Origin: Parabacteroides sp. AM08-6
GTDB lineage: Bacteria > Bacteroidota > Bacteroidia > Bacteroidales > Tannerellaceae
Length of the DNA: 64,000 bases
Reading direction: 5' to 3'
NCBI RefSeq assembly: GCF_003473295.1
Contig: NZ_QRMP01000003.1
Coordinates: forward strand, 240,012 to 304,011
Shown here piece by piece: positions 1-64,000 of the stretch. How positions within the stretch are numbered: position 1 is the stretch's first letter; the number at the start of each line of letters is the position of its first letter. The position numbers and the translations under genes were made by a program. The notes beneath the pieces are model-generated. The model saw nothing but the letters and a program-made list of their open reading frames with translations, was not told the origin of the DNA and did not search any database.

Positions 1-1631
1 CCTGAAGGATGCTCGTAATCGCCTTTCAGAATACGCTCCAGACGATAACGCCTCCAACCCTGGGTCAGCATCAGATTATCCAATTCCGACTTTCTTTCCG
101 AAGAAAAATACCAACCGGGAGACTCGATATACCCCTTCAATTCGGACGTTAACAGAAATGTCGTCAATATCGTCCGCATTGTATCAGGATGAACGTCCTT
201 ATCCGTCGTAACCGAAACGGCAAGAGTCCCTTCCGGAGTACGAAGAGTATCCATCCCGAATGAAACATCTATATGAATCGAATCACGGGTTTTATATACC
301 GGCCTGTCTGGTTTTACCTCGACTTTTGCCAGGTCCGATTCATTCAAATTAAAAAACAAACGTTCACTTACAGGATTATAAGCGTCATCCACCAATGCCG
401 CCTCGATGATGCCTGAAGGCAAATCTTCGCTTTTCATCTGAAAATATTTACGCCTATTATCCCAGTGAGAACAATAAAGCAATGCGCCACGGACATGGAG
501 CAACAAATACAATCCTTCCGGAACTGCCTCATCATGGGCACTTAAAACAAATATGTTCAATATGTCCCCGCTCCATTGACCGGATAAAGTCAAAACATCA
601 GACTCCGCTAATGGCAAATCAAAGCGTTTCAATTCTCTCCTTTGATTTTCACATTCGGCATACAAGTGTTCACCGGCTTTTGATTTTATGACAAAGGAAC
701 CCATTCCTTTCGGATTACTCCGGAATTCCGCACGAATCGTTCCCGACGAATCCTTTACACATCCCGTCACTTCCTTTCCCATTCCATCCGGGGATAAAGC
801 TTTAAATCCCATCCTTGTTTCTACATCGGACGGGAAATTTCCTCCTTCCGGAAAAAAAGAGACATCATATTCTTCATCCCGGTAAGGTATTGATATATAT
901 TCCTCATGGAAGCCTCCGGTATATTCACATTCCAAACAAAAAGTACGATTTTTATAATCTTTTTCGGGATTAGTTTTAAAACGGTAAATAGAATCATCCG
1001 ACATTTTCAACACTCGTTCTTTTTCCACATCCTCTATCATTTGAAGCTCTCTCTTATCAAGCAAACGAACCTGTTTTGGCTCTACAAGCAAACCACTCTT
1101 GATTTCTTCAAAACGGAGACGGCCACGTATTTTCTTTTCATCCGGTTCAGAATCAAAATCAGCATGCACACGGTATTCGGAAGAGAAACTATTTCGTATG
1201 TAAATCTGTTTTCGGAATAGGTATTCATCTCCCAAACCGCACATATAACGGGTATAACTACGCAGTTGATACGAACCTTCTGGCAAAAATTCACTCAAAC
1301 GGATATTCCCATAATAAGCACCATCACGGGGAATTGTCTTGACACGCACCAATACGGAATCCATCGGATCGACTAATTCCGTATAAATGTAACGGCTGGT
1401 CGTATCCGGAATATTCGAGGTATAATCCGTCAGGAATGCACGGAACCATAAATCCTCTCCGCCTATATAGTATGGTTTATCCGTTTGAACATACAACTTT
1501 TCCTGAGGATATAGCTGCAACTGCTTATTGAAACGAAAAGCTATGCTGTCAAGCAAAACCTCACTAAAAACGTCTTCTAACAAGAAGAAATTCATCAAAA
1601 AAAGGACTATATACAAACCAATATTTTTCAA
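1..1631 (-). CDS. Large exported MG2/TonB-plug-type protein, N-terminal part only
   Basis: This gene runs off the left edge; about 543 codons are visible. I translated it by hand on the minus strand from a TTG codon at 1631, which gives a hydrophobic N-terminus (MKNIGLYIVLFLMNFFLL) like a signal peptide. A later ATG at 1595 would lose half of that segment, so I prefer TTG. About 45 residues in is the motif YPQEKLYVQTDKPYY, followed by GGEDLWFRAFL, typical of the macroglobulin MG2-like domain in very large Bacteroidales proteins. FFPEGG and MLTQGWRRY occur further on, and a TonB-receptor plug domain usually follows in that family. It is probably periplasmic or outer-membrane associated, with unknown substrate. 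It lies downstream of SusC/D locus A on the same strand, but a terminator and about 320 bp separate them, so it is probably an independent unit. Confidence 0.75.
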   Translation of the reverse strand, partial: MKNIGLYIVLFLMNFFLLEDVFSEVLLDSIAFRFNKQLQLYPQEKLYVQTDKPYYIGGEDLWFRAFLTDYTSNIPDTTSRYIYTELVDPMDSVLVRVKTIPRDGAYYGNIRLSEFLPEGSYQLRSYTRYMCGLGDEYLFRKQIYIRNSFSSEYRVHADFDSEPDEKKIRGRLRFEEIKSGLLVEPKQVRLLDKRELQMIEDVEKERVLKMSDDSIYRFKTNPEKDYKNRTFCLECEYTGGFHEEYISIPYRDEEYDVSFFPEGGNFPSDVETRMGFKALSPDGMGKEVTGCVKDSSGTIRAEFRSNPKGMGSFVIKSKAGEHLYAECENQRRELKRFDLPLAESDVLTLSGQWSGDILNIFVLSAHDEAVPEGLYLLLHVRGALLYCSHWDNRRKYFQMKSEDLPSGIIEAALVDDAYNPVSERLFFNLNESDLAKVEVKPDRPVYKTRDSIHIDVSFGMDTLRTPEGTLAVSVTTDKDVHPDTMRTILTTFLLTSELKGYIESPGWYFSSERKSELDNLMLTQGWRRYRLERILKGDYEHPS

Positions 1632-1901
1632 ATTTACACCAATAATTCTTTTAACATCCAGTACATATAAAGAAATATAAATATTATAATTTAAAATATA
1701 GCCAGCCTAATTCTTCACAATAAGACTTCAACATTCCTCTATCATATCAGATTATAACAGTAGCAATAAAATCAGATTATTAAGATCAACAAAAAGATAT
1801 TCAACAGTTTTAGCTCTATCTATTGTATAGTGTTATAAGACATTCGAAATATACAAAATAAATTCCATAAAAAAAACTTTTAATCAAAATATTTCAAATA
1901 A
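1632..1901. other. AT-rich intergenic stretch, no gene seen
   Basis: No reading frame with a credible start or signal sequence is visible on either strand. The stretch is very AT-rich and should hold the promoter of the minus-strand gene starting at 1631. I could not find a clean TAnnTTTG box; TATTTTG-like and TATATTTC-like sequences near 1845-1860 are only partial matches. Confidence 0.5.
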
Positions 1902-1931
1902 AAAAACCGTCAGCAAAAGCTGGCGGTTTTT
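1902..1931 (-). terminator. Rho-independent terminator of SusC/D locus A
   Basis: On the minus strand the sequence forms an AAAACCG-type stem (AAACCGcCAGC / GCTGaCGGTTT, one wobble pair) with a TTTT loop, followed by a run of T. It lies about 20 bp after the stop codon of the last lipoprotein gene of locus A. Confidence 0.85.
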
Positions 1932-1952
1932 CTAAAAGTCTCCAAGAACCAA

Positions 1953-3065
1953 TCACTCTCCATATACATAAATCTCAGAAAGACTTGTAAATGGAACACG
2001 GTTACTTTCGGTTATATTTACCTTCATGTAACGTCCTTTTGTTGTATCTACAGATGAAGGAATGTCTATGGTGAGACTGCTACCCTCAAAAGTTCCTTCG
2101 GCAATCTTTACCCATCCACTATCATCTGCTTCCGGTTTATCATTAACATAAATCTCTACTGTTTTAATATCCGCATGACGATGCAATTCTATCTTTGTCA
2201 TTTCCTTGGCAGATTCCATATCAATAATAGCCCAATGAGGAAGTGGTGTATTTTCTCCCGTATAGTTGGAATGCCACCAGGTATTCAAGTCCCCATCGAT
2301 AATGGCATCTTTACCACCGCCATCGCTGGCTGTTTCATCCGAAACGGCCAAAACCGTCCAACCGCTACGGTCATACTTGTATTCCATCGGGAAGACTTCT
2401 TCATACTCCACCCATGCTGTAGCAAAAGTATCGATAGCTTCTTCCTCCGGAATATACAGAGAACGATATTCAAAACCTGTACCCGGTTTCAAGTCCGGAC
2501 ACAAAACGCTGTTATCCTCAGCCGGCATGAAAACAACAGCTTGAGTTCCATCCTGCTTCGTATAACGAACCTCATTACGAACGAGTCCGTCCAATTTTGA
2601 ATACCAAGTAATCGTACCCCCCTTATCGGAAAGATCCAAATTCCTTACACGGCGATCTATTAAAGTCGAGTAATACACATCTCCGTATGATGTACCGAAA
2701 TCGCTAACAAACAAAGATTTATGGCCGAAATTATCTGTAGTTCGGATATTAAAGGTGTATGCCTTCGGTTCCATATTTTCTAATATCACGGTAATACTAT
2801 CGCGTCCCGTACCCATTGTGACCGGTATCTGCAACGAATCAAGTTGGTCGTTCCAATACACATCTATCGTTTTTACGTTCGGCGCATTGTAAGTCCAGCA
2901 AGTAAACTGGATACGTTCTTTTCCGGCTACAAAACTGACTGAATCAGGTTTGGTGGAATAAATAATTTCACCGCCCTCGATATAATCTTTGTGCACATCC
3001 ATAAAGTCTTCACACGAAAAGAATAGCAGTGAGACAAGAGCCAGCAAACAATATTTAATCTTCAT
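1953..3065 (-). CDS. Surface lipoprotein, DUF4998 plus F5/8 type C-like domain
   Basis: The 370-residue product begins with a lipoprotein signal (LVSLLFFSC, Cys at residue 18). Residues of about 20-215 resemble the DUF4998 fold found beside SusC/SusD pairs. Residues of about 235-370 form a discoidin (F5/8 type C)-like carbohydrate-binding module, with WWHSNY and WAIIDM motifs typical of that fold. It is probably anchored on the cell surface and helps bind the glycan imported by the adjacent SusC/SusD pair. It is the last gene of the minus-strand operon SusC-SusD-DUF4959-DUF4998, follows its neighbour after 25 bp and is closed by a terminator. The domain names come from memory of family patterns, not a search. 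Confidence 0.8.
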   Translation of the reverse strand: MKIKYCLLALVSLLFFSCEDFMDVHKDYIEGGEIIYSTKPDSVSFVAGKERIQFTCWTYNAPNVKTIDVYWNDQLDSLQIPVTMGTGRDSITVILENMEPKAYTFNIRTTDNFGHKSLFVSDFGTSYGDVYYSTLIDRRVRNLDLSDKGGTITWYSKLDGLVRNEVRYTKQDGTQAVVFMPAEDNSVLCPDLKPGTGFEYRSLYIPEEEAIDTFATAWVEYEEVFPMEYKYDRSGWTVLAVSDETASDGGGKDAIIDGDLNTWWHSNYTGENTPLPHWAIIDMESAKEMTKIELHRHADIKTVEIYVNDKPEADDSGWVKIAEGTFEGSSLTIDIPSSVDTTKGRYMKVNITESNRVPFTSLSEIYVYGE

Positions 3066-3090
3066 AATTATATACTTTTTTAATTTTTAT

Positions 3091-4281
3091 TTATTGAACC
3101 ACTTCACCGTAGAAATCTACATCTGCCGGATGAGTAAAAGAAGAACCGCCCCATGTATTTAAAATCTTAAAACGGATATAACGAATCGGCTCCTGCGATA
3201 ACTCAAATGAGAATTCGTGTCCTTCCACTCCGGCTGTAAAATCCTCGTCGGTAACCGTTCCGCTTGGCGAACCGGAAGGCTTGACAATCTCGCAATCCAG
3301 TACTTTTTCCCATTCGTCCCAATTTCCATCTTGTGATGGCGCACCGGTTCCCTTAAATGTATAGACTTCAAATTGTTTCGGATTTCCCCAATTATAATAA
3401 GAATCCGAATATTTACGCTGGAACATGACTACACGGCTCGGTTTAGCCACACAACCCAAATCGACAGTAAAAGCCGCCGGCAAAGAATTGGACGGAGAGT
3501 GACCAAAGGTATCATGGTCGTCATCTATCAGATAGCTGTCCATTCCTTCCCAATTGGTAAAATTAGCATCAGAACCTAATTTCATCACGACCATATGCTT
3601 TTTATTCAGGGCTTCTTCAAACAAAGGAACCAATGTACCGCCTGCCGGATAAATCGTGTCGGAGGCATTATCATAATAATCCCTGATAATCATTCCGAAA
3701 CGACGGGCCTCCGGCTGAAATCCGCGTAAACTGTAACGACCGGAATCGGCTTCTGTTGTCATAATTCTTAAAGTCTGCATCTGGCTCAAAGAGTCTTCAG
3801 CCAAGAATTCAACAGTAAACGGAGCTTTGTCTTTGTTTCTCCAATTAAACTGGGCACCTCCAAAATCGGATATGATATCAACCGTTTTAATTGTTTTCGA
3901 CAAAGATGATTCCAAAGGGGTAAAAGAAACCTCTACCGGGTCGGAAAACTCTTGCGCCCTGTTTACCACATATAGCTTAGCCTTATGTTCCACCATGTCA
4001 TTATAACCCAAAATTTCTACTTTATTCTCGTAGAAAGAAGATGTAACTTTATGTTCCTTTCCGTCGGCCAATATATACCGGCCTTCGACAGCCAAAATAT
4101 CTTCCGAATTCGGAATACGGTACGAAACAACGGCTCCCCCCGGAACCGGAGTAACTTCAATATCTGTTACTACTCCGGGTTTCCCCAAACTATCTGTTAT
4201 CGGTTCCAGCTTTTTCTCAGAACAGGAACAAATGAACAACGATAACAAAACCAAACTCAAATATTTCATTTTCATTTTCAT
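3091..4281 (-). CDS. Surface lipoprotein, DUF4959/DUF5126/DUF5000-type
   Basis: An exported lipoprotein (LSLFICSC, Cys inside the first 25 residues). Three closely spaced ATG codons (4281, 4275, 4269) all precede the same signal peptide; the open frame extends upstream to 4311 but the extra residues are lysine-rich and unlikely to be translated. Residues of about 25-120 look like an Ig/FN3-type DUF4959 domain, the middle like DUF5126, and the last 170 residues like a DUF5000/F5-8C beta-sandwich (FTVDLG, RVVMFQRK). This triple architecture accompanies SusC/SusD in Bacteroidales and is assumed to bind glycan on the cell surface. It sits 23 bp after SusD and 25 bp before the next lipoprotein, so co-transcription is very likely. 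Confidence 0.8.
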   Translation of the reverse strand: MKMKMKYLSLVLLSLFICSCSEKKLEPITDSLGKPGVVTDIEVTPVPGGAVVSYRIPNSEDILAVEGRYILADGKEHKVTSSFYENKVEILGYNDMVEHKAKLYVVNRAQEFSDPVEVSFTPLESSLSKTIKTVDIISDFGGAQFNWRNKDKAPFTVEFLAEDSLSQMQTLRIMTTEADSGRYSLRGFQPEARRFGMIIRDYYDNASDTIYPAGGTLVPLFEEALNKKHMVVMKLGSDANFTNWEGMDSYLIDDDHDTFGHSPSNSLPAAFTVDLGCVAKPSRVVMFQRKYSDSYYNWGNPKQFEVYTFKGTGAPSQDGNWDEWEKVLDCEIVKPSGSPSGTVTDEDFTAGVEGHEFSFELSQEPIRYIRFKILNTWGGSSFTHPADVDFYGEVVQ

Positions 4282-4304
4282 TTTTTTCTTATTTAAATCG
4301 TAAA

Positions 4305-6221
4305 TTACCAACCCGGATTCTGAACCAATTGCGGATTACGTACAATATCCGATTCGGGTATCGGAGCAAAATAATTTTTATAAGAGAATGTCTGCGTATA
4401 TACAGTAGCTACAGTATAATAGTCAGCCACATCGGATGCTTTCACATTCCATCCCTGTATCAAACGGTTCTGCTCTTTCTGAGCAGTTTTCCAACGATGG
4501 CTATCCCAATAATACGGACCTTCGCAAGCCAATTCCACATTTCTTTCACGTTGTATAATTTCACGCATACCCGATTTCGTAGAGGGTTTAGTCGGCTGAT
4601 TAGAATACTTTTGCCAGCTTTCTACCACTCCTTCCAATCCGGCACGTTCGCGAACCATATCGATATATTTATAAACTTCTGCATCCGGAGCTGCTTTCGA
4701 TTCATTCAAAGCTTCCGCACACATCAACAACAAGTCAGCAAAACGCATATCCGGGAACGGGTAAGTTTCCCACGTTACCTGGTTGGGATCACGGAAACTG
4801 GAATTGATGGAAACCAATTTCTTAGGCCAATAGCCTGTTGCATTATAATTTCCGGGATTCGCCACGGAAGAAAATTCTCCAAAACGATTCTTCGGATACA
4901 AACAATCCGCATCATCATCCGGCATGTTTTTATACGAATTTCCATACCATTTACCACGGTCAAAGCCCAAAGTAGAATAGAAACGCGGTTCCCTGTCGAA
5001 ATTCATGGCTGCCGTTTGCTCGCCTTTCTGAATATAATATTTATGTTCTTCATCTCCAGTACGGACGTTAAAACGACCGGCATAATCATACTCTTTATCC
5101 TCTTCAATGGGCACTCCATTTTTCGAATAAAACAAATCGACAGTCGAAAATGGAACGCTCATACGAGTTCCATTATCCAAAGAAGTAGGTTGCTCCAGAT
5201 AAGGCATACATTGATTTTGTAAACCTGAGTTAACCGGATAAGAGGAATTACCCCACACTAACTCACAATTCCAACGGTCGCTGATAGAGCCGCGTAAAGT
5301 CTGAACCAATAGAGTTTGGTCTGAAACTTGTTTGGTTGCTATATAGTCCGAAGTCTGATACAAACGAATACCGGCAGCTTCGCATATTTCAATAGCGTCT
5401 TTACAGGCAACAGCAGCCGAATCCCAACGGGCGGCATCATATGTCTGGTTAAAAAACGGCTCGCCATTATGATCCAGGAAACTATTATAATCCGTATTAC
5501 CGTTAAACAACGGGCTAGCCCAATAGAGCCATACTTTAGCTCGGAGCATATAAGCTGAAGGCAAATTAAAACGTCCCAACTCTGTTGTCGGATTCTGGAA
5601 AGTTGCAGGTAAACCATTACTGGAAATCACTTCATCCATTAATTCCAAAATATATTTGAAACAATCGTCTACTTTTTCCCGGTAAACACGTACACCTTGT
5701 GTTGATTCATTCACCGGTGTATTTTCACGAAGCGGGCAAATCGGACCATAATAAGTAAGCAGATAAAAATGCATATAAGCTTTTATCATTTTCACTTCTG
5801 CTATCATCCGTTTTTTCTCATACTCTTGTATGTCTTGTACATTTACTACATTTTCCATAAAGGTATTACATTCACGGATACCGGCATATAACGAACGAAC
5901 GTAATCGCCCCCTGCTCCCCAATAATTAATAACGGCATCAGTCGGGCTATCGACCCCTAAACCGAACCTCATTCCCTGGTCATTACGGGCCTCCGTATTA
6001 AATATCATTTCCAAAGCCCCGAAAACCCCAGGATTTTCATTCCAACCTGCCGATTTAGGCATTCCCCAATAGCAGGTCGCCAGATATTTTTCCGTCGTAT
6101 AACGGTCGGCAAATGCATTGTCTATCGTTGCTACATTATCGGGAACTACATCCAGATAACTACAAGCGGTTACAGACAGAGCTGTACATGTACACAATAT
6201 ATATTTATATAACGATTTCAT
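4305..6221 (-). CDS. SusD/RagB-family outer-membrane lipoprotein (locus A)
   Basis: SusD-type glycan-capture lipoprotein that forms the lid of the SusC channel. I start it at the ATG at 6221, giving MKSLYKY followed by a lipobox (LSVTAC, then SYLDVVPDN). The open frame reaches 6245, but those extra codons overlap the end of SusC and encode only a charged stretch. Family hallmarks include CSYLDVVPD at the mature N-terminus, a TPR-like helical body, a C-terminal RERNVELACEG segment (the usual RxERRxELAfEG signature) and the closing NPGW. Mature length of about 620 residues is at the large end for SusD. It lies directly after SusC and before two accessory lipoproteins. Confidence 0.93.
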   Translation of the reverse strand: MKSLYKYILCTCTALSVTACSYLDVVPDNVATIDNAFADRYTTEKYLATCYWGMPKSAGWNENPGVFGALEMIFNTEARNDQGMRFGLGVDSPTDAVINYWGAGGDYVRSLYAGIRECNTFMENVVNVQDIQEYEKKRMIAEVKMIKAYMHFYLLTYYGPICPLRENTPVNESTQGVRVYREKVDDCFKYILELMDEVISSNGLPATFQNPTTELGRFNLPSAYMLRAKVWLYWASPLFNGNTDYNSFLDHNGEPFFNQTYDAARWDSAAVACKDAIEICEAAGIRLYQTSDYIATKQVSDQTLLVQTLRGSISDRWNCELVWGNSSYPVNSGLQNQCMPYLEQPTSLDNGTRMSVPFSTVDLFYSKNGVPIEEDKEYDYAGRFNVRTGDEEHKYYIQKGEQTAAMNFDREPRFYSTLGFDRGKWYGNSYKNMPDDDADCLYPKNRFGEFSSVANPGNYNATGYWPKKLVSINSSFRDPNQVTWETYPFPDMRFADLLLMCAEALNESKAAPDAEVYKYIDMVRERAGLEGVVESWQKYSNQPTKPSTKSGMREIIQRERNVELACEGPYYWDSHRWKTAQKEQNRLIQGWNVKASDVADYYTVATVYTQTFSYKNYFAPIPESDIVRNPQLVQNPGW

Positions 6222-6234
6222 CTTTTTTCTTTTT

Positions 6235-9200
6235 TTAGAATCCAATATTTAATCCCACATTAATTACACGCTGAACCGGATAACCTAAACCATTACCGGC
6301 CATTTCCGGATCCCAAAGTTTGAATTTACTCCAACAAAGCAAGTTTGTTCCACTAACATAAAAGCGTAAATTCTGAACCTTATACTTTTTGGTGAAAGCA
6401 GAAGGAAGCGTATAACCCAATTCGACAGATTTCAAACGAAGGAAAGTTGCATCTTGCATAAACCATGTACTCGTCTGAGTATTGTTTGATATAGACTGGT
6501 TTGCCAAACGAGGCCAAAAGGCATACGGATTACGATTGCTTTCCGACCAATAACTGTTTGCTATTACGTCCAATACAGCATTTTGTCCGGTTTTTCCGTC
6601 ATTTCCATTTTCACCAGCATCACCATCTATAAACGGTGTAATCTTTTTTAAATCCAACCAAAAAGACTGACGGGCAGACCCTTGGAAGAAGAAAGAAGCA
6701 TCAAAACCCTTGTAACCGGCAGAAAGACCGAAACCGTAGTTTATCTCCGGAGTCGTCGGGTAACCGATTGGCACCTTATCCAATTCGGATATTTTGCCAT
6801 CTTTGTTTACATCACGATATTTAATATCACCGGCCATATACTCACCGAACTGGGTCGGAGAATTTTTCACTTCTTCCTCGTCTACAAACAGACGCTCAGC
6901 AATATATCCCCAAGTTTGTCCTAATGATTGCCCTACTTTATACAACCAAGGGGTTGCACTATAGTCCGGTTCTTCCCATTCTACAGCTTCACTGGTTGCA
7001 TAAGTGAACGTACCACGACCTGTAAACCATAAATCCTTACTAACACTCTTCTCAAAATTGACTTCCATATCGACACCATTTCCTTTTGCTCTACCCAAAT
7101 TGGCTTTTACAGCCGGGATAATACCCATCGTATTCGGGATGACACGATCCAAAAGGATATTTTTACGACGTTCCGTAAAATATTCAACAGTGGCAGAAAG
7201 TCCGAACGATGTAGTCGCTTCAAAACCCAAATTCATTTTATAGGAGGTTTCCCATCCGATTTCATTATTTGCATAACGGCTGACATTGATTCCACCTGGA
7301 TTATAATTCAACTGTGTACCCCAGTTAACTGGCCGACTCGCATTCATATCCACCTGCGAAAGATAATAGAAACGGTCGTTGGCATTACCGATTTGGTCCT
7401 GACCGGACATACCGTAAGTACCCTTCAATTTAAATTGGGTCAATACCTTTTTCAACGGTTCGAAAAAGCTTTCATTTGAAATCATCCATCCGACAGCACC
7501 GGAAGGGAAGAAACCCCAGCGTTTGTTTTTGGAGAAACGTTCGGAACCATTATATCCGAAAGTAAACTCACCGAAATAACGCGATTTATAATCGTAAGAC
7601 AAACGTCCGGCTAAACCGATATTACGGAACGGCAAAGATTGTTGCAAATCACCGGATATACCGGTTTTATTATTTTGCATGGTATATACCAACAAAGCAT
7701 TCACAGAATGTTTATCCTGAAACAGACGCGTATATTCAGCCTTTGCTTCCAAATACAAACCGCTATCTATTTTACGGTTACCCGGTTGATAATCAATATA
7801 TTCTGTACCCGCGCTCGGATTCAAGCGAGTCAGTGAATAGGTATTATTCAACAGATTGAATGTGCTGATATTATAAAAGAACGGCACGTAAGCGCGGTCT
7901 ACAGAATATTCCGAATAACGATTCATATTCACCAGCAAACTGGCTTTCAAACCTTCGGTAAGCATCTTCAAATCCTGGTTTACTGCAAACTGGGTAAGCA
8001 TCGTATTTTTACTGTACTCATTGTATCCCCTCAATGCCTGTGCGTACGGATTCACATAGTTGGCATTACCATAGTTACCGAACAGGATATGTTTGGCATA
8101 AGCAAACTGGTCGTCTGCTTCATAATAAGGTTTGAACATAACCGGATTAGCCATCATAACCTCCTTATACATAAAAGCGCCACCACCAATCGGACCGCTA
8201 TAATCATCGAATGCAGCACTCATACGAAGTACCAATTCTGTGGTTTTCGTCAAGTTCACATTAACATTCGAACGGATTGTATATTTCATCAAATTGATAT
8301 TTGAATTGAAATTATTCCGTTTATCCACTTTTACATTACCATTATCACGGGTCATATTGGCAGCAACATAATAACGAGCAACCGTACCACCACCGCTCAC
8401 ACTCAAATTAGCACGCTGGTTCATCGTCAAGTCGTTGAACATTGTGTCGTACCAATCGGTGGTCGGATAAATATTCGGATACAATCCACGCTCCGTCATC
8501 GTAATCTTTTCCTGCGAATAAAGTGCCAATCCCAGCGGGTCGCGAGTCTTGATTGCCTCATTCTGCATACGCATATACGTAACGGGGTCCGTCAACTTCA
8601 CCTTTTTCGTCGGTGTGGAAAAAGAATTCTCAACACGGGCATTAACAGAAACTTTTCCTTCCCGTCCTTCTTTCGTCGTTACTGAAATTACACCATTTGC
8701 ACCCCGGGCACCGTACAAAGCTGTTGCCGTGGCATCCTTCATAATGGTAAAACTAGCAATATCATCCGTATTCAAACGAGCCAAATCTTCAGTACCCAGT
8801 TCAATACCATCAATCAGGATTAGCGGGTCTTTTTTTGCTTCTGCACCAAAAGTTGTAATACCGCGGATAAAGAAGCTTGCATTATCCTGACCGGGCTCAC
8901 CACTGACCTGATACGAAATCAAACCGGCTACACGACCGGCAAAAGCTGTAGTCAAGTTACTGCTCGGGACCTTCAATTCCGCAGGTTTAACTGTCGTGAT
9001 GGCCGACAGCACACTTTCTTTCTTTTGTTTGGAGAATGCAACAACCGTAACTTCTTCCAATTCATCCACCTTTGGTTTCAATACAATATCCAAGACTTTT
9101 TGATTGGTATATTTAACCTCTTGAGTTTCCATACCAATATAAGCCACGACTAAAATACTGTTTGGCGGACAATCATCGAACTCGAATCTTCCATCGCCAT

Positions 9201-9417
9201 CGGTAATTACACCTTTTGTACCACCTTTGATTTGAACTGTGGCACCAGGTAAAGGGTCACCTCCTTCATCCGAAATTCGACCTTTCAGTTTTGCCGTTTG
9301 TTGTACTTTTTCCACTAAAGGAAACGAATCAGCCCAGAGAGATTGACAGGGAGCGTTAGCTACCGTCAACAACAGTGCCGGGAACATCCACCTCAATGAG
9401 GTACCACCAGCCTTCAT
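6235..9417 (-). CDS. SusC/RagA-family TonB-linked outer-membrane transporter (locus A)
   Basis: TonB-dependent importer that takes up oligosaccharide (or peptide) captured by its SusD partner. The start is placed at ATG 9417 (MKAGGTSLRW), 20 codons inside the open frame, because this gives a normal signal peptide. After the signal come a carboxypeptidase-regulatory-like domain (LKGRISDEGGDPLPGATV), a TonB box (EEVTVVAF), a plug domain (PLILIDG, IMKDATATALYGARGANG) and a long beta-barrel ending in the aromatic-terminated strand NVGLNIGF. It is the first gene of locus A. Its upstream region is a likely invertible promoter segment (9540-9786), so expression is probably phase-variable. No sigma/anti-sigma or hybrid two-component regulator is nearby. 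Confidence 0.95.
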   Translation of the reverse strand: MKAGGTSLRWMFPALLLTVANAPCQSLWADSFPLVEKVQQTAKLKGRISDEGGDPLPGATVQIKGGTKGVITDGDGRFEFDDCPPNSILVVAYIGMETQEVKYTNQKVLDIVLKPKVDELEEVTVVAFSKQKKESVLSAITTVKPAELKVPSSNLTTAFAGRVAGLISYQVSGEPGQDNASFFIRGITTFGAEAKKDPLILIDGIELGTEDLARLNTDDIASFTIMKDATATALYGARGANGVISVTTKEGREGKVSVNARVENSFSTPTKKVKLTDPVTYMRMQNEAIKTRDPLGLALYSQEKITMTERGLYPNIYPTTDWYDTMFNDLTMNQRANLSVSGGGTVARYYVAANMTRDNGNVKVDKRNNFNSNINLMKYTIRSNVNVNLTKTTELVLRMSAAFDDYSGPIGGGAFMYKEVMMANPVMFKPYYEADDQFAYAKHILFGNYGNANYVNPYAQALRGYNEYSKNTMLTQFAVNQDLKMLTEGLKASLLVNMNRYSEYSVDRAYVPFFYNISTFNLLNNTYSLTRLNPSAGTEYIDYQPGNRKIDSGLYLEAKAEYTRLFQDKHSVNALLVYTMQNNKTGISGDLQQSLPFRNIGLAGRLSYDYKSRYFGEFTFGYNGSERFSKNKRWGFFPSGAVGWMISNESFFEPLKKVLTQFKLKGTYGMSGQDQIGNANDRFYYLSQVDMNASRPVNWGTQLNYNPGGINVSRYANNEIGWETSYKMNLGFEATTSFGLSATVEYFTERRKNILLDRVIPNTMGIIPAVKANLGRAKGNGVDMEVNFEKSVSKDLWFTGRGTFTYATSEAVEWEEPDYSATPWLYKVGQSLGQTWGYIAERLFVDEEEVKNSPTQFGEYMAGDIKYRDVNKDGKISELDKVPIGYPTTPEINYGFGLSAGYKGFDASFFFQGSARQSFWLDLKKITPFIDGDAGENGNDGKTGQNAVLDVIANSYWSESNRNPYAFWPRLANQSISNNTQTSTWFMQDATFLRLKSVELGYTLPSAFTKKYKVQNLRFYVSGTNLLCWSKFKLWDPEMAGNGLGYPVQRVINVGLNIGF

Positions 9418-9539
9418 AATCTTGCTCTTCTGAAACTGGCAATTTCTATTGCCGTAAATTCCTAGTAATTTGAACATTAGAATTATTACGTTTAAGGTTA
9501 ATAAATAGAAATAACTTAGATAATTAGTTGATTATCAAC

Positions 9540-9560
9540 GTGAGTTCTTCAAGAACTATG
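9540..9560 (+). repeat. Left inverted repeat of candidate invertible promoter (IR-L)
   Basis: A 21-bp sequence whose core is AGTTCTTCAAGAACT, itself a palindrome around one central base (AGTTC-N5-GAACT). The complete 21 bp recurs as an exact reverse complement at 9766-9786; identity stops at both ends. I recall AGTTC-N5-GAACT as one of the inverted-repeat motif classes of invertible promoters upstream of SusC/SusD genes in Bacteroides fragilis. Confidence 0.85.
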
Positions 9561-9765
9561 GTCATTCATCATACTGATTACATCTTAAAAGCAAAATTAA
9601 GTATATTTTTTTATATGGCACACTGTCTCTTGTTATAAATAACTTAATTTGACTATTTACACTAGCGTATGTTTGCAATCCACGAAATGTTAATCATTGT
9701 TTTCTTTTGAAGATTATACGGATTTCTCAATCAAACATCTGATTTACAATAAATTACACCGATAA
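9561..9765. promoter_or_regulatory. Candidate invertible promoter segment (205 bp)
   Basis: The spacer between the two inverted repeats holds no gene but has Bacteroides-type promoter signals facing both ways. Towards SusC (minus strand) there is TGTG at 9622-9619, 19 bp, then TAATTTTG at 9599-9592, predicting a start near 9585. Towards the peptidase gene (plus strand) there is TTTG at 9648-9651, 16 bp, then TATGTTTG at 9668-9675. The minus-strand signal has the better spacing. Inversion would exchange the two, so one orientation should express SusC more strongly. The sequence shows one orientation only, and I cannot tell which state is ON. Confidence 0.65.
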
Positions 9766-9786
9766 CATAGTTCTTGAAGAACTCAC
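9766..9786 (-). repeat. Right inverted repeat of candidate invertible promoter (IR-R)
   Basis: Exact 21-of-21 reverse complement of 9540-9560, with the AGTTC-N5-GAACT core. It lies outside the -7 box of the downstream peptidase gene, so that gene keeps its own proximal promoter in both orientations. I did not notice a third copy of the core elsewhere in the window. Confidence 0.85.
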
Positions 9787-9806
9787 TCTTTAAACAAAGG
9801 ATTTTG

Positions 9807-9814
9807 TATATTTG
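9807..9814 (+). promoter_or_regulatory. -7 box of the M3 peptidase gene
   Basis: TATATTTG matches the Bacteroides -7 consensus TAnnTTTG and sits 26 bp before the ATG at 9840. No good -33 TTTG lies at the usual 18-21 bp distance. Confidence 0.5.
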
Positions 9815-9839
9815 TTATTTCAAATAATATAAATATAAT

Positions 9840-11894
9840 ATGAAACAAATTAGCGACAATCCTTTTTTCAAGGTATACACAACACCATTCGGCACACCTC
9901 CTTTCAACGAAATCCGCACAGAACATTACGAACCGGCTTTTGATAAAGCCATTAAACTACTAAACAAAGAGATACGCTCCATTGCTAAAAATCAAGCCTT
10001 ACCCACATTTCAAAATACCATCGTGGCACTCGAACGTAGCGGACAATTACTCGACAAAGTCAGTTCCGCTTTCTTCAATGTTCTGAATGCGGAAGCCAAC
10101 GATGAAATGATGAACATTTCACAACGTGTATCCCCTAAATTATCAGAAAGTACAAACAATATATATTTGAATGAACAACTGTTTGCGCGTGTTAAAGAAA
10201 TTTATAAACAAAAAGAAAAATTAAGCCTCCCGACAGAAGATGCCAAACTATTGGAAGAGACATTCAACTCTTTCTCTGTTCGTGGCGCCAACCTGAATGC
10301 GGAAGACAAAGAAACCTATCGCAAATTAAGTACCGAACTCAGCTCACTGACACTAACATTCGAACAAAATGTCCTAAAAGATAAAAATCGCTACGAACTG
10401 CTCCTTAGCGATGAGAAAGATTTGGCGGGGCTACCTGGCAGTATCCGCGAAGCTGCCGCCCACCGGGCTAAGGAGAAAGGGAAAGAAGGTTGGCTATTCA
10501 ATCTCTCCGCTCCCAGCTACATACCGTTTATGCGCTATTCGTCCATACGCCACCTGCGAGAAACTGTATATAAGGAATATATGAGCATCGGTAATAAAGG
10601 TGACGAATATGACAACAAAGAAATCATACGCAAAATAGTCAATATCCGGTTACAGATTGCCCACCTGATGGGATATTCCAACTATGCAGAATACAAACTA
10701 AGGCATACAATGGCTAAAACACCGGCCCATGTGTACCGGCTTTTAAATGAACTACTGGAAGCCTACAAGCCTGTGGCCATCAACGAATACAATGCCATAC
10801 AAGGTTTCGCGATGGAAACAGAACAGGAAAACATCACCGTCATGCCTTGGGACTGGAGCTACTATTCGGAAAAACTGAAGGATATCCGGTTTAAAGTCAA
10901 CGATGAAATGACTCGTCCATATTTCGAGCTCAACCATGTAAAAGAAAGCGTATTCGGCCTGGCAACCCAATTATATGGAATCACATTCAAAAAAAACAAG
11001 GATATTCCCGTTTATCATCCCGAAGTAGACGCATACGAGGTATACGATGCCGACGGCAAATTCTTATCCGTACTTTTTACAGACTTTCATCCGAGGGATG
11101 GTAAACAATCCGGTGCTTGGATGAATGGCATCAAAGAACAGTACCAGAATGAAGACGGGACGGACAGTCGCCCCCAAATCATCATCGTCATGAATTTTAC
11201 ACGGCCTACCGATACCAAGCCCTCTTTGCTAACATTCGACGAAGTGAACACCTTATTGCACGAGTTCGGCCATGCCCTGCACGGCATGTTTGCGCAGGGT
11301 AAATACGCCAGCCTGTCCGGGACGAACGTATACCGTGATTTTGTAGAACTGCCTTCACAGTTGATGGAAAACTGGTTGACAGAGAAAGAATTCCTGGATC
11401 AAGTTGCCGTTCACTACCAGACCGGCGAAAAGATACCGCAGGATTTAATACAAAACCTAATCGATGCCGCCAACTTTAACGTCGGCTATACATGTTGCCG
11501 TCAATTAAGTTTCGGTTTTCTGGATATGGCCTGGCACACGCAGACTTCACCGTTCGAAGGCGATATCATTTCTTTTGAAAAAGAAGCATGGAAACAAACC
11601 GTAATCGTGCCTGAAATACCGGAAGCATTGATGAGCAGCAGTTTCGGGCATATCTTTTCAGGGGGCTATTCTGCCGGTTATTACGGTTACAAATGGGCAG
11701 AAGTATTGGATGCTGATGCATTTTCCGTTTTCAAAGCAGCCGGAATATTCAACAAAGAAGTGGCCCGTTCTTTCCGCGATAACATCCTCTCAAAAGGAGG
11801 AACGGAAGAGCCGGACACCTTATATAAACGTTTCCGCAGCCAGAATCCGACAATCGATGCCCTACTGAAACGAAACGGCATCACACGGAAATAG
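9840..11894 (+). CDS. dcp: M3-family peptidyl-dipeptidase (Dcp/oligopeptidase A-like)
   Basis: A 684-residue zinc metallopeptidase of family M3, which removes C-terminal dipeptides from, or cleaves, short peptides. The zinc motif HEFGH is at residues 474-478 (LLHEFGHALHG), with the downstream glutamate helix and the YxxGYYxYKWA segment (GGYSAGYYGYKWAE) near residue 615 typical of the family. Length matches Dcp/OpdA. There is no signal peptide at the N-terminus (MKQISDNPFFKVYTTPFG), so it is probably cytoplasmic, although some Bacteroidales relatives are exported. It is transcribed away from SusC/D locus A, across the invertible segment, and could be affected when that segment flips. A hairpin follows the stop codon. 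Confidence 0.9.
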   Translation: MKQISDNPFFKVYTTPFGTPPFNEIRTEHYEPAFDKAIKLLNKEIRSIAKNQALPTFQNTIVALERSGQLLDKVSSAFFNVLNAEANDEMMNISQRVSPKLSESTNNIYLNEQLFARVKEIYKQKEKLSLPTEDAKLLEETFNSFSVRGANLNAEDKETYRKLSTELSSLTLTFEQNVLKDKNRYELLLSDEKDLAGLPGSIREAAAHRAKEKGKEGWLFNLSAPSYIPFMRYSSIRHLRETVYKEYMSIGNKGDEYDNKEIIRKIVNIRLQIAHLMGYSNYAEYKLRHTMAKTPAHVYRLLNELLEAYKPVAINEYNAIQGFAMETEQENITVMPWDWSYYSEKLKDIRFKVNDEMTRPYFELNHVKESVFGLATQLYGITFKKNKDIPVYHPEVDAYEVYDADGKFLSVLFTDFHPRDGKQSGAWMNGIKEQYQNEDGTDSRPQIIIVMNFTRPTDTKPSLLTFDEVNTLLHEFGHALHGMFAQGKYASLSGTNVYRDFVELPSQLMENWLTEKEFLDQVAVHYQTGEKIPQDLIQNLIDAANFNVGYTCCRQLSFGFLDMAWHTQTSPFEGDIISFEKEAWKQTVIVPEIPEALMSSSFGHIFSGGYSAGYYGYKWAEVLDADAFSVFKAAGIFNKEVARSFRDNILSKGGTEEPDTLYKRFRSQNPTIDALLKRNGITRK

Positions 11895-11911
11895 AAATTA
11901 CCTGCTTAGGA

Positions 11912-11963
11912 AATCAAAATAGCTCCCATCCTTTTCCCGAATCGGATAGGAGCTATTGTTTGA
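11912..11963 (+). terminator. Hairpin after the M3 peptidase
   Basis: A long stem: AATAGCTCC (11918-11926) pairs with GGAGCTATT (11949-11957), extended by ATCC/GGAT inside and ATCAAA/TTTGAT outside. The T-run is poor, so it may work as a processing or weak termination element. Confidence 0.6.
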
Positions 11964-11979
11964 TTCGTGCCTTGCAATT

Positions 11980-12075
11980 TTACTTTCAACAATTGTTGAA
12001 AGTAAGAAATACAATTGTCTTTTTTGATTTCAACAATTGTCTATTTTGCATTTAACAACTATTGAAAGTAAAATA
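11980..12075. repeat. Cluster of CAACAATTGTTG-type palindromes
   Basis: 11980-12005 is a perfect 26-bp palindrome centred on CAATTG (key half TTACTTTCAACAA). Half copies TTTCAACAATTGT (about 12028-12040) and an imperfect second palindrome CTATTTTGCATTTAACAACTATTGAAAGTAAAATAG (about 12041-12076, described by its ends CTATTTT and AAAATAG) follow. The outer copies are also inverted relative to each other. No gene lies in this stretch, which is at the left border of the AT-rich island. Confidence 0.7.
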
Positions 12076-12234
12076 GCATGAGACAAAATCAGAAAATCCA
12101 TAGATGCTTTTTCTCAATCCGTAAAGTGCTTTTCGAAGAATGTACAGGTACAAAAAAATATTTTTAGTTTTTCCCAGGGGAATATTTGGTTATACAAATT
12201 ATTACCCTTACGTTTACACCCTAATATTCATATC

Positions 12235-12396
12235 ATGTACAAAAAACACAACATATTAATTACATTTCTCATTTTGTCCGTTATACTAGTTTACTACCCT
12301 ATTTGGGGTAATGACTTTCTCGATAGTTGGGACGACCAATGGCAAGTATTTACTCAAACCAGCAAACACGTGTTTGGAAAAATTCAAAAACAGTAA
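12235..12396 (+). CDS. Tiny exported peptide, possibly truncated
   Basis: A 53-codon frame from the ATG at 12235. It encodes a lysine-containing start, a strongly hydrophobic segment (residues 7-23, ILITFLILSVILVYYP) and a short tail rich in W, D and Q (SWDDQWQVF). It lies about 120 bp before the first beta-propeller gene, as the other small exported peptide lies before the second. That arrangement recalls the small NVEALA-type precursors next to propeller genes in Bacteroidales, but I cannot see an NVEALA motif. A second frame running to 12491 (…VKGKVDEQFVPCEAGTKVYFF…) also looks protein-like, so the original gene may have been longer and frameshifted. I give no function. Confidence 0.4.
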   Translation: MYKKHNILITFLILSVILVYYPIWGNDFLDSWDDQWQVFTQTSKHVFGKIQKQ

Positions 12397-12518
12397 AAGG
12401 AAAAGTAGATGAACAATTTGTACCATGCGAAGCAGGAACCAAAGTATATTTTTTTGATACACAGGAGATAATTTTACATATAATGACATGACATATATAA
12501 ATTATTGCAAATAAACAA

Positions 12519-13713
12519 ATGAGACAGTTATATCATATAATCATATTAAGCACATTCTATTCTTTTGCTTGGGGACAGGTCAAATATGAAATAGACATAA
12601 ATAAAGCTGAAGTCAAAAATAATATTCCAATGTCCATAGTTTTTAAATCAATGAAAATAATACCATTGGAAACAAATGAAAACTCATTAATCGCACGCAT
12701 TAACAAAATTGAGATTTATAATAATTGGATTTTTGTAATTGATAATTTCAAGGCTAATACTCTACATATTTTTGATAAAGAAGGAAATTATATCAAACAA
12801 ATAGGAAGAAAAGGAAGTGATCCTGGAGAATATAAGCAGTTATCAACTTTCACAATAGACAAACAGAATAAACATGTTTATCTATTAGACAACTATTTGC
12901 ATAAAATTTTCATTTATGATTTTATACAAAATAAATGCGTAAAGGAAATTTCAATAAAAAATCATCAATACGAATCATTTCACATGCAATATATTGATGG
13001 ATTTTTATATACTGATGTATATTCATATAATCCACAAATAAAAAAAACACCTTTGATTCAAAAAATAGACTGCGAAAGTGGGAATATCATCAAAGCATTT
13101 TATGACTCTTCATTCAATATGGATTATGTAAATAGAAATGAAATCGAATCTTTCGCATTTTATCCTATAGCAAACAACAATTTCTGCTTTGCTCAACGTT
13201 TTATGAATACAATTTTACTTATAGATCAAAAGAATATTAGCCCATACTTCAGTTTCAGACATCCTAACTTTGTAAAAAAAGAAGAAATGGAAGATGCTGC
13301 ATCAAAAGCATACAATAGTCCAAAAAGGAGTAGTATATATATTACATTAAAAAAGGGAGTTTATTCAATAAATGAAATATTTGAGACAAATAAACACATT
13401 TCATTCTCATACATAATGAACAGAAATGTAATACGTACAATCTTATACGATAAAACGAACAACAAAACAATTGATTTTGATTTTTTTTAAGAATGATTTA
13501 TCAGAAAAAGAAAATCGTCTATCATATATTCCAAGATACATATCTGCTGATGAAAAAGGTGTTTATTTCCAAATACCATCTAATAATGTGGATTATTTTT
13601 TAAAATATATAAGAGAAGACTGCTTTGAATCCAAAATAGAAAACATCAAATCATTAAACAATATAAATACAGAAGATGCAAATCCCATATTACTATACTA
13701 TGAATTTAATTAA
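12519..13713 (+). pseudogene. Six-bladed beta-propeller protein, frameshifted in a T8 tract
   Basis: First of three tandem paralogues. The first 323 residues (12519-13490) have a signal peptide (MRQLYHIIILSTFYSFAWG) and the family core: IDINKAEV, FKSMKIIPLET, VIDNFKANTLHIFDKEGNYIKQIGRKGSDPGEY. The frame stops at TAA 13488-13490 directly after eight T residues (13481-13488). Removing one T restores reading into FKNDLSEKENRL and on to NPILLYYEFN at 13713, exactly the C-terminus of the two intact paralogues (NPILFYYEFK, NPILLYYEFK). So the gene is one base out of frame. This could be a real mutation, slippage-based phase variation or a sequencing error. The exported product is probably periplasmic or surface-exposed; its function is unknown. 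Confidence 0.8.
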
Positions 13714-13729
13714 CTATAAAATAAATATC

Positions 13730-13945
13730 ATGAACAAAAAATCATTACTATTTGGATTATCAGCTCTATTAATTATGGTATGTATGAATCTATCATACAC
13801 AATTAGGGGATATTCATTTGCAAACTCCTCTTGGATTGGGAAAATATGGGGAGAGGGCACATCTAGTAATAGCAATACAAGTACCAATACTAGCACTAGT
13901 AGTAACAGGCCTGAAGATGAGAGAGTCATTGCACATTGCCAGTAG
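13730..13945 (+). CDS. Small exported Ser/Thr/Asn-rich peptide
   Basis: A 71-residue product starting at ATG 13730 (MNKKSLLFGLSALLIMVCMNL). A hydrophobic leader of about 25 residues is followed by SWIGKIWGEG, then a low-complexity segment of Ser, Asn and Thr (about residues 44-59), and a charged end, RPEDERVIAHCQ, with a near-terminal Cys. It sits 16 bp after the first propeller gene and 43 bp before the second, so it is co-transcribed with them. Position and architecture resemble the short NVEALA-type precursor peptides found next to six-bladed propeller genes in Bacteroidales, but the NVEALA motif itself is absent. The role is unknown; secretion is the only thing the sequence supports. Confidence 0.6.
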   Translation: MNKKSLLFGLSALLIMVCMNLSYTIRGYSFANSSWIGKIWGEGTSSNSNTSTNTSTSSNRPEDERVIAHCQ

Positions 13946-13988
13946 CCAAACTCACAAAGTTTAAGTCAAAATATATAACCGTAAGAGC

Positions 13989-15200
13989 ATGAAAAAAAAG
14001 TTTTTTATATTATGTATATATCTTATGAATATTGGTCTGCTAGAGTCTCAAAATAATTCTAGCAGCCAATATATTATAGATATAGATAACGCCACCAATT
14101 TAGGAAGAATTCCTATTTCTCATTTTTTCAAATCCTTAAAAATAATACCACTAGAAACGACAGAAGATTGCTTAATAGGTAGAATAGACGAAATGCAAAC
14201 TTGTGGTGATAGACTTTTTATATGTGACAATAACATAGCAAATGCTATTTTCGTCTATAACAGAGAAGGAAAATTCCTAAAAAAAATAGCGAACAGAGGT
14301 GGTGGCCCAGAAGAATACAATCAAATAGAGTCTTTTTGCATAGATTCATTAAACAATTCTATATTACTTTTAGATAATTCGAAACACAAAATAATAGAAT
14401 ACAATTTTATAACAGGAGAATATATCCAATCCATATCACTTAAAGGAGACATAACGCCTTGTCACATTTTTAAAATAAATAATACTTTATATGGAGATTT
14501 ATATTATTACAACACAAATATTCCCGCTAATAATTGCTATCTATTACAAAAAATAGATTTAAAAACAGGAAATATCATCGAAAAATATTTTCCTGTATAC
14601 CAATATAATAGAGGCTGGACAAATCGAAATTTCATAGAGAGCTATGCTTTTTATCCCATATATTCAAATCATTGCTTATTTGTTCAATCATTCATGGATA
14701 CAGTCATGCTAATTAACCCAGAAGGAGTGTCCCCTTATTTCACCATTAAAAGCAAGAACTTTGTCACAAATAATATTATCAATAATTTTATTGAAAGTAA
14801 ATCTCCACAGGAAAATATTCCCTTCTATATGTTAGAGAACAAGAGCATATATAAGATTTCAGAAATAATTGAAAGCAAAAGCCAAATATGGTTTTCATAT
14901 ATGCAAGGATTTGGTTTAACAAAAGCATATTATAACGCCTTAGAGAACAAAACTTACACATATACACAATTCAACGACTTATTATTAGATAAAGACCGAG
15001 GAATAACGTATATACAGCCCAATTATTTAATTGCAGAAAAAGAAGGTTTTTTCTATCAAGTTACATCAGATAATATTCCAGTAATAAAACATTTTGCTCA
15101 ACAAGGATTTCTGAATCCTAAAATTGGCAACATTGAATATTTAAAAAATATAGATGACGAAGATTCTAATCCAATACTATTTTATTATGAATTTAAATAA
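13989..15200 (+). CDS. Exported six-bladed beta-propeller protein (copy 2)
   Basis: Intact 403-residue paralogue of its two neighbours. It has a signal peptide (MKKKFFILCIYLMNIGLLESQ) without a lipobox, the conserved opening YIIDIDNATNLGRIP, then SLKIIPLETTEDCLIGRIDE and blade-like repeats (FVYNREGKFLKKIANRGGGPEEY, described by its ends FVYNREG and GPEEY). It ends with DSNPILFYYEFK. The family is the Bacteroidales six-bladed beta-propeller group (Pfam DUF4934/DUF5128 type, from memory). Such proteins are exported and often co-occur with small precursor peptides, but their activity is not established. Codon and base composition are much more AT-rich than in the flanking housekeeping genes, suggesting acquisition as part of a mobile or rapidly evolving island. 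Confidence 0.8.
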   Translation: MKKKFFILCIYLMNIGLLESQNNSSSQYIIDIDNATNLGRIPISHFFKSLKIIPLETTEDCLIGRIDEMQTCGDRLFICDNNIANAIFVYNREGKFLKKIANRGGGPEEYNQIESFCIDSLNNSILLLDNSKHKIIEYNFITGEYIQSISLKGDITPCHIFKINNTLYGDLYYYNTNIPANNCYLLQKIDLKTGNIIEKYFPVYQYNRGWTNRNFIESYAFYPIYSNHCLFVQSFMDTVMLINPEGVSPYFTIKSKNFVTNNIINNFIESKSPQENIPFYMLENKSIYKISEIIESKSQIWFSYMQGFGLTKAYYNALENKTYTYTQFNDLLLDKDRGITYIQPNYLIAEKEGFFYQVTSDNIPVIKHFAQQGFLNPKIGNIEYLKNIDDEDSNPILFYYEFK

Positions 15201-15353
15201 ATATATCAAATTAGGGAAACTATCCTTACATCAAGTTTTATTGTTAGATAAGAGATGTTTCAATTCCCCTCTGCTTATATACCAAAAGCATTATTCTTCG
15301 ACAAAACAACAGCTTTGTCAAAAAAAAATAAAATTGAAGCAAAATAAACAAAC

Positions 15354-16598
15354 ATGAAAAAAAATACATTATTACTATTCTTCTTATTTCATATATTAAA
15401 TACCAGTTTAACAGTGGGCCAAAATAGCCCAAAAACTGTATACGATATAAACATAGATAACGCAAAGGACTTGGGAGATATTCCTCTTTCCAATTTTTTC
15501 AAATCACTAAAGATAATACCACTCGAAAGGGTAAGAAGAAACTCTTTCCTATTTGTTTCCAAATTGTATACATGTAGAGATAAAATATTTGTTCTCAGCA
15601 AATTCATGGGAGATAATTTATTTGTATTTGACCAAGATGGAAAATATATAAGAACTATTTCCAGGAAAGGTAATTGGCCGGGGGAATATGCAAAACTTGA
15701 CGATATAGTCGTTGATTCTTTAAGCAATTCTGTCTGGTTGTTAGACAATCCATTAGATGATAGCAAAAGCGAACTCCACGAATACAATTACATAACCGGC
15801 AAATATATCAAGACCATTCCTCTCAATGAAGAAACAGAGCCTCTGCATTTATTCAAAATTGGAAATGAATTATATGGGGACATTTATTATAACTATTACA
15901 AGACAGGAAAAAGCTTATCTGGAAAAGGTTGTTATTTATTACGAAAAATAGAGATGGATACTGGGAACACTACAGAATATTACCTCCTTGCATCAGAATA
16001 TAACAAAGGGCGAGCCAATAAAGTCTTAACGGATAATCACGCATTTTTCCCCACAAGCTCGGAACATTGCCTATTTGTCCAATCGTGTATGGATACAATT
16101 ATGTCAATCAGTTCGAAAGGTGTCCAGCCTTATCTGGCAATTAAATCTAACAATTTTATTAATACACAAACTATTCAAGATTATTTGGATGAAAACAGAC
16201 CCGAAGACCCATTCTATAGTTACATGCTAACGAAAAATCTGATATACAGAATTGCCAATCTGATGGAGAATAATGGGAAAATATTTTTCTCTTACTTACA
16301 GGGATATACAACTACCAATATATATTACGATACTCAAGAAAATCAAGCATATAAATATACAGGATTAAATGATTTGCTTTTTAAAGAAGGGCAGGAATCC
16401 AGTTATCTCATAACCAGTTATTTGACAACAGACAGCAAAGGGGTTTATTATGTAATAAACGTTGATGGATTTTCAATGATTAAACGGTATGTCGAAGAAG
16501 GCCGGTTAAACCCAAATTTTGAAAACATCGAAGAACTAAAAAACATAAGCGAGGAATCATCAAACCCGATATTACTTTATTACGAGTTTAAAGACTGA
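15354..16598 (+). CDS. Exported six-bladed beta-propeller protein (copy 3)
   Basis: A 414-residue intact paralogue, last of the tandem set. It has a signal peptide (MKKNTLLLFFLFHILNTSLTVGQ), the family opening YDINIDNAKDLGDIPLS, the FKSLKIIPLE motif, a WPGEY blade motif, and the terminal signature SSNPILLYYEFKD. It differs most from copy 2 in the segment after IIPLE (RVRRNSFLF) and in loop residues, as expected if the copies bind different partners. About 150 bp separate it from copy 2 and this gap contains no convincing small peptide gene, unlike the gaps before copies 1 and 2. Its composition is AT-rich but slightly less so towards the 3' end. Confidence 0.8.
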   Translation: MKKNTLLLFFLFHILNTSLTVGQNSPKTVYDINIDNAKDLGDIPLSNFFKSLKIIPLERVRRNSFLFVSKLYTCRDKIFVLSKFMGDNLFVFDQDGKYIRTISRKGNWPGEYAKLDDIVVDSLSNSVWLLDNPLDDSKSELHEYNYITGKYIKTIPLNEETEPLHLFKIGNELYGDIYYNYYKTGKSLSGKGCYLLRKIEMDTGNTTEYYLLASEYNKGRANKVLTDNHAFFPTSSEHCLFVQSCMDTIMSISSKGVQPYLAIKSNNFINTQTIQDYLDENRPEDPFYSYMLTKNLIYRIANLMENNGKIFFSYLQGYTTTNIYYDTQENQAYKYTGLNDLLFKEGQESSYLITSYLTTDSKGVYYVINVDGFSMIKRYVEEGRLNPNFENIEELKNISEESSNPILLYYEFKD

Positions 16599-16636
16599 TA
16601 ATTGAAATCAGTTCTCCAGAATACAATATATTTACA

Positions 16637-16644
16637 TAACTTTG
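16637..16644 (+). promoter_or_regulatory. -7 box before signal peptidase I gene
   Basis: TAACTTTG fits the TAnnTTTG consensus and lies 38 bp before the ATG at 16683. There is no clear -33 element. It suggests that lepB has its own transcription start after the AT-rich island. Confidence 0.45.
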
Positions 16645-16682
16645 TGCCCATAGATATTGATATTAAAGAACAACTCACAAAG

Positions 16683-17516
16683 ATGAAAAAATATATCAGT
16701 TTGCTCGGATGTATTATCCTAGTAGCCATTTCAATCCGGATTTTTCTCGGACAACCTTGCTATATTCCTTCCGCCAGCATGGAAAATACCTTATGGGAAG
16801 GTGATTATGTCTGGTTAAACAAGGCTGCTTACGGAGCTATATTGCCCAAACGATTCGCAGACATACCGATATTCAACGTTTTTACCTGGATAAAGCCGCT
16901 AAGGGAACTCGATGCGCGGATTGATTGGGGCACATCGCGCATGCCTGAGTGGCACAAACCGAGACGGTTCGATATTGCCGTTTTCTATTCCCAGGAAATG
17001 CCGGGAGTATTATTGGTAAAACGGATGATTGGTTTGCCGGGGGATACCGTTTGTCTGAAACAAGGCGATTTGTATATCAACAACAAACAAGTGAAACAGC
17101 CTAAAAATGTAATTAAAATACGCAATGGAAACCCTGTTAAATTCCCGGAAAACACCTCGTGGACTACACTCGACTACGGTCCTATCCTGATTCCGCAAAA
17201 AGGGATGGCGTTGGAATTAACAGCCGAGAATTTTTCGTGGATAAAGAATGTGGCGCAAAAGGAAGGAGTTTCCCTTACCCTTCAAAACGGAGAATTCTAC
17301 AGCAACAACACTCCTGTTAATCAGTATATGTTTAAAAGCAACTACTATTTTATGATGGGAGATAACCGGAATAACTCCATTGACAGTCGTTTTTGGGGAT
17401 TCGTGCCGGAAGAGGACTTGGTAGGGACAATTAATTTTGTCTTTTTCTCCCTCGATTTTTCCACTTGGCCGGGCTTCTCATTCCGAAGTAAACATTTTAT
17501 GAGATACGTCGATTGA
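16683..17516 (+). CDS. lepB: Signal peptidase I
   Basis: Membrane-bound serine protease that removes signal peptides from exported proteins. I start it at ATG 16683 (MKKYISLLG), giving 277 residues; the upstream in-frame codons lack a better start. One N-terminal transmembrane segment (about residues 5-23) is followed by the catalytic serine in IPSASM (Ser32), the general-base lysine in LLVKRMIGLPGD (about Lys113), and the box MGDNRNNSIDSRFWGFVP. All catalytic elements are present. It is shorter than the approximately 480-residue LepB I associate with Bacteroidales and may be a second copy. It immediately follows the exported propeller/peptide island but has normal composition and its own -7 box. 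Confidence 0.9.
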   Translation: MKKYISLLGCIILVAISIRIFLGQPCYIPSASMENTLWEGDYVWLNKAAYGAILPKRFADIPIFNVFTWIKPLRELDARIDWGTSRMPEWHKPRRFDIAVFYSQEMPGVLLVKRMIGLPGDTVCLKQGDLYINNKQVKQPKNVIKIRNGNPVKFPENTSWTTLDYGPILIPQKGMALELTAENFSWIKNVAQKEGVSLTLQNGEFYSNNTPVNQYMFKSNYYFMMGDNRNNSIDSRFWGFVPEEDLVGTINFVFFSLDFSTWPGFSFRSKHFMRYVD

Positions 17517-17557
17517 ACAAAAACAATCAAATCTGTTCCATTTATCCCAAATATATG

Positions 17558-17565
17558 TACCTTTG
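17558..17565 (+). promoter_or_regulatory. -7 box before dCMP deaminase gene
   Basis: TACCTTTG, a full TAnnTTTG match, 30 bp before the ATG at 17596. The -33 region has no clear TTTG. Confidence 0.5.
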
Positions 17566-17595
17566 CCAATATTATAGGTATAAAATCAGAAAACG

Positions 17596-18030
17596 ATGTG
17601 CGATAAAAAGGATAAGCAACTCGAGTTGGATAAACGCTATTTAAGAATGGCGGCCGTCTGGGCTGAGAACTCGTATTGTAAACGACGTCAAGTCGGAGCG
17701 CTGATAGTCAAAGACCAAATGATTATATCCGACGGTTACAACGGTACGCCATCTGGTTTCGAAAATATTTGTGAAGATGAAAATAATCTCACCAAACCCT
17801 ATGTTCTACATGCTGAAGCCAACGCTATCACGAAAGTAGCAGCTTCATCGAACAGTAGTAAAGGAGCAACAATCTATGTCACATCCGCACCTTGTATAGA
17901 ATGTGCCAAACTGATTATCCAGTCGGGTATCAAACGTGTGGTCTACTCAGAAAAATACAGAGTGGAAGATGGTTGCAACCTATTGTTGCGGGCCGGTGTT
18001 ATTATAGATTATATAGAAATAAAAGAATAA
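17596..18030 (+). CDS. Deoxycytidylate (dCMP/CMP) deaminase
   Basis: A 144-residue cytidine-deaminase-fold zinc enzyme that converts dCMP to dUMP for thymidylate synthesis. The zinc and catalytic residues are visible: HAE at residues 72-74 (His ligand, Glu proton shuttle) and PCIEC with Cys100 and Cys103. The GYNGTPSGF motif near residue 47 is characteristic of the dCMP deaminase/ComEB group as opposed to tRNA or free-cytosine deaminases. Length is normal. It is 17 bp upstream of the S41 protease gene on the same strand and is probably co-transcribed with it and with the 5-formyl-THF cyclo-ligase gene, which makes a small C1/dTMP-related group. Confidence 0.9.
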   Translation: MCDKKDKQLELDKRYLRMAAVWAENSYCKRRQVGALIVKDQMIISDGYNGTPSGFENICEDENNLTKPYVLHAEANAITKVAASSNSSKGATIYVTSAPCIECAKLIIQSGIKRVVYSEKYRVEDGCNLLLRAGVIIDYIEIKE

Positions 18031-18046
18031 AATTAGAGACGTTTTT

Positions 18047-19780
18047 ATGGATAAAAACAAAAGGCTGACAGTCTGGCTTCCCGTTATTATAGCATTAAGT
18101 GTGGCTTTGGGTATTTTTATAGGCAACCATTACCTGGCACTGACAAAAGGAAAACGGCATATTTATTCCAGTGGGAATAAAATAAATGCGATACTCGATA
18201 TCATTGACGAGCAATACGTAGATACCGTTAACATGAAAAAATTGGTGGAAGATGCAATCCCTAAGATATTCAGTGAACTGGACCCTCACTCGGTTTATAT
18301 ACCGGCAAAAGATGCACAACGGGTAAATGAGGATTTGGAAGGTTCGTTCAGCGGTATTGGGGTATCTTTCAATATGCAGACCGACACGATACTGGTAATC
18401 AATGTTATCCCCGGCGGCCCTTCCGAAAAGGCGGGACTGAAACCTTTCGACCGCATTATCTCTATCAATGACTCTGTTTATGCAGGCAACCACAGTGATC
18501 AGGAGTATATCATGAAAACGCTGCGCGGCGCTAAAAACAGTACGGTCAAATTGGGCGTGATGCGGAAAGGAAATCCGGATTTGATTTATTTCGACGTGAC
18601 ACGCGGAGATGTCCCTGTCAACTCCGTCGATGTGGCTTACGAAGTGAGCAAAGGTATCGGATACATCAAAGTCAGCAAGTTCGGACGTACTACCTACAAC
18701 GAATTTATCACAGCTATCGCAAAACTGAAACAGGCAGGCTGTACCTCATTCGTTATCGATTTGCGGGGTAACACTGGCGGATATATGGATGCAGCCATCA
18801 ATTTAGTGAACGAGTTCATGCCGGAAGGCCGGCTGGTTGTTTATACGGAAGGTAAAGCATTCCCCCGGAACGATATTTACACGAACGGGAACGGGACTTG
18901 CCAGAATACACCGATTGTAGTACTGACAGACGAGTTCTCGGCTTCGGCCAGCGAAATTTTCTCCGGCGCTATCCAAGACAACGACCGCGGTCTGATTATC
19001 GGGCGCCGCACTTTCGGGAAAGGGCTGGTACAATCGCCAATCCAGTTGAGCGACGGTTCGGAAATCCGTTTGACGATTGCACGCTATTACACTCCGTCCG
19101 GACGTTGCATCCAGAAAAAATATGTATTAGGCAACGGAGGGGATTATGAACAGGATATATACAACCGGCTCATGCACGGTGAATTCGACTCGGCCGACAG
19201 CATCAAACAGGACAATCTTGAAAAATATGAAACGGTAATGGGACGCCCTGTTTACGGCGGTGGTGGTATCATGCCGGATATTTTCATTCCACGTGATACG
19301 AGCGGAATAACTTCTTACTTTACAAATGTTGTCAATTCCGGTGTATTGAATTTGTTCGTACTTGAATATTCGGACCGCAATTATGACAAGTTAGCATCAT
19401 TTGCGACCTATCAGGAATTGCTACAATATTTGCAACAACAGCCTTTGTTGTACGACTTTACAAATTTTGCAGCACAGAAAGGTATCAAGAAGCGCCCGAC
19501 ACTGATTAACATCTCCGGCAAACTGATTGAAAAACAAATACAGGCCTATATCGTACGTAACTTTTTTGATGAAGATGGCTTCTATCCGATTTTCCAGAAT
19601 GACGATGTCACGTTGAAACGTGCTATTCAAATACTGAACGAAGGAAAATCCTTACCGACGTTGGAAGATAAAAATAAAACGAAAGATGATATTGCACAAA
19701 GCCAAACAGCAACTTCGAGAAGATATGGCGTCGTTAAAGAAATCATATACGAAGATTGCATTGCATCAAATGTCTGCTAA
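18047..19780 (+). CDS. S41-family C-terminal processing peptidase
   Basis: A 577-residue membrane-anchored periplasmic serine protease. The N-terminus has one hydrophobic anchor (about residues 8-32). A PDZ domain follows (IGVSFNMQTDTILVINVIPG, described by its ends IGVSF and VIPG; about 95-180), then the S41 core with the catalytic serine in the SASASE motif (residues 298-303) and the lysine in RRTFGKGLVQ about 20 residues later. Such proteases cleave C-termini of envelope proteins. The last 30 or so residues are translated from sequence that also encodes the start of the next gene in another frame (95-bp overlap), so the tail is probably an extension caused by loss of an earlier stop, not a conserved part. 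Confidence 0.92.
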   Translation: MDKNKRLTVWLPVIIALSVALGIFIGNHYLALTKGKRHIYSSGNKINAILDIIDEQYVDTVNMKKLVEDAIPKIFSELDPHSVYIPAKDAQRVNEDLEGSFSGIGVSFNMQTDTILVINVIPGGPSEKAGLKPFDRIISINDSVYAGNHSDQEYIMKTLRGAKNSTVKLGVMRKGNPDLIYFDVTRGDVPVNSVDVAYEVSKGIGYIKVSKFGRTTYNEFITAIAKLKQAGCTSFVIDLRGNTGGYMDAAINLVNEFMPEGRLVVYTEGKAFPRNDIYTNGNGTCQNTPIVVLTDEFSASASEIFSGAIQDNDRGLIIGRRTFGKGLVQSPIQLSDGSEIRLTIARYYTPSGRCIQKKYVLGNGGDYEQDIYNRLMHGEFDSADSIKQDNLEKYETVMGRPVYGGGGIMPDIFIPRDTSGITSYFTNVVNSGVLNLFVLEYSDRNYDKLASFATYQELLQYLQQQPLLYDFTNFAAQKGIKKRPTLINISGKLIEKQIQAYIVRNFFDEDGFYPIFQNDDVTLKRAIQILNEGKSLPTLEDKNKTKDDIAQSQTATSRRYGVVKEIIYEDCIASNVC

Positions 19781-20249
19781 GATAATGGAACGGCTGGAAG
19801 AGACGGAACTCTTCCGGCAATCTTCCAGCATCGCTTTATATTACGCCATCCCCGGTGAAGTACAAACTGCCGGTTTTATTGAAAAATGGTATCAGGATAA
19901 AAAAATCCTACTCCCGGTAGTCGTAGGTAATGATTTGCGTCTATTACATTATACGGGGAAAGATTCCCTAAAGCCCGGTGCTTTCGGCATTTTGGAACCC
20001 GCCGATACGGACAATCCGGTTCCGGAAGAAGAGATTGACTTGATAGTCGTTCCGGGAGTTGCTTTCGACCGCCAACACAACCGTCTGGGAAGAGGCAAAG
20101 GGTTTTACGACCGGTTATTATCCACATTATCTGCTCCGAAAATCGGCATTTGCTATGATTTTCAATTAAAAGAAAATATTCCGGTCGAACCGTTCGACAA
20201 AAAGATGGATTTGATTATTACTGAGCAGGAAACTTTATTTCCGGAGTAA
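19686..20249 (+). CDS. 5-formyltetrahydrofolate cyclo-ligase
   Basis: ATP-dependent enzyme that converts 5-formyl-THF to 5,10-methenyl-THF, recovering a dead-end folate. The 187-residue product begins MILHKAKQQLREDM, matching the usual N-terminal helix with the conserved Arg, and carries the GxRLGRGKGFYDRLL loop (NRLGRGKGFYDRLL near residue 140) that binds ATP phosphate. The AIPGE and VPGVAFD segments also fit. The start at 19686 is needed to include the conserved helix, although it overlaps the preceding protease gene by 95 bp. It is the last gene of the plus-strand group; no strong terminator is visible before the convergent DUF721 gene at 20306. Confidence 0.9.
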   Translation: MILHKAKQQLREDMASLKKSYTKIALHQMSAKIMERLEETELFRQSSSIALYYAIPGEVQTAGFIEKWYQDKKILLPVVVGNDLRLLHYTGKDSLKPGAFGILEPADTDNPVPEEEIDLIVVPGVAFDRQHNRLGRGKGFYDRLLSTLSAPKIGICYDFQLKENIPVEPFDKKMDLIITEQETLFPE

Positions 20250-20305
20250 TAAGTTTTTTCTTTTCGTTTTGAATCCCTATTTCTTAAATTCTTTTTTATC
20301 GTTAT

Positions 20306-20599
20306 TCATCGGATAACTATATCCCGAATAACTGCCGAGCCTGCATATTCGTTCAGGCTCTTCATCAACCTCTCCCGGCACAAAAGCAATTCGCTACGTA
20401 ACACGGACGAGGTTAATGAAACATATAAAACCCGATCCTTCACATATATATTACGCGTATATTGCATTACCATCTTGCCAAGTACTTCTCCCCATGCCCG
20501 CTGGATACGAATTTCAAGTATTTTCTCGTACAATTCGGTATTATCCTCAAAGAAATCGCGGATAACTTCTCCAAGCGATTGTGTATTCCTCCGTTTCAC
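20306..20599 (-). CDS. DUF721 (DciA-like) protein
   Basis: A 97-residue protein of the DUF721/DciA-like family, basic at the N-terminus (MKRRNTQSLGEVIRDFF) with a conserved AWGEVLGKMVMQYTRNIYV core and a terminal strand region (LRSELLLCRERLMKSLNE). Relatives load or regulate the replicative helicase in bacteria lacking DnaC/DnaI. It overlaps recF by 4 bp (ATGA-type), so the two genes are translationally coupled; the pairing of recF with this family supports a DNA replication/repair role. Confidence 0.85.
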   Translation of the reverse strand: MKRRNTQSLGEVIRDFFEDNTELYEKILEIRIQRAWGEVLGKMVMQYTRNIYVKDRVLYVSLTSSVLRSELLLCRERLMKSLNEYAGSAVIRDIVIR

Positions 20600-21699
20600 G
20601 CAGTTTCCTCCATCGGTAAAACTTCACCCTGTTCGACACGGAACAAAGCATAGTCATGATTCATTGTCTGCAATATTTCATCCAGATATTTCCGGTTTGT
20701 ATCCGTAATGAAAATTTGCCCGAAACTATCGCCGCTTACCAGCTTAATAATCTGTTCCACCCGATCCGCATCCAGTTTATCAAAAATATCATCCAACAAC
20801 AAAACCGGTGTCGTTTGTCCGCGACGCATCAGAAAAACATATTGAGCCAGCTTGAGAGCAATCAAATATGTTTTATTCTGTCCCTGTGAACCGACACGGC
20901 GAATAAGATAATCATTCAGAGTCATCTCTAACTCGTCTTTATGAATACCGGATGAGGTATAGCCTAAAATACGGTCACGTTCACGGTTGGCAGCCAGTAA
21001 ACCGGCAAAATCCCCCTTTTCCAACTGGGAAATATAACGTAGTCCGACATGCTCGGCAGAGCGGCAAATAATCTGATAATATTCATTGAAAATCGGAGTA
21101 AAGTCACTCACCAATTGCAGTCTTTTTTCATAAACCATCTGTCCATACATAGCAAGCTGCATTTCCAATACTTCATAGAGAGAGGCATCCTGGCTCTGTT
21201 CTCTCAACAATATATTTCGCTGAAGTAAAGCCTTGTTGTACTGAATCAGTGCATGCAGATATTGTTTGTCCTGTTGAGAAATAATCACATCCAGGAAACG
21301 GCGTCGCTCATCGCTTCCACCTTGTATCAGTTCGGAATCAGCCGGAGAAACCATCACTAAGGGCAAAAGGCCTATATGTTCCGAAAGCTTGCCATATTCC
21401 TTCTTATTCCGTTTGAACTGTTTCCGCTGCCTGCGGCGTATTGCACAGAATATTTCCTCGTCCCGTCCCTCATAATCATAATCACCCTGTAACACACACA
21501 TATCCTGAGCATTATTGATAATTTGAGTATCCGGCGTATTGATATGGCTTTTACAGAATGACAAATAATGAATGGCATCCAGCAAATTCGTCTTCCCCAT
21601 TCCGTTGTTGCCGAAAAAACAATTTATTTCCGGAGAGAATGAAACTTCGCACTGGAGAATATTCTTGTAATTGAGTATAGAAAGCTTTTTAAGTATCAT
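20596..21699 (-). CDS. recF: DNA replication and repair protein RecF
   Basis: SMC-like ATPase that helps load RecA onto gapped DNA. The start is the ATG at 21699 (MILKKLSILNYKNI); the frame could extend two codons further to a GTG, but MILK is the normal N-terminus. Walker A is FFGNNGMGKTNLLDAIHY (about residues 29-46), the signature SQGQNKTYLIALKLAQ is near residue 270, and the Walker B is PVLLLDDIFDKLD near residue 300. Length (367) is normal. It is followed by a 4-bp-overlapping DUF721 gene. TAATTTTG at 21726-21719 could be its -7 box. Confidence 0.95.
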   Translation of the reverse strand: MILKKLSILNYKNILQCEVSFSPEINCFFGNNGMGKTNLLDAIHYLSFCKSHINTPDTQIINNAQDMCVLQGDYDYEGRDEEIFCAIRRRQRKQFKRNKKEYGKLSEHIGLLPLVMVSPADSELIQGGSDERRRFLDVIISQQDKQYLHALIQYNKALLQRNILLREQSQDASLYEVLEMQLAMYGQMVYEKRLQLVSDFTPIFNEYYQIICRSAEHVGLRYISQLEKGDFAGLLAANRERDRILGYTSSGIHKDELEMTLNDYLIRRVGSQGQNKTYLIALKLAQYVFLMRRGQTTPVLLLDDIFDKLDADRVEQIIKLVSGDSFGQIFITDTNRKYLDEILQTMNHDYALFRVEQGEVLPMEETA

Positions 21700-21768
21700 C
21701 AGCACTATATTAATCGTACAAAATTAAAAAATATACTTCTAAGTGTAGATTATATCAGTAAAAAAAAC

Positions 21769-21776
21769 TACTTTTG
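21769..21776 (+). promoter_or_regulatory. -7 box before the TPR membrane-protein gene
   Basis: TACTTTTG (TAnnTTTG) about 60 bp before ATG 21837. It lies back to back with the presumed recF promoter. There is no good -33 element. Confidence 0.4.
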
Positions 21777-21836
21777 CGCTTTGAATTGCCACAGGCATAA
21801 AACGAAGATAAAATAATAAACAACTATAACAAGATT

Positions 21837-22523
21837 ATGGCTACTAAGGGAAAAGAAACCAACAAGGAGTTAGAAGTAGAAGAAATTGTTTCGAAGTCGG
21901 AACAGTTCATTGAAAACAATTCAAAGAAAATTATTTATGGAATTATAGCTATCGCACTCGTTGTTGGAGCTGTTCTGGGAATCAAACACGGATATTTAGC
22001 TCCGAAAGAAAAGGCAGCAGCAGTTGCTCTATTCAAAGGCGAACAATATTTTGCAAAAGATTCCTTCAATCTGGCACTAAACGGAAACGGAGCTGATTAT
22101 GAGGGCTTCGATGCCATCATTGACCAATACGGAAGCACTGCCTCCGGTAATCTGGCTAAAGCTTATGCCGGTATCTGCTACTTCAAAATAGGTGACTACG
22201 AAAAAGCATTGGAAAAACTGAAATCTTTCAAGGCAAAAGACAATATGATTTCTCCGACTATTATCGGTCTGATTGGTGACTGTTATGTAAATATGGGGAA
22301 TATCAAGGAAGGCATCAGCTATTTCGAGAAAGCTGCCAAAGAAGCAGACAATGAAACAATAAGCCCGGTATTCCTGAAAAAAGCAGGCGTTGCTTACGAA
22401 AGCCTGAAACAATATAAAGATGCAGTCAAAGCATATACTACCATTAAAGAAAAGTATTATAATTCAATGGAAGCATCCGATATCGATAAATATATCACCC
22501 GTGCTTCTGTCGAAGGCAAATGA
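21837..22523 (+). CDS. TPR membrane protein (YfgM-like)
   Basis: A 228-residue protein with a charged cytoplasmic N-terminus, one transmembrane segment (about residues 32-52, IIYGIIAIALVVGAVLGI) and four or more tetratricopeptide repeats filling the rest (AYAGICYFKIGDYEKALEKL, GDCYVNMGNIKEGISYFEKA, AGVAYESLKQYKDAVKAY). This is the layout of YfgM-type proteins, which associate with the secretion machinery and periplasmic chaperones; a scaffolding role at the membrane is the most one can say. It is separated from ribH by a terminator. Confidence 0.75.
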   Translation: MATKGKETNKELEVEEIVSKSEQFIENNSKKIIYGIIAIALVVGAVLGIKHGYLAPKEKAAAVALFKGEQYFAKDSFNLALNGNGADYEGFDAIIDQYGSTASGNLAKAYAGICYFKIGDYEKALEKLKSFKAKDNMISPTIIGLIGDCYVNMGNIKEGISYFEKAAKEADNETISPVFLKKAGVAYESLKQYKDAVKAYTTIKEKYYNSMEASDIDKYITRASVEGK

Positions 22524-22551
22524 GCATCATAAAAATGTGATTATTAATAAC

Positions 22552-22588
22552 AAGAGGATGTCTCGTCAAAAAAGGCATCCTCTTCTTT
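22552..22588 (+). terminator. Terminator between TPR gene and ribH
   Basis: AAGAGGATG (22552-22560) pairs with CATCCTCTT (22576-22584), then a T-rich tail. It follows the stop codon of the TPR gene by about 30 bp. Confidence 0.8.
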
Positions 22589-22603
22589 TAAGAATAATAT
22601 AGT

Positions 22604-23083
22604 ATGGCTACAGCTTATCAAAATTTATCAGAGTACGATTTCAACAGTGTACCCGATGGTTCTGAAATGACAATCGGTATCGTAGTCGCTGAATGGAACA
22701 AAAGTATTACAGAAAAGCTACTGGAAGGGGCTTGCAACACGCTGGAAAAACATGGCGTAAAGGCTGAAAATATCTATGTAAAACGTGTACCGGGCAGTTT
22801 TGAGCTGACATTCGGAGCAAAAAGACTGGCAGAAACTAAAGAACTGGATGCCATAATTGTTTTAGGCTGCGTAGTCAGAGGTGATACACCCCATTTTGAT
22901 TATGTATGTTCCGGCGTTACACAAGGTATTACCGAACTAAACTTAATGTACGATATTCCCTTCATCTTCGGTTTATTAACCACCGACACCATGCAACAGT
23001 CGGAAGACCGTGCGGGCGGTAAGTACGGAAATAAAGGAGATGAAGCTGCTATTACAGCTCTTAAAATGGTAAATTTTTCCTGA
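22604..23083 (+). CDS. ribH: 6,7-dimethyl-8-ribityllumazine synthase
   Basis: Catalyses the penultimate step of riboflavin synthesis, joining 5-amino-6-ribitylaminouracil with 3,4-dihydroxy-2-butanone 4-phosphate. The 159-residue product has the substrate-binding VVAEWN segment, PGSFEL, the [14 protein letters not shown] motif with the catalytic histidine, and a C-terminal [14 protein letters not shown] segment. Length is normal for subunits of the icosahedral or pentameric enzyme. There is no sign of an FMN riboswitch in the short upstream region, and the other rib genes are not in the window. Confidence 0.95.
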
Positions 23084-23090
23084 CAAAGGC

Positions 23091-23120
23091 TTGCAAGTAT
23101 CAAAAATAATCGTACCTTTG
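23091..23120 (+). promoter_or_regulatory. Promoter of the tRNA-Tyr/tRNA-Gly pair
   Basis: TTG (23091-23093), 19 bp, then TACCTTTG (23113-23120): a textbook Bacteroides housekeeping promoter, 20 bp before the mature tRNA-Tyr 5' end. The -33 element lies just after the ribH stop codon. Confidence 0.85.
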
Positions 23121-23139
23121 CACTGCAATTAAAAAACAG

Positions 23140-23222
23140 GGGCAGTTACCAGAGTGGCCAAATGGGGCTGACTGTAACTCAGCTGGCTTTCGCCTTCGGT
23201 GGTTCGAATCCATCACTGCCCA
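23140..23222 (+). tRNA. tRNA-Tyr (GTA)
   Basis: An 83-nt cloverleaf with a GGGCAGT/ACTGCCC acceptor stem, anticodon GTA in CTGACTGTAACTCAG, a long class-II variable arm as expected for bacterial tRNA-Tyr, a GGTTCGAATCC T-loop and discriminator A. CCA is not encoded. Confidence 0.95.
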
Positions 23223-23264
23223 CTGGACTTGTTTAAGTGATTAAACGGTACAATTTTAAATGTT

Positions 23265-23337
23265 GCGGAAGTAGCTCAGTCGATAGAGCATTAGCCTTCC
23301 AAGCTGAGGGTCGCGGGTTTGAGCCCCGTCTTCCGCT
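23265..23337 (+). tRNA. tRNA-Gly (TCC)
   Basis: A 73-nt cloverleaf with a GCGGAAG/CTTCCGC acceptor stem, AGCTCAGTCGATAGAGC D-arm, anticodon TCC, GGTTTGAGCC T-arm and discriminator T. It lies 42 nt after tRNA-Tyr and is presumably on the same precursor. Confidence 0.95.
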
Positions 23338-23342
23338 CTTAG

Positions 23343-23378
23343 AAAGAGGAAAATCAGAAGGTTTTCCTCTTTTTTTAT
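23343..23378 (+). terminator. Terminator of the tRNA operon
   Basis: AGAGGAAAA and TTTTCCTCT (23345-23353 / 23362-23370) form a stem with an 8-nt loop followed by eight or more T residues, directly after tRNA-Gly. Confidence 0.9.
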
Positions 23379-23424
23379 TTCTTCATGGGCATAATATCAA
23401 AATCACCATCAACCTTATTTCCAA

Positions 23425-23628
23425 TTACTCTACAATAAGATAAAGAAACGAATAAGGCAGATGCCTCCGGGCATCTGCCTTATCTCTTTTACGATTATAA
23501 ACCTTTTTCGAAACCTGAACCCGGTTATAATTAATCGGATGACCATGGTTCTCAATTTCCGCTTCCCTGCTTCCCTTTCGGTTCGCTTTGATATACTCCA
23601 TCAGGGAATCTGTCTTCTTTGTCTTCAT
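23425..23628 (-). CDS. Small conserved basic protein
   Basis: A 67-residue, highly basic protein (MKTKKTDSLMEYIKANRKGS, then HGHPINYNRVQVSKKVYNRK). The HGxPINYxR…SKKVYxRK pattern is one I associate with a short conserved hypothetical protein of Bacteroidales, so I believe the gene is real. It has no signal peptide or membrane segment; nucleic-acid binding is possible from charge alone but not shown. Its last 20 codons overlap a strong perfect hairpin (23454-23482), so the coding end and an RNA structure coincide. Confidence 0.6.
   Translation of the reverse strand: MKTKKTDSLMEYIKANRKGSREAEIENHGHPINYNRVQVSKKVYNRKRDKADARRHLPYSFLYLIVE
23454..23482. terminator. Strong hairpin at the end of the small protein gene
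   Basis: AAGGCAGATGCC and GGCATCTGCCTT form a perfect 12-bp stem with a 4-nt TCCG loop. T-runs on either side are weak (TATCTCTTTT on the plus strand). It could terminate the converging tRNA transcript as a back-up or stabilise the mRNA of the small protein. Confidence 0.55.
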
Positions 23629-23684
23629 AATGATTCATATTTATCGTGGTAAAGATACAAAAAATCCCGAAAGTCCGCCCTGCT

Positions 23685-24860
23685 TCAGAATGAAGGATAC
23701 GCTTTCATATTCGAGGCTCCTTCAGCTGTATAATATGAATTATTCGCTCCCTCATTCGATTTTACAATATGATAAAACAGAGAGCCATATAACCTATTCT
23801 CCGGATCAACGATAAAATTCCTATAATTAAAATCAATCGGAATTTGACCACTATTCACTTCAATCCCCACCTGTTCAATCTTAAGAAATGAAGCACCAGG
23901 TAGATGACCACAAAATTCAACATCCAGGGAAGTAAGGATATTCGTACAATTCTGGGCATGGATTCTTCCGAACCAGCAAGAATGATCCATTTTTGAAAAG
24001 ACAAAAGCATTTTCGCAGTTCCATACGGAAAGGTTATTTCCATTCATATGCTCCGAAAAAATAAAACCGTACCGGAATGCACTTTTAACATATATATTTC
24101 TTAATTCTTGTTCCGGATTACACCACAATCGTGGTCCGATAAATCCGGCCGAATAATGACCGTCATGGGAAGGGGCCATCAAGGCCGTGTTGCGCGTTGA
24201 AGAATAAATCAAAACGTTATCTGTATAGACAGTTGCAGCATAGGCCATATTAACACCCGATAGATAAGGATACTTCCCCTTTTCTGACTTAGCCTGAAAA
24301 GCAATATTCTGTAAACGCACAACAGCTTGATTCAAACTATAAAGATTATTTCCTGTTCCTACTGCCAGAATAGAAGTCGGAGAAATAGACGAATCTGTCT
24401 GAAGTTCCCCTAACACATCAGAGAACAATACGGTTCCATTACTCCATACTTCCGACCGATCCTCTGAAGTATGATTTGCGTAAGCACAAGGGGTAACCAC
24501 ACAATTTTCACCTTGTATTCGAATCATCACATAATCCCGAATACCCGAGCCACTGGATTTCGGCTTAATAATCAAATGAGCTTTCACATTGTACTTTTCC
24601 TGCAAAGTGGCCAGCCGGTATCGTCCATTAGGGAAATAAACCGTTCCGCCCCCGTGATCCATCACATAATCGAGAACTGACTGAATTGCGTATGTATCAT
24701 CCGTTACACCATCTCCTGCAACTCCAAAATCCTTCACATTATAAACCCGTTCAGCATTTTCTTTTCCTTTATCCATTTCTGAACTACTTTGTACTTTTTG
24801 CATACCACCGCAAGCAGTGAATAAAAGCACAAACGACCACAACAGTATAAATTTCTGCAT
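23685..24860 (-). CDS. Right-handed beta-helix lipoprotein (pectate-lyase-3-like)
   Basis: A 391-residue exported lipoprotein (LLFTAC, Cys about residue 17). The opening NVKDFGVAGDGVTDDTYAIQ, with GGGTVYFPNGRY some 30 residues later, is the hallmark of the Pectate_lyase_3/GH55-type right-handed beta-helix entry segment, which binds or cleaves acidic or beta-linked polysaccharide. The remainder has helix-rung patterns rich in N and V. No catalytic residues can be assigned, and the protein is short, so it could be a lyase, a hydrolase or a binding protein. It stands alone; the neighbours are housekeeping genes, with no SusC/D pair alongside. Confidence 0.7.
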   Translation of the reverse strand: MQKFILLWSFVLLFTACGGMQKVQSSSEMDKGKENAERVYNVKDFGVAGDGVTDDTYAIQSVLDYVMDHGGGTVYFPNGRYRLATLQEKYNVKAHLIIKPKSSGSGIRDYVMIRIQGENCVVTPCAYANHTSEDRSEVWSNGTVLFSDVLGELQTDSSISPTSILAVGTGNNLYSLNQAVVRLQNIAFQAKSEKGKYPYLSGVNMAYAATVYTDNVLIYSSTRNTALMAPSHDGHYSAGFIGPRLWCNPEQELRNIYVKSAFRYGFIFSEHMNGNNLSVWNCENAFVFSKMDHSCWFGRIHAQNCTNILTSLDVEFCGHLPGASFLKIEQVGIEVNSGQIPIDFNYRNFIVDPENRLYGSLFYHIVKSNEGANNSYYTAEGASNMKAYPSF

Positions 24861-24935
24861 ATCCTCTATTTATTTTATGCTGATAAACCACTCTATCTTC
24901 CCATTTACACCTATAAATGAAACATATACGCAGAT

Positions 24936-25241
24936 TTACTTCTCTGGATATGTACGTTTCGGATTTTTGGGAAACCAACCTTTCAAAACACGTTCCTCCT
25001 GTTCGAATACCTCTTTTATCGTCCAAAATGAAGAAAAAGCAAATACGCCGCAAATAGCCGAAATAAAGACACTTTCCACCAGCAGGGAAGCTATCGTTCC
25101 TGCGATACCCAGCAAAAGGAAAATCCACCAGCATTTGGTTCCCCAGTAATATTCCGCTTTTACTACAATCGGATGAAATAATCCAATAATTAAAAAGGTC
25201 ACAATACCTATTAATAATCCATCAAAGTTAATCATATCCAT
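24936..25241 (-). CDS. DUF4491 family membrane protein
   Basis: A 101-residue protein with three hydrophobic segments (about residues 8-26, 37-56 and 60-75) and a conserved opening MINFDGLLIGIVTFLIIGLFHP, which matches the small DUF4491 family of Bacteroidetes and Firmicutes inner-membrane proteins. The AEYYWGTKCWW segment and FSSFWTIKEVFEQEERV end also fit. Two possible starts (25241 or 25235) differ by two residues. Function is not known. It stands between the beta-helix lipoprotein gene and the secG operon, all on the minus strand. Confidence 0.8.
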   Translation of the reverse strand: MDMINFDGLLIGIVTFLIIGLFHPIVVKAEYYWGTKCWWIFLLLGIAGTIASLLVESVFISAICGVFAFSSFWTIKEVFEQEERVLKGWFPKNPKRTYPEK

Positions 25242-25356
25242 ATTTACTTATTTATCAGAATCAGCAACTGAAGCCTGTTTATACAAAGATACGAAGAAAT
25301 ATGGATAATCAAGATAGATTGCCTCTATCAATCTATCAAGCCCAATCGGAATAGAC

Positions 25357-25390
25357 AACAAAAAAAGGTGTTCTTATGGGGAACACCTTT
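25357..25390 (-). terminator. Terminator of the lptE-secG operon
   Basis: On the minus strand GGAAAGGTGTTC and GAACACCTTT form a 10-bp stem (25364-25373 / 25381-25390) followed by TTTTTTT. It lies about 25 bp after the secG stop codon. Confidence 0.9.
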
Positions 25391-25413
25391 CCTATATCAG
25401 CAATTGTTCTTAA

Positions 25414-25782
25414 TTAATTTGCCGGAGTTTCTTCTGTTTCATCAGGAGTAGTAGCGGGTTGCTGTGCAGTTCCGAAATCAGGAGCAATCGTATTCGGATC
25501 AATTGAAACAGCATCGTTTACCTGTTGTTTGATTTCTGATTGAGTTCCCTGGTGACCACTTCTCGGGATAAAAGCAGTAATCACAATACTCAATACGACT
25601 ACAGTACCTGCAAGGGTCCATGTTGCTTTTTCAAGAAAGTCTGTGGTTTTGCGTACACCCATAATCTGGTTGGAAGAAGAGAATCCCGAAGCCAGACCTC
25701 CTCCCTTGGAGTTCTGTATCAATACAATCAGTATTAATAGAAGAGACGCAATCAGGATTAAGATAGAAATAAATACGTACAT
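25414..25782 (-). CDS. secG: Preprotein translocase subunit SecG
   Basis: A 122-residue accessory subunit of the SecYEG channel. Two transmembrane segments (about residues 2-22 and 56-74) flank a conserved loop with QNSKGGGLASGFSSSNQIMG, the SecG signature. The C-terminal extension after residue 80, rich in T, P and E, is common in Bacteroidetes. It is the last gene of the minus-strand operon sigma54 activator / lptE / TPR protein / secG, with 7 bp to the gene before it. Confidence 0.95.
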   Translation of the reverse strand: MYVFISILILIASLLLILIVLIQNSKGGGLASGFSSSNQIMGVRKTTDFLEKATWTLAGTVVVLSIVITAFIPRSGHQGTQSEIKQQVNDAVSIDPNTIAPDFGTAQQPATTPDETEETPAN

Positions 25783-25789
25783 CTTTGTT

Positions 25790-26557
25790 TTATTTTTTAG
25801 TGTTAATAATCAACTTTTCCAAAAATCTGATTTGGTCTGCAAAGTAAACATTTTTTTCTGGATATTTCAAGTTTAAGTTTTGAATAATTTGCAATGCTTT
25901 CTCATATCGTTTCTGTTTTACATAAATATGAGCCAAAGTTTCGGTAAAATAGGAATCATTCAAGGGTTTAAGATGTTCTTCGTCCAGCTCTGCCACATTA
26001 GGAGGTAAAGCTGTATCTTCTGCTTCAGATGGGAGATTCAGGCCACTTCCCGGGACACGTTGTTCATCATCTTTAAGGAAAGAATCAATCAACTCATGAT
26101 GTTGAAGCCGTATAGTTTCTTTTTCTTCTTGAGATTCGTTTTCTTTTGTTAATGACCAATAAATATAATCAGATGAGGCTGAAGGCTGAAACAAAAGAGA
26201 TGTTCCCGTCTCCGGTTCTTTCTCTTTTTCTTCTTCCTGACCGGATAAGAAAGCATCAATCAGAGAAAAAGCATCTTCTTTGGAACCTTCCTCTCCTATC
26301 GGCAACTTTGTTTGTAATCCATATTCTTCTCCCTTAATCAATGTAAAGAGCTTTTTCCGATCGGGTATATAAATTGCCATTTTCTTTAATTCGGCACTAA
26401 AACGTATATCATTCAGAATCGCAAGGTTTTTCAAATAAAGCATTCGGGCAACCGGAAAACACGGGAATTCATCCACTATCTGCTTCAACCGGGGAAGCGT
26501 ATCCTCGGTGAGCAGATCCGGATTTTCCATGAGTTGATATATATCGGCTGCTTTCAT
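25790..26557 (-). CDS. TPR-containing hypothetical protein
   Basis: A 255-residue cytoplasmic protein without signal peptide. The middle is acidic and rich in E, K and S (linker-like, about residues 95-190), and the C-terminus carries a single tetratricopeptide-like repeat (SYFTETLAHIYVKQKRYEKALQ, described by its ends SYFTE and YEKALQ). In Bacteroidales a gene of this kind is regularly found between lptE and secG; I know of no established function. It is 3 bp from lptE and 7 bp from secG, so it is translated from the same message. Confidence 0.75.
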   Translation of the reverse strand: MKAADIYQLMENPDLLTEDTLPRLKQIVDEFPCFPVARMLYLKNLAILNDIRFSAELKKMAIYIPDRKKLFTLIKGEEYGLQTKLPIGEEGSKEDAFSLIDAFLSGQEEEKEKEPETGTSLLFQPSASSDYIYWSLTKENESQEEKETIRLQHHELIDSFLKDDEQRVPGSGLNLPSEAEDTALPPNVAELDEEHLKPLNDSYFTETLAHIYVKQKRYEKALQIIQNLNLKYPEKNVYFADQIRFLEKLIINTKK

Positions 26558-26560
26558 TTT

Positions 26561-27073
26561 TTACCAATCGGCAACAGTTGCGTTATAAATCTGATCGACA
26601 AGCTCGTCTATAATTTCTTTAGATAAATCATCCTGTACCTCCTGCAACATTCGAGTCGCATCAAACTCGCGATAAGCGGAAAAGGTTTGCTCAAAATCTT
26701 TTTCCGGAGTTATACGATTAGAATAGCGGACACGTACAGTAATTGTCAACTTAGTCTGCGAAGCATAAGCATCTTCCTTCACAGCCATAGGAGTCAAATC
26801 ATATCCGGTGATTTCGCCTTCCAATTCCAAATCGCCATTACTATTGACTAATTGAAGACGGGTCTGACGAGTATAAATATCCTTTAGAGCCTCCGTAAAT
26901 TTCTGCGAAAGAGGCGGATACACCAATGGAGCCTGATTAGGAAAATCCTTGATTGTGATTGTCTTTATTTTCGTATAGTCAATGGAAGCTCCATTAAATT
27001 TGTAGGAGATGGAACAAGCCGTCACGACCATCGCTATCAGACAAAACACCCATATTTTATTTTTCTTCAACAT
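26561..27073 (-). CDS. lptE: LPS-assembly lipoprotein LptE-like
   Basis: A 170-residue lipoprotein (IAMVVTACSISYKF, lipobox Cys at residue 20) whose mature part begins YKFNGASIDYTKIKTI and contains LELEGEITGYDLTP and TKLTITVRVRY strands, the pattern of Bacteroidetes LptE. LptE plugs the outer-membrane LptD barrel and helps insert lipopolysaccharide. It is transcribed with the sigma54 activator (3 bp upstream) and the TPR protein and SecG downstream. The assignment rests on motif pattern and gene order. Confidence 0.85.
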   Translation of the reverse strand: MLKKNKIWVFCLIAMVVTACSISYKFNGASIDYTKIKTITIKDFPNQAPLVYPPLSQKFTEALKDIYTRQTRLQLVNSNGDLELEGEITGYDLTPMAVKEDAYASQTKLTITVRVRYSNRITPEKDFEQTFSAYREFDATRMLQEVQDDLSKEIIDELVDQIYNATVADW

Positions 27074-27076
27074 CGT

Positions 27077-28273
27077 TTATTCCAAGTTATATTCTTTAAT
27101 CTTTCTATATAAAGTGCGTTCCGATATTTTTAAATCGGCAGCGGCATTTTTACGGCGGCCATTATGTTTTTCGAGTGCTTTACGTATCATTTCTTTTTCC
27201 ACTTCTTCCAACGAAAGTGTCTCCTCTTCTTCCACCGCTTCTGCTTCCTGGATAGAAGGTACGGGATGAACAGGATGGGGGGTATGGATAGAATGCGAAT
27301 AAGAAGTTTCATCGGCAACAGCCATTGGCATTTTACCTCCCATAATGTCATGAACTAACTTTTTCAGTTCGTTCACATCCTTCTTCATATCGAAAAGTAC
27401 CTGATAAAGAATTTCACGTTCACTATTGAATATTTTTTGCTCCGCATCCTGTTTGACCAATACCGGATACTTTTCCATATTAAGGTCGGGCAAATAAACC
27501 CGCAGCACATCGGCCGTTATATCCCGATTTTCTTCAATCACCGAAATACGTTCGGTAATATTCTTCAACTCACGAACATTGCCAGGCCAACGGTATGACA
27601 AGAGCAACTGACGGGCTTCCTCATCCAAACGGATAGAAGGCATCCGATATTTCTCGGCACAATCGCCGGCAAATTTACGGAATAATAAAAATATATCTTC
27701 GCCACGATCCCGCAGGGGTGGAATCTGAATAGGTACGGTACTGAGACGATAAAACAGGTCTTCACGGAATTTTCCCTGCCCCACAGCCTGAACCAGATTA
27801 ACATTGGTAGCAGCAACAATACGGACATTCGTTTTTAACACTTTCGAAGAACCTACCCGGATAAATTCACCGGTTTCCAGCACACGAAGTAAACGTGCCT
27901 GTGTAGGGGTAGGCAACTCTCCCACTTCATCCAGAAATATCGTACCACCGTCGGCCACTTCAAAATAGCCTTTCCGTTCGGACAAAGCACCGGTAAACGA
28001 ACCTTTCTCATGTCCGAACAATTCCGAATCGATTGTTCCTTCAGGAATAGCCCCACAGTTGACTGCAATATATTGCGCATGCTTACGCGGACTGTTCTGA
28101 TGTATAATCTGAGGAAAAGTTTCCTTACCGACTCCACTTTCACCGGTAATAAGTACAGACAAATCCGTAGGAGCAACCTGAAGGGCCACGTCAATCGCCC
28201 GGTTCAAAGCCGGATTATTTCCGATAATACCAAAACGCTGTTTTATCTGTTGCACATCAACCTTTATCATCAT
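27077..28273 (-). CDS. Sigma-54-dependent transcriptional activator without sensor domain
   Basis: A 398-residue AAA+ activator of sigma-54 RNA polymerase. The AAA+ domain starts at about residue 14: Walker A GESGVGKE (about 44-51), the sigma54-contact loop GSFTGA in place of the usual GAFTGA, Walker B FLDEVGELP, and RDRGEDIF. The C-terminus has a Fis-type helix-turn-helix (KNAAADLKISERTLYRKIKEY, described by its ends KNAAADL and YRKIKEY). There is no receiver, GAF or PAS domain, so its activity must be set by abundance or a partner. It heads the operon with lptE and secG, an arrangement conserved in Bacteroidales, which hints at control of envelope genes. Confidence 0.92.
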   Translation of the reverse strand: MMIKVDVQQIKQRFGIIGNNPALNRAIDVALQVAPTDLSVLITGESGVGKETFPQIIHQNSPRKHAQYIAVNCGAIPEGTIDSELFGHEKGSFTGALSERKGYFEVADGGTIFLDEVGELPTPTQARLLRVLETGEFIRVGSSKVLKTNVRIVAATNVNLVQAVGQGKFREDLFYRLSTVPIQIPPLRDRGEDIFLLFRKFAGDCAEKYRMPSIRLDEEARQLLLSYRWPGNVRELKNITERISVIEENRDITADVLRVYLPDLNMEKYPVLVKQDAEQKIFNSEREILYQVLFDMKKDVNELKKLVHDIMGGKMPMAVADETSYSHSIHTPHPVHPVPSIQEAEAVEEEETLSLEEVEKEMIRKALEKHNGRRKNAAADLKISERTLYRKIKEYNLE

Positions 28274-28370
28274 ATCAATCTTTTATCTGTAATTATTTCA
28301 GTTTATCTGCCAAAATTACAAATCTTAATTCAATATACCGCATCTATAAGCGGTTTCTCATGGTACTTTC

Positions 28371-29198
28371 TTATTTTTTAGCACCGTATGTTCTGTTATA
28401 GAGAAAATCAGCAAATTGTTTATCGTCCGGCATATTCCGGATTTCTTCAGGAGAGACAGGTTCTCCGATGTAAACATCTACCGTACGTCCACATTTATTA
28501 AACGCTTCTGCGGGAATACGTAAAGTACGGATACGCCAATCTATCCGTCCTAACCAATAAAAAAAGCCGGAATTCAGAAAGTCGAAATACACGGGATAAA
28601 CAGGTACATTTGCTTTCCTAATCAAACGAATCACACTGTGAGTCCAAGGTAAATCTTGTATCTTTTTCGTCTTCTTTTGATACATGGAGATAGCTCCGGC
28701 AGGGAAAAAACCCATCGGATGTCCTTCTTTCAAACGTTGGAGGGAAAGACGGACACCGTTAATATTCCGAGGATTAGCACCCTGATTATTGGAGTCCGGC
28801 TGAACGGAAATAAAATTATCTTGCATTGCCCCGATTTTTGTCAGGACACCGTTTACCATCACTTTAAAATCCGGACGGCGGGATGCAAATATGTCAATCA
28901 GCATAATTCCGTCTATCGAACCGATAGGGTGATTGGATACAGTAGTAAAAGCTCCTTCCGGCAAATTATCCAATACTTCGCTATTATGCAACCTATATTT
29001 TATATCAATCAAGGGATCATGCAGCAAAGCAGTTGTAAAAGCGGCTCCCCTTAGCCGGCAGTTATTGGCATGTACACGATTTACCTTATCAATACTCAAC
29101 CACTTTATCAACAACTTCCCCAGGAAAATTCCGAGTTTGCTTTTAAAGAACGGGGCAGCTTGTTGTAAGTCCTGTATGTCTACGACGCTCTCTTTCAT
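28371..29198 (-). CDS. 1-acylglycerol-phosphate-type acyltransferase
   Basis: A membrane-associated lysophospholipid acyltransferase-family protein of about 275 residues. I start it at ATG 29198 (MKESVVDIQDLQQ); the frame extends to 29267 but the extra 23 residues overlap the CDP-alcohol transferase gene and look like read-through. The catalytic box is NHPIGSIDG (His with Asp five residues on), followed by FFPAGAIS, the usual phosphate-binding block. This hemolysin-like subgroup acylates lipid precursors. It is the last gene of the four-gene minus-strand lipid cassette. Confidence 0.85.
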   Translation of the reverse strand: MKESVVDIQDLQQAAPFFKSKLGIFLGKLLIKWLSIDKVNRVHANNCRLRGAAFTTALLHDPLIDIKYRLHNSEVLDNLPEGAFTTVSNHPIGSIDGIMLIDIFASRRPDFKVMVNGVLTKIGAMQDNFISVQPDSNNQGANPRNINGVRLSLQRLKEGHPMGFFPAGAISMYQKKTKKIQDLPWTHSVIRLIRKANVPVYPVYFDFLNSGFFYWLGRIDWRIRTLRIPAEAFNKCGRTVDVYIGEPVSPEEIRNMPDDKQFADFLYNRTYGAKK

Positions 29199-29208
29199 AA
29201 AATCCGGT

Positions 29209-30096
29209 TTATTTACAGAATGTTGCACACATTTTTTCGTGTCTATGCATAGCAAACAGCAAGACAATGTTCAACACAATAATTTCATATAAAAAGTAGA
29301 CCCACACTTCTCCGAGCAATACAACAATAAACATCACAATTGTACGTCCGTTAAAAGTAAGCATATCTATTAAACACATTAATCGCTTACTTTGTTTACG
29401 GAAATCAACACGAATATCATCGGGAATATTATCTCCATAACGGGTATGCAGACAACGAAGCATCTGCTGCAAGGAAGGGGTCGCCTTTACTTGCAATAAG
29501 GTATAGCCTCTATAGAGAAAATAAAAGAACTTATTAATGCCGTATTTCATCTCTTTATGACGGGCGCGTACCTGTTCCAGCGACTGGAATTCAGCTCCCT
29601 TGTCCTTACTGATGAAATAGAGATGAAGGGTTTTATAGTAATCTGTAATATTTGCCTGTACAAGGTGTGACAATCCGGAAAGAACAGCCAAGGCAAAAAA
29701 CCAATGTGTTCCATAATCATGAGACAGGCGAAGGGCAAAAGCCACATAAATGGAAGCAAACCAGATATCACCTGCAAAACCGTCCAAAATACGTCCGATA
29801 GCCGATTTGATACCGGTCAAACGTGCCAATTGTCCGTCTACGCAATCCAATATATTCGCAAATATTAAAAGTAGAATACCACAAATATTATAACTTAAAT
29901 CATCGTGATAAAAAAAGAAACCGACAGCTGCTCCCACAAAAATGGAAATAACAGTCACCATATTCGGTGTAATACCTGTACCTCTAAGCATACGAGCGAT
30001 ACGAAAGCCTATCGGGCGATAAAAAACCCGGTCTATTTTATTTTCTGTTTCTATCGACTTCAGTGACGCCTCGTACTCTTTATCCAAATCACTCAT
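29209..30096 (-). CDS. CDP-alcohol phosphatidyltransferase
   Basis: An integral membrane enzyme of 295 residues that displaces CMP from a CDP-alcohol (for example CDP-diacylglycerol) with an alcohol acceptor. The diagnostic motif DG(x)2AR(x)8G(x)3D(x)3D is complete: it begins DCVDGQLARL and ends GRILDGFAGD (about residues 86-112). Several hydrophobic segments follow. The first 50 and last 90 residues are basic. It lies in a tight cassette with a cytidylyltransferase, an SDR reductase and an acyltransferase, spacing 7-11 bp, so the alcohol or CDP-donor it uses is probably made by these neighbours. Confidence 0.9.
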   Translation of the reverse strand: MSDLDKEYEASLKSIETENKIDRVFYRPIGFRIARMLRGTGITPNMVTVISIFVGAAVGFFFYHDDLSYNICGILLLIFANILDCVDGQLARLTGIKSAIGRILDGFAGDIWFASIYVAFALRLSHDYGTHWFFALAVLSGLSHLVQANITDYYKTLHLYFISKDKGAEFQSLEQVRARHKEMKYGINKFFYFLYRGYTLLQVKATPSLQQMLRCLHTRYGDNIPDDIRVDFRKQSKRLMCLIDMLTFNGRTIVMFIVVLLGEVWVYFLYEIIVLNIVLLFAMHRHEKMCATFCK

Positions 30097-30103
30097 TTAT
30101 CTT

Positions 30104-30829
30104 CTATTTATACGAATAACCGCCGTCTACAACGACCACTTCGCCATTTAAATAACTATTTACTATTAACATCTTATACACTTCCGCCAATTCATCGGGA
30201 TCGCAAAAACGCCCCAATGCAACCTTATTTTCGATGTTGCGCCGTATCTCCGCCGGCTTTGTCTTTTGCCATTCCGTATCTACAAATCCGGGAGCTACGG
30301 CATTTACCCGTAGTTCATACGGAACAAGAAACTTCACTAAATTTTTCACCAAAGCATGTACGGCACTTTTTGTTACCCCGTATGCCAACGATACGGAATG
30401 AGGCTGAATACCCATCAAAGAACCGGTAAAGACAATACTACCACCTTTATTCATCAAGCCTACAACCTTTTGCAACAGGAATACAGGGAAGTGCACATTG
30501 GCAAAAAAGACCCGTTCCCAATCCTCCGGCAACAATGTTTCGAAAGGCTCCCTACAAGTCATGCCGGCATTCAACACTAAGGCATCCAAATGGATATCAT
30601 GTTCCGTCAAGTACCGATGAATGACCTCGATGGAAGTTCGTTCCGACACATCAGCTTGTAAAGTAAGAACCTGAATTCCCGGATATTGCAACTCACAACA
30701 AGCCTTTTCCGCTGTTGCCGTATCCGAAGCATATGTTAGAATTAAATTATAACCGGATTTTCCCAAACAGGAAGCAACAGCTTTTCCTATACCTTTGGTT
30801 CCACCCGTAATCAATACATATTTTCCCAT
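30104..30829 (-). CDS. Short-chain dehydrogenase/reductase
   Basis: A 241-residue Rossmann-fold NAD(P)-dependent oxidoreductase. The cofactor motif TGGTKGIG is at residues 8-15, NAG at about 87-89, and the catalytic triad Ser137 (TGS), Tyr150 and Lys154 (YGVTK). The C-terminus NGEVVVVDGGYSY is like FabG-type enzymes. Co-location with a cytidylyltransferase and a CDP-alcohol phosphatidyltransferase suggests that it reduces or epimerises the polyol headgroup instead of working in fatty-acid synthesis, but the sequence does not show the substrate. Confidence 0.88.
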   Translation of the reverse strand: MGKYVLITGGTKGIGKAVASCLGKSGYNLILTYASDTATAEKACCELQYPGIQVLTLQADVSERTSIEVIHRYLTEHDIHLDALVLNAGMTCREPFETLLPEDWERVFFANVHFPVFLLQKVVGLMNKGGSIVFTGSLMGIQPHSVSLAYGVTKSAVHALVKNLVKFLVPYELRVNAVAPGFVDTEWQKTKPAEIRRNIENKVALGRFCDPDELAEVYKMLIVNSYLNGEVVVVDGGYSYK

Positions 30830-30838
30830 TGGCTTTTC

Positions 30839-31306
30839 TTATTGTTCGCCAAAGCCTTTTACCGTTTCCGGCTTCGATTGACGCTGCGACTTGAGGTTTG
30901 CTTCGTACGAATCATGAATAGTTTTCTTCAAATTAGAAGAAGAAACCCCTGTTCCGTACGGAAAATAAAATACTTGTACTCCCAAATCTTCCAGATAATC
31001 GTATTTGCCATACCAATCGTCACCGACAACAAAAGCATCAATGTTTAGCTTCTTAACTATCTCGGAATGGTCCAATGTATGCTGTGGTATAACGATATCC
31101 GGTGTTTTAAGAGCTTCAATAATCTGAAGACGCTCTGTAAAAGGAATAATCGGCTTTGCTTTATAGGACGATACTAATTCATCCGTGCTTACCCCCACTA
31201 TCAGGATATCCGCCAGACTACGGGCATAGTTTATCATCCGGAGGTGGTTGTAATGGAACATATCGAATGTTCCGGACGTATATACAATCGTTTTATCCTT
31301 AAACAT
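30839..31306 (-). CDS. Nucleotidyltransferase, glycerol-3-phosphate cytidylyltransferase-like
   Basis: A 155-residue enzyme of the TagD/RfaE-type cytidylyltransferase family, which activates an alcohol phosphate as its CDP derivative. It opens with TSGTFDMFHYNHLRMI, where the HxGH nucleotide-binding motif reads HYNH (His18, His21). DDWYGKYDYLE and a C-terminal GTGVSSSN replace the canonical RTEGISTT. These changes are not disabling in every relative, but they suggest a substrate other than glycerol 3-phosphate. It is the first gene of the four-gene lipid cassette, 9 bp before the SDR gene. Confidence 0.85.
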   Translation of the reverse strand: MFKDKTIVYTSGTFDMFHYNHLRMINYARSLADILIVGVSTDELVSSYKAKPIIPFTERLQIIEALKTPDIVIPQHTLDHSEIVKKLNIDAFVVGDDWYGKYDYLEDLGVQVFYFPYGTGVSSSNLKKTIHDSYEANLKSQRQSKPETVKGFGEQ

Positions 31307-31339
31307 ATTCTCTTAATTTCTCTTTTTACTTTAAAACTG

Positions 31340-31366
31340 CAAACTTACGCAAACTTTTCCTATCAA
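31340..31366 (-). promoter_or_regulatory. Candidate promoter of the lipid cassette
   Basis: On the minus strand TAAGTTTG (31347-31340) matches the -7 consensus; a TTTG lies 16 bp further upstream, closer than ideal. The predicted start is about 27 bp before the first ATG of the cassette. Confidence 0.4.
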
Positions 31367-31480
31367 AAAAAGATTGACAGGAAAAAGCGTGAAAAAGGCA
31401 CAACCCTATAAAAATTTTGTTCGGGAAGAAAACACATACCTTCATCAACCTCTAATAAATCCAGTTATATTGTTTCAATC

Positions 31481-31520
31481 GTTTCCTGTGCAAGGAACGA
31501 GAGTTCCTTAAATAGGAAAC
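31481..31520. repeat. Nested hairpin element
   Basis: GTTTCCT (31481-31487) pairs with AGGAAAC (31514-31520), and inside it AAGGAAC (31492-31498) pairs with GTTCCTT (31503-31509) around a GAGA loop. It has no T-run, lies between the pdxA terminator and the lipid cassette promoter, and looks like an intergenic repeat or structured RNA element. Confidence 0.55.
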
Positions 31521-31533
31521 TGCCGATGTAAAG

Positions 31534-31569
31534 AAAAAATTGCCCGGCTATATTCCTATAACCGAGCAA
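31534..31569 (-). terminator. Terminator of pdxA
   Basis: Minus strand: TTGCTCGGTTATA pairs with TATAGCCGGGCAA through a 13-bp stem (two wobbles) around a GGAA loop, followed by TTTTTT. It is about 30 bp after the pdxA stop. Confidence 0.9.
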
Positions 31570-31598
31570 CTCTTATCGCGTGTCAGCACTAAAGCTGT

Positions 31599-32708
31599 TT
31601 ACAAAGTATCGGATTCTTCGTCTTTAGTCAGGTCCAGCTTTTCATTATCCCCTCCCTTATCGAAATATTGCTTGCGGAGAGGATTAGCCGTCGCTTCACT
31701 ATAACGGATGCGGTTGCGATAGATATCGAGAGCTGCATATAATGCCTGACGGAAAGATTCTTCAGAGGCCACATTCTGACCGGCAATATCGTAGGCAGTA
31801 CCATGTGCAGGCGATGTCCGGACGATTGACAGACCAGCTGTATAATTTACACCATCATCCATTGCCAAGGTCTTGAACGGGGCAAGTCCCTGGTCGTGAT
31901 ACATGGCCAAGACGCCATCGAACTTATCGTACATTTGCGAACCGAAAAATCCGTCGGCTGCATAAGGTCCAAATGCCATGATTCCCCTTTTTTCAGCTTC
32001 CTGTATGGCAGGAATGATAATCTCTTCTTCTTCTTTTCCCAACAATCCGGCATCTCCCGCATGCGGGTTCAAAGATAGGACAGCAATACGCGGGCGGGTA
32101 ATTCCAAAGTCCTGTTTTAGCGATTGATTAAAGATACGCAATTTCGAAACAATATCCTCAAACGTTATTTTCGGTGCAACCTGCGATAATGGGATATGTC
32201 CCGTCACAAGTGCCACACGAAGACTATCCTTCATCAAAATCATCAAGGCTTTTTTACCCAGTCCTCCGAAACATTCCTCCAGATACTCGGTATGTCCGGG
32301 GAAATGGAATTGCTGATTCTGAATATTGTGTTTGTTGATTGGAGCTGTTACCAGCACATCCACTGCCCCCCTCTTCAGGTCGGTCACCGCAGTCTCCAAG
32401 GCGACATAAGCGGCTTCACCCGCTATAGTTGTCGATTGAGACAATTCCACTTTCGTTTCGTCATCTACGCAGTTGATAATGTTTACCCGACACACTCCGG
32501 CATCTTCTGCCTGGGCAATAGTATTCAAGTTTACAGGAGGCAAATCCAATGCCTTACGGTGATAAGCGGCAATCTTCGACGAACCATAAATAATGGGCGT
32601 ACAAAGTTCGGCAACACGCGTGTCTGAAAAGGTTTTCAGTATCACCTCATAACCGATACCGTTTATATCTCCGTGGGTAATGCCCACCTTAATCAATCGT
32701 TCTTCCAT
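31599..32708 (-). CDS. pdxA: 4-hydroxythreonine-4-phosphate dehydrogenase
   Basis: NAD-dependent oxidation of 4-phosphohydroxy-L-threonine in de novo pyridoxal 5'-phosphate synthesis. The start is ATG 32708 (MEERLIKVGITHGDINGIGYEV), giving 369 residues; the longer frame to 32777 would overlap the upstream gene. Family motifs: GDxxGIG (GDINGIG), TAPINKHNI, PGHTEYL with a metal-binding His, MYHDQGLAPFK and RTSPAHGTAYDIAG with metal His residues. The C-terminal extension rich in D, E and K is Bacteroides-like. It is 16 bp after the DUF4837 gene and ends at a strong terminator. Confidence 0.95.
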   Translation of the reverse strand: MEERLIKVGITHGDINGIGYEVILKTFSDTRVAELCTPIIYGSSKIAAYHRKALDLPPVNLNTIAQAEDAGVCRVNIINCVDDETKVELSQSTTIAGEAAYVALETAVTDLKRGAVDVLVTAPINKHNIQNQQFHFPGHTEYLEECFGGLGKKALMILMKDSLRVALVTGHIPLSQVAPKITFEDIVSKLRIFNQSLKQDFGITRPRIAVLSLNPHAGDAGLLGKEEEEIIIPAIQEAEKRGIMAFGPYAADGFFGSQMYDKFDGVLAMYHDQGLAPFKTLAMDDGVNYTAGLSIVRTSPAHGTAYDIAGQNVASEESFRQALYAALDIYRNRIRYSEATANPLRKQYFDKGGDNEKLDLTKDEESDTL

Positions 32709-32724
32709 GTATAATGTATGTTTG

Positions 32725-33756
32725 TTAGTTCTCTTCGGGAATTCCCATTTGCTCCGACACTGGTTGGTCAAAGTCACCCGGCAAACGAAGCGTATGCAAT
32801 GCAGATTCTATGCGACGAATATAGTTTCGTTTGTCCGTTTCGGGAGCAAAAACAAAACCCTCGGCCACAATGACACGGTTGTTCTTTTCGTCCAAGTAGG
32901 TATGACTGACAAACGGTCCCCCCATCATATCGCCTTCCATTTCCCACAAACCGCGCAAAACACCACAATATTTACCATTGATGGTTGTCGGAGTATAAGT
33001 GGTTCCATATTTCTGTGTTTTCATATATGAACCAGGGAATGAACCGGGCAAATTGGCTTTTAACACAGAATCCCTCTTCGCAATCAGATAGTCGGCCGTA
33101 AAGGTCTCTTTATCTGTATACGGGAACGCATACACGATGAGGTCGGTACGCCCGGTTTTAGCATTGTTGGAAGCCCAGAAGAAACCGGTTGTATCACGAT
33201 AATAAGTCATATTAGACGGGGCATAAAGAGATATATCAAATTTATCCATCAAATGTTCCTTCACAAGGCTACTGTGGTCTTTCTGCAACTGTTCAACCGT
33301 GCGGTTGGTTTCACATTTACTAAAGAAATCGACCAATGTTCTCGGATTATCCTCGATATATTTTGTTATTTCATCAGCCGTAGGCGAAGTCATTACCATT
33401 ATCACCTGATTCTTTGCATACCGGTTTCTCTCATATCGCAAAGAAACCTTTGTGTACAAAGACTTATCAATCTTTACTACCAAAACATTACGCACATACG
33501 TCAACAAACCGTTAAACTGATCCGGCGTAACATAAGTAATTTTAAAAGCAGGTTCAGCCTGAGGCAATCCAGGTATGGCTGATGTCAATTCCGACTTAAT
33601 AGCCTTCCCGGCGGGAGCATCCCAATCCGCTTTATCCATTACAACAACGATTTCGTAAGCAAAACCAGTTGCATTTCTCATCACTGGCCCGGAGCCACAG
33701 GCCCCCATCATAAGCAAAAGTGCCAGAAAACTGATTAATAAAGAATGTGTTTTCAT
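32725..33756 (-). CDS. DUF4837 family lipoprotein
   Basis: A lipoprotein of 343 residues from ATG 33756 (MKTHSLLISFLALLLMMGAC, lipobox Cys at residue 20). The mature sequence has GFAYEIVVVMDKADWD and two similar alpha/beta halves, as in the Bacteroidetes family DUF4837, whose function is not known. It is located between rlmN and pdxA, with 54 bp to rlmN on one side and 16 bp to pdxA on the other. No catalytic motif is apparent. Confidence 0.85.
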   Translation of the reverse strand: MKTHSLLISFLALLLMMGACGSGPVMRNATGFAYEIVVVMDKADWDAPAGKAIKSELTSAIPGLPQAEPAFKITYVTPDQFNGLLTYVRNVLVVKIDKSLYTKVSLRYERNRYAKNQVIMVMTSPTADEITKYIEDNPRTLVDFFSKCETNRTVEQLQKDHSSLVKEHLMDKFDISLYAPSNMTYYRDTTGFFWASNNAKTGRTDLIVYAFPYTDKETFTADYLIAKRDSVLKANLPGSFPGSYMKTQKYGTTYTPTTINGKYCGVLRGLWEMEGDMMGGPFVSHTYLDEKNNRVIVAEGFVFAPETDKRNYIRRIESALHTLRLPGDFDQPVSEQMGIPEEN

Positions 33757-33810
33757 ACCCGTTTTATGTTTTATGATACAAATATAATTCTTTTCCCCCA
33801 AAAGAGTCTC

Positions 33811-34845
33811 TTATGACCCTATTTGTTGCTTCTTTGCAGTAGAAAGCATACCGCAAGCAGCAAATATGTCTTCTCCCCGTGAGGCCCGGATAGTACAAAC
33901 AATACCGGCTTCATTCAGCGCATCTCTGAATGCTTCCATCTTTTTAATATCCGAACTTTGCAAAGAAACATCCGGTATGGCATGGAAACGGATTAAATTA
34001 ACCCGGCAGGGAATGCCGTTTAATAAACAAATCAAAGCTTTCGCATGTTGCAGATTGTCATTCAAATCTTTAAAAACGATATACTCAAAAGATACTCTTC
34101 TCTGATGTGTAAAATCATACTGTTTGATTGTTTCGATAATACAGCGAGCGGGAAATGCCTTCTCTATCGGCATCAAGGATAAACGCTCGTCGGGATATGG
34201 AGAATGTAGACTAACAGCCAAATGGCATTCGCTCTCATCCAAAAAGCGTTTTAACCCTTTTGCCACACCAATTGTAGAAACGGTAATACGCTTCGGACTC
34301 CAACCATATCCGTAAGAAGCTGTCAATATTTCAAGTACTTTGAACAATTCATTCACATTATCCAAGGGTTCACCCATACCCATAAAGACAACATTTGTCA
34401 GCTGCTCCGTTTCCGGCAAGGATTGTATTTGATTCAATATTTCATTTGCCGTCAAGTTCTTTGTAAATCCCTGTTTCCCAGTCATACAAAAAAGACAATT
34501 CATCTTACAGCCCACCTGCGAAGAGACGCAGAGTGTCGCTCTATCTTCTGTCGGAATAAATACAGATTCCACAAAATTACCGGGACCTGCAGGAAAAAGA
34601 TATTTAATGGTCCCATCCTCTGATTTCATGTATTCAGAAGGAGGCACAGCACCAACTTCAAAATGTTCTTCCAACAAAGCACGTTTTGAAGAGGCTATAT
34701 TAGTCATAGCAGAGATAGAAGCCACTTTCTTTTTATAGAGCCAATCGGCTATCTGCTTTGCTGCATAACCGGGAAGTCCGGCTTCGGCAGCAACTTCTTT
34801 CAGTTCCTCCAGCGTCATGCCTAATAAACGTCTTTTCTCACTCAT
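33811..34845 (-). CDS. rlmN: 23S rRNA (adenine-2503-C2)-methyltransferase
   Basis: Radical-SAM enzyme that methylates C2 of A2503 in 23S rRNA (and A37 in some tRNAs). The [4Fe-4S] motif CKMNCLFC has Cys113, Cys117 and Cys120, and the C-terminal Cys331 (AACGML) is the residue that carries the methyl group in the RlmN mechanism. GMGEPLDN and RVSFEYI are also characteristic. Its 344 residues are normal, with no sign of the Cfr-type change. It is the first gene of the rlmN/DUF4837/pdxA minus-strand group, with a TATATTTG -7 box (34879-34872) about 30 bp upstream of the start. Confidence 0.96.
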   Translation of the reverse strand: MSEKRRLLGMTLEELKEVAAEAGLPGYAAKQIADWLYKKKVASISAMTNIASSKRALLEEHFEVGAVPPSEYMKSEDGTIKYLFPAGPGNFVESVFIPTEDRATLCVSSQVGCKMNCLFCMTGKQGFTKNLTANEILNQIQSLPETEQLTNVVFMGMGEPLDNVNELFKVLEILTASYGYGWSPKRITVSTIGVAKGLKRFLDESECHLAVSLHSPYPDERLSLMPIEKAFPARCIIETIKQYDFTHQRRVSFEYIVFKDLNDNLQHAKALICLLNGIPCRVNLIRFHAIPDVSLQSSDIKKMEAFRDALNEAGIVCTIRASRGEDIFAACGMLSTAKKQQIGS

Positions 34846-34871
34846 ATTCTACAAACTCTGTTCTTTTGTTG

Positions 34872-34879
34872 CAAATATA
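34872..34879 (-). promoter_or_regulatory. -7 box before rlmN
   Basis: Minus strand TATATTTG, about 27 bp before the rlmN start, placed immediately after the upstream operon's terminator. The -33 element is not clear. Confidence 0.5.
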
Positions 34880-34883
34880 ATAC

Positions 34884-34918
34884 AAAAAAGCCGCTGAACA
34901 CTTGTCCAACGGCTTTCT
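34884..34918 (-). terminator. Terminator of the coaX-surA envelope operon
   Basis: Minus strand AAAGCCGTTG pairs with CAGCGGCTTT (10-bp stem, one wobble) around a ten-base loop, followed by TTTTTTG. It lies about 45 bp after the stop codon of the SurA-type gene. Confidence 0.9.
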
Positions 34919-34963
34919 TATTTTATTTATCAATAGGAAGGAAACGTTCCTACCTAAAATTGA

Positions 34964-37099
34964 TTAATAGAAACGGATACGATTATCTTCCACTTCAGCT
35001 TTGTTTACTAAAGACTGGATAGCTTGATATCCAAAACGATAAGCGTTTGTTGCATCCAAAGATTTTACTTCAGTAGCTTCGTCATAGTCTTTAGCATCCT
35101 TGTTCTGTGCATAAACCTTGAATACATATACACCGTTGTTTCCTGCAACCGGAGCACTGACTTGATCTATCTGAGCCAAAGAGACCATTGCATTCAATTT
35201 CGGTTCAACACCAATACCAGTAATACGGCGGGTAGCAAAATTAATAAACTTAACCGAGTCTACAGAAGCCCCCATCGCTTGAGCATAAGCATCTACGGAT
35301 GTCAGGTTTTTAGCAGCCAGTTCCTGTGAAATCTTTTCACCTTTTTTCTGAGCAATTAATTCAGATTTCAGCATCGGAGTAACAGAAGCAAGCGAACGAT
35401 ACCCTTCCGGCAATGTACCTTGAACAGCAGCAATTACAAACTTATCATTACACTCAAAGATTTCAGAGATTTTACCTTTATCATTTTGGAATGCCCAACG
35501 AACAACCGGACGAGAATTCTTAATTGAACCCAATGTCTGGTCTCCTGCGGTAACTGTGACATCTGAAAATAGTTCATATCCTGCTTCTTTAGCAGCTTCA
35601 TCCAATTTCTTTATATCGTTATTCTTGGAAATAAACTGATTAAGTTCATTATAGATATTACCGTAAGTTTTTGTACTCGGAGATACAGTCATATCGATAT
35701 CAGCCACTTTATATTTGTCCACATTGGCTGTTTTATCCGTCACCTTCACGATATGAGTTCCATACATCGACTTAATGATTGCATAATCGTTAAGCGGTGT
35801 CGAGAAAATAGCATTCTTAAAATCTTCGTTTACCCCTCTCAGAGCAGTAGCTTCCGTAAACCATCCGAGTTCACCACCTTTTTCAGCAGCTTGGTCGGCG
35901 GAGAACTCTTTTGCCAAAGCTGCAAAATCACCACCTTTCTTCAAAACATCCAGCAAACTATCGGCTTTAGCTTTCAATATTGCTTCGTCTGCACCGGCCA
36001 ACATGATATGACTGACATTTACCGAATCTGGAGCCACAGTCTTGTCTACCAGTTTAAACATCCTATACTTATCATTCTCAAACACCGGGCCGTAAACTTC
36101 CCCAACAGCAGCATTCTTTACAAACTGTTTCATTTCCGGGTCTAATGCATTTTCCGTAAAGAATGCATCCATATAAGGGATTTCGGAGTTTTCATTAACA
36201 ACATCTGCAACTTTTTCAGATGTAGCCAATTCTTGTTTTAACGCTTCAATATCTGCATTCGCTTTATCATAATCTTCTTTGCTAGGACGAATGTCTACAG
36301 CTATGTATTTAATAACCTTGCCTTCCTTCTGCTTGAACAGTTCCTTGCGCTGGTTATACAACTTTTCGATTTCGCTTTTGCTTACTTGGATTGTCGAATC
36401 CGGAATAGATGCATACGATTGCATCGCATAAATAATATCAGAGCTTACAGCTGAAGCATCAAACGCATCTTTAGCATCCAGTTTATTGGCAGAAATAGCT
36501 TTACTTAGCAAAGTTGAATATTTCTGTTCCAAGCGCTGAGATTTTATAGACTTTTCCCAAAACATCCAGAACTGGCGTGCCTGTAACAATTGACTCTGCT
36601 GTTCGGCAGGCATAGCTGCGATATTGTCATCATCAATAGTCTTCAAGAACTGCAGCAAAGTAGCTTTATCGAATACACCGGTCTGCGGATTCACGAACAT
36701 CGGCATCTGCTGAATCATCGGGGATATATTTTCGCCCTGAACCATATCGAATAATTCTTCCGGAGTTACTCCCATACCCAATTTATCAACAGCTTCACCC
36801 AATACGACTTCCCGTATCATATTATCAAATACGGATTGACGAATTTGAGTCTGATACTCTTCAGGAAGACTGGTTGAACCAGACTGCATTTTATAAATTT
36901 CAGCCATCTCGTCAACGCGTGCCTGATAATCCTGAATTTTAATAACTTCTCCGTTTATCTTGGCAACTCTTTCCTGTGATTGCCTGAAGTAAGTAGAACC
37001 GGAGTTCAAAAAGTCTCCAATGATAAAAGCAAACAATGCCAGACCCACTATGAGTACCAGTAATCCTGCTTTGCTTCTGATTTTTTCCAGCGTAGCCAT
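34964..37099 (-). CDS. SurA/PpiD-type peptidylprolyl isomerase
   Basis: A 711-residue membrane-anchored periplasmic chaperone/foldase. The N-terminus is a transmembrane anchor (about residues 12-31, GLLVLIVGLALFAFIIGDFL), followed by a SurA_N_3-like helical domain with an RVAKINGEVI strand, then parvulin PPIase domains (VSHIMLAGADEAILKAKADSLLD… LGWFTEATA, about residues 345-450; given by its ends). The family helps outer-membrane proteins fold. It is the last gene of the envelope operon coaX / OMP / TPR / lptC / CBS protein / surA; a terminator follows. The gap to the preceding gene is 98 bp. Confidence 0.9.
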   Translation of the reverse strand: MATLEKIRSKAGLLVLIVGLALFAFIIGDFLNSGSTYFRQSQERVAKINGEVIKIQDYQARVDEMAEIYKMQSGSTSLPEEYQTQIRQSVFDNMIREVVLGEAVDKLGMGVTPEELFDMVQGENISPMIQQMPMFVNPQTGVFDKATLLQFLKTIDDDNIAAMPAEQQSQLLQARQFWMFWEKSIKSQRLEQKYSTLLSKAISANKLDAKDAFDASAVSSDIIYAMQSYASIPDSTIQVSKSEIEKLYNQRKELFKQKEGKVIKYIAVDIRPSKEDYDKANADIEALKQELATSEKVADVVNENSEIPYMDAFFTENALDPEMKQFVKNAAVGEVYGPVFENDKYRMFKLVDKTVAPDSVNVSHIMLAGADEAILKAKADSLLDVLKKGGDFAALAKEFSADQAAEKGGELGWFTEATALRGVNEDFKNAIFSTPLNDYAIIKSMYGTHIVKVTDKTANVDKYKVADIDMTVSPSTKTYGNIYNELNQFISKNNDIKKLDEAAKEAGYELFSDVTVTAGDQTLGSIKNSRPVVRWAFQNDKGKISEIFECNDKFVIAAVQGTLPEGYRSLASVTPMLKSELIAQKKGEKISQELAAKNLTSVDAYAQAMGASVDSVKFINFATRRITGIGVEPKLNAMVSLAQIDQVSAPVAGNNGVYVFKVYAQNKDAKDYDEATEVKSLDATNAYRFGYQAIQSLVNKAEVEDNRIRFY

Positions 37100-37197
37100 T
37101 TATCTTTATCTATTTTTTAAAGTTTATTATTCACATTTTAAGGGCACGAAGATACGAAAAAAAGAGATTGAAGCATCTTTTATTCCCTTTTTTTTCA

Positions 37198-38454
37198 TTA
37201 TTCTGCTACTTTCATACGAACCAGCTCTATCTTCGTAGCCGTAACTTTGATGATTTTGAATGTGTACTTGTCAATCACAATTGATTCGTTCAGCTTTGGG
37301 AAATTCTGGTAAAAATGCAAAATAAACCCCGCAATCGTAACATAATCATCAGATTCCGGCAATTCCAGGTCGAACTTTTCATTCAAAGTATCTATTTCCA
37401 TACGTCCGGATAATAGATATTCATTTTCCCCTACCTTCTTCGCCACATACGACTTAATATCATGTTCATCTTCAATTTCACCGAATATTTCTTCCACTAG
37501 GTCTTCGAGTGTCACAATGCCGGAAGTACCGCCAAATTCGTCCACTACGACCGCCAAGCTCTTTTTGTCCTGCATCAACAGCTTCATCAACTTATTCGCA
37601 GCCATCGTTTCCGGAACAATCGACACGCTTCGTATACTTTGTGTCCAGTCCTCCGGATTTTTAAACATTTCCGAAGAGTGGATATATCCGACAATATCAT
37701 CTATATTTTCATTATATACCAGTATCTTAGACAAACCTGTTTCGATGAAACGCGCACGAAGTTCCTCTATAGTGGCTGTCTTATCACATGCCACAATTTC
37801 TGTACGGGGAACGATACAGTCCCGCAAACGGACATTTGAAAAGTCCAACGCATTCTGAAAAATCTTTACTTCCGTATCCATATCAGAGTTCTGAGAAGCG
37901 TCCTCGATACTCTGTTGGATAAAAAAGTCAAGGTCGACTTTTCCCAGTGTTCGTTGTGTCGAATCAGACAAATTATTAACGCCGACTATCTTTAGCATCA
38001 GAAAAGAGAGTAGTGTCGATAATTTGGATATCGGATATAATATTATGTAAACAACAAAAAGAGGAATCGAAAACAAACTCAACGAAAAGTTCGGATTCAA
38101 TTTAAAAATTGTTTTCGGAATGAATTCACCCGTAAACAATATCAGAATTGTCGAAATAACGGACTGTACTAAAACAATGAGTGCCTCATTATTCACCACA
38201 CGGGCTATAAACGGTTCCAATACAATCGCCATCTGTAAACCGTAAACAACCAGGGCTATATTGTTTCCCACCAACATTGTCGAAATAAATTGGTTAGGAT
38301 TGTGATAAAAGAATTCTAATATTTTACTTGTCAAACTTTTATCCTTCTTATCAAGTTCGAAACGTAATTTATTAGAGGAAATAAACGCTATTTCCATTCC
38401 TGAGAAAAAAGCTGAAAAAGCCAACGAAATCAATATGTATGTCAAAGCATTCAT
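37198..38454 (-). CDS. CNNM/CorC-type membrane protein (hemolysin C family, GldE-like)
   Basis: A 418-residue inner-membrane protein: an N-terminal CNNM (DUF21) transmembrane domain (residues 1-150, opening LTYILISLAFSAFFSGMEIAF), two CBS domains (about 195-320), and a C-terminal CorC_HlyC domain (ESDDYVTIAGFILHFYQNFP, from about 335). Such proteins function in Mg2+/Co2+ homeostasis; the Bacteroidetes paralogue GldE is linked to gliding and type-IX secretion but is similar in sequence, so I do not use that symbol. It is 1 bp after lptC and before the SurA-type gene. Confidence 0.87.
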   Translation of the reverse strand: MNALTYILISLAFSAFFSGMEIAFISSNKLRFELDKKDKSLTSKILEFFYHNPNQFISTMLVGNNIALVVYGLQMAIVLEPFIARVVNNEALIVLVQSVISTILILFTGEFIPKTIFKLNPNFSLSLFSIPLFVVYIILYPISKLSTLLSFLMLKIVGVNNLSDSTQRTLGKVDLDFFIQQSIEDASQNSDMDTEVKIFQNALDFSNVRLRDCIVPRTEIVACDKTATIEELRARFIETGLSKILVYNENIDDIVGYIHSSEMFKNPEDWTQSIRSVSIVPETMAANKLMKLLMQDKKSLAVVVDEFGGTSGIVTLEDLVEEIFGEIEDEHDIKSYVAKKVGENEYLLSGRMEIDTLNEKFDLELPESDDYVTIAGFILHFYQNFPKLNESIVIDKYTFKIIKVTATKIELVRMKVAE

Positions 38455-38455
38455 A

Positions 38456-39127
38456 TTAATGAACTTTAGTTGTATCTATTTGCATTAGCTCCGGTTCCAT
38501 CGCAGTCGTATCCGGTAAACTTAACAAAGCAGAATCCGCCGGGGCTTCATTAATAGGGAAGGCAGCTCCCGAATTATATATATTATATTCGGACATATCC
38601 TGTTTAGCATCAAAACCGTAGCCGGTCACAATTTTCTCACCATCCTCTATCCGGACATATTGATCGGAATAAATCTTTTCCTGTGCCTCATCCCAAAAGA
38701 GTAACGAAGTTTCAAGTTTCTTGCCTTCAAGGCTTTTCACTTTCACATTTCCTATCAGTTTCCAAAGACGCTTTTTTTGATAGTTGTAAGCAGTATCGGC
38801 CTTCACACTGGCTTCAGCACGGAATAATGTATCAAACTTTTCCGTATAAAAACCCTCAGGAAAATACGAATAAGGTTCTTTGGCTTTATCAAACATCAAC
38901 CACACCTTTGCTTTTATACGATAGCGGGTAATACCGGAATCCGAAACGAGTGTGGATACGTCTGTAGTCTTTAATGTAAAACTAGTCTCCGGATCAAACT
39001 TCACATCCACCACTTCTTTCACATCTCCTCCGCAAGCGGTTATTAATAAAAGAGGCATAACAACTACCACAAAGATAGTTGTTATGCCTTGAATATTCGT
39101 TTTACAATGAAAACGGTTTAAAATCAT
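38456..39127 (-). CDS. lptC: LPS export periplasmic protein LptC
   Basis: A 223-residue bitopic/lipoprotein-like component of the lipopolysaccharide transport bridge. The N-terminal segment (MILNRFHCKTNIQGITTIFV) leads to a lipobox-like VVMPLLLITAC, then a beta-jellyroll with repeats such as YRIKAKVWLMFDKA and GFYTEKFD, LKLIGNVKVKSLEGKKLETSLLFWD (ends LKLIGN, LLFWD) and the IVTGYGFDA strand. The arrangement fits Bacteroidetes LptC. It is co-transcribed with a TPR protein (2 bp upstream) and a CBS-domain membrane protein (1 bp downstream). Confidence 0.87.
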   Translation of the reverse strand: MILNRFHCKTNIQGITTIFVVVVMPLLLITACGGDVKEVVDVKFDPETSFTLKTTDVSTLVSDSGITRYRIKAKVWLMFDKAKEPYSYFPEGFYTEKFDTLFRAEASVKADTAYNYQKKRLWKLIGNVKVKSLEGKKLETSLLFWDEAQEKIYSDQYVRIEDGEKIVTGYGFDAKQDMSEYNIYNSGAAFPINEAPADSALLSLPDTTAMEPELMQIDTTKVH

Positions 39128-39129
39128 AA

Positions 39130-40494
39130 TTACTTAATTGTTACGGTCTCACCAATCCAACCACCGATTTTAAAGGTTTTACCTTTTTCCAAATCCGGAT
39201 GCATAAAAATCTCCTCTGCTGTGGGAAGGTATGCACGATAAATATTTATTGACTTATTCATTTCCTCAGTCATACTAGGATCTACTTGTTTTGCTTTTTC
39301 AAATTTATCAATTGCCGCATAATAAACAGCTTTTGTCAAAACAGGATCATTCGGATAAATAGATTTAGCAGACTGAACATACATACTACCAATCAAAGAA
39401 TAGGGAGCCCCATAATTGGGATTGGTCTCAATTGCTTTCAAACAATATTGCCTAGACTTAGTTAGATTTTTTTGTTCATAACATATCACTGCTATAAAAT
39501 AATAATCTTCAGCCTTTGAAGCAGCATCCGTTTCCAGATTGGCGGCCTCTTCAAAATATTGCATTGCCTTATCATAATCATTATTCTTAGCTGCTTGCTT
39601 GGCAATACCTACAGCAGCATCTGCACTCGGCTCCAATTTATACGCATAACCTCCGGCAGCAAAGAAAGCTTCTATATCCTGACAACGCACACGTCTCAAT
39701 AAAGCCATAATGGACTTCAATTCTGACAAATTATCCTTAGCTGCTTCAACTTTCGGGGCATACATATTCTGTAATGTTTCGCAATCAGCAGCGCCACTAC
39801 CGGCAAAAGCACTCTCTATTGGAGTCTTGAAACTAGTTAAAGCTTTCAAGTCTTTTTCGTTGTTTGCTGCTTCTGCCGCTTTAATCTGAGCATCCAAAAT
39901 AGCCGAACACTTCAAATAATCCTGAATATATCTTCCTTTCAGATTTGGGTCATTCTGCATTTCTTTTAAGGAAGCAAACATAAACAAGCTAACACCCAGA
40001 GCTTCCATATCATTGCCTTTTTCGTCAATGACTTCTTTCAACCAGTCATAAACGAGCTTTTCGTCCGCATTATCTCCCTTCAGTCTTAAATAATCTTGCG
40101 CTTTACGAGAGATAATCCAGTCTTTTCCGTATTTACTATCATCACCGAAATACTTCACACGTTTATCATAAACAGTCATCAAATCGTTAATGAGAGCATC
40201 CCGTTTTGCAGGATCTTTTTCATTCCCAATCAACCAATCCATAATCCTTACGCCATACAGGTAGATATCTTTATGAGCTCCCGGACATTCGTTATACGCA
40301 ATTTTCCAAAACTCAACAGCATCCTTATAGTTCCCGGCTTTGGCGTATGGAACAAATAAACTAATATTGGTAATACAACGAACGCTATCTTCTCCATGAC
40401 CGAATGGCGTTCCCGTATCCACACCTTTTTGTGCATAAGCTCCGAACGACATCATTGAGCATCCCAGAGCCAATAATAAAACTTTGACCTTCAT
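39130..40494 (-). CDS. Exported TPR protein
   Basis: A periplasmic or outer-membrane protein of 454 residues, starting at ATG 40494 (MKVKVLLLALGCSMMSFGAYAQ, signal peptide); the open frame continues upstream but from a TTG and without purpose. It holds several tetratricopeptide-like repeats (AAKNNDYDKAMQYFEEAANL, AVICYEQKNLTKSRQYCLKA, PYSLIGSMYVQSAKS) and ends WIGETVTIK. It lies in the coaX-to-surA envelope operon, between an outer-membrane barrel gene and lptC, an order conserved in Bacteroides. Function is unknown; a role in LPS or outer-membrane protein assembly is suggested only by neighbours. Confidence 0.85.
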   Translation of the reverse strand: MKVKVLLLALGCSMMSFGAYAQKGVDTGTPFGHGEDSVRCITNISLFVPYAKAGNYKDAVEFWKIAYNECPGAHKDIYLYGVRIMDWLIGNEKDPAKRDALINDLMTVYDKRVKYFGDDSKYGKDWIISRKAQDYLRLKGDNADEKLVYDWLKEVIDEKGNDMEALGVSLFMFASLKEMQNDPNLKGRYIQDYLKCSAILDAQIKAAEAANNEKDLKALTSFKTPIESAFAGSGAADCETLQNMYAPKVEAAKDNLSELKSIMALLRRVRCQDIEAFFAAGGYAYKLEPSADAAVGIAKQAAKNNDYDKAMQYFEEAANLETDAASKAEDYYFIAVICYEQKNLTKSRQYCLKAIETNPNYGAPYSLIGSMYVQSAKSIYPNDPVLTKAVYYAAIDKFEKAKQVDPSMTEEMNKSINIYRAYLPTAEEIFMHPDLEKGKTFKIGGWIGETVTIK

Positions 40495-40526
40495 ATTTAT
40501 TTCTATTAAAGTTAACGATTTAAAAA

Positions 40527-41813
40527 TCAATCTAGTTTACTCTTAAAGAACCAACGCTCGTTAAACGTATAGTTCAATGTAAAACGGAAATATTGTTCGT
40601 CGATCATATTCATCTTTACTTCCGGTTTCTTTTTCACATATTCAAAAGAAACATTAATTAAAGAACGATTATCAATCAACGGCAGTCCTAAACCGACACT
40701 TAAGCCATATTCATTATAGCTTTCTCCACCGGGATTCTCCGTTGTTTGGTTCATCCGCAAATATGAATTTCCGTAATGAACGCCGGCACGGTATCTTACC
40801 CGGTTAAAGAATAATTTATTCATGTAATGAGGGATATATTCAACTCCCGCAGCTACACGCATCCGATTCTTAAAATGACCTTCTTCCCCAAAGTAAGGCA
40901 TTTTTCCCCAATCTTCATAGGAAAAATCAGCTGCTAACGTTAATTTATTTTGTTTCACATATGAAAGACCGACTCCATAGGTATTCGGCAAGTCGAATGC
41001 TTTTCCACTGATTGTATCAGAAGTCAATATCTCACCGGAACCGGAAGAGGTATAAGTCTGGGTCAATTGATATGATTTTGCATTTAAGCTTTTTTTAGGA
41101 GAATAGACGAGACCAAGAGTTACACTTTCCGTTTTACCAACAGGATGGGTGTATTGGATACCGAAATCCATTTTCATATCACGAACTCTTAGTTCCTGAC
41201 TACGGGACGTATTATAAGCACCTGAAGCCTCCCCGCTCATCTGAACCACTTGTTCATGTCTGATATTACCAAAAAGAAAACCAAAATTTGCACCTACCGA
41301 CAAACGTTTCGGCCATAAATCAACAGATATACCGCCATAAAAATCACTCAAACCACCTGTACCATTATAAGATTCAGTATAACTCACTCCATTCTCCGAA
41401 CGTAATGCCCCGAACTTATATCCGACATACGAATACGGTAACAAACCGATACTCATTGCAATACGACGGTATATCGGAAACTGCAATGCCATATACTCAA
41501 CATTTCCGTTCATATCATGTTGACGGGTATTTCCATCGTCAAACCATGAAAGCTGTCCGGATACACCAAAATCAAAGAGGAATGTAAGAGAGTCCATACA
41601 ACTATATGATGCAGGGTTCATCGGATTGATTTGCTTTGGCGAACGTAATCCGTAACCTATACCACCCATTGCTCGCCCTGCTCCGAACGAACGTTCACCC
41701 AAATCACCATACCCAAAACGGGTATATGGCGAATTAGTATTGTTTTGTGCCATTAAAGACAACTGTGTGAATATAAGAACGCTTGTTATTAGTAGCTTAT
41801 TAATTTTCAACAT
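40527..41813 (-). CDS. Outer-membrane beta-barrel protein (FadL/OMPP1-like)
   Basis: A 428-residue exported barrel protein (signal LLITSVLIFTQLSLMAQ), with NNTNSPYTRFGYGDLGERSFGAGRAMGG (ends NNTNSPY, RAMGG) at the mature N-terminus, a pattern of the Bacteroidetes FadL/TodX-like outer-membrane family. Repeated amphipathic strands fill the rest and the C-terminus RWFFKSKLD is aromatic. It may transport hydrophobic compounds or serve as a structural barrel. It overlaps coaX by 14 bp at its 5' end, so the two are translationally coupled. The start is the ATG at 41813. Confidence 0.82.
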   Translation of the reverse strand: MLKINKLLITSVLIFTQLSLMAQNNTNSPYTRFGYGDLGERSFGAGRAMGGIGYGLRSPKQINPMNPASYSCMDSLTFLFDFGVSGQLSWFDDGNTRQHDMNGNVEYMALQFPIYRRIAMSIGLLPYSYVGYKFGALRSENGVSYTESYNGTGGLSDFYGGISVDLWPKRLSVGANFGFLFGNIRHEQVVQMSGEASGAYNTSRSQELRVRDMKMDFGIQYTHPVGKTESVTLGLVYSPKKSLNAKSYQLTQTYTSSGSGEILTSDTISGKAFDLPNTYGVGLSYVKQNKLTLAADFSYEDWGKMPYFGEEGHFKNRMRVAAGVEYIPHYMNKLFFNRVRYRAGVHYGNSYLRMNQTTENPGGESYNEYGLSVGLGLPLIDNRSLINVSFEYVKKKPEVKMNMIDEQYFRFTLNYTFNERWFFKSKLD

Positions 41814-42528
41814 TATACTCTAAGATTCTGTTTAATCCTGTCAACACTAAATTAATATCTGCAAAGATGGAGTTTTTTAACCGTCTTTCAAAATAAAACG
41901 AATGACCTCCTGTTAAAAAAACCAAAAGGTTAGGATATTTTAGCCGAAGCTTTTCAATATATCCGTCCATCTCATAGATAATCCCATTTACTACTCCAGC
42001 CTGAATAGCTGTTTCCGTATCCGTGCCAAGCCAAGGTATCTCCTCCTGCTCAGACACCAATGGCAGCTTTTTCGTAAAATAGTTCAAAGCCTTAAAACGA
42101 GTTGTCATACCGGGTGAAATATTTCCACCGATATAAACCCCGGAGGCTTCAATCAATTCGTAAGTTATTGCCGTCCCCGCATCGATTACCAATAAATCTT
42201 TTCCCGGCTGAAGGAAATTTGCTCCGACAGCTGCGGCCAAACGGTCGCGCCCCAATGTTTCGGGTGTTTTATATTGTATGGATATCGGCAAAGGTACTGT
42301 TTCATCCAGAAACACAAAATACTCCAACTTACCTCTTAAATAAGTGAGCAATTCGTCATCCTGATCTATCACCGTTGAAAAAATACCGTGTGTCAACGGA
42401 TATTTTGCAAATAGAGTCGTGACTATTTTCACATCGAATTCCTTAAATACAAAAGAAGCAACCAAATGCCTCTTTTCGTATATTGCGACCTTCGATGAAG
42501 TGTTTCCTTGTTCTATTATAAGATTCAC
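41800..42528 (-). CDS. coaX: Type III pantothenate kinase
   Basis: First enzyme of coenzyme A synthesis: ATP-dependent phosphorylation of pantothenate. I start it at GTG 42528, which gives the normal N-terminus (M)NLIIEQGNTSSKVAIYE, the DxGNT-type phosphate loop with E in place of D; the frame begins further upstream only with a TTG. Other family blocks: PETLGRDRLAAAVGA, VIDAGTAITYE, and GGNISPGMTTRFKALN. Length 242 is normal. It is the first gene of the envelope operon. I see no strong promoter motif in the 160 bp upstream. Confidence 0.94.
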   Translation of the reverse strand: MNLIIEQGNTSSKVAIYEKRHLVASFVFKEFDVKIVTTLFAKYPLTHGIFSTVIDQDDELLTYLRGKLEYFVFLDETVPLPISIQYKTPETLGRDRLAAAVGANFLQPGKDLLVIDAGTAITYELIEASGVYIGGNISPGMTTRFKALNYFTKKLPLVSEQEEIPWLGTDTETAIQAGVVNGIIYEMDGYIEKLRLKYPNLLVFLTGGHSFYFERRLKNSIFADINLVLTGLNRILEYNVEN

Positions 42529-42640
42529 GTATCTGAAATTTTCCGCAAAGAAAAACAAAAATGACGAGATAACAGATATATCGAAGGCATAAAGTAAAAA
42601 ACTTTACAAATAACTTATGTGTCTACTATTGACTAATAAT

Positions 42641-42696
42641 AAAAAAGGACGGTACAAACTTCTAATCTCATTGAAGTCTATACCGTCCCTTTTTTC
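42641..42696. terminator. Bidirectional terminator between locus B and coaX
   Basis: AAAAAAGGACGGTA (42641-42654) pairs with TACCGTCCcTTTTTT (42681-42695), with an inner imperfect stem (CAAACTTC/GAAGTCTA). T-runs exist on both strands, so it can end the minus-strand GH71/99-like transcript and any plus-strand reading. Confidence 0.85.
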
Positions 42697-42720
42697 TTTT
42701 ATAACCTTATCAGTCAATCA

Positions 42721-44526
42721 TTAAAACTTTGATGTATAGACAAAGTTAAAACGTCCGCCGGGAGCAACATCTCCGTTTACGTAGAAATCCATAATATTTC
42801 CTTCGTCTTGCATGTTGTCACTCCATTTAAATTCAATATCGATAGTTGGATTCAAACCGAACAAATTCTTTTCCACTGCAATTTCTAATACATTGCCTCG
42901 AACTACAAATTTTCCTTTACCAACCGTATCCCATATCCATTTGCCTTCACGGCTTTTTTCAATAACTACATTTTTACCATCCGGACTTGTCCGATTGATT
43001 ACATAATCGTAACCATTCCATCCGGTTTTCTTATCACGGTCGGTATCTATAAAAAGCATCATCCAATTCGGGTCTTTACTGGATGTTAGCTTATCGGCTG
43101 TCTCCACATAAAAATAAATATATTTATCATCATGTGTCACCTTGGCACCGACTATATCATTACGACCTGTCGTATTTTTGTAATAAGTATTATAGCGACC
43201 GGCACAATCACGGGGCTTTGTATTTCCTTTATAGGTAGAATAATAAGGTTGCACATCCTCCCAACTTCCTTTTTCCCCTAATTTTATCGTTTTGGGAGCA
43301 GATGCCGGTTCGGGTTTGGAGATGCCTTTAAACTTTCGGATATTATCCACCAATTGCATATAATACACATCTCCTTTATCACCCCAGCCTTTATTCGGTT
43401 CTATATCACGACTGCAATTCCAGTTATATTGATCGACAAAAGAAAATGGTTCTCCTGTCCAACCGTCCTTCGGTTGCCACATACCGGCTATATATTCATT
43501 CCAACCGGTTACAAAAACAAGTTCCGGTTCCAATTCGTGAACACGATCCCACTGTTCCTGAAAATTCCAACCATACAAATAACCATCTACACGGGGATCG
43601 AAACCTTTGCTGACTGTGAAGTTTCTCCCATAAGCATTCGGTAAATTGAAAGCACTGCAATGTCCTTTACTTAACGGATTTGCATTCTGGGCAACACCGA
43701 CGGATACTTGCTCAAAGCCTCCTTCTGGTGTCGGAATATAGCCATGTTGCGGATACATCTCCAACCAGCTCCATTGGTCGTTTCTTTTAGGTCCGTCCAC
43801 ATAATCAGGCTGACCGGGGCGGAATGTAAAGAAGTCGGCAATTTCCTGATCGGTTTTATCCGCACTCAAATTGTCAGGATAGGCCATAATACAGGGTTTT
43901 CCTTTCCACATAAACCACAAATCTTTATACCGGCCAGGCTGATAAATATCATGGTAAAGCTGACGAAGCGAGACTAGAGAATTAGGGAGCGGGGCAAAGG
44001 GTAACATAAATGCTATTTTAGGAACATTTACTCCATCTTTACGCGCTTGTTCCCAAGTGGCCATCAAAGCCTCGTATGATTCTTTCCAAGTGAAACTACC
44101 GTTCGTACAATCAAAAAACACAGCATCTACACCTGCGTCAGCCAACAATTCCGCATGTTTTCGTAAAACCCAAGTATCCGTTGTCCTGTAATAACCGAAC
44201 AATGGTTGTTCCCAATAAAAGAAACCAGGTTTTTTACTTCCCCATGCAGGATGGTCATACGAATACATCGCTTCCGGATATTCACGAACAATCTCTGAAA
44301 TATTTTTTACCGAATAAGTCGTATCATCTACTCCCTGATGCCATGTCCAATAAAAGATTGCGACATATTTATCTTTTTTCTTATCGCCGGCATCTTTATA
44401 TTCTCTCACTTTTCGCCCAAGCGCATCTGTAGCCGACCAACCATCACTCTTTACTACAGGGGTTTGAGCAGATAAAAAAGTGAGATTCAGAATTCCATAA
44501 AGAATTATTAAAATACTACTTTTCAT
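42721..44526 (-). CDS. GH71/GH99-like protein with CBM9-like C-terminal domain (2)
   Basis: An exported glycoside-hydrolase-like protein of about 600 residues. The start is ATG 44526 (MKSSILIILYGILNLTFLSAQ, signal peptide). A (beta/alpha)8-like module has IFYWTWHQG, LRKHAELLADAGVDAVFFDCTNG (ends LRKHAE, FDCTNG) and FVTGWNEYIAGMW; the Asn-Glu in WNEY near residue 343 is the best candidate for a catalytic acid, by analogy with GH99 proteins. Residues of about 450 onward form a DOMON/CBM9-like module (GRNDIVGAKVTHDDKYIYFYVETADKLT, ends GRNDIV and DKLT). It is a close paralogue of the next gene. Endo-acting mannan-type activity is possible but not shown. Confidence 0.75.
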   Translation of the reverse strand: MKSSILIILYGILNLTFLSAQTPVVKSDGWSATDALGRKVREYKDAGDKKKDKYVAIFYWTWHQGVDDTTYSVKNISEIVREYPEAMYSYDHPAWGSKKPGFFYWEQPLFGYYRTTDTWVLRKHAELLADAGVDAVFFDCTNGSFTWKESYEALMATWEQARKDGVNVPKIAFMLPFAPLPNSLVSLRQLYHDIYQPGRYKDLWFMWKGKPCIMAYPDNLSADKTDQEIADFFTFRPGQPDYVDGPKRNDQWSWLEMYPQHGYIPTPEGGFEQVSVGVAQNANPLSKGHCSAFNLPNAYGRNFTVSKGFDPRVDGYLYGWNFQEQWDRVHELEPELVFVTGWNEYIAGMWQPKDGWTGEPFSFVDQYNWNCSRDIEPNKGWGDKGDVYYMQLVDNIRKFKGISKPEPASAPKTIKLGEKGSWEDVQPYYSTYKGNTKPRDCAGRYNTYYKNTTGRNDIVGAKVTHDDKYIYFYVETADKLTSSKDPNWMMLFIDTDRDKKTGWNGYDYVINRTSPDGKNVVIEKSREGKWIWDTVGKGKFVVRGNVLEIAVEKNLFGLNPTIDIEFKWSDNMQDEGNIMDFYVNGDVAPGGRFNFVYTSKF

Positions 44527-44537
44527 TTCAAATATTA

Positions 44538-46622
44538 TCATTTCTTCCAAATACAACGATAGTTAAACCTACGATTAGGAGCAGCATCACCATTTACACA
44601 TAATGATATAGGATCTTTTAAATCAGACGGATTGTCCGCCCATTTAAAGTCAAACACAAAAGCATCTCCGACCAAACCTAAATTATCACGGCTGACAGAT
44701 AATTCCAATTGGTTACCTTTAACACGATAAGACAGAGTATTTACAGTTCTCCAATTCCCCGTTTGTTCATCATAACGCATTAACTCTGTAGACTCGGAGT
44801 TTAACACACTTTTATTTATAATAAAATCATAACCATACCAACCCGTTGAAGAATCATTATCCGCATCTATCAACAACAACATCCAATTCGGGTCAGAATA
44901 AGGGGTCAATTTATCCATTGTCTCTACATAGAAATAAACATTATCCTTATCTACGGCTACCTTTGATAAAACAATATCATTCCGGCCTGAATTATTTACA
45001 TAATGATTGCCTCCATAACCTTTATAATCACGATGAGTTACATCCCCTTTCGTATCACGATATTCTATCTTTACTTTATTCCAATCGTCAAATTTCCCAT
45101 CCAAACTCATTGTCTGATAGCCTTTATTCTCGGGAATTGGGCGAACTCCTTTATAGCGACGGATATTTTGAGCCATTTGCATATAATAGTTATCCGTATA
45201 GCCACCTTTCATCGGCTGAATCGTACGATTAAATTCAGCATTATACTGGTCGACAAAATAAAATGGATTTTTTCGACCCAGAAACTCAGTCGGTCCCGGT
45301 AATTCTGAGCCTGGAGCCTTTCCTGATGTATATTTACCGGCTGTCCATTCATTCCAATCATTCAAATATAAGAATTGAGGATCATCTTTTAAGGCCTCAT
45401 TCCAACGGTCTTGAAAATAAATACCGTAAGCTGTCGGATTTTCCACGGTTTTTCCTAACCACGGTACATAGGTTGGTTCAGGCATATCACGTTCATTCAA
45501 TTTCGGTTCTTTTTCATCACGAGTCCAGGATTTTCCAATTATGGATATAGGATGTTGGGCTGGAGTGACAGCCGCCTGCTCTTTTTCACCCTGGTAAGTA
45601 GCAACCAACTCCGATGGATCCATTTTACAGACACGTTCGTCCCCTAAGTCATAGCCGAAACTCCAATTCCCCTCGGTTCCGACAAAACGTTCACCGGCCC
45701 ATTCATAGTATCCCCACCACATCGTTCGTAATGTAAAAAAGTTTTTTACATCCTGCGTATAATCCGTATAATATTCGCTTGTATAATCGGGATCTTTATA
45801 ATGAGGATGAGACGAATCGGTCAACGCCTTCGGGTCATAATGAGGATTCTGATTCTTCACACCACCGCCATTTGCATCCATTGTTGGTTTTCCATTATAC
45901 AATAACAGGGGTTTGTCTCCCCAATAGAACCATAAATCTTTATATTTATTTTCTTTATACACTTTATCATATAAATCTTGTACAACCGTAATTACCGGAC
46001 CGTTAAATGCCCAGAAACAGAATTGAGGAACTTTATTTCCTTCCGCCTTCATTTTCTGCATCGTTGTAAAAAGGGTCTCCCATTCATCCCAGTAACGGAC
46101 CGCGTTCGTCACATCCATTACCAAGACATCCACACCAGCATCAGCCAACATCGACATATCCTTCCGAATCACATACTCATCCCGACTCAGAAAATAACCT
46201 AATTCCGGCTCTCCCCAATGATAAGAACCTTCTGTCCATGCTGGGTGATTGGCATCCAAACGAGCTTCAGGATACTGTTCCAATACTTTACTCACATCCC
46301 CCTGATAAGGCGATTTCAAATTCGCTAATCCATCTGAATGCCAAGTAATATAGAAAATACCTACCACCCTTTTTTTATCTTCTTTTACGGCTCCTACCTC
46401 ATTAAAGTCCGGCATTTTCCGACCAAGAGCATCCGTTGCCACCCAAGTGTCCGGATAAACATCCCAACAAGTATCTTCCTGAATAACAGAAGTATTCATT
46501 TTTGCATTAGAACTACATCCTCCCAATCCGATAACCAAAAGAATGCTGCTAAACAATGAGAACACAACACACATACACGTTTTAAACCACTTTCCCATAC
46601 AACTCCAATTAGATTTATTCAT
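44538..46622 (-). CDS. GH71/GH99-like lipoprotein with CBM9-like C-terminal domain (1)
   Basis: A paralogue of the downstream gene, about 690 residues. The start could be ATG 46622 or ATG 46598 (MGKWFKTCMCVVFSLFSS); both precede the same lipobox (GLGGCSSN). Shared motifs are IFYITWHSDG, RKDMSMLADAGVDVLVMDVTN, YLNDWNEWTAG and FVDQYNAEFNRTIQPMKGG (each under 20 residues), and a C-terminal CBM9-like segment ending ADNPSDLKDPIS. WNEW is the likely catalytic region. It has extra segments of about 80 residues compared with the paralogue. It is anchored in the outer membrane, while its paralogue appears soluble or periplasmic, so the two may act on the same glycan on either side of the outer membrane. 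It is 11 bp before its partner. Confidence 0.75.
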   Translation of the reverse strand: MNKSNWSCMGKWFKTCMCVVFSLFSSILLVIGLGGCSSNAKMNTSVIQEDTCWDVYPDTWVATDALGRKMPDFNEVGAVKEDKKRVVGIFYITWHSDGLANLKSPYQGDVSKVLEQYPEARLDANHPAWTEGSYHWGEPELGYFLSRDEYVIRKDMSMLADAGVDVLVMDVTNAVRYWDEWETLFTTMQKMKAEGNKVPQFCFWAFNGPVITVVQDLYDKVYKENKYKDLWFYWGDKPLLLYNGKPTMDANGGGVKNQNPHYDPKALTDSSHPHYKDPDYTSEYYTDYTQDVKNFFTLRTMWWGYYEWAGERFVGTEGNWSFGYDLGDERVCKMDPSELVATYQGEKEQAAVTPAQHPISIIGKSWTRDEKEPKLNERDMPEPTYVPWLGKTVENPTAYGIYFQDRWNEALKDDPQFLYLNDWNEWTAGKYTSGKAPGSELPGPTEFLGRKNPFYFVDQYNAEFNRTIQPMKGGYTDNYYMQMAQNIRRYKGVRPIPENKGYQTMSLDGKFDDWNKVKIEYRDTKGDVTHRDYKGYGGNHYVNNSGRNDIVLSKVAVDKDNVYFYVETMDKLTPYSDPNWMLLLIDADNDSSTGWYGYDFIINKSVLNSESTELMRYDEQTGNWRTVNTLSYRVKGNQLELSVSRDNLGLVGDAFVFDFKWADNPSDLKDPISLCVNGDAAPNRRFNYRCIWKK

Positions 46623-46641
46623 TAAACAAAACACAGACTTA

Positions 46642-46672
46642 CAAATATAAAACAAAAGAGGGCGTTACAAAA
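46642..46672 (-). promoter_or_regulatory. Candidate promoter of the GH71/99-like gene pair
   Basis: Minus strand: TTTG, 18 bp, then TATATTTG (46649-46642). It lies inside the terminator region of the preceding gene, so a new transcript could begin where the SusC/D transcript ends. The predicted start is about 13 or 37 nt before the possible start codons. Confidence 0.5.
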
Positions 46673-46705
46673 GCTTTTTTAATAAATAACTTATGAACAC
46701 CCTCT
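46653..46705 (-). terminator. Terminator after the glycan-binding lipoprotein gene
   Basis: Minus strand AGAGGGTGTT pairs with AACGCCCTCT (one wobble) around a 29-base AT-rich loop, followed by TTTTGTTTT. It would separate the SusC/D transcript from the two GH71/99-like genes. Confidence 0.6.
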
Positions 46706-46725
46706 ATTTATCTTACTACCAATAA

Positions 46726-47811
46726 TTATTCAAAATGTATATTTCGGATATTAATGGTAACACCAGAATTACTACCCCAATCAAAACGAGCAAAATCACC
46801 AACATTTCCAGCCCATGAATGCGTCGCCATAGCATCAGAATAATCATATTTGAATGTTTTCCATTCTCCCGAATCATTTTTCGGAACGGTCACTGTAGTC
46901 GAACGCCCGCCAGCAGCTCCGCCTCCGGCATTACACCAGAAGAGTTCCAAATCAAATGCAGATGTAGCCTTATAACGGAAAACTAAAGTTTTTCCAGCTA
47001 TTGACTGTTTTAACCCATTGCAATTGAGATACGGGTCTCCACCGGAGGTTACAAACGTATATTCATACGGATTTTCAGGATTATCCTGTGTATAGGAAAC
47101 TTGGTTTGCACCGGAACCGAATGTTATGTAATCAATATCATCATAAATAACATCATCAGGATCTATAGTCGGAGTAATCATAAAGACTTTTTCTTCCGAT
47201 TTACTTCCATCAGCTTGATTAACAGCATAGACAGTCAATTTAGTTTCCGTGATAAACCCTGTAATCATAGAGACTCCAGTGTTAGTTGCATCAATCGTTA
47301 CTTCCTGATTTACATTATTTTTATCAGAATATGTCACAATTAAATTAACTCCGACAGCCGTTTCATTCGTCCAAGATAGTTTAGCGCCATTATTGGCGGA
47401 TTCCATTTCAACTGTTCCTATTACATAATCTTTCGCTTCCTCTATACCGCGAGGTACCCCTTTTACAGTTACAGAAGATGATGATGCACCGCTATAACCA
47501 TAAGATGTCAAAACAAATTCATGTTCTTCCGTATCCGTAAATCCTCCGACAATCACAGATACTTTATTTTCTGCATCAGCACCGAATTTACTAACTTTTT
47601 TACCGACCGTTTCACCTTGTGAATTCCGATACGAGATATGCGTGTAATAATAATCGGCATCAGCAGGATTCGTCCAACTCAATGTTACAGAGCCGATAAA
47701 AGGTGTACACTCCACATTACTGACAGGCTCTATGCTCCCTTTACTATCGTCATCATCGCAAGAATACATAAAAAGCGAGATGAACATCATTAATAGAATA
47801 TATTTCTTCAT
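46726..47811 (-). CDS. Surface glycan-binding-type lipoprotein (locus B)
   Basis: A 361-residue lipoprotein (MKKYILLMMFISLFMYSCDDDD; Cys at residue 18 and an Asp run suited to surface export). Two Ig/FN3-like modules (about residues 25-125, SNVECTPFIGSVTLSWTNP; and 126-220) precede a C-terminal beta-sandwich (about 225-361) with GKTLVFRYKATSAFDLELFW (ends GKTLV and LELFW) and a glycine/alanine-rich loop. The position directly after SusD pair 2 and this architecture fit a surface glycan-binding protein; no enzymatic motif is visible. It is 29 bp after SusD and ends the SusC/D transcript at a terminator. Confidence 0.75.
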   Translation of the reverse strand: MKKYILLMMFISLFMYSCDDDDSKGSIEPVSNVECTPFIGSVTLSWTNPADADYYYTHISYRNSQGETVGKKVSKFGADAENKVSVIVGGFTDTEEHEFVLTSYGYSGASSSSVTVKGVPRGIEEAKDYVIGTVEMESANNGAKLSWTNETAVGVNLIVTYSDKNNVNQEVTIDATNTGVSMITGFITETKLTVYAVNQADGSKSEEKVFMITPTIDPDDVIYDDIDYITFGSGANQVSYTQDNPENPYEYTFVTSGGDPYLNCNGLKQSIAGKTLVFRYKATSAFDLELFWCNAGGGAAGGRSTTVTVPKNDSGEWKTFKYDYSDAMATHSWAGNVGDFARFDWGSNSGVTINIRNIHFE

Positions 47812-47840
47812 TGTCTACTTTTTTTAAGTTATATCCTCAA

Positions 47841-49664
47841 TTACCATCCCGGATTTTGCCAGTTAGTACCTGTATGTTTCAACATTTTGGCAACCTCTGC
47901 CTGTTTAATCGGATAGAGCAAATATTTATCAGTATTTGTTCCACGCGATGCCAGTTTGATTCGATTATAAGTAAAAGATCCATCATCTTCCTTTATAATT
48001 TTCATTCCTGTTACAAAATCATCCGTTTCATTTAAAATTTTCCAACGGCGTACATCAAAGAAACGATGTTCCTCGAAAGCCAATTCTACGCGACGTTCAT
48101 TTCTGTAACGTTTTTCAAAGGCATCTTTCGACATGCCGGCCGATAACGCAGGAATTCCGGCACGAGTTCGAATTTTATTCACGGCTTCTCTGGCAGATAA
48201 AGCACCTGCTCCAACTTTAGAAGCGACCTGAACATCCGGACCGACTGCCTGATAAGCAGCCTCTGCAAAATTCAAATATAATTCAGCCAAACGGAAAACA
48301 CGCATAAGGCCATCTGCATCCATCCCGATACCTGATTTATAATTATTAAATTTACGCATATAATATCCTGTACGAGTATAACGAATATCTATTACATCAT
48401 CGGATATACCACAATTTCCTCCGACATAGGTTTCTACAACATCTCCATTAGGCTGATCCAGATAGCGAATTGCACCATTATAATATATAGATGCATAGAA
48501 GCGAGGGTCACGATTTTCATACGGATTTTCCGGGTCATAAGATGAAGCGGAGTTCACAATAGGTTGCAAATGTTGTGCATCCGAATATCCCAAGATAGGT
48601 TGAGTTCCGTCAATCATTTCATAACTATCAACCAATTCCTGCGAAGGTCCGGCTCCTGCTTTTTCCATTCCGTTTGTAATAGGAGTTCCTGCAAATTTCC
48701 ATACATTTGTACGCCAAGATGTTGTTTCATAAATAGTCTCCTTATCCCATGAACGGCTAGGGTCCGAACGGGTTATGAAATAATAAGCATACGCATTCTG
48801 TGCAATTGTCGAATCCGGAGCCTTATCATATAACTCAAAACCATGTTGTAAACAAAGGTCAAGCGCTTCTTTCGTAATTTCAGTTGCTTTCTCCCATGTA
48901 TATTTACTTGCACCGTTATTATTCCATAAAGGACTTGCCGCATATAAAGCAGTCTGAGACTTTACAGCACAAGCAAAAGCCCTAGTCAGCTTACCTCTTT
49001 CATTATCACTTATTTGCCAACGGAAACCAATAGGTTGTCCTTCTGATTCTGCCGTTTCCAATGCTTTATCACATTCTGAAATAATAAAATCAGCACATTC
49101 TTCAAAAGAAGCACGTTTATCTGCAGAAAAATCGTGATTCGTTTCGTAAGGAGTATCAATCAAAGGAACTCCCCCGTATCGTTTTATCAATTGTAAATAA
49201 TAAAACGCACGTGCTACGCGAACCTCTGCAATCCAGCCATTCTTCTCTACATCCTTAAATGCATAGGTTGCCATTCCCGGATCATTGATGCAAGACAAGA
49301 AAGTATTGCAACGACGAATACCTTCAAAATAATGCGACCAAGGATCCATATAACTGGCAGTTAACGGATTATATTCAGGAGTTGTATATCCTTTATACCA
49401 TTTGGAAACCGGACCATCCTGATTATCATTAGCATCTTGAGCTTCATCACAAAAAGAAGCTAAAGGCGTATTGGTTGCTTCATATGTAAATCCGACTTGA
49501 GGCATATATCCCAAACAATTGGAATAGTAGGCTGATGTTCGTTCGTAGCGACTGAAAATATCAGTCAAAGCCACACGTCCATCAGATGCAACATCCAAGT
49601 CCGCACAAGAAAAACAACCAAACGAAAAAGCTGCAACTATCAATATATTAATTAGATTCTTCAT
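47841..49664 (-). CDS. SusD/RagB-family lipoprotein (locus B, pair 2)
   Basis: A 607-residue SusD-type glycan-binding lipoprotein. It has a lipobox (FSFGCFSC, ADLDVASDGRVALTDIF), a TPR-like core, and the C-terminal signature RYRNERRVELAFEEHRFFDVRRW, which I give by its ends RYRNERR and FDVRRW; the last residues are QNPGW. Its partner is the SusC at 49676-52768, 11 bp upstream. It shares length and overall pattern with the SusD of pair 1 but is not a recent copy: the mature N-termini differ (ADLDVASDG versus SDVLDIAPDG). Confidence 0.93.
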   Translation of the reverse strand: MKNLINILIVAAFSFGCFSCADLDVASDGRVALTDIFSRYERTSAYYSNCLGYMPQVGFTYEATNTPLASFCDEAQDANDNQDGPVSKWYKGYTTPEYNPLTASYMDPWSHYFEGIRRCNTFLSCINDPGMATYAFKDVEKNGWIAEVRVARAFYYLQLIKRYGGVPLIDTPYETNHDFSADKRASFEECADFIISECDKALETAESEGQPIGFRWQISDNERGKLTRAFACAVKSQTALYAASPLWNNNGASKYTWEKATEITKEALDLCLQHGFELYDKAPDSTIAQNAYAYYFITRSDPSRSWDKETIYETTSWRTNVWKFAGTPITNGMEKAGAGPSQELVDSYEMIDGTQPILGYSDAQHLQPIVNSASSYDPENPYENRDPRFYASIYYNGAIRYLDQPNGDVVETYVGGNCGISDDVIDIRYTRTGYYMRKFNNYKSGIGMDADGLMRVFRLAELYLNFAEAAYQAVGPDVQVASKVGAGALSAREAVNKIRTRAGIPALSAGMSKDAFEKRYRNERRVELAFEEHRFFDVRRWKILNETDDFVTGMKIIKEDDGSFTYNRIKLASRGTNTDKYLLYPIKQAEVAKMLKHTGTNWQNPGW

Positions 49665-49675
49665 AATATCTATAT

Positions 49676-52600
49676 TTAAAATGTTAAGCTCACCCCAATA
49701 TTATACACTCTATATGGTTGGAAAGTCCCCATATTGGCAATTTCCGGATCTATATGTTTAGAGCGCATATTATCGATTGTAAACAGATTTTGTCCACTTA
49801 AAGAAAAGCGTATCTTTTCAGCAAACACTTTCTTTGAGGTATTCAAAGGCAATGTATAAGCAATCTCTGCATTCTTCAAACGCAAGTAAGAAGCATCCAT
49901 AATAAAGAAGCTGTTCGGCTGATGATTGGTAGAAGCCTTCAACGACAGAGCCGGATAAGTAATTTCTTCTCCGTTATTCCAGCGTTCAGGTGTCCAGGAT
50001 TTCAAATGAATATCACTGAAAACTCCTTGATATTCTGATTCATATGCGCCGATACCACTGATTGTTCTGGAGAATTTACCGACCCCTTGGAATAAAAGAT
50101 TTACTTCAAAACCTTTATATTTAAATCCTCCTGAAAAACTATAATATTGTTGCGGAATTGAAGTATTCAAGATTGGAGCCTTATCCTTCTCATCAATTAC
50201 TTTATCGCCATTCAAATCCTTATAAATAAAATCACCGACACGAGGAGTACCAAAAGCATAAGTCAATCCACTGTTTTCAAGTTCTTCTTTGAAATTAAAC
50301 ATACCATTTCCGTTGCTATAATCAATTAAATACCCCCATTGCTGACCATAACTGAATCCTTCCGTACGATATGGATAAGCATATTCATTTGAATAGGGAG
50401 ATTCATTTATACTTATAACTTTATTTTTATTATAGCTAAATGCACCACCTACATAAAAAGACCAATCTTCATTTATCTTTTTATCATACATCGCTTCAAT
50501 TTCAAAACCATGATTTTCCATCTTCCCGGTATTTGTTTTTGGATAATTACCCAGAGCGGTTCCCTGATATTCAGGCACCAACCCCGCACTACCCACTAAC
50601 ATATTGTCGCATAAAGACTTATACCAGTCAAACGATACAGTCAATTCATTAAACAGGCCTAAATCAAAACCATAATTTTGCTTTTTCATCTTTTCTGCGC
50701 TTAACTCAGGATTTCCTTTTAACCCTTCGTTTCCATTCACATCTATATAATCCAAATACAAAAATCGAGCGTCTCCAAACTGGTCGTTAGCCGTAATACC
50801 ATACGATGCTCTCAATTTCAAATTACTCAACCAAGTCAGATTATTCATAAATGCCTCATCCGAAACAATCCAAGCACCAGAAATAGCTGGAGTGGCTATA
50901 TATCGATGGTCAGGGTGAAATTGTTCCGAACCCGAATAACCTAAATCAGCCTTCACAAAATAACGATCTTTATAACCATATGTTGCCGTAACTCCCAAAC
51001 TCTCACGCTTGTACGGCAGCATACCGGAACCGGATGTCACCTCTTTTTCTTGTTGCAAATAGAAAATATACCCCATTGCATTAATACTATGCTCCCCAAA
51101 GGTCCGTTTATAATCCACATTTGCATAAAGATTCAAATTATAATAGAATGACGAACTCTTCCCATACGAAAGAGTCGTATTACTATCTGAACCCAATAAC
51201 TCAAAATCCAATTTTGATAAATCTTTTGACCGGACATAACGTTCAAAATTCTGAGTTGTGCTAGTTGTATTCACCGAATTGGTCTGATAGGCCATTACCC
51301 CGCTTAAAGAAAGTCCTCTTGTCAGGAACCCCATATCCAAAGTCAAACCGGCCTGTGCATTAATATTTGCAACAACAGACTGAATATAACCCGAACGATT
51401 CAACATCCCATATACAGGGGTTTTCTCATTATCATGCGTTATAACTTGGTTTCCATTACTGATTCCTTCTCCGGACGGAGTTAACGGACCATACATAGTC
51501 GGAGGCAAGTTGAATATATGATTATAAATTGTTTCATTACCATAACCGGCAGTCTTTTCTGTTTTAATATTACCGGCCAACCGCATAAAACCACTTAAAT
51601 AATTATTAATTTTCAAATCAATATTTGAACGGAAATTAAACCAGTTATTCATGGGAGTCGGATTATATTTCGAACCACTCTCGTTAGCCGTCTTAAACGG
51701 TAACTGCTGGTGCATATAATTCACATTCGAAAAATAGCGTACTTTTTCAGTTCCTCCTGTTACATTAACCCCCACCCGTGACATCAATGTTAAGGGACGT
51801 ATGAACATATTATACCAGTTGTTATTCGGATACATTTCATTACCTCCTGCCCGGTATTGTTCTACAGCTTCTTTCGAAAATTGTGAATAAGCCCCCAAAC
51901 CATCATTATAACCGGCTTGGTTTCTCATTTCAGCATAATCAGCAGAATTGACAAATAAGGGTTCTTTAGTCATTTGTTGAAATGACTGATCAAAATTCAC
52001 ATCTACTTTTGTTTTACCGACATACCCTTGTTTTGTCTTAATAGAAATTACTCCATTAGCACCCTGAATACCATAAATGGCCGTTGTCGCCGCATCTTTC
52101 AATATAGTAATCGATTCTATTTCTTTGGCTGTAATGTACGTATAATTCGTATTCGGAGAAATTATACCATCTACAATTACCAACGGCTCCCGTCCATTAA
52201 CTGTCGAAAGTCCACGAATCAATTGTGTTACTCCTGTTGATGACGAACTTAATGCACCGCGAGATAATTCCGAATTTGTTTCAATTGTAGTCAATCCCGT
52301 AAACCGACCGGCAAATGTTTTAGTCAAATTCGCTTCCGGCGACTTATCCAAATCTGAACCTAATGCTCTCGAAACAGCCCCGGTAACAGCCTTTCTCGGT
52401 AAAGACATATAGCCTAAATCTATCATCTCATCCATTTTCTCCACATCATAGGACAGCTGAATAGGTTCCATGTCTTCTATATTTGCAATCGACACCTTTT
52501 TGCTATCATATCCGATATACGAAACTGTAATATACTGACTTCCGTCTTTTATATTAATTTCATACGTACCATCAATCTTTGTCAGATACTCGCATTTCCC

Positions 52601-52768
52601 GTTTTCCGACTTCAGAAGAGCACCGGAAATCGGTTTTCCGAACTCATCAATCACAACCCCTTTTAATTGAAAAGAGGGATTCGCATTCTGTGCCAAACTC
52701 AATACTCCTGGAGAACTCAAGCAAGCACAAATTGCCAATATGGATATTTTATTTTTTATGTAGCTCAT
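49676..52768 (-). CDS. SusC/RagA-family transporter (locus B, pair 2) with divergent TonB box
   Basis: A 1,030-residue outer-membrane importer. After the signal peptide comes a CarboxypepD_reg-like domain (LKGVVIDEFGKPISGALLK). The usual EEVVVVGYG TonB box is replaced by MIDLGYMSLPRKAVTGAVS (about residues 115-135). The plug still carries IVDGIISP and ILKDAATTAIYGIQGANG, and the barrel ends YNIGVSLTF. So the transporter is intact but may couple to TonB differently. It is the second SusC of a tandem SusC-SusD-SusC-SusD set and begins 31 bp after the end of SusD pair 1, so it is probably in the same transcript. Confidence 0.93.
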   Translation of the reverse strand: MSYIKNKISILAICACLSSPGVLSLAQNANPSFQLKGVVIDEFGKPISGALLKSENGKCEYLTKIDGTYEINIKDGSQYITVSYIGYDSKKVSIANIEDMEPIQLSYDVEKMDEMIDLGYMSLPRKAVTGAVSRALGSDLDKSPEANLTKTFAGRFTGLTTIETNSELSRGALSSSSTGVTQLIRGLSTVNGREPLVIVDGIISPNTNYTYITAKEIESITILKDAATTAIYGIQGANGVISIKTKQGYVGKTKVDVNFDQSFQQMTKEPLFVNSADYAEMRNQAGYNDGLGAYSQFSKEAVEQYRAGGNEMYPNNNWYNMFIRPLTLMSRVGVNVTGGTEKVRYFSNVNYMHQQLPFKTANESGSKYNPTPMNNWFNFRSNIDLKINNYLSGFMRLAGNIKTEKTAGYGNETIYNHIFNLPPTMYGPLTPSGEGISNGNQVITHDNEKTPVYGMLNRSGYIQSVVANINAQAGLTLDMGFLTRGLSLSGVMAYQTNSVNTTSTTQNFERYVRSKDLSKLDFELLGSDSNTTLSYGKSSSFYYNLNLYANVDYKRTFGEHSINAMGYIFYLQQEKEVTSGSGMLPYKRESLGVTATYGYKDRYFVKADLGYSGSEQFHPDHRYIATPAISGAWIVSDEAFMNNLTWLSNLKLRASYGITANDQFGDARFLYLDYIDVNGNEGLKGNPELSAEKMKKQNYGFDLGLFNELTVSFDWYKSLCDNMLVGSAGLVPEYQGTALGNYPKTNTGKMENHGFEIEAMYDKKINEDWSFYVGGAFSYNKNKVISINESPYSNEYAYPYRTEGFSYGQQWGYLIDYSNGNGMFNFKEELENSGLTYAFGTPRVGDFIYKDLNGDKVIDEKDKAPILNTSIPQQYYSFSGGFKYKGFEVNLLFQGVGKFSRTISGIGAYESEYQGVFSDIHLKSWTPERWNNGEEITYPALSLKASTNHQPNSFFIMDASYLRLKNAEIAYTLPLNTSKKVFAEKIRFSLSGQNLFTIDNMRSKHIDPEIANMGTFQPYRVYNIGVSLTF

Positions 52769-52798
52769 AATTAGATTCTTTTCATGTTATACAGAATA

Positions 52799-54622
52799 TT
52801 ACCATCCCGGATTTTGCCAGGGAAGACCAGTTGTTGATTCCAAACGAGATACTTCATCCAGAGGCAATGGCAATAACAAATCTCTATTCTGATATCCGCC
52901 ACGAGGATTCGAGGTTATGTTATATCGTTGATAGCTAAATGAGCCATCATTGTTTTTAGTAATTCTCATCCCAGTCAACCATTGACAAGTCTCATTCAGA
53001 TTTCCCTCCGGCTTTTGCCAACGACGTAAATCAAAGTATCGAACCTCTTCCCAAGCTAACTCTACGCGTCGTTCATTATGGACACGTAAAATCATCTCTT
53101 CTTTTGATAAACCTGCCGGTAAAGCGGGCATTTTCACACGAGCTCTTATCTCATCCACCGCAGCTTTTGCTTCAGCCAAATGCCCTGCCTCGGCTGCTGC
53201 TTCGGCATAATTCAGGATAATTTCACCCAATCGGAAGAATTTCCAATTCGAATTATTAATCGGATTCGTATTACTGGCCTGAGGAGTAACTAATTTCCGA
53301 TGATAATAGCCCGTACGACTAAACCATCTTTCCGATGGATCCAAAACAATTCCATGTCTTCCTCCGACATACGTTTCAACTTTAAAGACCTCTCCATTAT
53401 TCCAAATTAAAGAATCTCCATTACATAAAACGCTGGCAGTCAAACGCGGATCACGATTTTTATATGGATTCTCAGGATCATACATTTTATTATTCGGATT
53501 ATAATTAGGCTGCAGATGTTTCTCATCCAAATAAGGTTTAGCCAAATTCAATATAGGCTGGCCATCTGTTGTCTCAAAAGCATCGACTAATTCTTGAGTC
53601 GGGCATGTTCCACATTTATAGGTTCCATCCATACCACTACCGATATACCCGACATGCCAAACAAAGACACTACCGGACCGATGCTGCCAAATTGTTTCTT
53701 TATCACGTGGTTCTGCCGAATAATCTGCGCTCTGACAAGCTAACTGATGAAATGCCGCAGCATCATATGTCCCGAACGTAGAAGGATTGGTACATGTAGT
53801 AAACAACTCATATCCATTCTTTTTTAATTCTTCCACAGCCTTTTTATTCATTTGATAGGCTTCTTCCCAATAATCCTTACCTTCGTTAAATAACGGACTT
53901 GCAGCAAACAGCATCATTTTCGATTTAATTGCCCAAGCCAATGCTTTTGTAGCCCGCAAAGCTTCGTCATCTGTTGTAATACGCCAGGGAAGTTCCGAGG
54001 AACTAATAGCAGCATCACAATCTTCCGCAATAAATTTAACGACGTCATACACAGATTCACGTTTCAACGTAGAAAAATCAGCATCAAACGACACCGTTTT
54101 ATCGAGAATAGGAACTTTTCCAAACCACTTAATCAATTCCGAATAGAAATATGCACGCAAAACATGCGCTTCAGCAGTAAAACGAGCACGTTCCGCTTCA
54201 TCATTAACGGCAGCTGTTCCTATATTTTCCAAAAATTGATTACACAAACGTATTTGTTGCCAATATCTGGTCCAATAAGCATTATTAGAAGACCCATGTC
54301 CATCATTCATGTCCCTTATCGGATGAGAAGAGGCCGATGCATTCCCTTTATACATTTGATCCACACTTGTACCCTGTACTTCTTCCGACGACCATCCTTC
54401 ATCACTACAAGCGGTCAATAATGGATCGAAAAACCAATAAACATATCCTTTTTGAGGAATATTATTATAACAGGCATTCAACAAAGCACCAACCTTATCA
54501 GGATCAGAGTACACTTCTTCCATTGAAAGTGTTCCGTCGGGAGCAATATCCAATACATCCGAACAAGAATTCAATGTCCCTAGCGCAACAATTGAAGAGA
54601 TTAAGAAATATGTTAGTTTCAT
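52799..54622 (-). CDS. SusD/RagB-family lipoprotein (locus B, pair 1)
   Basis: A 607-residue SusD-family lipoprotein, with signal (MKLTYFLISSIVALGTLNSC, lipobox Cys at residue 20) and the mature start SDVLDIAPDGTLSMEEVYSD. The C-terminal signature VHNERRVELAWEEVRYFDLRRWQ (ends VHNERR, DLRRWQ) and final QNPGW are canonical. It follows SusC pair 1 with 19 bp between, and it is followed by SusC pair 2. Such capture proteins hold a glycan over the SusC channel. Two different SusD copies in one locus often mean different lengths or branches of one polymer. Confidence 0.93.
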   Translation of the reverse strand: MKLTYFLISSIVALGTLNSCSDVLDIAPDGTLSMEEVYSDPDKVGALLNACYNNIPQKGYVYWFFDPLLTACSDEGWSSEEVQGTSVDQMYKGNASASSHPIRDMNDGHGSSNNAYWTRYWQQIRLCNQFLENIGTAAVNDEAERARFTAEAHVLRAYFYSELIKWFGKVPILDKTVSFDADFSTLKRESVYDVVKFIAEDCDAAISSSELPWRITTDDEALRATKALAWAIKSKMMLFAASPLFNEGKDYWEEAYQMNKKAVEELKKNGYELFTTCTNPSTFGTYDAAAFHQLACQSADYSAEPRDKETIWQHRSGSVFVWHVGYIGSGMDGTYKCGTCPTQELVDAFETTDGQPILNLAKPYLDEKHLQPNYNPNNKMYDPENPYKNRDPRLTASVLCNGDSLIWNNGEVFKVETYVGGRHGIVLDPSERWFSRTGYYHRKLVTPQASNTNPINNSNWKFFRLGEIILNYAEAAAEAGHLAEAKAAVDEIRARVKMPALPAGLSKEEMILRVHNERRVELAWEEVRYFDLRRWQKPEGNLNETCQWLTGMRITKNNDGSFSYQRYNITSNPRGGYQNRDLLLPLPLDEVSRLESTTGLPWQNPGW

Positions 54623-54641
54623 ATAATTGTCCTTTTAATGA

Positions 54642-57600
54642 TTAAAATGTCACATTAATACCAAAATTCACCATCTTAGTAATCGGATAATTAAGCTCTG
54701 CACTTTGTTCCGGGTCAATAGCATCTGTTTTCATGGCTTTCCATGTTAACAGGTTATTCCCGTTCACATAAATTCGTGTACTATTAATTCCGACTTTTTT
54801 CAAAAGAGTCTTAGGTAACGTATAACCCAGTTCCACATTTTTCAAACGTAAAAAAGAGCGATCCATAATAAAGAAATCGTTTGCTTTCTGACTAGTTCCG
54901 GGAGAAGAGGCCAAAGCCGGATACTTAATTTCCTCACCATTAGCATAACGTTCGGCAGTCCAAGCCTGTAAATGATAATCACTATAGAAACCGACCAATC
55001 CGAATTCTGTAGCCCCCCAGCCGCTATATAAGCGGGAAGCTTTCGCTATACCGGAAAATAAGAATGAAAAATCAAAATCTTTCCAATTCAAAGTACCGGA
55101 AAAACCATAGGTAATACGGGGGACATCACTATATTTAATCGGAGCCATATCCTTCTCATTGATAACACCATCTTCATTCACATCGACATAAACGAAATCA
55201 CCCAAACGAGGAGTTCCTCCAACTTGGTATGTATTCAATGCTTTATCCAGTTCCTCTTGTGTATTGATATAGCCATTACCATTACTATAATCTATTTTAT
55301 ATCCAAAACATTGTCCGATACTATAGCCTGTATTTCTATATTGGTAAGCATAATCTTCAGTTTTTTTAGCCTCATCCATGAAACGTTGAGTATTCTTATT
55401 ATATGCGAAGTTCCCTTTCACGGTAAAAGACCAATCTGAATTCAATCGTTTATTATAAGTGGCTTCCATTTCATACCCATGATTATCGATAATCCCCATA
55501 TTCACTTTTGGAAGATTTTCTAAGGCAACTCCCTGAAGTTCAGGAACCGTACCACGAGATATCAAAACACCTTCTCGCTTTTCCTTAAAATAATCGAATG
55601 TCACAGAAAATTCCTTAAGAAACTGAATATCTACTCCATAATTTTGCTTATAAGCAATCTCCCAACTCAAATCCGTATTTCCAAGTTTTCCTTGTGAAAT
55701 ATATTTTCCGCGTCCTAAAGAAGGGATAACCCCTGCATCACCTAAAGAGATACTGCTCAAATACAAGAAACGCGTACTTCCAAATTTATCATTACCTACT
55801 TTACCATATGATGCACGTAATTTTAAATTGGAAATGACTTTATTTTCCTTCATGAAATCTTCATTACTGACAACCCAACCTGCAGAAAAAGCAGGGAAAA
55901 AGCCAAAACGATGTCCTTTTGCAAATTGTTCGGAACCGTTATAGCCAATATTAACTTCCCCCAAGTAACGCGAATCATAAGCATATGTAGCACGGGCAGA
56001 AACGCCTAACAAATTATAAGGCAAATCTGCCTCATACTTCTGCCAATTATCACGTTGAACTAAGGCCATACCTGTTATATCATGCAGACCGAATTTCCGG
56101 GCATAATTTAAAGAATATTGCATATTCATATAATAATTGGTAGCCATTGATTTAGAAAGAGAAATCGCATCATTCTGATTGACTCTTACTTCCGTATAAT
56201 AAGATTGTTCATCCGGAGTTCTGGCAACCGATACACCATAAGCATCATACGAACGTACCCCTTGTAAGGTTGTTTGAGCTTTCGAATCAAAAGAAATCAT
56301 AAATTTCGTACTGAGTCCTTTTGTTATAAAGTCCAATCCCCAATCCAATATTAAAGATGAATTCAAATTGGTATTAGTCTGTTGCTGGTACCCTCTACGG
56401 TTTACTTCACCGTAAGTATTACGGTCCTGACCCGACTGATTAATTACCTGACCGGCAGGAACAACTTTACCTTCCGGAGTTGTATATCCCTCAGCTGTCA
56501 ATGGTCCCGGGTCTGTAGGAGGTGTAGCCCAGATATAAGCTCTCATATTCTGTATCATTCCTGCTACACTATTTTCAAAAAGGTCTCTTGTTTGTGGCGT
56601 ATTCACCTTTTCAAGATATGAAGCCAAATTCAAGGATAATTTTAAATTGGAAGCTACTTTATAATCCAAATTCGCACGAAAATTATAACGATTGGTTTTA
56701 TAACTCGGATCATACCCCAAATCTTTTTCTGACTCTGTACGGAATTGACCACCTTGTCCCAAATAAGCAGCATTCATAAAATAGCTTAATTTGTCCGTAC
56801 CACCGCTCATATTCACATTAATACGAGTCTGAGGAGCCCAATTCTTGAAAAAATCCCCATACACATCTCTATCCGGATAAAAGACAGGATCCTTTCCACT
56901 TTTATACATATCAATCATGTAATCGGTATAAGGCAAGTCATCACCGGAATAACCATCGTTCCGAAATGCTTGATTACGCAATTCGGCAAATTCCCAGGAA
57001 TGAATGCGATCGGCACTTGCCGTAAATTGCTGCAAACTGTAATCCGCAGAAATACTTAATTCGGTTTTTCCTACTTCACCACGCCGTGTAGTAATCATAA
57101 TAACACCATTTGCCCCACGAACACCGAACACAGCCGTAGCGGAAGCATCTTTCAAAATGGATACGGAAGCAATCTCATTGGGGTCCAAGGTAGAAATATT
57201 ATCACGTGGTACACCATCTATCAAAATCAAGGGATTTGTTCCGTTTGTAGTACTCGCTCCACGTAAATAGAGCGTTACATCATCACCACCCGGCTGTCCG
57301 GATGTTTGCAAAGCAGTCAAACCCGGCAAGCGTCCTGCCAATGCAGTTGACAGGTTCGCGGCAGAACTTTGTTTCAATTCTTTTGTCTGAATAGCTGCGA
57401 CAGCACCGGTTACGGAAACCTTCTTTTGAGAACCATAACCTACCACCACCACTTCCTCTAGCGTTTCCATATCTTCCAGTAAAGTTATGGACAATGATTT
57501 TTGATTCCCCACTTTTATTGTCTGTGTCACAAATCCGACATAAGATACATGCAACACTGACTGCGGAGTTACTTGAATGGAAAATTTACCATCGGCATCG

Positions 57601-57833
57601 GTAATTGTTCCATTTGTAGTATTTTCCATGATATTTACACCGATAAGCGGAAGTCCGTCTTTATCCAAAACAACTCCTGTTAATTGCGATGTTTGTTGCT
57701 GAACTCCTGTCTTTGCCTGACCTTCCGGTATATGATAAGAATTTTCCGAATGCCCATAGAGCGGAGTTAACAACAATGAGGTGATTAGCAAAGCTGATTT
57801 ACCTCCCAATTTTGTTAATTTGACATTTTTCAT
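54642..57833 (-). CDS. SusC/RagA-family transporter (locus B, pair 1)
   Basis: A TonB-dependent outer-membrane importer of 1,063 residues. The start is ATG 57833 (MKNVKLTKLGGKSALLITSL); the 32 codons upstream in frame are hydrophobic but do not resemble a SusC leader. It has a CarboxypepD_reg-like domain (LTGVVLDKDGLPLIGVNIM), a canonical TonB box EEVVVVGYGSQKK, a plug with ILIDGVPRDNISTLDPNEI (19 residues) and ILKDASATAVFGVRGANG, and a barrel ending NFGINVTF. It is the first gene of the tandem transporter set. Nearly 1 kb of non-coding DNA lies before it, so a long leader and regulatory sites are possible. Confidence 0.94.
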   Translation of the reverse strand: MKNVKLTKLGGKSALLITSLLLTPLYGHSENSYHIPEGQAKTGVQQQTSQLTGVVLDKDGLPLIGVNIMENTTNGTITDADGKFSIQVTPQSVLHVSYVGFVTQTIKVGNQKSLSITLLEDMETLEEVVVVGYGSQKKVSVTGAVAAIQTKELKQSSAANLSTALAGRLPGLTALQTSGQPGGDDVTLYLRGASTTNGTNPLILIDGVPRDNISTLDPNEIASVSILKDASATAVFGVRGANGVIMITTRRGEVGKTELSISADYSLQQFTASADRIHSWEFAELRNQAFRNDGYSGDDLPYTDYMIDMYKSGKDPVFYPDRDVYGDFFKNWAPQTRINVNMSGGTDKLSYFMNAAYLGQGGQFRTESEKDLGYDPSYKTNRYNFRANLDYKVASNLKLSLNLASYLEKVNTPQTRDLFENSVAGMIQNMRAYIWATPPTDPGPLTAEGYTTPEGKVVPAGQVINQSGQDRNTYGEVNRRGYQQQTNTNLNSSLILDWGLDFITKGLSTKFMISFDSKAQTTLQGVRSYDAYGVSVARTPDEQSYYTEVRVNQNDAISLSKSMATNYYMNMQYSLNYARKFGLHDITGMALVQRDNWQKYEADLPYNLLGVSARATYAYDSRYLGEVNIGYNGSEQFAKGHRFGFFPAFSAGWVVSNEDFMKENKVISNLKLRASYGKVGNDKFGSTRFLYLSSISLGDAGVIPSLGRGKYISQGKLGNTDLSWEIAYKQNYGVDIQFLKEFSVTFDYFKEKREGVLISRGTVPELQGVALENLPKVNMGIIDNHGYEMEATYNKRLNSDWSFTVKGNFAYNKNTQRFMDEAKKTEDYAYQYRNTGYSIGQCFGYKIDYSNGNGYINTQEELDKALNTYQVGGTPRLGDFVYVDVNEDGVINEKDMAPIKYSDVPRITYGFSGTLNWKDFDFSFLFSGIAKASRLYSGWGATEFGLVGFYSDYHLQAWTAERYANGEEIKYPALASSPGTSQKANDFFIMDRSFLRLKNVELGYTLPKTLLKKVGINSTRIYVNGNNLLTWKAMKTDAIDPEQSAELNYPITKMVNFGINVTF

Positions 57834-58787
57834 AAAGATTAGCTTATTGTATATTATAGCAAGCAAGCTTGATAATAAAACATATACACAATTTCTATGT
57901 GTATTTAAGAGATTTATAAGTATCTTCACTTTATGCCAAAGAAAATACTTATTTCCGGACCAATTCTATCTTATTTACAATTCCACTTATTATTCCACAT
58001 GTTAATACCTTAAACATAGACAAGCCTTCTTTTTGCTCAAGTAGAACAATAAATGTTAATATTATTGTTTCAAAAGAATAAATAACCAACAGATATCCTA
58101 TTTCTAATCAGAAGGGAATTTCAATAGCAACAAAAAAACACCTTTTACAACATTATTCGCCAAGCGTCAATATTGTATAAATAAATATTTTTTTATAAAT
58201 TATAAGAAATAGGAAGTGAATTCAAACAAAGAGAACTATTTTATCCTGTTTCTCTCGTTTTTACATTAAGGGAAGATTTACAAAGCCTAATTAATATTGT
58301 GTTTCTCAACAGTAATAACCACACATAAGATTCTACTATAGAAAATCCTGATTGACAGATATATCTGTCAATCAAACAGCTTATAAGCTGTTTTTTGCCT
58401 TTTGTTTCAATGCTTCTCATTTGTTTCGCATGGTATATGTTTTCAGTAACATCAAAATTACAGCGTATTTTTTTACTTAATATTTAAAAAATGATTTTTC
58501 TAGTTTCATTTTTGATAAAACAGAACAAGCTCTATGATATTTTTATAAACAGAAGCAATCAAAGAACTTAATTTTAACAAAAAAGCGAAGGTGTTATTTA
58601 TACTTGGAGCCTAATCACTGTAACTCTACATACAGACAGAATAATTTTCAGCAACATTTAACCAGCACAGTTCTACTACTCATAACAGCAGAATCGAAAA
58701 ACCTCAATAACATTATTGAAATCAAAAAAGTGCTTCCTTCCATATCCATAAGCAGGAATCGTTCATTTAAACAACTTATTGTATTTT
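57834..58787. other. Long non-coding region before SusC pair 1
   Basis: About 950 bp with no gene on either strand. It must hold the promoter of the tandem SusC/D operon and the 3' end of the TIM-barrel gene. The only -7-like box facing SusC that I see is TAATTTTG on the minus strand at 58460-58453, without a -33 element; this would give a leader of about 600 nt. Two adjacent perfect palindromes lie at 58350-58393. Confidence 0.55.
58350..58396. repeat. Tandem perfect palindromes before SusC pair 1
   Basis: A 24-bp perfect palindrome (58350-58373, half-site GATTGACAGATA) is immediately followed by a 20-bp perfect palindrome (58374-58393, half-site AAACAGCTTA) and six T residues on the plus strand. 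The second resembles a plus-strand terminator although no plus-strand gene is nearby; the first could be an operator for a dimeric regulator. Confidence 0.7.
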
Positions 58788-59999
58788 TTATTTCTCTAAT
58801 AAATAAAGAACGATATCTCCTGGTGATACTGTTAAAGTTGCCGTATATGCATCCGCCGGAACAAGAGTTCCATCTTTTAGTACGCGTTTTACGGAAGAAT
58901 CTGCGTAAAACGTAAGTTCCATCGCGTCAACTAAACTCCTGTTTACAATGGCAAGATATTTTTTCCCTGCATTTTCAAACAATGAAACAATAGCACCATT
59001 TCCGTGTGTATCCAGTACTCTTACTTTCTCCGGAAGGAGAGTCAGACGTTTCGTTCCTCTTGGTATAGTTGTTCCCGTATGTCTGACAGATAAAATTTTT
59101 GCTCCCAAAAAGACTCCGGCAATCGATTTAATTTCAGCATTCATCTCTTTTACTAAATCATATATTTCCGTTCGTTTACCATCCAAACCGATTGGTCCAT
59201 GCTGATAATCAAAAAAAGAATCTCCGGCAGGTGTCCAATAAGTAAAATACTGCAATCCCTGGGCTCCATAAACCAAATCACTATATAGCTGTAACCGCAA
59301 AGCTGCTCGTGTCGGAATTGGATACGGTCCATGTTTGGTCGCAAGGGCAAAGGCCCAGAAATCTTTACCGGCCTTCCGGGCTTCATCCGAGAATTCTTCC
59401 AGATTTTCATACCATTCGGCTTTCAGTACATTATCTCCTAACACCGGATAATGATCAAAAGAAAGGAAAGGCAAAGATACTTCTTTATCAAAACGGGAAA
59501 CATACTCACGATAATTCTGAACTCCCAAAGCTTTCAAATGCTCTGCACCTCCTGTTGGAAATAGATTCAGATAACAATATTTCTTATTATCCACGGATTG
59601 TATCTTTCTTGCCCATTCTCCCAAAGCCGGAAAATCGGCAACAACCGGTTCGTCACGCAGAAAATAACCTGCAACAGCCGGGTGCTTCATAAATCGCCGA
59701 ACTGTTTTTTCTGGCTCATCCCGTAGTTCAGGGCAACTTATAATTAATTGTACACCAGCTTTCAGTGCTGCATCAAGTGCTTTCTCCACCTCTTCCTGAT
59801 TTGAATACCCGCTGAAGTTTACCGTAAATCCAGCATCTTTCAACTCCTTGAAACGTTCAACTGTAGCTTCACCTGCCGGAACACCATACCAAGCCACAAC
59901 CGGTATCTGTGCCGATAAACTTAATTTTTCTTGTGCTTGCCCCCATACTGAAAGAAAAGACAGCAAACACACTATTTTTATGACAAAAAAACGTTTCAT
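58788..59999 (-). CDS. TIM-barrel glycosidase-like protein
   Basis: An exported 403-residue protein (signal MKRFFVIKIVCLLSFLSVWG). The core resembles a (beta/alpha)8 barrel of clan-A glycosidases: VVAWYGVPAGEATVERFKEL, VAGYFLRDEP (Glu is a candidate acid/base), DHYPVL, and a terminal beta-sandwich (TATLTVSPGDIVLYLLEK). I cannot place it in a numbered GH family; the GH42/GH5-like fold is the closest impression. It follows the 942-residue gene with a 33-bp gap, so the pair are co-transcribed from the promoter near 62900. The location suggests that it acts on the glycan imported by the tandem SusC/D pairs downstream. Confidence 0.65.
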   Translation of the reverse strand: MKRFFVIKIVCLLSFLSVWGQAQEKLSLSAQIPVVAWYGVPAGEATVERFKELKDAGFTVNFSGYSNQEEVEKALDAALKAGVQLIISCPELRDEPEKTVRRFMKHPAVAGYFLRDEPVVADFPALGEWARKIQSVDNKKYCYLNLFPTGGAEHLKALGVQNYREYVSRFDKEVSLPFLSFDHYPVLGDNVLKAEWYENLEEFSDEARKAGKDFWAFALATKHGPYPIPTRAALRLQLYSDLVYGAQGLQYFTYWTPAGDSFFDYQHGPIGLDGKRTEIYDLVKEMNAEIKSIAGVFLGAKILSVRHTGTTIPRGTKRLTLLPEKVRVLDTHGNGAIVSLFENAGKKYLAIVNRSLVDAMELTFYADSSVKRVLKDGTLVPADAYTATLTVSPGDIVLYLLEK

Positions 60000-60032
60000 A
60001 CTCTTTTTATTTATTCGACCCTTAAACTACAA

Positions 60033-62861
60033 TTATTTCATTTTGATATCCAGCCTTTTTCCGGAATAAGCCGGAGCGATATCTAGAATAAGCTGGTGAT
60101 TGACCAATGAAGATGATATTTTCTTACCGTTGAAACGGACATCCGCCTTTTTCACGGAAGCAGGAAGGGGTATACTCACTTTACCTTTCCCGGATACATA
60201 CATCTGATAATGAGACATATCATCATTCACCGGAGAGAATGTCAAATTAACCGGCGTGTCGGCAAATTCATAATGGATGCCGTCGAGGACAATATCCTTA
60301 CATTGCTGCCCCGAAAATGCGACCAACTGTTCACCATCTACGCGAAAACCTAAAGACAAACGCCCGGTATACGACACTTCATGTCCATTAATCTTAGCCT
60401 GTTTCAAGTCTATCTGGTCTGAAGGCAGGGGGTTATTCTGCAAAATTTTCGCATCCTCCTCCTGATTTCGGGAAAAACCACCCGGCCAGTTTTCCACATG
60501 CGTACGATAGTGAGATACAACCATTGTCGTTGAATTCGGGAAAGATGATACGAAATAATCACCTGTTCTCGAAAGATAAGAAGGATTATCATTTTCCATG
60601 AATTTACCGGTAGCAGGATAAGCGCCACAAGCATTTAAAATCTCAAACAATGTACGGGTTTCATACCCCAAGCTACTCGATTGATCATCTCGCGGACGGA
60701 ACCCGCAGTAGCAAGCAATCCCACCGTTCGGATATTCAACCATTGTACCTAATGTCCGGCCTTCCGAACTTGCTACGACTTTCGCATTCGAAGCGGCTGT
60801 TACCGGATAAATACGGTCAACAAGAAAATCCGTCAGAATTGTCTGTTCCGGCACTTGGGATAAACTCCCCGAGAAATTGATTTTTTTCCCGGAAGCTATT
60901 TCGCCCATAAAACAGTCATGTTTATATTGAGTACCAAACAACTTTTGCCACTGCCCGACGCAACTAGCACCACTTTTGTCAATCAACGGAGGAGCACTGA
61001 ACCAAACTACTTTACCACCGGCATTGACAAAACGTTCCATCATATCCAGCAATCCCTTTTCGGGCAAAGGTTCGAACATCACAACCAATGTCCCATACTT
61101 TTTCTCTGCAACCTGGATATGCCCGTCCGATTTTACAGAACCCATTTCCAGTAATTTGTCAGCAGTCAGATAATTAGCATATCCATATTGAGTCATCCAG
61201 CTTCCAAAACGAGGTTCTACAGCAACAAGATTCATCGGATAGAGCACCAAGACATCCACATCGCGATGAACGTTTCCTGTAATCAGACGAATCGGTTCAC
61301 TGGGGCTGGCTCCATACGCATAATTTACAGCCATTTTACGTTCCAGGGCCTTATCCGGCATCCCCCAGGCAGCTGCATAAGCATTCGGATATTTATTAAT
61401 AACACCGATAGATGCTCCCATTGCCGCCCCATAATAGTCGCGATCGCTCCAACCACCTTCGGCAAAATCGTTTCCGGTAGGTTGCAAATATTCGCTCCAT
61501 TTGAAATAATCGTAGCAAGCAGCAGATGCCTGATGCACCGTATTCCCCCAAATAAAATTGGATGTATATTCATATTGATAGCGGCTGGCGTGCAATTTTT
61601 CACAGTTCCACAAATCAATCGTAGGACTCTGTGCCCATGAAGCGTGTGCACTTGTAGGTAATTCACGGCCAAACAATTTTTCGCCATATTCTTTCGCCCC
61701 TTTAAACAAATCGACAACATCATCATTCAGCATCCGGTAATAACGGTCACGCAACAAAAAAGTACGATGAATGGCCTCCGGAGTATCCCCCAAAACATAC
61801 TGGACATTCACGACTGCATCGGCGGTAGGACGAAAAACAGGAGCACCATAAACAAAATAAAGCATATAACGGTCATCAAAAGGCTGATGATACTTTTCAC
61901 TATAGCGACGTGCCATCGTTTCAGTCAGATAACGTTCGGCGAACTGCCCTTCTTCATGGTGTCCGAAATAAAACCAGTCCTGCTGAATATGCATCTCGTC
62001 CGAATACAAAGAAGTCAGATTTACTTTCTTATCATGATATTTCTTCAGTAAGTTTTTCAGAAAATCAGGAGCTTTCGGATCGAAGTAATCCATTTCTTGC
62101 GATTCATATTCCAACATAACCATCACCCGGTCAGAACCAAGACATTGTTTGTCATCACTATAAATACGTAGTAAATTCATAGGAATCACCCCTTGGGTAT
62201 TTCCTATTGAATCTATAATCTCATATTTAACGTTATTCAATAACACGATATCATCAGGATTTACAGCCAGCATCGATGTAGACACTCTCTTTTCTTTAAA
62301 AGCATAAGCTTTCACACCTTTTAGTTTTACAGGAGTCTGCCCTTTATTATTAGTCCAAAGAAGTTGTTGCCAGATTTGCAAACTGAATTGTCCGGTACGG
62401 GGATTTCTCGGACCGACTTTGTAGGCTAACCAGCGTCCGCTGTTTCCTGTCTGATTTTTATAAGCTTGTCCCAACTCCAACGGACTTAGTAAACTCAAAC
62501 AAAGCCCCATACCTTGTTTAGAGACAAAATCACTGACAATTTTCATTTTATCGACATATTCGTCCATATCCGGCGTTAGCTTACGCTCAGTATTCTTGTC
62601 GGTACGATACTGGCGGAAGAATTCATCAAACGCCACAATCAGCTCTTTCGAGCCATAACTTTTCCCACGGTTACAAACATCACGAAGACTTTCCATACGG
62701 GAATCGTATCCCAACGAATTATCAATCTTTTTATCCGGATCTGTTAGATCATTTAACTGTTGGTCACTTGTCAGAATAATCGTTTGTGCTTCTACAGGAC
62801 TTGTAGCTACCACAACACTTATCAATAAACCTAAAGTCAATTTTATAATCGCGCCTCTCAT
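60033..62861 (-). CDS. Large exported protein, enzyme-like, family not recognised
   Basis: A 942-residue exported protein (signal MRGAIIKLTLGLLISVVVATS). Features: an N-terminal helical/beta region, an apparent barrel or active-site region (SLYSDEMHIQQDWFYFGHHEEGQF given by its ends SLYSDEMH and GHHEEGQF, about residues 290-310), a middle part with GPxxxW-like and HASWAQSPTIDLWNCEKLH motifs, then a segment at about 600-660 (YGTLVVMFEPLPEKGLLDMM, GGKVVWFSAPP) like the glutamine-amidotransferase-fold domain of GH42-type enzymes, and a C-terminal beta-sandwich. This composite suggests a glycoside hydrolase of clan A, but I could not name the family. It is the first gene of the operon with the TIM-barrel protein. 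Confidence 0.6.
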   Translation of the reverse strand: MRGAIIKLTLGLLISVVVATSPVEAQTIILTSDQQLNDLTDPDKKIDNSLGYDSRMESLRDVCNRGKSYGSKELIVAFDEFFRQYRTDKNTERKLTPDMDEYVDKMKIVSDFVSKQGMGLCLSLLSPLELGQAYKNQTGNSGRWLAYKVGPRNPRTGQFSLQIWQQLLWTNNKGQTPVKLKGVKAYAFKEKRVSTSMLAVNPDDIVLLNNVKYEIIDSIGNTQGVIPMNLLRIYSDDKQCLGSDRVMVMLEYESQEMDYFDPKAPDFLKNLLKKYHDKKVNLTSLYSDEMHIQQDWFYFGHHEEGQFAERYLTETMARRYSEKYHQPFDDRYMLYFVYGAPVFRPTADAVVNVQYVLGDTPEAIHRTFLLRDRYYRMLNDDVVDLFKGAKEYGEKLFGRELPTSAHASWAQSPTIDLWNCEKLHASRYQYEYTSNFIWGNTVHQASAACYDYFKWSEYLQPTGNDFAEGGWSDRDYYGAAMGASIGVINKYPNAYAAAWGMPDKALERKMAVNYAYGASPSEPIRLITGNVHRDVDVLVLYPMNLVAVEPRFGSWMTQYGYANYLTADKLLEMGSVKSDGHIQVAEKKYGTLVVMFEPLPEKGLLDMMERFVNAGGKVVWFSAPPLIDKSGASCVGQWQKLFGTQYKHDCFMGEIASGKKINFSGSLSQVPEQTILTDFLVDRIYPVTAASNAKVVASSEGRTLGTMVEYPNGGIACYCGFRPRDDQSSSLGYETRTLFEILNACGAYPATGKFMENDNPSYLSRTGDYFVSSFPNSTTMVVSHYRTHVENWPGGFSRNQEEDAKILQNNPLPSDQIDLKQAKINGHEVSYTGRLSLGFRVDGEQLVAFSGQQCKDIVLDGIHYEFADTPVNLTFSPVNDDMSHYQMYVSGKGKVSIPLPASVKKADVRFNGKKISSSLVNHQLILDIAPAYSGKRLDIKMK

Positions 62862-62896
62862 AATCCCTAAATTTAAGTAATCTAAATATTATGCAG

Positions 62897-62925
62897 CAAA
62901 AGTAAAACACCTCTAAGCTAATCAA
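62897..62925 (-). promoter_or_regulatory. Promoter of the 942-residue enzyme operon
   Basis: Minus strand: TTG (62925-62923), 18 bp, then TACTTTTG (62904-62897), a good Bacteroides-type match. The predicted start is about 30 bp before the ATG at 62861. Confidence 0.6.
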
Positions 62926-63124
62926 TTCACAAATCTGATATTTAAACCTACAATATTGACACAGGGAACATTTTTTGTGTCACTTTTCATCCGATACCCC
63001 TTTCCTCTTCTATCACCACGCAAAAAACTTTATATGTAACCACCTTATTTCAAAGACCCTTTTATTCGTTCATATAAAAACAAGCTTATTCATATCAACA
63101 TTCACTTTAATACAACATTACCCA
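62926..63124. other. Short intergenic stretch, nothing further seen
   Basis: Outside the promoter just described, about 200 bp without a credible gene or hairpin. It is the 3' flank of the partial propeller gene; no strong terminator was noticed. Confidence 0.4.
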
Positions 63125-64000
63125 TCACCTGCTTTTCTTCAGGTGTACTACGATTAAAACAGGATTATCATCATTCTTCAAATTATCTGCCAACTCTATC
63201 AAGCGGGAAGACAATTTTCCGGAAGAACGATGCTCCTCCACATAATCTTTCAATTCGTAGGCCCACATTGTTGAAATCAGCTTTTCTTCAAATGCCCCGT
63301 AAGTAGGAAAGAATTTTGGACCATTATGAAAATCATCTATCAGTCTAGCCTCTTTTATATTAGTAAGTTTCTTTGTTTGTTTGTCATAAATAGCAAGCTG
63401 CAATTTTTGAGGTGACAAATTTCGAGTTTCTGCAAAATAATAATTCTTATAATAAAAGAAAAACAAGTAATGGTCCGATTCATAGACATTCGAAACTGCT
63501 ATCTTCCCATCTGTTTTTGTTATCAATTCAGAACTGTTTATCACTGAACGATTGCGAAGTGCCTCACGCATTAAGGGAGCTAACTTATATAAGGTTATTT
63601 CATTCGGCAGTTTATACTCTCCCAAATCTATAATCCATTCGGGTGACAACCCATTCGATGACACACTAAAAACAGTATCATTATAAAAATTATAAAACAG
63701 AGTTTTATTTTTATATTCCGAAAAAAATCTGAATATCGGATTCCAAGCAATACCACCAACTTTTATGTTTCCATTCTCCACTACTCGAGCGACATGATTA
63801 ACTTTAAAATCATTATTCACCCAAATCAAGCTATCCGGGTATTGATATAAAACAATTGAGTTTTCTGCTAAAGAAGCTTCAGCTCTTCTAAAAAGACTAT
63901 ATACTCTGGAAGAATCCAGAGCTGAACGTAAAAGGTATGTAGAAACTTCTTTTCCTGTGTACTTTCCATTTCTATCATATTCGATTATCTTATTTCCAAC
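63125..64000 (-). CDS. Six-bladed beta-propeller protein, C-terminal part only
   Basis: The gene enters from the right edge; about 291 codons are visible. I read it in frame from position 64000 (VGNKIIEYDRNGKYTGKEVS). Blade-like patterns (IEYDRNGKYTG, IWVNNDFKVNHV) and the end DDNPVLIVVHLKKSR correspond to the SNPILLYYEFK end of the island propellers, so I place it in the same exported family of Bacteroidales six-bladed propellers, though it is a distant member. No small peptide gene is seen next to it, but its 5' end is outside the window. Composition is like the flanking genome, not the AT-rich island. Confidence 0.7.
   Translation of the reverse strand, partial: VGNKIIEYDRNGKYTGKEVSTYLLRSALDSSRVYSLFRRAEASLAENSIVLYQYPDSLIWVNNDFKVNHVARVVENGNIKVGGIAWNPIFRFFSEYKNKTLFYNFYNDTVFSVSSNGLSPEWIIDLGEYKLPNEITLYKLAPLMREALRNRSVINSSELITKTDGKIAVSNVYESDHYLFFFYYKNYYFAETRNLSPQKLQLAIYDKQTKKLTNIKEARLIDDFHNGPKFFPTYGAFEEKLISTMWAYELKDYVEEHRSSGKLSSRLIELADNLKNDDNPVLIVVHLKKSR

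Follow-up and report, generated by a model that had tools for sequence, protein, structure and literature searches.

Organization of the SusC/SusD locus

We analysed a 64-kb stretch of DNA (hereafter the window), near one end of which a four-gene SusC/SusD operon and a divergently transcribed peptidase gene are separated by a short segment between inverted repeats. The genes are as follows.

6235–9477, minus strand: susC-like TonB-dependent receptor gene (Pfam CarbopepD_reg_2 and Plug)
4305–6245, minus strand: susD-like lipoprotein gene (Pfam SusD_RagB and SusD-like_3)
3091–4311, minus strand: gene of a DUF4959-DUF5126-DUF5000 protein (Pfam domains)
1953–3065, minus strand: gene of a protein with DUF4998 and an F5/8 type C domain (Pfam), the last of the four-gene operon
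9840–11894, plus strand: divergent M3-family peptidase gene (Pfam Peptidase_M3)

The start of susC probably lies at 9417, as judged from a 1060-aa version of the protein (P0002), and the DUF4959-DUF5126-DUF5000 protein is presumably a surface lipoprotein. Among the matches listed, the closest named proteins to the window SusC come from P. goldsteinii (80%–82% identical); P. faecis encodes a SusC that is 79% identical and P. pacaensis two at 79%. By its sequence, the source is a Parabacteroides-like species. A SusC with 100% identity (P0001) is encoded on a 64,935-bp contig, which is perhaps a second assembly of that species. Beyond the peptidase gene, positions 12001–16000 have a GC content of 28%, against 37%–42% in the other 4-kb stretches of the window, and are possibly acquired DNA; three consecutive DUF5128 beta-propeller genes lie there, the third ending at 16598. 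An imperfect 55-nt inverted repeat (11964–12087, 76% complementary) is located just 3' of the peptidase gene.

A perfect inverted repeat encloses a predicted promoter directed at susC

The segment between susC and the peptidase gene contains the following features.

9540–9560, plus strand: SusC-proximal arm, with core AGTTCTTCAAGAACT at 9543–9557, forming a perfect 21-nt inverted repeat with 9766–9786
9561–9765, no strand: 205-bp interior of the repeat, which is proposed to invert
9766–9786, minus strand: SusC-distal arm, with core AGTTCTTGAAGAACT at 9769–9783
9592–9622, minus strand: predicted promoter toward SusC, with a -33 TGTG at 9619–9622, a 19-nt spacer and a -7 TAATTTTG at 9592–9599
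9668–9675, plus strand: isolated -7-like TATGTTTG, with no -33 at 18–20 nt

The initial annotation had described a perfect 21-bp repeat with core AGTTC-N5-GAACT around 205 bp, directly upstream of a SusC gene, and both statements were confirmed. The arms are 100% complementary, and Markov copies of the window gave nothing similar: 40 first-order copies held no perfect inverted 18-mer pair within 1 kb, and their inverted 15-mer pairs averaged 0.175, versus seven in the real window, which is the number yielded by one 21-nt repeat. Exact copies of AGTTCN5GAACT occur only in the two arms, one in each, with one additional place in the window at one mismatch. We take AGTTC-N5-GAACT to be the defining motif of the Bacteroidales class of invertible SusC/D promoters. 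The window pair is inverted, its N5 bases match, and the SusC/SusD operon lies directly downstream of the segment. Neither the exact 21-mer of the arm nor the window SusC had a match in the viral collection. A literature search on the AGTTC/GAACT motif and Bacteroides inversion returned nothing on the subject, judged by title, and we make no claim to a first report.

Bacteroides promoters carry a -33 element, TTTG, at its spacing from the -7 element. The -7 consensus is given as TAnnTTTG in the excerpted text of PMC4747536. By motif prediction, a promoter of this type lies between the two sites: the minus-strand match TGTG-N19-TAATTTTG sits 31 nt inside the SusC-proximal arm and would exit through that arm. 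We read the window state as ON because this single full promoter points at SusC. Promoter signals had been annotated in both directions; the one toward SusC stands as a full promoter, but the plus strand carries only an isolated TANNTTTG with no -33. A lone TANNTTTG on either strand is expected by chance in about one-third of such segments (10.6 of 29 in shuffles), and the plus-strand sequence at 9668–9675 is probably a chance occurrence.

We extended the promoter search to segments of 60–700 bp from the window and its relatives, which kept 29 of the 33 distinct site pairs described below. Full promoters were found in nine of the 29 segments, compared with a shuffle mean of 1.0 (sd 1.0), and none of 300 shuffles reached nine. 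All nine point outward through the nearer arm, at a distance of 13–54 nt from it. A lone -7 was present in 19 segments versus 10.6 in shuffles. For the 20 segments without a full promoter match, either the motif is too strict or other arrangements exist. A generic sigma-70 scan was uninformative (4 found versus 3.6 in shuffles).

Orthologous site pairs in P. faecis and P. pacaensis

Comparison with related assemblies, as the initial annotation had proposed, showed that the closest susC orthologues of both P. faecis and P. pacaensis are accompanied by a site pair. In P. faecis (L001), AGTTC-TATGA-GAACT and its inverted partner start at 9696 and 9910, in front of the 79%-identical SusC gene. The central bases differ from those of the window sites, and the interior of the segment has diverged. 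Its single full promoter faces away from SusC and lies 32 nt inside the arm, compared with 31 nt and toward SusC in the window. The P. faecis segment thus appears to be in the opposite orientation to that of the window; this reading rests on the promoter motif and the arm distance, because the interiors do not align. Indeed, no significant alignment was obtained in either orientation when the segment interiors of the window, P. faecis and P. pacaensis were compared, and the arm-anchored 70-nt ends of the window and P. faecis segments gave p values of 0.05–0.55; we therefore dropped the alignment of interiors as evidence on orientation.

In P. pacaensis, the corresponding region lies between two head-to-head copies of a four-gene operon, whose open frames resemble those of the window operon in size and order and whose proteins are 88%–94% identical between the copies.

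L094:9058–9282 (G081:C6:224058–224282): three-site region of P. pacaensis

Of the three AGTTCTGTGAGAACT sites between the operon copies, two share an orientation and one is reversed. The sequence from site 1 to site 2 is the reverse complement of most of that from site 2 to site 3, and the scaffold contains an N. We read this both-orientation scaffold as the likely trace left by an assembler facing a mixed population, and it could instead be a real inverted duplication. An either/or switch between the two diverged operon copies is possible.

The sites are confined to the closest SusC relatives and are missing from more distant ones. In a first set of 24 loci of SusC relatives they occurred in that of P. 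faecis only, and in 35 further loci (L044–L078) in two only, both of P. pacaensis. The next SusC relatives (G001 and G002, 71%–75% identical) had no sites in longer stretches (L095 and L096), the G001 gene having just 804 bases of upstream sequence.

Sites are paired genome-wide by their central bases

The P. pacaensis genome contains 31 AGTTCN5GAACT sites, versus five of a reversed control pattern. These sites have 13 distinct cores, and for 27 of the 31 an inverted-matching partner lies no more than 8 kb away. Of the 15 couples of adjacent sites within that distance, 13 are inverted matches, one is a direct match and one shows no match, whereas only 18 of 447 distant couples share a core in either orientation. 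The same holds in genome G051, with inverted matches in 6/6 adjacent couples among the 16 listed of its 20 sites, against 6/114 distant couples.

These counts bear on the possibility that the arms are two palindromic operator copies for a dimeric regulator of the SusC operon and never invert. The 15-bp core is itself palindromic and close to the promoter, as would suit an operator. However, an operator has no need for central bases that are inverted-identical within a locus yet different between loci, as found in both genomes; nor would it account for both orientations in the P. pacaensis scaffold or for the way in which site presence tracks a tyrosine recombinase (see below). We consider this explanation very unlikely.

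Among 66 sites, selected for the AGTTC-N5-GAACT frame, the next inner base on each side is nearly fixed, giving AGTTCT-N3-AGAACT, and the central three bases are nearly free. Across 123 related genomes, taken as Tannerellaceae and including P. pacaensis, this longer motif has matches in 40, with 230 forward sites versus 65 sites of the control pattern. With a looser pattern, the 12 genomes reached through SusC loci showed no overall excess over control.

A survey of site pairs yielded 33 distinct pairs, one of the initial 34 being present in two overlapping loci and counted once. The survey left out the 14.5-kb pair of G044, the 10-kb pair of G045 and the C85 pair of G027, as well as G055, G080, G056 and other site-bearing genomes. 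The nearest gene on at least one side is SusC-like (some cut or partial) and reads away from the pair in 20 of the 33, and such genes read away on both sides in five. These genomes are rich in SusC genes (P. pacaensis has 102 first-look candidates), and the enrichment beside sites is a plain count. Ten other flanking proteins comprise two FecR anti-sigma factors, two NHL/TIG-type proteins, one DUF4493/PCMD protein, one transaldolase, one HD-domain protein and three without a Pfam match.

A candidate tyrosine recombinase

The annotation had placed the recombinase elsewhere in the genome. Consistently, searching all window frames of at least 60 codons with 12 P. pacaensis recombinases found no integrase-like frame, and comparison of related genomes points to a candidate whose presence goes along with that of the sites. 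In P. pacaensis there are 27 PF00589 places, 25 of which were represented in our cross-genome comparison; the two absent were L133 and L154, and L167 of G048 was absent as well. We used three small genomes with 6–9 sites (G027, G048 and G061) to choose among them. Besides XerD, a 388-aa protein (L136) is the sole P. pacaensis recombinase among those compared for which all three encode a relative at 56% identity or more.

At a threshold of E <= 1e-75, L136 has matches in 39 of the 123 genomes, G048 having two matching places and the other 38 a single one; in ten of the 39 the match is partial only. It is present in 26 of the 27 genomes with at least two sites versus 13 of the 96 others (Fisher p = 6e-16, kinship ignored), and in 22 of 23 versus 13 of 96 (p = 6e-14, kinship again ignored) once the four genomes used to pick it are removed. 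The 29 near-full-length matches alone give 23/27 versus 6/96, and the genomes with at least three and at least five sites give 19/20 and 17/18, respectively. By contrast, a paralogue used as control (L152) barely tracks the sites (16/27 versus 33/96, p = 0.026), and across the 123 genomes L136 shows no association with the reversed control pattern (p = 0.27). One genome (G064) has ten sites but only distant L136 relatives (best 32% identity).

Residues R246, K273, H333, R336, H359 and Y368 of L136, which we take to be the catalytic set of a tyrosine recombinase, show conservation of at least 97% across 31 sequences (the query being twice among them). Among the matches listed, the relatives carry the source names "site-specific integrase" or "integrase", and the viral collection holds one distant relative (27%). 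A SusC-like gene or part of one lies within the same 5–13 kb at all six recombinase loci inspected (G044, G045, G048, G081, G051 and G032), and AGTTC sites lie nearby at four, which had been chosen for their sites. NCBIfam singled out no invertase among 26 proteins standing for the 27 PF00589 places of P. pacaensis, a set in which L154 (internal stops) was left out, L133 was represented by a wrong frame and L141 by its neighbour, which gave the same results as L138. Given its co-occurrence with the sites, an orthologue of L136 appears to be the best candidate enzyme for the window switch.

Thirteen genomes have an L136 match but fewer than two sites, which means that sites and enzyme can part. 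This lends some weight to the idea that the window holds a fossil switch, formerly invertible and now locked in the source species, for instance through loss of the recombinase. A locked repeat would be expected to drift, however, and the window arms are perfect over 21 bp, past the 15-bp core; we regard a fossil as highly improbable.

In G032, the candidate invertase is present as two open frames (L241:4078–5246, contig C264), with an AGTTC site just past the 3' end, and the matches in G032, G056, G131 and G128 have one stop each. In P. pacaensis, a 398-aa frame (L131:1147–2343, around G081:C2:1991435–1991950) joins a XerC-like region (residues 5–295) to a ribosome hibernation factor HPF/YfiA (300–397), which is either a real fusion or a sequence error.

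The M3 peptidase is probably a bystander

The initial annotation had further suggested that SusC and the M3 peptidase could be toggled together. In the form of this idea that we weighed, the two genes are switched against each other: the flipped promoter would face the peptidase gene, whose ATG lies 53 bp past the arm, and some segments in relatives do have SusC-like genes that read away from them in both directions (the five of 33 pairs above). Several observations argue against it. A separate -7-like sequence precedes the peptidase gene and lies outside the segment.

9807–9814, plus strand: -7-like TATATTTG, 25 nt before the peptidase ATG

In five of 11 upstream stretches from relatives (L105–L109), TACCTTTG occurs near the same place by the peptidase start. 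The best long match to the peptidase gene among the 123 related genomes is 76% identical in DNA, and none of the 31 best peptidase-match loci examined holds an AGTTC site. Upstream of the peptidase gene, the longest open frame is directed away from it in nine of nine relatives inspected. Moreover, in both P. faecis and P. pacaensis the switch accompanies SusC although the neighbouring gene is a different one; in P. faecis, that neighbour is an S9-family peptidase on the SusC strand rather than an M3 peptidase. Joint toggling is thus not supported, and we consider a double switch unlikely. The M3 peptidase probably has its own promoter outside the segment and is probably a bystander, to which a flipped SusC promoter could possibly add read-through.

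A putative model for switching of the SusC/SusD operon

The orthologous site pairs, the genome-wide matched pairs, the excess of promoters and the co-occurring recombinase together give good comparative support to the annotated function. The window element is very probably an invertible promoter of the SusC/D operon, drawn in its ON state. We infer that the segment inverts in the source species and that its inversion switches SusC/D expression. In the putative mechanism, a tyrosine recombinase encoded elsewhere would bind both AGTTCT-N3-AGAACT sites and exchange strands in the spacer, so that the 205-bp segment flips. In the ON state, transcription would start about 25 nt inside the arm, cross the arm and a leader of about 165 nt into susC-susD, and continue into the two further surface-protein genes. 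In the flipped, OFF state, the promoter would face the M3 peptidase gene and SusC would be left without one. The predicted structure of the leader RNA is no more stable than that of shuffles (z 0.13).

Such inversions have precedents. Bacteroides fragilis phase-varies its SusC/SusD systems by inversion, presumably at repeats of this motif class, via a tyrosine recombinase that may be encoded elsewhere; the repeat motif of its invertase Tsr0667 is, we presume, AGTTC-N5-GAACT. The Tsr0667-dependent SusC/SusD inversions were reportedly described by Nakayama-Imaohji et al. (2009). The Mpi-type capsule switch, in which inversion uses a serine recombinase, shares with the window a promoter flipped between inverted repeats. 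Its repeat differs from that of the window, and the operon downstream of the window segment is a SusC/D operon rather than a capsule operon, so we rejected this assignment. The repeat quoted for the capsule operons of the crAss001 host in an excerpt of PMC12118408 is GTTCGTTTAA. The excerpted text of PMC4747536 attributes to Tsr0667 the inversions at three SusC/SusD clusters of B. fragilis and at nine further regions, and it describes the three clusters as shufflon-type multiple inversions. The window resembles the Tsr0667 system, as excerpted in PMC4747536 and PMC11852207, in its probably invertible DNA at SusC/SusD genes; a further likeness would be a single invertase that serves several distant regions. 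In contrast to the B. fragilis clusters as described there, the window has a simple two-site pair in a Parabacteroides-like host. A SusC/SusD shufflon, with more than two sites and several genes exchanged, was likewise rejected for the window, whose 64 kb contain only the one exact pair of sites.

PhaseFinder (Jiang et al. 2019) reportedly calls invertible regions by read mapping. In excerpts of PMC10939037, the invertible regions of gut Bacteroidales resemble the proposed window switch in having inverted repeats near SusC/SusD-like and capsule genes and orientation-dependent states; the calls of this type rest on reads in both orientations, whereas the evidence for the window switch comes from sequence comparison. 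The window is a further case of a known type of switch, to which we add a candidate invertase and a genome-wide set of sites.

Phase variation of SusC/D importers generates mixed nutrient and surface states in clonal gut populations, and the window contributes a clean and simple example from a Parabacteroides-like species. The site motif allows invertons of the AGTTC class to be proposed from assemblies without reads, and our candidate invertase may operate many such switches genome-wide. We tentatively extend this to a switchboard in Parabacteroides and its relatives, an idea to which we give somewhat less than an even chance: a single tyrosine invertase on the chromosome, its gene often adjoining a SusC/D locus, would act on a whole set of invertons (13 pairs in P. 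pacaensis), with the half-sites AGTTCT and AGAACT recruiting it and the central three bases serving as the address of each locus. If so, each site would recombine with its own partner and rarely with another locus, and one P. pacaensis switch would choose between two diverged copies of an operon that is single in the window.

Multi-kilobase site pairs

Some site pairs enclose whole genes. We sought a recombinase among ten proteins, nine around the multi-kilobase pairs of P. pacaensis and one from P. faecis, and found FecR, an ECF sigma factor, SusC, an IS66 transposase and others, but no recombinase. In P. pacaensis, a 7.3-kb unit between inverted-matching AGTTC sites (L097:8403–15732, G081:C5:303403–310732) holds genes for an ECF sigma factor, FecR and SusC together with a 648-aa gene, presumably a SusD. 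Next to this unit, a site pair spanning 493 bp precedes a second SusC gene, and inversion of the whole module is possible. Another pair, 4.4 kb apart (L098:4140–8537), surrounds a FecR gene and an IS66-type transposase gene, and its left site lies inside the first 50 bases of a SusC open frame.
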